In this document: positions 1 through 20,185 of the stretch, one piece after another
Position numbering within the stretch: position 1 is the first letter of the stretch
Layout of the letters: the number at the start of each line of letters is the position of its first letter
Virus record (IMG/VR): IMGVR_UViG_3300027963_000411
Coordinates: 1-20,185 of that record
Origin: a virus
Strand: one strand, 5' to 3'
DNA: 20,185 nucleotides
Made by a program: the position numbers and the translations under genes
The notes under the pieces: model-generated
What the model was told of the DNA's origin: nothing
Database searches by the model: none
What the model saw: only the letters and a program-made list of their open reading frames with translations

Positions 1-825
1 GCTCTTGGTGCAGTAGTCGGTACTGATACATGGGGATTGGAAGGTAATACTGCAATCCCAGAAATCGATATCAAAGTCGATTCTGTCAGCGTCACCGCTG
101 TTACCAAGAAAATGAAGGCAAAGTGGTCCCCAGAACTTGGACAAGACCTCAATGCTTACCACAACTTGGATGCAGAAGTTGAACTTACTTCAATTCTTTC
201 AGAACAAATCGGTCTTGAAATTGACCGTGAAATTCTTGAAGACCTCGTTAAAGGTGCAACCGCTGGTACATTCTACTGGTCTAGAAGCCCCGGCCTCTTC
301 GTCAATAGACTTACTGGTGTAGAAATTGGTGCTTCCGCAAAAGCCCCAGATTTCACCGGTAACGTTTCAATGTGGTACGAAACCCTCATTGAAACCATCA
401 ATGACGTTTCTGCTCAAATCCACAGAAAGACTCTCCGTGGCGGTGCAAACTTCCTCGTAGTCAATCCAGAAGTTGCTTCAATTCTTGAAATGACAGCAGG
501 ATTCAAAGCCAGAATCGCCGTTGACGACGATAAGGGTGAAGTTGGTGTTGTAAACGTTGGTTCAATCTCTAAGAAGTTTGATGTATACGTTGACCCATAC
601 TTCCTCCGTAACGTTATCCTCGTCGGTCGTAAGGGAAGTTCCTTCCTTGAAAGTGGCTTCGTATATGCACCATACGTTCCATTACAAGTCACTCCTACCA
701 TCTTTGGTATCGATGATTTCGTACCACGTAAGGGCGTTATGACTCGTTATGCCAAGAAGATGATTCGTCCAGACTTCTACGGTTTGGTTGTCATTCGTGG
801 CATGTTCGGTGAGTCAGGCGCATAA
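1..825 (+). CDS. gp23: Major capsid protein, T4 gp23-like (5'-truncated)
   Basis: The reading frame is open from the first base of the window, so the start codon lies upstream; 274 residues are visible, against about 521 in T4 gp23. The protein forms the hexameric lattice of the phage head. The strongest evidence is the gp23 signature KWSPELGQDLNAYHNLDAE (fragment residues 41-59), followed by the helix with SEQIGLEIDREILEDL. This block is characteristic of gp23/gp24 capsid proteins, which have an HK97-like fold. The C-terminus, with RPDFYGLVVIRGMF, is intact and ends in TAA. Codons are visibly richer in G/C-ending choices than in the neighbours (30 of 60 bases are G/C in the line starting at 421), as expected for the most abundant phage protein. 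A strong terminator follows directly. Confidence 0.93.
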   Translation, partial: ALGAVVGTDTWGLEGNTAIPEIDIKVDSVSVTAVTKKMKAKWSPELGQDLNAYHNLDAEVELTSILSEQIGLEIDREILEDLVKGATAGTFYWSRSPGLFVNRLTGVEIGASAKAPDFTGNVSMWYETLIETINDVSAQIHRKTLRGGANFLVVNPEVASILEMTAGFKARIAVDDDKGEVGVVNVGSISKKFDVYVDPYFLRNVILVGRKGSSFLESGFVYAPYVPLQVTPTIFGIDDFVPRKGVMTRYAKKMIRPDFYGLVVIRGMFGESGA

Positions 826-845
826 TAACTAAACTTTAGTTATTA
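823..845. repeat. Perfect inverted repeat overlapping the gp23 stop codon
   Basis: The arms TAATAACTAAA (823-833) and TTTAGTTATTA (835-845) are exact reverse complements around a single C at 834. The left arm begins with the gp23 TAA stop. It could form an AU-rich RNA hairpin protecting the capsid mRNA 3' end, or be a protein-binding site; neither is shown. Confidence 0.75.
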
Positions 846-853
846 ACGACAAG

Positions 854-886
854 AAGCCCTCCGATAGAAATATCGGGGGGTTTTTT
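854..886 (+). terminator. Rho-independent terminator after gp23
   Basis: A ten-pair stem CCCTCCGATA (857-866) / TATCGGGGGG (871-880), with one G-T wobble, closes on a GAAA tetraloop (867-870). Six T residues follow (881-886), and A residues before the stem can pair with the T tract. It should end most transcripts leaving the capsid gene. Confidence 0.92.
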
Positions 887-896
887 GTTTCCAAAT

Positions 897-913
897 CTAA
901 ACTTAAAGTTTAG
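897..913. repeat. Inverted repeat between terminator and next gene
   Basis: CTAAACTT (897-904) and AAGTTTAG (906-913) are exact reverse complements around one A. The left arm shares the core CTAAACTT with the palindrome at 823-845 across the terminator. Function unknown. Confidence 0.65.
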
Positions 914-917
914 TTTG

Positions 918-924
918 TATTTAT
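918..924 (+). promoter_or_regulatory. TATTTAT motif, candidate phage late promoter
   Basis: TATTTAT lies 30 bp before the start codon at 948 and just after the gp23 terminator, where transcription would have to restart. Related motifs occur at 3138, 8430 and 9380. A perfect 12-bp palindrome, AGTTATATAACT, lies directly downstream at 927-938. The assignment rests only on position and recurrence. Confidence 0.4.
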
Positions 925-947
925 CAAGTTATATAACTACTTATTGT

Positions 948-2216
948 ATGGCTGTTCCTACTTTAACTCCTGCTAGCACTTTAAGTGCTGTTGTTCTTCC
1001 TTCTGCTGGTACGCTTGGTGATGTTGCTGTTACATTACCATTTGGTATTTATTCTACTTCTCCTGCTTTTATATCTGGCGCAACAGACCAAGTTGCATAT
1101 GTTTACAAGAAACTTGGTGGTGATATATTAGATATTGAATTAACAACAGGAAATGTATATGCTGCATATGAAGAAGCGGTATTAGAATATTCATATCTTG
1201 TTAATTTGCATCAAGCAACAAATGCACTTCCATCAATGCTTGGCAAATCAACTGGTTCATTTAATCAAGATGGTGAAATCGTTTCTGGTTCTACTAATGT
1301 TGCATTAAAATATCCAAAGTATTCTCTTGATTATTTAAGAAACTATGGAAAAGCATATGCACTTGAAGGTGGTCTATCTTCAAATGACCCAATATATTCT
1401 GCATCATTAAGTACAATTGTTGATGTTCAAGACTACGATTTGCAAAATATAATTAAATCCGCCTCAATTAGTGGAATTGACGTTAATGGAAATTCTGTTC
1501 CATATGCAGGCAAAGTAGGTTCAAAGAAAGTTGTTATAAGAAAGGTGTTTTATAAAACTCCACAATCAATGTGGAGATTTTTTGGTTATTATGGTGGTTT
1601 AAATACAATTGGTAATATGTCTTCTTACGGACAATATGCCGATGATTCAACATTTGAAGTCATTCCAACATGGCAAAACAAACTTCAAGCAATGGCATAT
1701 GAAACGGCAATATATACCAGAAACTCACACTATTCATTTGAAATCAAAAACAATATGTTAAGATTGTTTCCAGTACCAAATATTGCAACTCCACAGAAGT
1801 TCTGGGTTGAGTTTACAATTCCTTCAGACCCTTGGACAGAAAGTGAAGCAGGAGTAGATACTGGTGTAAATGGTGTCAATAATATGAATACTCTTCCATT
1901 TGCAAACATACCATATGAAAGCATAAACTCAATTGGTAAACAATGGATTAGAAGATATGCACTTGCTGTATGTAAAGAAATATTAGGCCACGTTCGTTCT
2001 AAATTTAGCACAATACCAATTCCCGGCGAATCAGTAACCCTAAATGGTCCTGCATTATTATCAGAAGCAACAGCAGAAAAGAAAGAGTTGCGTGATGAAT
2101 TAAAGACAATCCTTGCTGAAATGACATATCCAAAGATTATTGAACAACAGGGCGCTATATCTGACAATCTTCAGAAAGTTGGACAGAAGATACCATCATT
2201 GGTATATGTAGGATAA
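948..2216 (+). CDS. Structural protein, candidate neck/head-completion protein
   Basis: This 422-residue protein begins at the ATG at 948 (MAVPTLTPAST). Earlier in-frame starts would fall inside the terminator hairpin. No clear Shine-Dalgarno sequence precedes it, only an AT-rich palindrome. I do not recognise a specific family with certainty. The segment VYAAYEEAVLEYSYLVN (70-86) is an acidic helix of the kind seen in head-tail connector and neck proteins. The C-terminal third is helical and charged (EATAEKKELRDELKTILAEM). It sits between the capsid gene and a gp15-like gene, where T4-type phages keep neck genes 13 and 14, so a role in closing the filled head and joining it to the tail is inferred. 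A minor capsid or decoration protein is the alternative. Confidence 0.5.
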   Translation: MAVPTLTPASTLSAVVLPSAGTLGDVAVTLPFGIYSTSPAFISGATDQVAYVYKKLGGDILDIELTTGNVYAAYEEAVLEYSYLVNLHQATNALPSMLGKSTGSFNQDGEIVSGSTNVALKYPKYSLDYLRNYGKAYALEGGLSSNDPIYSASLSTIVDVQDYDLQNIIKSASISGIDVNGNSVPYAGKVGSKKVVIRKVFYKTPQSMWRFFGYYGGLNTIGNMSSYGQYADDSTFEVIPTWQNKLQAMAYETAIYTRNSHYSFEIKNNMLRLFPVPNIATPQKFWVEFTIPSDPWTESEAGVDTGVNGVNNMNTLPFANIPYESINSIGKQWIRRYALAVCKEILGHVRSKFSTIPIPGESVTLNGPALLSEATAEKKELRDELKTILAEMTYPKIIEQQGAISDNLQKVGQKIPSLVYVG

Positions 2217-2218
2217 CA

Positions 2219-3115
2219 ATGTCTACTATAGTACCTATTTCTCCTTCTACAATTGAAACAATAGATATGGCATTTTATAATTGGCTAAATGTCGATATGG
2301 ATGTATATTCAACATTCGAAGATGGTTGGAAAAAAGTTCCAATAACTTGGATATCTGCCGAAAGAACACATCAAATAAAATCAAACAAAGATATTCGTGA
2401 TTCTTCTGGCATGTTGAAGTTGCCATTGATAACAATTGAAAGAAAATCAATTAATAAAGACCCAAATAAAACAGGTTTACCAGCAAACATAAGACCTATT
2501 AATGATTATAAAGGTGGCACAATCACAATATCTAGAAGAATAAATCAAGATAAAACTTCTAATTTTGTTAATGCAGCACAAGCAAAAAGAACAACAACTT
2601 CTGGTACTGAAACAAGACAACAATACAGAATAGATAATAAAGTTTATCCAATGTATGATGATAAAAGAAAATATAAACAAAGAATACCAAAAGTTGTCTA
2701 TCAAACAATGACAATTCCAATTCCAGTTCACGTTACTGTGACTTATCAAGTAAACATTAGAACCGATTTTCAACAACAATTAAATGAAATAACAACTCCA
2801 TTTTTTACCAAAAATGGTAATACAAGATTTATTAGATTGCAATATGATAATCATCATTATGATGCATTTATCAAAGGTGACTTTACGTTTGAAAGTAATG
2901 CAGCAGCATTAAACGAAGAAAGAAAAAATTATGGCACTTCAATAACAATAGAAGTTATTGGTTATTTGGTTGGTGAAGATAAAAATCAAGAATCACCAAG
3001 AGTTGTATATAGAGAAAATGCTGTTGAAGTTGCTTTTCCTAGGGAGCATGTAGTGCTGGAAGACGAACAATGGTTTCTAAATACCTCTAAAAATAAAACA
3101 TCTTATAGGGAATAG
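2219..3115 (+). CDS. gp15: Tail sheath stabiliser/tail terminator, T4 gp15-like
   Basis: The 298-residue protein starts at the ATG at 2219, two bases after the previous stop, with AGGA at 2210-2213 as ribosome binding site. Its layout matches T4 gp15 (272 residues), which caps the finished tail and joins it to the neck. KKVPITWISAER (38-49) parallels the gp15 segment around KVPITYAS. LPLITIERKS (68-77) follows. VTVTYQVNIRTDFQQQLNEI (172-191), then PFF, parallels the gp15 strand-helix element that ends in ILPYF. The region around 100-160 is rich in Lys, Arg, Thr and Gln and looks like a surface loop. Its place directly before the sheath gene fits. The match is by eye, so the assignment is probable rather than certain. 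Confidence 0.68.
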   Translation: MSTIVPISPSTIETIDMAFYNWLNVDMDVYSTFEDGWKKVPITWISAERTHQIKSNKDIRDSSGMLKLPLITIERKSINKDPNKTGLPANIRPINDYKGGTITISRRINQDKTSNFVNAAQAKRTTTSGTETRQQYRIDNKVYPMYDDKRKYKQRIPKVVYQTMTIPIPVHVTVTYQVNIRTDFQQQLNEITTPFFTKNGNTRFIRLQYDNHHYDAFIKGDFTFESNAAALNEERKNYGTSITIEVIGYLVGEDKNQESPRVVYRENAVEVAFPREHVVLEDEQWFLNTSKNKTSYRE

Positions 3116-3137
3116 TGATTTTTGAACAATTTACTAC

Positions 3138-3144
3138 TATTTAC
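3138..3144 (+). promoter_or_regulatory. TATTTAC motif, candidate late promoter for the sheath gene
   Basis: CTATTTAC occupies 3137-3144 in the 62-bp gap before the sheath gene, 40 bp before its ATG. The ribosome binding site AGGAG is at 3162-3166. No terminator is visible in this gap, so it would add to read-through transcription. Confidence 0.35.
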
Positions 3145-3177
3145 TATTGATAATTAAAAGCAGGAGTATTTAAAAAT

Positions 3178-6015
3178 ATGGCTATAACCTCATATAGATT
3201 CGTTTCTCCCGGTGTTCAAGTTCAAGAGATTGATGAATCCCAACTTCCAAACACTTCTAACCTTGTAGGACCAACTATTATTGGTCGCTTCATAAGAGGA
3301 CCAGCCAATCGTCCTGTTTATATTACCTCTAAATCACAATTGGTTGAAACCTTTGGTAATTCAGTTCCGGGCAAATCTGGTGACGACGTTTGGCGTGATG
3401 GAAATACAATTGGAACAATGTATGCTGGTTATGCTGCACAAGCATGGTTAACGAACACTCCTGCTGTTAATATTATTCGCTTACTCGGTACACAAAGCCC
3501 AAATGCAACTAACGATGGTAAAGCAGGTTGGGAAACACCAACATTTGCCACTAATGATTCTGGTGGTGGTGCATATGGTTTATTCGTTATGCAATCTGGC
3601 TCTGCTAGTTCTACAGTTTCTGGCACGCTTGCTGCTGTTTGGTATATGAAGACTGGTTCTGTTGCTCTTTCTGGCACATTAGCAGGTTCTGATGCCTCCC
3701 CAACTTATGTATCTGGCACTAACGTCCTCTTAAAATCAAATGGTGGATACTCAGAGTTTTATGCTGTAGTTACAACTCCAAGCGGAACATATGCATCAAA
3801 CTTTAACTTTAATGTAGATTCCGATAAGTACATTAGAAAAGTATTTAATACTAATCCAATCTTAACAAACTCAGACATTACTGCTACAAGCAACGTTGAA
3901 TATTATTGGCTTGGAGAAAGTTTCGAAAGAAGCCTCGATGAAGTAGTTGGACTTGGTTCATTATCAACATATGCATTTATTGCCCCATTAGTAAGCGGTA
4001 CTGTAAGTTACAACAAGTTCCGTTCTCCAACTAGACCAGCAAAAACAGGCTGGATTATTGGTCAAGATTTAACAACAAACTCTGGTTCATATAATCCAGC
4101 ATTGCAACAAAAATTGTTTAGATTTGTTGGGTTAGATAATGGAGAGTGGCTACAACAAAACATCAAAGTATCCATTACTGATATTAAACCACCAGCAACC
4201 GATTTTGATGATTACGGTTCATTCTCTGTACAATTAAGAAGAGTTACAGATTCTGATAACAATGTTAGTGTTGTCGAACAATACACAAATGTTAACTTAA
4301 ATCCAGTTTCACCAAATTATATTGCAAGAAAGATTGGCGATAAATACGTTGCATGGGATGATACCGAAAAGAGATTAAAAGAATATGGTACATACACAAA
4401 TGTATCAAAGCACATTCGCGTCGAAATGGATGCAGATGTTGATGCTGGTGCAATAGACCCAACTTACTTACCATTCGGATTCTTCGGTCCACCAAGACCA
4501 AAAAGATTCACAATTTCAATCGCTAATTCTGCTTCTGTTAATGCTCCTTCTAATACTGTGGTATCTGGTGGCTATGCAAGAGCATACAATCCAAGCGTAT
4601 TCTTATCCGCTTCAGTCGGCACATTAACAGCAAACATGGTATTCCCTGCAATTCCATTAAGACAATCTGCTTCTGACGGAGGCGTCACTCCAGTAACAAA
4701 TACTTACTTTGGTATTACAACTGGCGAAAAGACAGCATACACAACTTATGATTATAGTTATGCTGATATGGTTAGAGCATTCCCATCTACATTTGGCGAT
4801 GATGCATATGATTATGGAAATGAAGCATACAGAGAAAATTCATTTGTATTCTCTTTAGATGATGTTTCTGGTTCTACTTCTACTGGTACTGGATATGTTT
4901 ATGTATCTGGTTCTAGAGCATTAGCCACTTCAATTACCGCAGTAAATGGTGGATATCGTTCAATTATAACAGGCTCTAATGCTTACAATCGTTTCACAAT
5001 GCCATTCTATAACGGCTTTGACGGATTCGACATTACAGAAGCAGACCCACTTAGAAACAAGATTCTTTCTGACGGTTCACCAACTGAACGTACAAGTTAC
5101 GAATACTTTACTCTTAGCAGAGCAATAGATACAATCTCAGACCCAGAAACATTAGTAACTGATGTTGCATGTGTTCCCGGTCTTACTTATGCTCCTTTGA
5201 CAACCAAGTTGGTTCAAACCTGTGAAGCAAGAGCAGATGTACTTGCCGTTATAGACCTTCCAAACGTCTATATTCCAGAACAAGAACAATATCTTTCAAA
5301 TAGAACTTCAAGATATGCTGGAACTGCAAGACAAGCAGCACTTGACCTTAAATCAAGAGGTTTAAATTCAAGTTATGGTACTTGTTATTATCCTTGGGTA
5401 CAAATCCGCGACACCATCAATGATCAACTTGTATTCGTTCCACCATCTGTTGTAGCACTTGGCGCTATGTCATACGGACAAAGAACGCAAGAACTTTGGT
5501 TCGCTCCAGCAGGCTTCACCCGTGGTGGTCTTACTGAGGGACGTGGCGGCATTCCAGTTATCGGCGTAACACAAAGACTTTCTTCAACTGATAGAGACAC
5601 ACTTTATGAAGCCAACATCAATCCTATCGCTCAATTCCCAGCAGAAGGTATTGTTATCTTTGGTCAAAAGACATTACAAGTAACTCCATCTGCACTTGAT
5701 AGAATTAATGTTCGTAGATTAATGATTTACTTAAAGAGAGAAATTTCAAGAATTGCTGCAACAATTCTCTTTGACCAAAATATTGATGTAACTTGGAGTA
5801 GATTCTTGGGTCAAGCAAATCCATTCCTTGCTTCTGTTAAGTCTCGCCTAGGTCTTTCTGACTATCGCGTAATCCTTGACAAAACCACTACAACACCAGA
5901 TTTGGTTGATAGAAATATCATGTATGCCAAAATCTTCTTGAAGCCAGCAAGAGCAATAGAATTTATCGCAATTGACTTTACAATTACAGATTCTGGCGCA
6001 TCATTTATTGATTAA
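3178..6015 (+). CDS. gp18: Contractile tail sheath protein, gp18-like, enlarged
   Basis: The protein polymerises around the tail tube and contracts to drive the tube into the host. The N-terminus YRFVSPGVQVQEIDESQLP (residues 6-24) is the usual sheath opening. The last 245 or so residues form the conserved C-terminal sheath domain, with RYAGTARQAALDLKSRG, CYYPWVQIRD, PAGFTRGGL and INPIAQFPAEGIVIFGQKTL, and end in IEFIAIDFTITDSGASFID. At 945 residues it is much longer than T4 gp18 (659). The extra length lies in the middle (about 110-620), a Gly/Ser/Thr-rich region with recurring SGT motifs, probably surface-exposed beta domains. AGGAG stands 11 bp before the ATG. The tube genes follow, the usual order. 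Confidence 0.93.
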   Translation: MAITSYRFVSPGVQVQEIDESQLPNTSNLVGPTIIGRFIRGPANRPVYITSKSQLVETFGNSVPGKSGDDVWRDGNTIGTMYAGYAAQAWLTNTPAVNIIRLLGTQSPNATNDGKAGWETPTFATNDSGGGAYGLFVMQSGSASSTVSGTLAAVWYMKTGSVALSGTLAGSDASPTYVSGTNVLLKSNGGYSEFYAVVTTPSGTYASNFNFNVDSDKYIRKVFNTNPILTNSDITATSNVEYYWLGESFERSLDEVVGLGSLSTYAFIAPLVSGTVSYNKFRSPTRPAKTGWIIGQDLTTNSGSYNPALQQKLFRFVGLDNGEWLQQNIKVSITDIKPPATDFDDYGSFSVQLRRVTDSDNNVSVVEQYTNVNLNPVSPNYIARKIGDKYVAWDDTEKRLKEYGTYTNVSKHIRVEMDADVDAGAIDPTYLPFGFFGPPRPKRFTISIANSASVNAPSNTVVSGGYARAYNPSVFLSASVGTLTANMVFPAIPLRQSASDGGVTPVTNTYFGITTGEKTAYTTYDYSYADMVRAFPSTFGDDAYDYGNEAYRENSFVFSLDDVSGSTSTGTGYVYVSGSRALATSITAVNGGYRSIITGSNAYNRFTMPFYNGFDGFDITEADPLRNKILSDGSPTERTSYEYFTLSRAIDTISDPETLVTDVACVPGLTYAPLTTKLVQTCEARADVLAVIDLPNVYIPEQEQYLSNRTSRYAGTARQAALDLKSRGLNSSYGTCYYPWVQIRDTINDQLVFVPPSVVALGAMSYGQRTQELWFAPAGFTRGGLTEGRGGIPVIGVTQRLSSTDRDTLYEANINPIAQFPAEGIVIFGQKTLQVTPSALDRINVRRLMIYLKREISRIAATILFDQNIDVTWSRFLGQANPFLASVKSRLGLSDYRVILDKTTTTPDLVDRNIMYAKIFLKPARAIEFIAIDFTITDSGASFID

Positions 6016-6047
6016 TTGACTATATAATATAAAAGGAAACATAAAAC

Positions 6048-6677
6048 ATGGCATTTTGGAATGAAGCAAGCGTTGAGCCAAAAAGAAAGTTTAAATTCTT
6101 GTTAAGATTTGGTGCTGCATCTGATGCATTACCTTCGTTTATAGTCAAGAAAGTCAATAAACCAGAAATAACAATTTCTGAGGCTACACATAAGTTCTTA
6201 GGCCACACATATTACTTTCCAGCAACAACAACATGGAATGAAATAACGGCTGCTGTTATTGACCCTAATGGCTTGGGTGGTGTTGGCGATGCTGATACAT
6301 CAACACCACAAGCAACTGCTACAGACGTTGCAGAAGGCTTATATAGAGTTCTCCTTGCTGCGGGGTATCAATCTCCAGTAGCACAAGGCTATGCCTCTGC
6401 TGGCGGTGCTGGTGCAACATTGAGAACATTTGCTAAATCAACAGCAACAGCGCAATTTGATAGAATCGAAATTATTCAACTTGATGCATCTGGTTCTCCA
6501 ATTGAAGTTTGGACTCTTAATAATGCTTGGATTAAAAAAATGGCATTTGGTGAACTTGATTATGGTTCCGATGATATTAATGAAGTTCAGTTAACATTCC
6601 GATATGATTGGGCAGATATTAAAGTTTATGCTGCTGGTTCTGAAACTGAATCATTCAATTCTGAATTAGAATCATAA
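6048..6677 (+). CDS. gp19: Tail tube protein, gp19-like (copy 1)
   Basis: This 209-residue protein should form the inner tail tube through which DNA passes. The N-terminus MAFWNEASVEPKRKFKFLLR and the following FIVKKVNKPEI match the opening of T4-type tube proteins. The end, FGELDYGSDDINEVQLTF (167-184) and then RYDW, is the family's terminal beta-strand motif. T4 gp19 has 163 residues; the extra length here is an Ala/Gly/Thr-rich stretch around 75-130. AAAAGGAAAC before the ATG is a strong ribosome binding site. The gap also holds CTATATAAT (6020-6028), which could be a separate promoter. The gene follows the sheath gene and precedes a second copy of the same fold. Confidence 0.88.
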   Translation: MAFWNEASVEPKRKFKFLLRFGAASDALPSFIVKKVNKPEITISEATHKFLGHTYYFPATTTWNEITAAVIDPNGLGGVGDADTSTPQATATDVAEGLYRVLLAAGYQSPVAQGYASAGGAGATLRTFAKSTATAQFDRIEIIQLDASGSPIEVWTLNNAWIKKMAFGELDYGSDDINEVQLTFRYDWADIKVYAAGSETESFNSELES

Positions 6678-6687
6678 TAGGTGATTG

Positions 6688-7377
6688 ATGTTTTGGAATA
6701 CTGGTGGCAAAAATCAGCAAGCATTACCATATAATAAATTTAATTTTATTGTTAATTTTAGTGGATTAAATGAAAAATTAATTGAACTAGAAACTGATGA
6801 TAAAGTATTGAGTTTTTTTGCCAAAAAAGTATCTGCTCCAAATATGAAAGTGGAATTTGAAAGAGCATATGCTAACGAGTATGTTCACTATTTTCAAAAC
6901 GGAGCAATTCATTGGGAACCAATTACAATAACATTTGCTGATTTTGGTATTACAAGCGGTGAAAATAGTACAGGTAATGATGTAAATAATAATCAAGAAG
7001 TTTCTGATTTAGAAAGTCAATTAGACATTTCTTCAAAACTTTCAATAAGAGAAATATTTAATTATTATCTTCAAATAAATTTAATTGATAAATTTTCTGA
7101 CCGTTCCGAGATTGCTACATCAGAATTATCAAAAAATGTAACTGGTGTTATTGATTTGCCAATCTTTTGTAATTTCATTCAAGTTAAAAACAATATTCGT
7201 TTTGCAAATAAAGATTTTTCTACTAAAAACAACAAATCTGTTTTAAATAGAGAAATTGTATATGAATTCTATAATCCAAGAATTACAAGCGTAGATTTTG
7301 GCTCCTTTGAATATGGTTCGGATGATATTAATGAAATCTCCGTTACATTTGTCCCACAATGGGTTGTTATTAAATAA
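6688..7377 (+). CDS. Second tail-tube-fold protein, gp19 paralogue
   Basis: The ATG at 6688 is preferred over the TTG one codon earlier because AGGTGA (6679-6684) is well placed for it. The 229-residue product is clearly related to the preceding tube protein: MFWNTGG at the start, FFAKKVSAPNMKVEF near the N-terminus, and FGSFEYGSDDINEISVTF (204-221) at the end, aligning with FGELDYGSDDINEVQLTF of copy 1. A less similar middle part (about 90-190) is Asn-rich and charged. T4 has tube-fold proteins gp48 and gp54 that start the tube on the baseplate, and other myoviruses have a special first tube ring. A tube initiator or minor tube component is therefore the most likely role; a second major tube subunit is possible. 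Confidence 0.75.
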   Translation: MFWNTGGKNQQALPYNKFNFIVNFSGLNEKLIELETDDKVLSFFAKKVSAPNMKVEFERAYANEYVHYFQNGAIHWEPITITFADFGITSGENSTGNDVNNNQEVSDLESQLDISSKLSIREIFNYYLQINLIDKFSDRSEIATSELSKNVTGVIDLPIFCNFIQVKNNIRFANKDFSTKNNKSVLNREIVYEFYNPRITSVDFGSFEYGSDDINEISVTFVPQWVVIK

Positions 7378-7386
7378 GAGGAATAA

Positions 7387-8250
7387 ATGAGAAATAACCT
7401 AGACAGGTTGGGTATGACCCCACCAAAAGCAGAACAAGATGATTCTGCTGCTGCTGCATTGATGCAACAACTTTCATTTGTTGTACCAACAGAGCACGTT
7501 GAGTTACCATCAAAAGGTATGTTCTATCCAGAAGGACACCCATTGCATGGAAAAGATTCAATTGAAATTAAATATATGACAGCAAAAGATGAAGATACTC
7601 TTACATCAAGAAATCTTTTAAAGAAAGGAATTGCAATCGAAAGACTCTTACAAGATTTGATTGTTGATAAAAGAATCATGCTTGGAAGTCTTTTAATTGG
7701 AGATAAGAACGCAATCATCGTTTCAGCAAGAAAAACTGCATATGGTGCAGATTATGAAACAAAAATTACTTGTCCATCATGTGGCAAGAATGTGGCATAT
7801 CAATTTGATTTGAATAATTGCAGTACACTTCATGGCGCAACACAAGAAGTTTTGGAAGAGCACAATATTCAATTCTCAGAACGAGGAACATTTGTTTTTA
7901 TGCTTCCAATTTTAAATACTCCCGTTGAAATTAGATTGCTAAACGGCAAAGATGAACAATGGATTGTTCAAAAATCAAAAGAAGCAGAAAATACAAAGAA
8001 TGTAAATGAATCAACTTTGTCCGACCAATTAAGACTTATGATTGTATCAATTAATGGCGTTGAAGACCAAAATACATTAATCAAAGCAATACCATTACTT
8101 CCAGCAAAAGATTCAAGACATATCAGAGATATGTACAAACTATTAAATCCAAACGTTGATTTATCTCACGAATTTTCTTGCTCTTCTTGTTCGTTTGAAA
8201 CGAGATTGGAGGTTCCGTTTACAGCGGACTTTTTTTGGCCTAAGCGATAG
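7387..8250 (+). CDS. gp26: gp26-type baseplate/tail assembly protein with zinc ribbon
   Basis: The 287-residue protein has the layout I associate with the T4 baseplate protein gp26 family. VELPSKGMFYPEGHPLHG (38-55) is followed by IEIKYMTAKDEDTLTSRNLL (59-78) and LLIGDKNAIIVSAR (102-115). Two CxxC pairs, C129/C132 (CPSCGK) and C265/C268 (CSSC), could form a zinc ribbon; T4 gp26 itself is shorter (208 residues). GAGGAA precedes the ATG. In T4 the product acts in hub assembly. Here the gene lies between tube and tape measure genes, where other tailed phages encode tail-assembly chaperones. The C-terminus VPFTADFFWPKR is encoded across a run of seven T residues, where a shift into the next frame would extend the protein (see 8208-8236). 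Confidence 0.75.
   Translation: MRNNLDRLGMTPPKAEQDDSAAAALMQQLSFVVPTEHVELPSKGMFYPEGHPLHGKDSIEIKYMTAKDEDTLTSRNLLKKGIAIERLLQDLIVDKRIMLGSLLIGDKNAIIVSARKTAYGADYETKITCPSCGKNVAYQFDLNNCSTLHGATQEVLEEHNIQFSERGTFVFMLPILNTPVEIRLLNGKDEQWIVQKSKEAENTKNVNESTLSDQLRLMIVSINGVEDQNTLIKAIPLLPAKDSRHIRDMYKLLNPNVDLSHEFSCSSCSFETRLEVPFTADFFWPKR
8208..8236 (+). other. Candidate programmed ribosomal frameshift site
   Basis: A T7 run (8230-8236) is read in the gp26-type frame as gac-ttt-ttt-tgg and meets TAG at 8248. Slipping +1 (or -2) on the run enters the downstream frame, which is open to 8420. A -1 shift reaches TAA after two codons (ttg gcc taa), so it is excluded. GGAGGT (8208-8213), a near-perfect Shine-Dalgarno sequence inside the gene, ends 16 bp before the run and has no start codon at a useful distance. 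Such internal sites stimulate recoding in other genes. The same pattern could come from a one-base homopolymer error in the assembly. Confidence 0.55.
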
Positions 8251-8422
8251 ATATCAAGAACAAATGTATGAGACATTCTTCATGATGAAATATCATGGAG
8301 GATGGTCTTTTATTGAAGTTTATAATCTTCCTGTTGGTTTGAGAAATTGGTTTGTTAAACGATTAGCAGACCAGAAACAGAAAGAAGCCGATGAAATTGA
8401 GAAAGCAAGTAAAAAGAAATAA
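8237..8422 (+). CDS. Downstream half of the frameshifted gp26-type gene, or separate small protein
   Basis: The frame reads GLSDRYQEQMYETFFMMKYH, then GGWSFIEVYNLPVGLRNWF and a highly charged end (KRLADQKQKEADEIEKASKKK). The content looks like a real conserved helical domain rather than chance. The first usable ATG in this frame is 8264 (MYETFF), which has no convincing Shine-Dalgarno sequence, unlike most neighbours. An ATG at 8156 would overlap the gp26-type gene for 95 bp and encode an implausible basic stretch. Fusion by frameshift gives about 344 residues: 283 from the first frame plus 61. That resembles the G/GT or E/E+E' chaperone pairs of lambda and P2. If translated on its own from 8264, it is a 52-residue protein of unknown role. 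Confidence 0.6.
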   Translation, partial: GLSDRYQEQMYETFFMMKYHGGWSFIEVYNLPVGLRNWFVKRLADQKQKEADEIEKASKKK

Positions 8423-8429
8423 ATAATAC

Positions 8430-8436
8430 TATTTAT
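8430..8436 (+). promoter_or_regulatory. TATTTAT motif, candidate late promoter
   Basis: CTATTTAT (8429-8436) lies in the 41-bp gap before the gene at 8464, 34 bp before its ATG. The ribosome binding site AAGGAA (8448-8453) lies between. It is one of four similar motifs in the structural region. Confidence 0.4.
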
Positions 8437-8463
8437 TTTAATTGTTTAAGGAAACGTTTTGAT

Positions 8464-9315
8464 ATGAAAAAAGAAGTTGTTTATACCAATATTGAACTTG
8501 ATGAAGGATTTTCTCTTTCATCAGCAATAAGTAGTTTATTTAGAGGAGCAAAGTCAAAAGGTGCTGCTCCTGCTTCTACTGGCAACGCAGCAGCAACAAG
8601 CGGCTCTGATGCACAGGCACAGACAGATAAAACAAATAATACACAATCTGTTCAACTTTCAACACAAGAACAGCAAGTAATAAACTCCACTTCTGATATA
8701 ACATTACCACAAGCAATAGTTATAAAAAGTTTATTAACTAAACAAATTGGACCATCATTAGCAAAGGTATTAGGAGGCTTTTCACAAGAAGATAGAAAAG
8801 CAATTATGACACCAATTATGCAATATTTGAATACTTTACCAAAAATGGCAAGCCAAGTAATAGCAGAAGAAGTTAAAAAAACTCCATCTGTCGTAAACCC
8901 ACAACAACAAGCATCTCTTAAAGCACAACTTGCAGCAAAACACTCTACCAATTCCAAAATTATTAATAAAAACTTGCAAGCAGTACAAAATCAAATATTT
9001 AATCAAATTAAATTTTCTTTAGATGCCAATAATGCTGCTAATCTTTTGTTTAATGCAATCGATAAACAACATGGTAATACCAAACAAGGACTTCAATATA
9101 TGAAATCTTTGCAAAACAAATCAGAACCACATTTAGAAGTTTTATTAGCAAATATTCAACTAGTATTAGATAATGTTATGCTTTTATTACAAAAACATAT
9201 GCCACAAAAACAAGAAACGCAAAAACCAAACCTACCAGAATCTAGAAATAATAAAAATAATCTTATTTCTGAATCACAAATAAATCGTTGGAAAGTTTTA
9301 GCAGAAGTTAAGTGA
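8464..9315 (+). CDS. Unrecognised virion-region protein, Gln/Ala-rich
   Basis: I do not recognise this 283-residue protein. After a short N-terminus (MKKEVVYTNIELDEGFSL) comes a low-complexity Ala/Ser/Thr/Gln stretch (about 28-75). Long predicted helices rich in Gln, Lys and Leu follow, and it ends in SESQINRWKVLAEVK. Similar RWKxLA endings occur in several phage structural proteins as I remember them, which hints at a shared tail-end motif but not a function. No signal peptide or membrane segment is evident. AAGGAA precedes the ATG at 10 bp, and a terminator follows 24 bp after the stop. The position between the chaperone-like locus and the tape measure suggests a tail-assembly or internal tail role. 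Confidence is in the gene, not the function. Confidence 0.8.
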   Translation: MKKEVVYTNIELDEGFSLSSAISSLFRGAKSKGAAPASTGNAAATSGSDAQAQTDKTNNTQSVQLSTQEQQVINSTSDITLPQAIVIKSLLTKQIGPSLAKVLGGFSQEDRKAIMTPIMQYLNTLPKMASQVIAEEVKKTPSVVNPQQQASLKAQLAAKHSTNSKIINKNLQAVQNQIFNQIKFSLDANNAANLLFNAIDKQHGNTKQGLQYMKSLQNKSEPHLEVLLANIQLVLDNVMLLLQKHMPQKQETQKPNLPESRNNKNNLISESQINRWKVLAEVK

Positions 9316-9338
9316 TAAGTTAAATTATTAGTTATATT

Positions 9339-9367
9339 AACGGAGGATAGCAATATCCTCCGTTTTT
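9339..9367 (+). terminator. Rho-independent terminator, related to the gp23 terminator
   Basis: The stem AACGGAGGATA (9339-9349) pairs with TATCCTCCGTT (9354-9364) around a GCAA tetraloop (9350-9353), and the T tract runs 9363-9367. The inner part GATA-GCAA-TATC differs by one base from that of the terminator at 854-886. Confidence 0.9.
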
Positions 9368-9379
9368 GTTATATGAATC

Positions 9380-9386
9380 TATTTAT
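9380..9386 (+). promoter_or_regulatory. TATTTAT motif, candidate late promoter after terminator
   Basis: CTATTTAT (9379-9386) begins 11 bp after the terminator T tract and 21 bp before the ATG at 9401. TATTTATA (9380-9387) is also the exact reverse complement of the T4 late promoter TATAAATA, so a leftward reading cannot be excluded. Confidence 0.4.
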
Positions 9387-9400
9387 ATATGAGAACCAAT

Positions 9401-9727
9401 ATGAAAAAAGTTTTATCACCTATACACATTGATTTTACAAAATCAAATAAACTTAATGAATCATTTTTATTAATGTTCGGAACAGCAATTAAGATGATTC
9501 TTCAAAGAATGTTTGGACAAGATGTATATTTACCAGACATTAAAGTTTCTGGTTCTCCACAACAACTTCAATCATTTACATCTGCTCTTGCAAGCGAAAA
9601 AAGATATTTTGATTCTTATGTTCGTTATGGATTAAATGACCCAAGAACATATGATGATAAATATAGACTTGAAACTGCTGTAAGAAATTTTGAATCAGAT
9701 ACCGGCGTAAAATGGCCGTTTAAATAG
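9401..9727 (+). CDS. Small conserved-looking protein before the tape measure
   Basis: From the ATG at 9401 (MKKVLSPIHIDF) the product has 108 residues. An ATG at 9389 would add four residues but sits against the TATTTAT motif and has no ribosome binding site, while GAGAA (9391-9395) serves 9401. The first half has a hydrophobic helix (ESFLLMFGTAIKMILQRMFG). The second half reads VSGSPQQLQSFTSALASEKR, followed by YGLNDPRTYDDKYRLETAV and the ending VKWPFK. The pattern looks like a compact folded protein shared among environmental phages, but I cannot name its family. Its TAG overlaps the AGGAG site of the tape measure gene, so the two are probably translated from one message. A tail-assembly accessory role is a guess from position. 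Confidence 0.75.
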   Translation: MKKVLSPIHIDFTKSNKLNESFLLMFGTAIKMILQRMFGQDVYLPDIKVSGSPQQLQSFTSALASEKRYFDSYVRYGLNDPRTYDDKYRLETAVRNFESDTGVKWPFK

Positions 9728-9739
9728 GAGATAATTTAA

Positions 9740-12088
9740 ATGGCTAACGAAAGAAGTATTGAAGATTTACAAAAAGATTTAGAACTTGGAGAACAGTTAA
9801 CAGCCGAAGAGAGTAAAAGACTTTCAGAATATATTAAATTAAATGAACAACGTAAAAGAGGTCTTGACTATCTCAAAGATGAATTAAAACAATTAGAATT
9901 ACAAGCAGAAACGCACGAAATACTAGCAAAACAAACTGGTATTTCTGTAGACCATCAAAAAGCCCTTCTTGATATTGAAATACAAAAATTAAATATTTTA
10001 ATAAAAGAACAAGAACAAAATGTTTTAAACGCTACAAGCGATGAAGAAAGATTAAAAGCACAGCAAGAAATCGTTAAACTTTTAAAATTACAATCTAAAG
10101 AATTTGAAAAACAAAAAGATTTAACAAGAGCAGAAGAGAAAGGTAAAATGCTTGCTAATCTTTTAGGAATTAGCGAAGCAAATAAGAATTCTTTAACATA
10201 TCAAATGTTTAAAAACCCAAATACAATTTTTGATGGGTTTAAAAAAGAAGTACAAGATGCCGGTGGGTTATCAAACGCATTATTTACTTCTATTGCTATG
10301 AAAGCGCAAGAAGCAGCAGCAGCAATATTGTATCTTACAAAACAACAAATGATGCTTGCTGACCAATCAGTTTCTTCATTCTTTGCTGCAACTGGTGCAA
10401 ATGAAAAATATCTTCAATCGGTATATGATGTTGGTCGTGGCAATACAGCATTAGGAATTGGCTTTGCAGAATCTGGCAAAGCAATGACAGACTTATATAC
10501 AAATCTTAATACATTTACAATGTTAAGTAAAGAAGCAAGAGATAGTTTAACTATAACAACTGCAAAACTTGAAAAACTTGGTATATCTGGTGCAGAATCA
10601 GCAAAATCAATTCAAACATTATCAATGATGATGGGAATTTCAGAAGTACAAGCAGCAGACACAGTACAGCAATTTGCTGCAATGGGACAAGCAATCGGCG
10701 TTTCATCAAAACAAATGATTTCAGACTTTATGGCAGTTAAAGACCAATTAGCAGTTTTTGGCTCTTCTATGGATGAAACGTTTATTAAACTTGAAGCACA
10801 AGCAAAAGCAACTGGTGTTGCAGTTGGTGATTTAATAAATATAACAAACAAATTTGATACATTTGAAGGTGCTGCAAATCAAGTTGCTAAACTTAATGCT
10901 ATGTTGGGTGGTCCTTATTTAAGTGCAATGACGATGATTGAAACGACAGACCCAACTGAAAGAATTAATATGATTAGAGAATCTGTTAATAATGCTGGTA
11001 TGTCTTTTGAATCAATGTCTTATTACCAAAAGAAAGCAATTATGGAGGCTGGTGGTTTTAAATCTATTGAAGAAGCGCAAAGAATTTTAAGTATGTCTGC
11101 TGGTGAAGCCGCAGAAGAATTACAAAAACAAACAGCATCACAAGAAGAATTAAATTCTGCAATCGAAAGAGCGCAACCAATACAGCAAAAAATGTCATTA
11201 ATAATGGCAAACTTTGCAATTGTCATGGAGCCAGTTGTAACAAATATTAGTAAATTTTTAACTTTTATCCTTGAATTACAAGATGAAATTCCCGGATTTG
11301 GAATACTTTTAGGTGTAATAGGATTTGGATTTGCTGCAATAGGTTTGGCTTTGGCAGTTGCCATTCCTTTACTTATGGCGTTGCCGGGTTTATTTACTCT
11401 TATTGGAACTACTGCTGTACCCGCAGCCGCAGGTGCTGAAACCGCAGCGGCGGGTGTAGCAGCCGCAGGAGCGACATTATCCGCAGCAGCACCAGCAATT
11501 TTAATTGGTTCAAAAGCAATGTTCATTTTTGCTGCTGCTTTGTTGCTTGTTTCTTTGGCAGCAATTGGCGTTGGATATGCTCTTAAACTTATTTTTGAAG
11601 GTTTAGCATTGGTACTTGAACAAGGCGTTAAAGCACCAGAAGTATTTTTTGGAATGGCATTAGCCATATATGCTCTTGGTGCTGCATTAGCAATGCTCTC
11701 GCTAAATCCATTTGCTGGCGTTGGAATGGCTATTCTCCTTGCTTCGTTTTATGGAATTGCAGATGCTATAAACTCAATTGAAACAGAAAAAATTATTAAC
11801 TTTAAAACAATAATGGAAAAATCTGTTGAAATTTCTGAACCTTCAACTATTGAGGGATTTGAAAAGTTCTCTGATAAATTTGAAGCAGTTGCAAGAGCAA
11901 CAGCATTTGTTGATGCATCAAAAACTCAAACATTCGTAAGCCTTTTAAATGCAACACAAAACCTTTCACAAGCACTTAAATTAGACCAAACTGTAATTGT
12001 ACAAGTTGGTGATAAGAAGTTTGAAGGATATATTAAGAGTGTAGTTAATAATATGTTCCCAGATAGCGCAATTTCTAGCAAACCTTAA
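9740..12088 (+). CDS. Tail tape measure protein (gp29 position)
   Basis: The protein probably sets tail length and occupies the tube lumen until DNA ejection. The 782 residues begin with a charged coiled-coil region rich in Lys, Glu, Leu and Gln (about 1-140), then a largely helical body. Three hydrophobic Gly/Ala-rich blocks follow at roughly 518-560, 585-625 and 633-676, for example FGILLGVIGFGFAAIGLALA. Such segments are typical of tape measure proteins and may act at the host membrane. Between the first two is an Ala-rich stretch with locally GC-rich codons (about 11405-11500). It ends in a short beta-like segment (VIVQVGDKKFEGYI). Using the common estimate of 1.5 angstrom per residue, the tail would be about 115-120 nm; this is inference. 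AGGAG stands 9 bp before the ATG. Confidence 0.85.
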   Translation: MANERSIEDLQKDLELGEQLTAEESKRLSEYIKLNEQRKRGLDYLKDELKQLELQAETHEILAKQTGISVDHQKALLDIEIQKLNILIKEQEQNVLNATSDEERLKAQQEIVKLLKLQSKEFEKQKDLTRAEEKGKMLANLLGISEANKNSLTYQMFKNPNTIFDGFKKEVQDAGGLSNALFTSIAMKAQEAAAAILYLTKQQMMLADQSVSSFFAATGANEKYLQSVYDVGRGNTALGIGFAESGKAMTDLYTNLNTFTMLSKEARDSLTITTAKLEKLGISGAESAKSIQTLSMMMGISEVQAADTVQQFAAMGQAIGVSSKQMISDFMAVKDQLAVFGSSMDETFIKLEAQAKATGVAVGDLINITNKFDTFEGAANQVAKLNAMLGGPYLSAMTMIETTDPTERINMIRESVNNAGMSFESMSYYQKKAIMEAGGFKSIEEAQRILSMSAGEAAEELQKQTASQEELNSAIERAQPIQQKMSLIMANFAIVMEPVVTNISKFLTFILELQDEIPGFGILLGVIGFGFAAIGLALAVAIPLLMALPGLFTLIGTTAVPAAAGAETAAAGVAAAGATLSAAAPAILIGSKAMFIFAAALLLVSLAAIGVGYALKLIFEGLALVLEQGVKAPEVFFGMALAIYALGAALAMLSLNPFAGVGMAILLASFYGIADAINSIETEKIINFKTIMEKSVEISEPSTIEGFEKFSDKFEAVARATAFVDASKTQTFVSLLNATQNLSQALKLDQTVIVQVGDKKFEGYIKSVVNNMFPDSAISSKP

Positions 12089-12098
12089 TAATTAATAT

Positions 12099-12863
12099 AT
12101 GGCTGATATTGAACAATACCCAGAAGCAGGAGCGACAGATTCTAAAGGCAACAAGTTAGTTGTTAATACAGAAAGTCTTTTAAAGATTTATAGTGTTACA
12201 TATAACGTGCCATTTTATTTTCTTCCTTACGATTTTAAAATGACAGAAAGCCTAAATATAAATTGGAATCAGCAAAGTGTTTACGGAAGAATGGACCCTA
12301 TTGCAACATTTAAAAATATGGGAAGAACAATCCAACTCTCTTTCAAAGCAAGACAAAAAATACAAGATGGTACTGCCGATTTATCATTCACGGGTGACGA
12401 ACTTTTGCACTCTATTGACCATTTAAAAAAATGTTTATATCCAACATATAATGAAAATCAAATTATGGTTTCTCCTCCATTGTTTAGATTTCAATATAAA
12501 AATCTTATTAATGCAGGAGAAGAACAGTTTGCTATTGGTCCAACAAATGGTGTTCTTGGTTTTATAACAGTCTTTAATGCTAATTTTATGACTGAGCCTA
12601 ATAAAATATATTTTCCCTCTGATAAGAAAAGTTTTGCCTATCCAAAAGTATTTGATATTAATTTAACATTTACTGTTTTGAATGAAAATCTTGTTGAAAC
12701 ACAACAATTTGGAATGTTAAAGAAAAAATACTTTTATAATTATGAGCATATTCATACACACGGAAATGCAACGCAAGCAAATGGCACAGATTCTAGTGCC
12801 GCAAGTGGCACTCCCATTCAAGAGGAGCAAGAAGCCACACAACAAAAGGTATTACAATTCTAA
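12099..12863 (+). CDS. Baseplate tube-cap-like protein (gp48-type, tentative)
   Basis: The 254-residue protein contains SVYGRMDPIATFKNMGRT (60-77) followed by beta-strand-like IQLSFKARQ. Later come PPLFRFQYKNLI and YPKVFDINLTFTVLNE. I associate this pattern with baseplate tube-cap proteins of T4-like environmental phages, the equivalent of gp48, which joins the tail tube to the hub. T4 gp48 is longer (364 residues), and its final strands (IQSIRF, FTLEITM) are only loosely comparable. The last 35 or so residues are a Thr/Ala/Gln-rich tail. No Shine-Dalgarno sequence is visible before the ATG, which lies 10 bp after the tape measure stop, so translation may be coupled. Its stop overlaps the next start (TAATG). 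It could instead be another tube-fold baseplate component. Confidence 0.55.
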   Translation: MADIEQYPEAGATDSKGNKLVVNTESLLKIYSVTYNVPFYFLPYDFKMTESLNINWNQQSVYGRMDPIATFKNMGRTIQLSFKARQKIQDGTADLSFTGDELLHSIDHLKKCLYPTYNENQIMVSPPLFRFQYKNLINAGEEQFAIGPTNGVLGFITVFNANFMTEPNKIYFPSDKKSFAYPKVFDINLTFTVLNENLVETQQFGMLKKKYFYNYEHIHTHGNATQANGTDSSAASGTPIQEEQEATQQKVLQF

Positions 12864-13204
12864 TGGCTACAAGATACGATGGTTTAAGTCAAAAAACTAC
12901 TTCTAAACAAAATTCTGAAACTATGAGTGAAGTTTTAGACAATAGAGGCTTAAATCAAATAACACATTATAATACAAGTAAACTACAATACCCTACTGTT
13001 CAACAAATAAGAACTTTAACTATTGATGCACACACTTGGAGTCACCAAGATAGATATTGGAAATTGGCTGCTAAATATTATGGAGATTCAAAGTATTGGT
13101 GGGTTATAGCATGGTTTAATAAAAAACCAATTGAATCAATGCTTAATATTGGCGACCAAGTTTCGATTCCAATGCCATTAGATAGAATACTAAGGATGTT
13201 ATAA
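12863..13204 (+). CDS. LysM-like baseplate protein, gp53-type
   Basis: The 113-residue product has a polar N-terminal 40 residues and a LysM-like second half. HTWSHQDRYWKLAAKYYGD (57-75) is followed by YWWVIAWFNKK (78-88) and GDQVSIPMP (97-105). The order helix, tryptophan-rich helix, then short strand with a proline is the LysM pattern. T4 baseplate wedge protein gp53 (196 residues) carries a LysM-like domain with the same yGxxxxyWvl core, and small LysM baseplate proteins occur in P2-like and other contractile tails. A role in binding the baseplate parts together is inferred. It could equally be the hub-binding LysM protein of simpler contractile systems. The start overlaps the upstream stop (TAATG), and its own stop overlaps the next start in the same way. 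Confidence 0.62.
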   Translation: MATRYDGLSQKTTSKQNSETMSEVLDNRGLNQITHYNTSKLQYPTVQQIRTLTIDAHTWSHQDRYWKLAAKYYGDSKYWWVIAWFNKKPIESMLNIGDQVSIPMPLDRILRML

Positions 13205-16185
13205 TGAGCACTAACGACGCTTCATCAAATACTTCTGTTGCTCCAAAATTTGACCCACAAACATATTTGTTGTCTTATTTTGATTCAGATATCGCACCAT
13301 TAGTTCAAGATTTACAATATGAATATGTTATTCCATTAATAACATCAGAAGATTATAGTTATCCTGCAACTATTTCACTTTTAACAGATAAAACAAATAA
13401 AAATAAATTTACTCAACTTAAAACATATCAGTATAACGGATTGTCTCCAAGGGTTAGGCTTTTCAGAGTCGAATATGATACGAGCAATACTGTTACATCA
13501 CAAAAAGAATACATATTTAATAAAGATTATAAATACACACCACTTTCTGATTTAACAAGCGGTATTGCAAGAAACAATTCTGGTCTTAAAAGTTTTTCTT
13601 GGAAATTAGCAGGTTCGAATCCTATAACAGCAGAAAAACAAATTATTGTTGATGTTGAGTTCTTCTTTGATTCAATAAACTCATTTTCTGGTGGTAGTTA
13701 CGACAAAATGATTGAGGCTTGGAAAAGAGCAGGAGACACATACGATAATAGTTTATTTTCCCATTGGGATAAAGATGATGGTCAAGGCGGCGGCACAACA
13801 ACAAATTATTGGTCTTTAATTTTCCACCCACAACAAAAAAATAATAAAAATGGATATTCAACATATAATTTTAGAATAAAAGCAATAGTTGGATGGGAAA
13901 AATTAGACCCTACGATTAGAGAACATTTAAAGTTAACAGACGTATCAGATGATATAGATAAATTAAATTATTGTTTTTTTCTTAATTTAATTAAGCATGA
14001 GTTTTCATTAAATGAAGATGGAAGTATTACTTTAAAAGCATCATATGTTGCTTCTTTTGAAAACTCAACATTTAATTATCAATTTGATGTTTTAGGAAAT
14101 TTAAAACAACAAATTGAAGATTTAAAAAATAATAATAAGAAAATTTATCTCGATGCAGGAACATCGGGAAATAGTATTCTTAGTCCTGTTTCAAAGAAAT
14201 TTGAAGGTACTGGTGCTATAGCAGTAGCAGATGATTTAAATACTGCTTTAGGAGATATGGGAGTTAGTGAACAAAATCCTTTATCTCTTGAAACATTGGG
14301 AACTAAAATAGCAGATTCTAGTTACAATGATGTTGTAAAAATTTCTAAATTATTAAATGAATTATTAAACAATGACGAAGACATTCAGAAAGAATGTTTA
14401 AAGCAGTTAAATATTTCTGAGGGTAACCCATTATATGTAGCATTAACAAATAAACAAATTTCTAAAACAGCACAAGAAAATTATCAAAAAATATTAGATG
14501 TTAAAAAAGATGAATTTCAAAAAAAAACAAATTTATTAAAACAAAGATTTTATTCTAGATTTATTAGCACTTTATTAGATTTTAACGAAAATCAAGACAA
14601 ATTTTTTAAGGTTTCTTTAACTGGCGAACAAATAAAAAAATGGGAAACATGGATATCTAATATATCTGATGATTATTCATCAAAACCGCCAAATTTTAAT
14701 AATATAGATGTTACTGATAATGACGTAAAAACAACAGCATTTGACAATTTAGTTAACAAAGCCGAACAAGGCGTTGTGCCTACAGAAGATAATTATAAAC
14801 AAATTAGAGAAGATTTATTTAAAAAAACAAAAGAAAGAACACCAGACGATGGTATGTCAATTGTTTTTACAACATTTGGTCACGTTCTGGATTCTGCATA
14901 TAAAACAGTAGCACAAAATAGAAATGTACCAATAGAAGAATTGAAAAAAAATAAAATAATTTTAGCAAATCTTTTAAGTGAAATTGCAATTTTGGATATT
15001 AATACAAAAACAAATAAAAATGTAAAAAATCTTGCATTTTTACCTATCGACTTGACATTATTACAAGCATTCTTAATTGATAAGATTGTTAAACCACAAA
15101 AAGATACATATCCATTATTTTCTTTTATTAGGGACGCTTTAACCACTTTAGCAATGTCAGCATTAAATGTCAAAAATGCATATAATGAAAGTGTAAGTTC
15201 TTATTCTGATGTTTCATTAGCAAGTACAATTATTACTCTTGGTGACAATGGCGAAGGAAAAGACCCTTTATTAGATTCGTATATTTTAGTTAATGGAACA
15301 ACAAATCAAGAAATTAATGAATCCTCAATATTTTCAGATGCACTTTTTACAGTTAAAAATCTTAATCCATATTATGTAAATTTTTTAACAATAGACAAAC
15401 ATAAAAATTTTTATAATTATTTCATTATTTACGATAAAAATACAACTGACTTTAAACCAACGATTCCTTTGAATTTAGAACAAGATGAATCACAAGGTAT
15501 TTATCATTATACGTATGGTCAAGATTATGGTTTAGTAAAGGCAATTAACTTTTCAAGAATTGACCAACCATATTTAAAAGAATCAAAAGCAGTTGGACAA
15601 GAAACATTTTATTTAGGTCAATTTAGAGATAGATATAACGCTGACATAACAATGGTAGGTAATAATATATATTATCCCGGTATGTTGTTGTACATTACAC
15701 CATCTGTCGAAGGAGTTTTGGGAGAACCAAATTTTTCTCAAATAAGCGGCATAGGTGGATATTATATTGTCATTGAAGTTGAATCTAAAATCTCAGAAGA
15801 AGGATATGAAACAAAACTAACAACAATTTGGCAATTTGACGGAACGGAAACATCTAACAAGTCTGATATCACTAAAAAATGTGCAGCATTATTACAAGAA
15901 ATTGGACTTTCTTCTGATAACGTATCATCTGATATAAATGCTATTTTGGATGTTGTCAACAAAGTAGCAGAGGTTTCTATTGCAAATTCAGGTGAATCTT
16001 TGTGTGGAAAACCTGTTGTAGAATCAGCAATTGAAGTTTTAAGTTCCAATGAAGTATTGGAAGCCGCTGCTACCGGAGGCACCGGAGGCGCAGTAGGCGT
16101 TGTTTCTAGTGTTCCTGTTGTCGGGACTATTGTTGCAGGAGCGGTTTTTGTAAAAAATGTATTTTTTAAAGATGAAGAGGAATAA
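13204..16185 (+). CDS. Large (993 aa) hub-like tail/baseplate structural protein
   Basis: This is the longest protein in the window. Residues 1-300 are beta-rich: NGLSPRVRLFRVEYD, the strand SGLKSFSWKLAGSNP, a strand with IIVDVEFFFDS, then ALVGW-like AIVGWEKLDP and LIKHEFSLNEDGSITLKASY. The middle (about 300-680) is Lys/Asn/Glu-rich and helical. Residues 760-900 contain QFRDRYNADITMVGNNIYYP and a GGYYIVIEVESKI element, as found in hub or spike-binding proteins. The last 30 or so residues are a Gly-rich hydrophobic segment (GGAVGVVSSVPVVGTIVAGA) closed by a charged end. It follows the gp48- and gp53-like genes, where the hub protein gp27 or an equivalent would be expected. A hub role is inferred; no specific catalytic motif was seen. 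Confidence 0.6.
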   Translation: MSTNDASSNTSVAPKFDPQTYLLSYFDSDIAPLVQDLQYEYVIPLITSEDYSYPATISLLTDKTNKNKFTQLKTYQYNGLSPRVRLFRVEYDTSNTVTSQKEYIFNKDYKYTPLSDLTSGIARNNSGLKSFSWKLAGSNPITAEKQIIVDVEFFFDSINSFSGGSYDKMIEAWKRAGDTYDNSLFSHWDKDDGQGGGTTTNYWSLIFHPQQKNNKNGYSTYNFRIKAIVGWEKLDPTIREHLKLTDVSDDIDKLNYCFFLNLIKHEFSLNEDGSITLKASYVASFENSTFNYQFDVLGNLKQQIEDLKNNNKKIYLDAGTSGNSILSPVSKKFEGTGAIAVADDLNTALGDMGVSEQNPLSLETLGTKIADSSYNDVVKISKLLNELLNNDEDIQKECLKQLNISEGNPLYVALTNKQISKTAQENYQKILDVKKDEFQKKTNLLKQRFYSRFISTLLDFNENQDKFFKVSLTGEQIKKWETWISNISDDYSSKPPNFNNIDVTDNDVKTTAFDNLVNKAEQGVVPTEDNYKQIREDLFKKTKERTPDDGMSIVFTTFGHVLDSAYKTVAQNRNVPIEELKKNKIILANLLSEIAILDINTKTNKNVKNLAFLPIDLTLLQAFLIDKIVKPQKDTYPLFSFIRDALTTLAMSALNVKNAYNESVSSYSDVSLASTIITLGDNGEGKDPLLDSYILVNGTTNQEINESSIFSDALFTVKNLNPYYVNFLTIDKHKNFYNYFIIYDKNTTDFKPTIPLNLEQDESQGIYHYTYGQDYGLVKAINFSRIDQPYLKESKAVGQETFYLGQFRDRYNADITMVGNNIYYPGMLLYITPSVEGVLGEPNFSQISGIGGYYIVIEVESKISEEGYETKLTTIWQFDGTETSNKSDITKKCAALLQEIGLSSDNVSSDINAILDVVNKVAEVSIANSGESLCGKPVVESAIEVLSSNEVLEAAATGGTGGAVGVVSSVPVVGTIVAGAVFVKNVFFKDEEE
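16072..16089 (+). repeat. Tandem 9-bp repeat (ACCGGAGGC x2) in coding sequence
   Basis: Two exact copies of ACCGGAGGC encode TGGTGG just before the C-terminal hydrophobic segment of the 993-residue protein. They stand out as GC-rich in AT-rich surroundings. Confidence 0.8.
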
Positions 16186-16188
16186 AAA

Positions 16189-17379
16189 GTGGCTAACAAT
16201 AAAACCAATACATCAATATTATACGAACAAAGAAGATACTACAAATATTCTTTTTTTAATTACATAGAAAATAAAATTGATTTTTGGGAATTACAGAAAT
16301 ATTATGGCAGAGTAGATAAAAGAGGAATTCCATTTTATTTAAATCAACAATATTTAAAATCAATTACAACACCATCAATAACAAATACACAACAAAAACA
16401 AATGGTTTTAAATATTGTTTCTGATTCATTTAAAGAAATGAATGACGAATTCAAGAAAGCAGATTTATATTTTAACATACCAAAGTCTAAATACAATCCA
16501 TTGAAAATAAAAAAATCAACTTTAGTTTTTGAAACAGAATATACAAATTATTTTAGAGAATTATTAAATTTATGGTATAAACAAAACAAAAATAATATTG
16601 ATAATAATATAAGTAATTTTAATGATTTTATGAATTTATTTATAGGTACTTTTGCATATGCAAATGCAATTATGACACAATCTGCTTATTTAACAAGTTT
16701 TCTTTCCTCTCCTCTAAATACTGGTCTTGTAATTGAAATAAGCAACGATAAACATGATGAAGACCCAACAAAAATAAATAATTTTATTAATGATGAAAAT
16801 TTTCAATTCTTTTGTAACACAACTGGTAAATATGGATTCATGGTTGATAAAAATGCGCCTTGGAGAATTGTATACAATTTGACAACGCAATATGCAAATG
16901 ATAAAATGAATCAATACGGAATAACAGATATTGATGATTTGTTCAGCAAATATTATGTTTACCCTCACTTAACAGAATATAAAAAATTAAGAGAAGAATT
17001 TATAAATTTTTATAATTCTAAAGTTAAACAAAAACCAACATTACAAAAATCAGAATATTGTCACATAACAAAAGGTGTTAAATTTACTGAAATTACAAAA
17101 AGCACAGAAACAATTCAAGATGATTTATCTTGGATTAAGTTTTATTACTTTCTAAGATGCAAGGAAGAGACAATTGGAATGACCCAATCTCAATTTGTTA
17201 TAGATTTGAATAAAATTTCTATGCTTTATAATTCTTTTGGTGAAACTTCAGCACTTGAATGGATTTTAAATAAAACCAAAAAGTTTATTGACGGCGGCTC
17301 AAATCCATCGTATACTCAGTATACAGCCGTCACCACAAATAAGTCACAAAACTTAACGCTGTATAACTTTCAATTTTAG
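16189..17379 (+). CDS. Virion-type protein of unknown function
   Basis: The GTG at 16189 is the start: GAGGAA (16177-16182) is six bases upstream and the preceding stop is three bases away. The 396-residue product is rich in Asn, Lys, Tyr and Phe and has no signal peptide or clear membrane segment. Three blocks look conserved: FWELQKYYGRVDKRG (32-46), SSPLNTGLVIEISNDKHDEDP (starting at 173), and GFMVDKNAPWRIVYNL (216-231) followed by DIDDLFSKYYVYPHL. I recall similar block patterns in uncharacterised structural proteins of T4-like marine phages, so a virion or baseplate protein is likely. No function can be stated. It is one of the most AT-rich genes here (12 of 60 bases G/C in the line from 16201) and ends the structural series before a compositional change. 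Confidence 0.6.
   Translation: MANNKTNTSILYEQRRYYKYSFFNYIENKIDFWELQKYYGRVDKRGIPFYLNQQYLKSITTPSITNTQQKQMVLNIVSDSFKEMNDEFKKADLYFNIPKSKYNPLKIKKSTLVFETEYTNYFRELLNLWYKQNKNNIDNNISNFNDFMNLFIGTFAYANAIMTQSAYLTSFLSSPLNTGLVIEISNDKHDEDPTKINNFINDENFQFFCNTTGKYGFMVDKNAPWRIVYNLTTQYANDKMNQYGITDIDDLFSKYYVYPHLTEYKKLREEFINFYNSKVKQKPTLQKSEYCHITKGVKFTEITKSTETIQDDLSWIKFYYFLRCKEETIGMTQSQFVIDLNKISMLYNSFGETSALEWILNKTKKFIDGGSNPSYTQYTAVTTNKSQNLTLYNFQF
17290..17331. repeat. Nested inverted repeats near the end of a coding region
   Basis: Outer arms GACGGC (17290-17295) and GCCGTC (17326-17331) flank an inner perfect inverted repeat, GTATACT-C-AGTATAC (17310-17324). The left spacing is 14 bp and the right 1 bp, so a hairpin would be asymmetric. 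It lies about 50 bp before the stop of the 16189 gene. Confidence 0.5.
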
Positions 17380-17388
17380 AAGGGGCAA

Positions 17389-18591
17389 ATGTTCTTCGAA
17401 GTTATCGACAACAAGTTTGATTGCTTTGGGTATTTCTATGATGGTCACATCATGTTTATGCCTCCAAATACAGAAACAACTAAATATTGCTGGACATATA
17501 ACTCTGCGTTGAAAGACTACTCAGATATTAAGTACGTTTCCTTGTATTGCGAAGGCAAGACAATAACAGAAGTATGTCCAGATTATCTTAAAAATGATTG
17601 GACTAAACTTAACGAACGTTTTAAAGCGTTCTTTAAGTCATTTCATACAGCCAAAATTAATCTTGAAGAAAATTGCTTTTATGATATGGTGCCAATGTCG
17701 TTCTTGATTGACTATTTTGAAACAAAGGTCAAGATTATTGAGCATGTAGTTAGCACATATCAGAAGCCAGCAAACTATGACCATCTTTATGAAGTGATGA
17801 AAGTTTGCGATACTATCTCAAAACAAAAACTCGTAATTGATACTTCCATTTTAAACCTTAAAATTGCAGACCCTGCAATTAAAAAGGCAAAGATGAAGTA
17901 TGATAGCCTTAAACCATATATCAAGTACGATATCTTTGGGACAAAGACGGGCAGACTTTCAACTATCCCCCGTTCTTTTCCAATTCATCAACTTGATAAG
18001 GACTTCCGTAATGTTATAAAGCCAACTAACGATTGGTTTTTGGAGTTAGATTTCAATGGAGCAGAATTGAGGACGTTCCTTGCGCTTGCAGGAAAGCCTC
18101 AACCAAATATTGATATTCATGATTGGAATGTAGAAAACATTTTTGATGGAAAGTACGATAGAGAAGAAGGCAAGAAGAAGATTTTTGAATGGTTATATGG
18201 CGAAACAAAGAACAAGAAAGCAGAAGAGATATACAACAAAGAGCAAGTTAGAAGCAAGTATTGGGATGGAACAAAAGTAACAACATATTGGGGTAGAGAG
18301 ATAGAAGCAGACAAGCACCATTCACTTTCGTATATTGTTCAATCTACGTTTGCTGATTTGGTACTTAAACAGATGGTAAAAGTCTATAAACTCTTGGAGG
18401 GATATAAGTCTTTCATTTCATTTACGATTCATGACAATATCATTGTTGATTTGGCAGACGATGAAAAGCATCTATTGCCACAAATTGTCGAAGTGTTTTC
18501 AAATACAGACCTTGGAAAGTTCCTTGTTAATTTGAAAGCAGGTTCAAATTTTGGTGAAATGAAGAAAATTCACTATAAACAAACTATTTAG
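17389..18591 (+). CDS. Compact family A DNA polymerase-like protein
   Basis: The 400-residue protein has the polymerase motifs of family A (Pol I type). GRL (188-190) corresponds to the TGRLSS element. Motif A is DFNGAELR (221-228), with D221 as first metal ligand. Motif B has the canonical spacing R258-K262-F266-Y270-G271. Motif C is TIHDN (346-350), with H348 and D349. The usual HDE is HDN here. No 3'-5' exonuclease motifs are visible in the first 180 residues, which I do not recognise, and the fingers region between motifs A and B is very short. T4-type phages normally replicate with a family B enzyme, so this may be a repair or accessory polymerase. GAAGGGG precedes the ATG. The gene is richer in G/C (21 of 60 bases in the line from 17401) than the gene before it, suggesting separate origin. 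Confidence 0.82.
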   Translation: MFFEVIDNKFDCFGYFYDGHIMFMPPNTETTKYCWTYNSALKDYSDIKYVSLYCEGKTITEVCPDYLKNDWTKLNERFKAFFKSFHTAKINLEENCFYDMVPMSFLIDYFETKVKIIEHVVSTYQKPANYDHLYEVMKVCDTISKQKLVIDTSILNLKIADPAIKKAKMKYDSLKPYIKYDIFGTKTGRLSTIPRSFPIHQLDKDFRNVIKPTNDWFLELDFNGAELRTFLALAGKPQPNIDIHDWNVENIFDGKYDREEGKKKIFEWLYGETKNKKAEEIYNKEQVRSKYWDGTKVTTYWGREIEADKHHSLSYIVQSTFADLVLKQMVKVYKLLEGYKSFISFTIHDNIIVDLADDEKHLLPQIVEVFSNTDLGKFLVNLKAGSNFGEMKKIHYKQTI

Positions 18592-18610
18592 GCTATAAGG
18601 AAATTACATA

Positions 18611-18967
18611 ATGGACCAAATTGTTGCAAATTTGATTGGTATGGAACAACAACTTCGTATATGGCATTGGCAAACAAAAATGTATTCAAGACACCAAGCA
18701 TATGGTGCTACATACAATGCTCTTGGAGAACTTATAGATTCATTCATGGAAGCATATATGGGTAAATATGGCAGAGTGGAAGCACCATCTTCTGTACCTC
18801 TTGAAAATATGTCTAACGATGTTCAACCAAAAATTGATGAATACATTGAAATGTTAATTGGTTTAACTGAACAGTTAGATGCTAGAGTAGATTCTGACCT
18901 TTTAAATATTCGTGATGAAATGCTAAGTCTTATGAATAAACTCAAATACCTTTTGACACTTAAATAA
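18611..18967 (+). CDS. Dps/ferritin-like small protein
   Basis: The 118-residue helical protein opens with MDQIVANLIGMEQQLRIWHW, containing the HW pair typical of Dps-like helices. H28, D43 and E47 follow; the spacings H-x14-D and D-x3-E equal those of the Dps ferroxidase ligands H63, D78 and E82 of E. coli. It is shorter than Dps (about 167 residues) and lacks a Lys-rich N-terminus. Phages carry short ferritin-like proteins of this kind annotated as domains of unknown function. Iron binding or DNA protection is a possible role, inferred only from these residues. AAGGAAA (18597-18603) is well placed before the ATG. CTATTTAG at 18584-18591 overlaps the preceding stop. Its own stop overlaps the next start (TAATG), so it is probably co-translated with the phosphatase-like gene. 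Confidence 0.65.
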   Translation: MDQIVANLIGMEQQLRIWHWQTKMYSRHQAYGATYNALGELIDSFMEAYMGKYGRVEAPSSVPLENMSNDVQPKIDEYIEMLIGLTEQLDARVDSDLLNIRDEMLSLMNKLKYLLTLK

Positions 18968-19857
18968 TGGAACAAAAAGTTAAAGATTTAATTAAAGAGT
19001 GCAAAACTCTTGTTGAGCAAGGTGAGCCTTTTCAAAGAAAAGTGAAGGCTAAACATTCTCGTTTAAAGAAGAGAGTTGTTGGTCATGGTGGTCAAAAAAA
19101 TACTCCACCATTTTCAGAAAAACCATCAATGGAGCGTTCTAAGTCGGCACCACCAATAGGTGAGGGTTTAGGTGATTTCTTTGGGTTTATGACAACTAAG
19201 CCCAAACAACAACCAAAGAAAACAGAATATAAATACGAAGAAGGTAAAGACTACAATCACGTTTTTCGCAATATTTATGTAGGTGCAGCACCTATTAGTG
19301 GTGGTAAAATAATTGATAGTGCTTTGCAAACATTTGGTTTAATCATAGTTATGTCAAAACAAGTAGCAGACCTCATTGAAAAAAATGAAGTACCAGATAA
19401 TGTTATAACAAAATTTGCCATTGAAGATACAATCAATCCAACACCAGAAGAAAAAATAAAATTAAAACAGGCTGGTAAATTTGGAGAACAATTTATAAGA
19501 AAAAATTCTAATTCTAAAGTGTTATACACATGCTCGCAAGGATTAAACAGGTCCGCCGCCGCTGCTTGTATTACCATGCTGGAACTTGGTATTTCACCAG
19601 AAGAAGCAATTGATAAAGTAGAAGCCGCAAGAGGACCAAAAACTTTAACTTTAAGCGGCCCACCACAAGAACATGCGGGTTTTGTCCCAATTATTAAAGG
19701 GCAAGAATTACAAGAAACAATAAGAAAAAAAGGTTCTAAGTTTTGTTTGTATTCCAAAAAATCAAACAAAAATTTAGGTTGTTCTACATCAAGAAAAGGT
19801 GCAGAAGACAGAGAAAGAGAAGTACAATATTTTAAGCACGCAAAGAAAAAGTCTTGA
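18967..19857 (+). CDS. Dual-specificity phosphatase-like protein with basic phage C-terminal domain
   Basis: The 296-residue protein contains a cysteine phosphatase P-loop, C189-SQGLN-R195-S196 (Cx5R-S), preceded by the strand SKVLYT and followed by the helix AAAACITMLELGISPEEAID, as in dual-specificity phosphatases. D154 is a candidate general acid. The N-terminal 85 residues are basic and Pro/Ser-rich (GGQKNTPPF, RSKSAPP) and look disordered. The C-terminal 40 or so residues, KFCLYSKKSNKNLGC and then REREVQYFKHAKKK, match a short motif I recall from the ends of several phage proteins. This makes a three-part protein. It might dephosphorylate host proteins, RNA 5' ends or nucleotides; the substrate is unknown. 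The start overlaps the Dps-like stop. The stop overlaps the -35 box of the next promoter. Confidence 0.75.
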   Translation: MEQKVKDLIKECKTLVEQGEPFQRKVKAKHSRLKKRVVGHGGQKNTPPFSEKPSMERSKSAPPIGEGLGDFFGFMTTKPKQQPKKTEYKYEEGKDYNHVFRNIYVGAAPISGGKIIDSALQTFGLIIVMSKQVADLIEKNEVPDNVITKFAIEDTINPTPEEKIKLKQAGKFGEQFIRKNSNSKVLYTCSQGLNRSAAAACITMLELGISPEEAIDKVEAARGPKTLTLSGPPQEHAGFVPIIKGQELQETIRKKGSKFCLYSKKSNKNLGCSTSRKGAEDREREVQYFKHAKKKS

Positions 19858-19881
19858 CTTTGATTTCTGTTGTGATATAGT
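19854..19881 (+). promoter_or_regulatory. Sigma-70-like promoter for the Nudix gene
   Basis: TTGACT (19854-19859) and TATAGT (19876-19881) are 16 bp apart, close to the bacterial housekeeping consensus. Transcription would start near 19888, just before the GGAGAG site (19894-19899) of the next gene. It is the best host-type promoter seen here. Confidence 0.6.
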
Positions 19882-19902
19882 TATAGTGGAAGTGGAGAGT
19901 TC

Positions 19903-20185
19903 GTGGATAAAGACCCAAAGGATACTAACGAGTCTGTAATTATTGTTGTAGTAAAAGGTGATAAATCTTTGATTGTTCAACGTTCTAAAACAGACTATTG
20001 GATGCCGTTACATTGGAGTCTTCCCGGCGGTCATATTATGATTGGTGAAACTCCATATCATGCAGCAAAACGAGAATTGGAAGAAGAAGTTGGAATCAAA
20101 GCAAGAACAATCAGTTATGTTGGTACAAGAAAAACCTACAATGACTACAAAATGTACCTATATGTTTGCGATGATTTTGACGGGG
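19903..20185 (+). CDS. Nudix hydrolase (3'-truncated)
   Basis: The frame starts at GTG 19903, the first start after an in-frame TGA at 19873, with GGAG (19894-19897) five bases upstream. It runs off the window end after 94 codons. A complete Nudix box is present: G43-x5-E49-x7-R57-E58-L59-x-E61-E62-x-G64-I65. It is preceded by the usual WSLPGGH. Such enzymes cleave nucleoside diphosphates linked to another group (for example oxidised nucleotides, ADP-ribose, NAD or RNA caps), and several phages carry them. The substrate cannot be told from this part. The visible N-terminus (ESVIIVVVKGDKSLIVQRSK) is the normal first strand pair of the fold. With its own promoter it may be expressed earlier than the tail genes. 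Confidence 0.9.
   Translation, partial: MDKDPKDTNESVIIVVVKGDKSLIVQRSKTDYWMPLHWSLPGGHIMIGETPYHAAKRELEEEVGIKARTISYVGTRKTYNDYKMYLYVCDDFDG

Follow-up and report, generated by a model that had tools for sequence, protein, structure and literature searches.

A 400-residue protein encoded by an ATG-initiated gene on the plus strand, near the end of the window (by which we mean the whole 20,185-nucleotide stretch of viral DNA analysed here), is almost certainly divPolA1, a compact family A DNA polymerase predicted from its sequence and structural model to combine palm and fingers with a reduced thumb and to lack a 3′-5′ exonuclease. We consider it fairly likely that the gene is the divPolA1 of Far-T4-like phages, additional to the replicase, and that its product would act as a Pol I-like gap filler; gap filling in itself, as suggested by the gene neighbourhood alone, has slightly better than even chances. 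The gene, its motifs and its neighbours are listed in Table 1.

Table 1. Features of the polymerase gene and of the surrounding part of the window
Feature	Position	Strand	Basis
gp53-like baseplate protein, 113 aa, end of tail module	12863..13204	+	Order shared with relatives, immuto and LR756508; named by resemblance
Tail/baseplate-side protein, 993 aa, conserved upstream	13204..16185	+	Relative loci
396-aa gene directly upstream of polymerase, conserved neighbour	16189..17379	+	Homologue at same place in 82/89 relative loci
Predicted compact family A DNA polymerase (divPolA1-type), 400 aa	17389..18591	+	Pfam DNA_pol_A; AlphaFold2 and Foldseek to Pol I; 82-member alignment
N-terminal domain, residues 1-128: beta hairpins, then two long helices	17389..17772	+	AlphaFold2 pLDDT 91.3; conserved C12, W35, C63-P64, C96
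TGRL motif ahead of palm, residues 187-190	17947..17958	+	T187, G188, R189 82/82; L190 81/82
Motif A, D221-F-N-G-A-E-L-R228	18049..18072	+	D221, N223, R228 invariant; E226 79/82
Motif B / O-helix, R258-xxx-K262-xxx-F266-xxx-Y270	18160..18198	+	R258, K262 invariant; Y270 81/82; F266 76/82
Motif C, H348-D349-N350-IIV-D354	18430..18450	+	H348, D349, D354 invariant; position 350 Ser 62/82, Asn 20/82
DUF5856 / phrog_858 protein, 118 aa	18611..18967	+	Between polymerase and replication cluster, nearest relatives only
Dual-specificity phosphatase-like protein	18967..19857	+	Weak DSPc match, under cut-off
NUDIX hydrolase, cut by record end	19903..20184	+	Pfam NUDIX, 61.7 bits

An earlier note, made from the letters of the sequence, had seen here a compact family A polymerase-like protein, and profiles, fold and motifs now agree on this. 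The Pfam profile DNA_pol_A (PF00476) matches the protein with 45.4 bits (E 7e-12; cut-off 34.3), and a PHROG search returns phrog_17, DNA polymerase (E 8e-17). A single-sequence search of the PDB gave only chance matches on top (arenavirus glycoproteins, E 0.06), with Taq at 0.5, and a profile search was therefore needed, in which a nine-sequence profile matched the Taq, Klenow and Bst Pol I structures. The AlphaFold2 model (pLDDT 86.6, pTM 0.86) carries the palm/fingers fold of Pol I, and Foldseek aligns it with Bst, Taq, Klenow and the apicoplast Pol I at E of about 1e-10, with a query TM-score of at most 0.67. Together, the profile, PDB and AlphaFold2/Foldseek results place the similarity to family A polymerases far beyond chance.

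The motif residues D221, R258, K262, F266, Y270, G271, H348, D349 and N350 are all at the positions first given for them. D221 and R258 are 37 residues apart, close to the spacing of about 35 noticed originally and shorter than that between motifs A and B in E. coli Pol I (49 residues) or T7 gp5 (43). Like bacterial Pol I (Klenow, Bst, Taq), the protein has the palm/fingers fold and motifs A, B and C; unlike Pol I, it corresponds to the family A core only, with neither a fused 5′ nuclease nor a 3′-5′ exonuclease, and Asn or Ser replaces the motif C Glu in its family. Indeed, no exonuclease profile, PF01612 included, matches the 400-residue protein, as had been supposed. By residue count, the stretch from the N-terminal domain to TGRL is shorter than its counterpart in Klenow, which may reflect a reduced thumb.

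The gene had been placed inside a T4-like tail module; it sits instead at the border between tail and replication genes, as the first gene of a conserved replication cluster. The polymerase occupies the same slot, after the 396-aa gene, in 82 of 89 relative loci; the 396-aa gene itself follows the tail module, and its product has no Pfam, PHROG or phage match. Searching IMG/VR with the protein yielded 11 relatives, and a profile search at least 502 confirmed ones, of which 80 were kept; these numbers and the shared slot speak against a recent single acquisition. The gene is indeed richer in GC than its left neighbour (34.4% versus 24.9%), but by total GC it does not look foreign, being close to the window mean of 33.2%, and a recent foreign origin on this ground was rejected. 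Its third-position GC is 0.35, and that of most neighbours 0.14-0.28.

Other genes of this region deserve mention. Positions 3178-6015 of the window encode a large tail sheath protein (945 aa), the last ~300-380 residues of which are conserved across T4-like phages, and 6048-7377, after the sheath, hold two adjacent proteins that are alike near their C-terminal ends and are probably tail tubes. Just after the polymerase gene in relatives lies a conserved protein of 270-280 aa (L128:890-1732, equal to G007:140890-141732, and homologues), which has no Pfam or PHROG match and whose glycine-rich start, IIGLGAAGCN..., is reminiscent of FtsZ/tubulin or Rossmann proteins.

The downstream order in relatives is gp32, uvsX, a Pol I-type 5′ nuclease, dnaB and then, 12-21 kb on, dnaE, which encodes a family C replicase. 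The first four genes are found in all long relatives, and locus L001 (82% identical) shows them up to the 5′ nuclease, where the locus ends. DnaE is present in each of the 11 relatives whose sequence extends at least 20 kb beyond the polymerase gene (by PF07733 in G007, G008, G009, G012, G013, G015, G017, G024, G034 and G035; the G019 contig ends inside the DnaE N-terminus), and the contigs of relatives without it end earlier than the dnaE position. This DnaE has ~1150 aa and a PHP domain (phrog_405, E 9e-225; TIGR00594 above cut-off). The window record ends 1.6 kb after the polymerase gene, and its own replicase is read from relatives, the two nearest of which (82% and 78% identical) end before the dnaE position; the nearest with dnaE are ~53% identical (L017, L018).

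In 17 of 17 tested records a stand-alone gene nearby encodes the 5′ nuclease (PF02739), which by sequence corresponds to the 5′ nuclease portion of Pol I (NF004397, E 1e-43). Relative to Pol I, the part split off is this 5′ nuclease domain. The protein is family A, not the family B gp43 expected of a T4-like phage, and no family B polymerase (PF00136) occurs in the 24 relative contigs, nor a second family A gene (PF00476) in the 24 long relatives. This lack had suggested that the compact enzyme is the sole phage polymerase, an idea dropped on finding DnaE. Relatives of T4 gp44, gp45 and gp62 were not found in G007 and G009 by single-sequence phmmer, a search too weak to show absence.

The partial gp23 places the window on the Far-T4 side, nearest to LR756508 (an uncultured 484-kb phage), Flavobacterium phage immuto and Microcystis phage Mel-JY01, and then to RM378. 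The family profile finds one compact protein each in LR756508, immuto and Mel-JY01 (E 3.5e-22, 5.3e-17 and 6.6e-13, respectively) and no homologue in RM378. All three genes, that of immuto being gp001, lie just before gp32-uvsX-5′ nuclease-dnaB; the Mel-JY01 protein WWT39333 (PP395634.1 50397-51623; L158:30397-31620), a divergent family member in the same slot, was deposited as hypothetical. The compact gene stays while the replicase changes family: immuto has a family A enzyme of 777 aa with exonuclease, Mel-JY01 a family B enzyme, LR756508 a family B enzyme that is apparently intein-bearing, with a DnaE-like piece also present, and the window lineage DnaE. The LR756508 gene, at L159:37803-40712, is apparently interrupted by a Hint/intein domain, and more polymerase pieces lie in later frames. 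Separately, immuto gp067 (L156:15216-16457), deposited as "DNA polymerase phi-like", lies between the prohead protease and capsid genes, where a scaffold is expected, and its name is probably wrong.

By hhalign, the family profile matches immuto gp001 with E 1.1e-11 over 277 columns and the full-length Pol A of immuto with E 5.8e-5 over 81 columns. A phylogeny with phage family A polymerases, as the earlier note had proposed, sets 23 compact proteins apart from six ordinary Pol A in the palm region (support 98/95), a tree in which only six ordinary enzymes are sampled and several branches are long.

The role we propose builds on the fold, the intact catalytic Asp and dNTP-binding residues, purifying selection, the fixed slot and the separate replicase in relatives, all of which were computed. 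The compact polymerase would serve the phage as Pol I serves a bacterium: it would fill short lagging-strand gaps after the separate 5′ nuclease has removed RNA primers or flaps, and may extend 3′ ends arising from UvsX-driven recombination on gp32-coated DNA. Bulk genome copying would be carried out by DnaE, or by the family A or B enzyme in cousins, and a phage could afford low processivity and a lack of proofreading in patches this short. The original idea of a repair or primer-extension enzyme fits here, the protein being a small family A polymerase that lacks an exonuclease and most probably has an accessory role, in repair or gap filling. Of that interpretation, the accessory family A enzyme other than gp43 has held, and the tail-module setting, the recent single acquisition and the split polymerase have not.

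The main alternative reverses this division of labour, with the compact polymerase as main replicase and DnaE or another regular polymerase as auxiliary. The gene context could be read in this way, since the compact gene is constant and opens the gp32-uvsX-5′ nuclease-dnaB cluster while the regular polymerase changes family, and the role of the regular enzymes has been called "less obvious" (Yutin et al., 2024, PMC11348598). We nevertheless regard it as unlikely, because an enzyme of 400 aa that lacks an exonuclease and a clear processivity domain, and whose thumb is apparently reduced, would then have to copy genomes of 150-200 kb, and wherever the sequence covered reaches far enough, it includes a full-length DnaE with PHP domain or an exonuclease-bearing Pol A or Pol B.

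Conservation across the 82-sequence family alignment argues for an active enzyme. T187, G188, R189, D221, N223, R228, R258, K262, Q318, H348, D349 and D354 are invariant (82/82), and a dN/dS of 0.05-0.07 in the polymerase part indicates strong purifying selection. The Asn at position 350, first remarked on as an oddity, is there but follows a family rule: motif C reads HD[S/N] in 82/82 sequences, and the Glu of the classical HDE never occurs. HDS and a following Asp are also found in the Pol A of the Herelleviridae Twort and LfeInf, enzymes that differ from the window family in their ~990-1070 aa and lie far from the compact clade in the tree, and the full-length Pol A of immuto has HDQ. The motif C Glu is thus not a strict requirement of family A, and its absence here, the same in every family member, represents a natural variant rather than a sign of decay. 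Distant cousins have YDA in motif C and a motif B without Arg, which makes their activity less sure. At one relative locus (L008:9989-10919) the polymerase gene is split into two overlapping frames, either an assembly error or a decayed copy.

It is accordingly improbable that the protein is a catalytically dead polymerase, acting as a primer-end binder or as a structural component of replisome or virion. The Glu-less motif C, the YDA of cousins and the adjoining tail genes would suit such a function, yet all 82 sequences keep the two catalytic Asp as well as the Arg and Lys that bind dNTP, the HDS-bearing enzymes of Twort and LfeInf are presumably active replicases, and purifying selection is strong.

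T7-type RNA polymerases arose from family A, and this origin, together with the lack of an identified dedicated primase in a search that was not thorough, would allow for a family A-derived template-directed RNA polymerase or primase-like enzyme. The top Foldseek matches, however, are all DNA polymerases, and motif A keeps E226 in 79 of 82 sequences, at the position of the Glu that excludes ribonucleotides in Pol I. Although such a role has been raised for divPolA2 (Yutin et al., 2024, PMC11348598), it is very improbable for the compact polymerase.

The N-terminal domain, modelled alone with 71 sequences, gave no fold match in the PDB with Foldseek, nothing having an E below 2.9. In the published divPolA1 the exonuclease is described as inactivated (Yutin et al., 2024, PMC11348598); a decayed exonuclease was considered for these 128 residues too but was not borne out in this lineage, the confident separate model finding no PDB match. 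The gene is also a mosaic, its nucleotide identity to L001:10001-11200 being ~63-72% in the first 500 bases and 90-96% in the last 600, and in the first part L001 and L002 (L002:10001-11200) are closer to each other than to the window. The switch in identity marks a recombination breakpoint close to where the N-terminal domain gives way to the palm.

That the protein is half of a split polymerase, bound by an exonuclease part encoded elsewhere, is hardly credible: another Far-T4 phage, RM378, does have a split family B polymerase, but it lacks a homologue of the compact protein, a search for a separate exonuclease found neither PF01612 nor PF00929 in three long relatives, 24 long relatives have no second PF00476 gene, and this single ORF holds the full set of palm and fingers motifs. 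RM378 resembles the window phage in being a Far-T4 phage without standard gp43, and differs in its split enzyme and in having no compact Pol A; a reading of its polymerase as split family A proved wrong, since the exonuclease motifs of Rm378p024 are of the family B type and Rm378p092 is a polymerase of family B.

divPolA1 was described in 14 phages, including three immuto isolates and GOV bins, with a truncated thumb, a conserved palm and a conserved replication neighbourhood, and its carriers also have a regular PolA, PolB or PolC (Yutin et al., 2024, PMC11348598). There too, the replication context of divPolA1 was found to be more regular than that of the "regular" polymerase, the role of which was judged "less obvious", and this could favour the reversed division of labour; our literature search found the name only in that paper and its preprint. 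The earlier note had named a standard clade member of already described domain order as one outcome that would refute it, and this is largely what divPolA1 is. The window gene is a further member of that described class, found in marine T4-like phages: it is homologous to immuto divPolA1, lacks an exonuclease, is followed in relatives by conserved replication genes, and is additional to a regular polymerase by way of the DnaE in 11/11 relatives, beyond the window's own 20-kb record.

Like the type, immuto gp001, it is a compact and divergent family A enzyme with the catalytic palm residues kept, a probably reduced thumb and no working exonuclease, and a second polymerase of T4-like phages (genomes of 155-190 kb) with replication genes directly downstream and a regular A, B or C polymerase elsewhere. 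It is only ~20% identical to gp001, however; its N-terminal domain is shorter and shows no exonuclease fold, its family has HD[S/N] rather than YDA in motif C, and its lineage uses DnaE. The divPolA2 of barbaviruses (Yutin et al., 2024) is likewise an accessory family A polymerase that has no exonuclease and accompanies a regular Pol B, and is set apart, by that paper's description and not by sequence comparison, through its variable neighbourhood and unrelated N-terminal domain. New here are the metagenome scale, the HD[S/N] rule for motif C and the presence of HDS in the Pol A of other phages, a separately encoded 5′ nuclease as invariable companion, the absence of PF01612 and PF00929 exonucleases from three long relatives, and two carriers outside the published 14, Mel-JY01 (WWT39333) and LR756508.

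More tentatively, these phages may possess a complete bacterial two-polymerase arrangement with Pol I in separate genes, namely DnaE, a free 5′ nuclease and a 400-aa exonuclease-free Pol A in a fixed gp32-uvsX-5′ nuclease-dnaB cluster; the Pol I-like pair would be the conserved core of the replication system and the replicase would be exchanged among families A, B and C. At 400 aa and without an exonuclease, the enzyme would rank among the smallest natural family A cores, and its family abounds in aquatic metagenomes (at least 502 IMG/VR copies). T4-like capsids and tails thus combine with replication machinery quite unlike that of T4, and the small second polymerase keeps its position even as one replicase replaces another.
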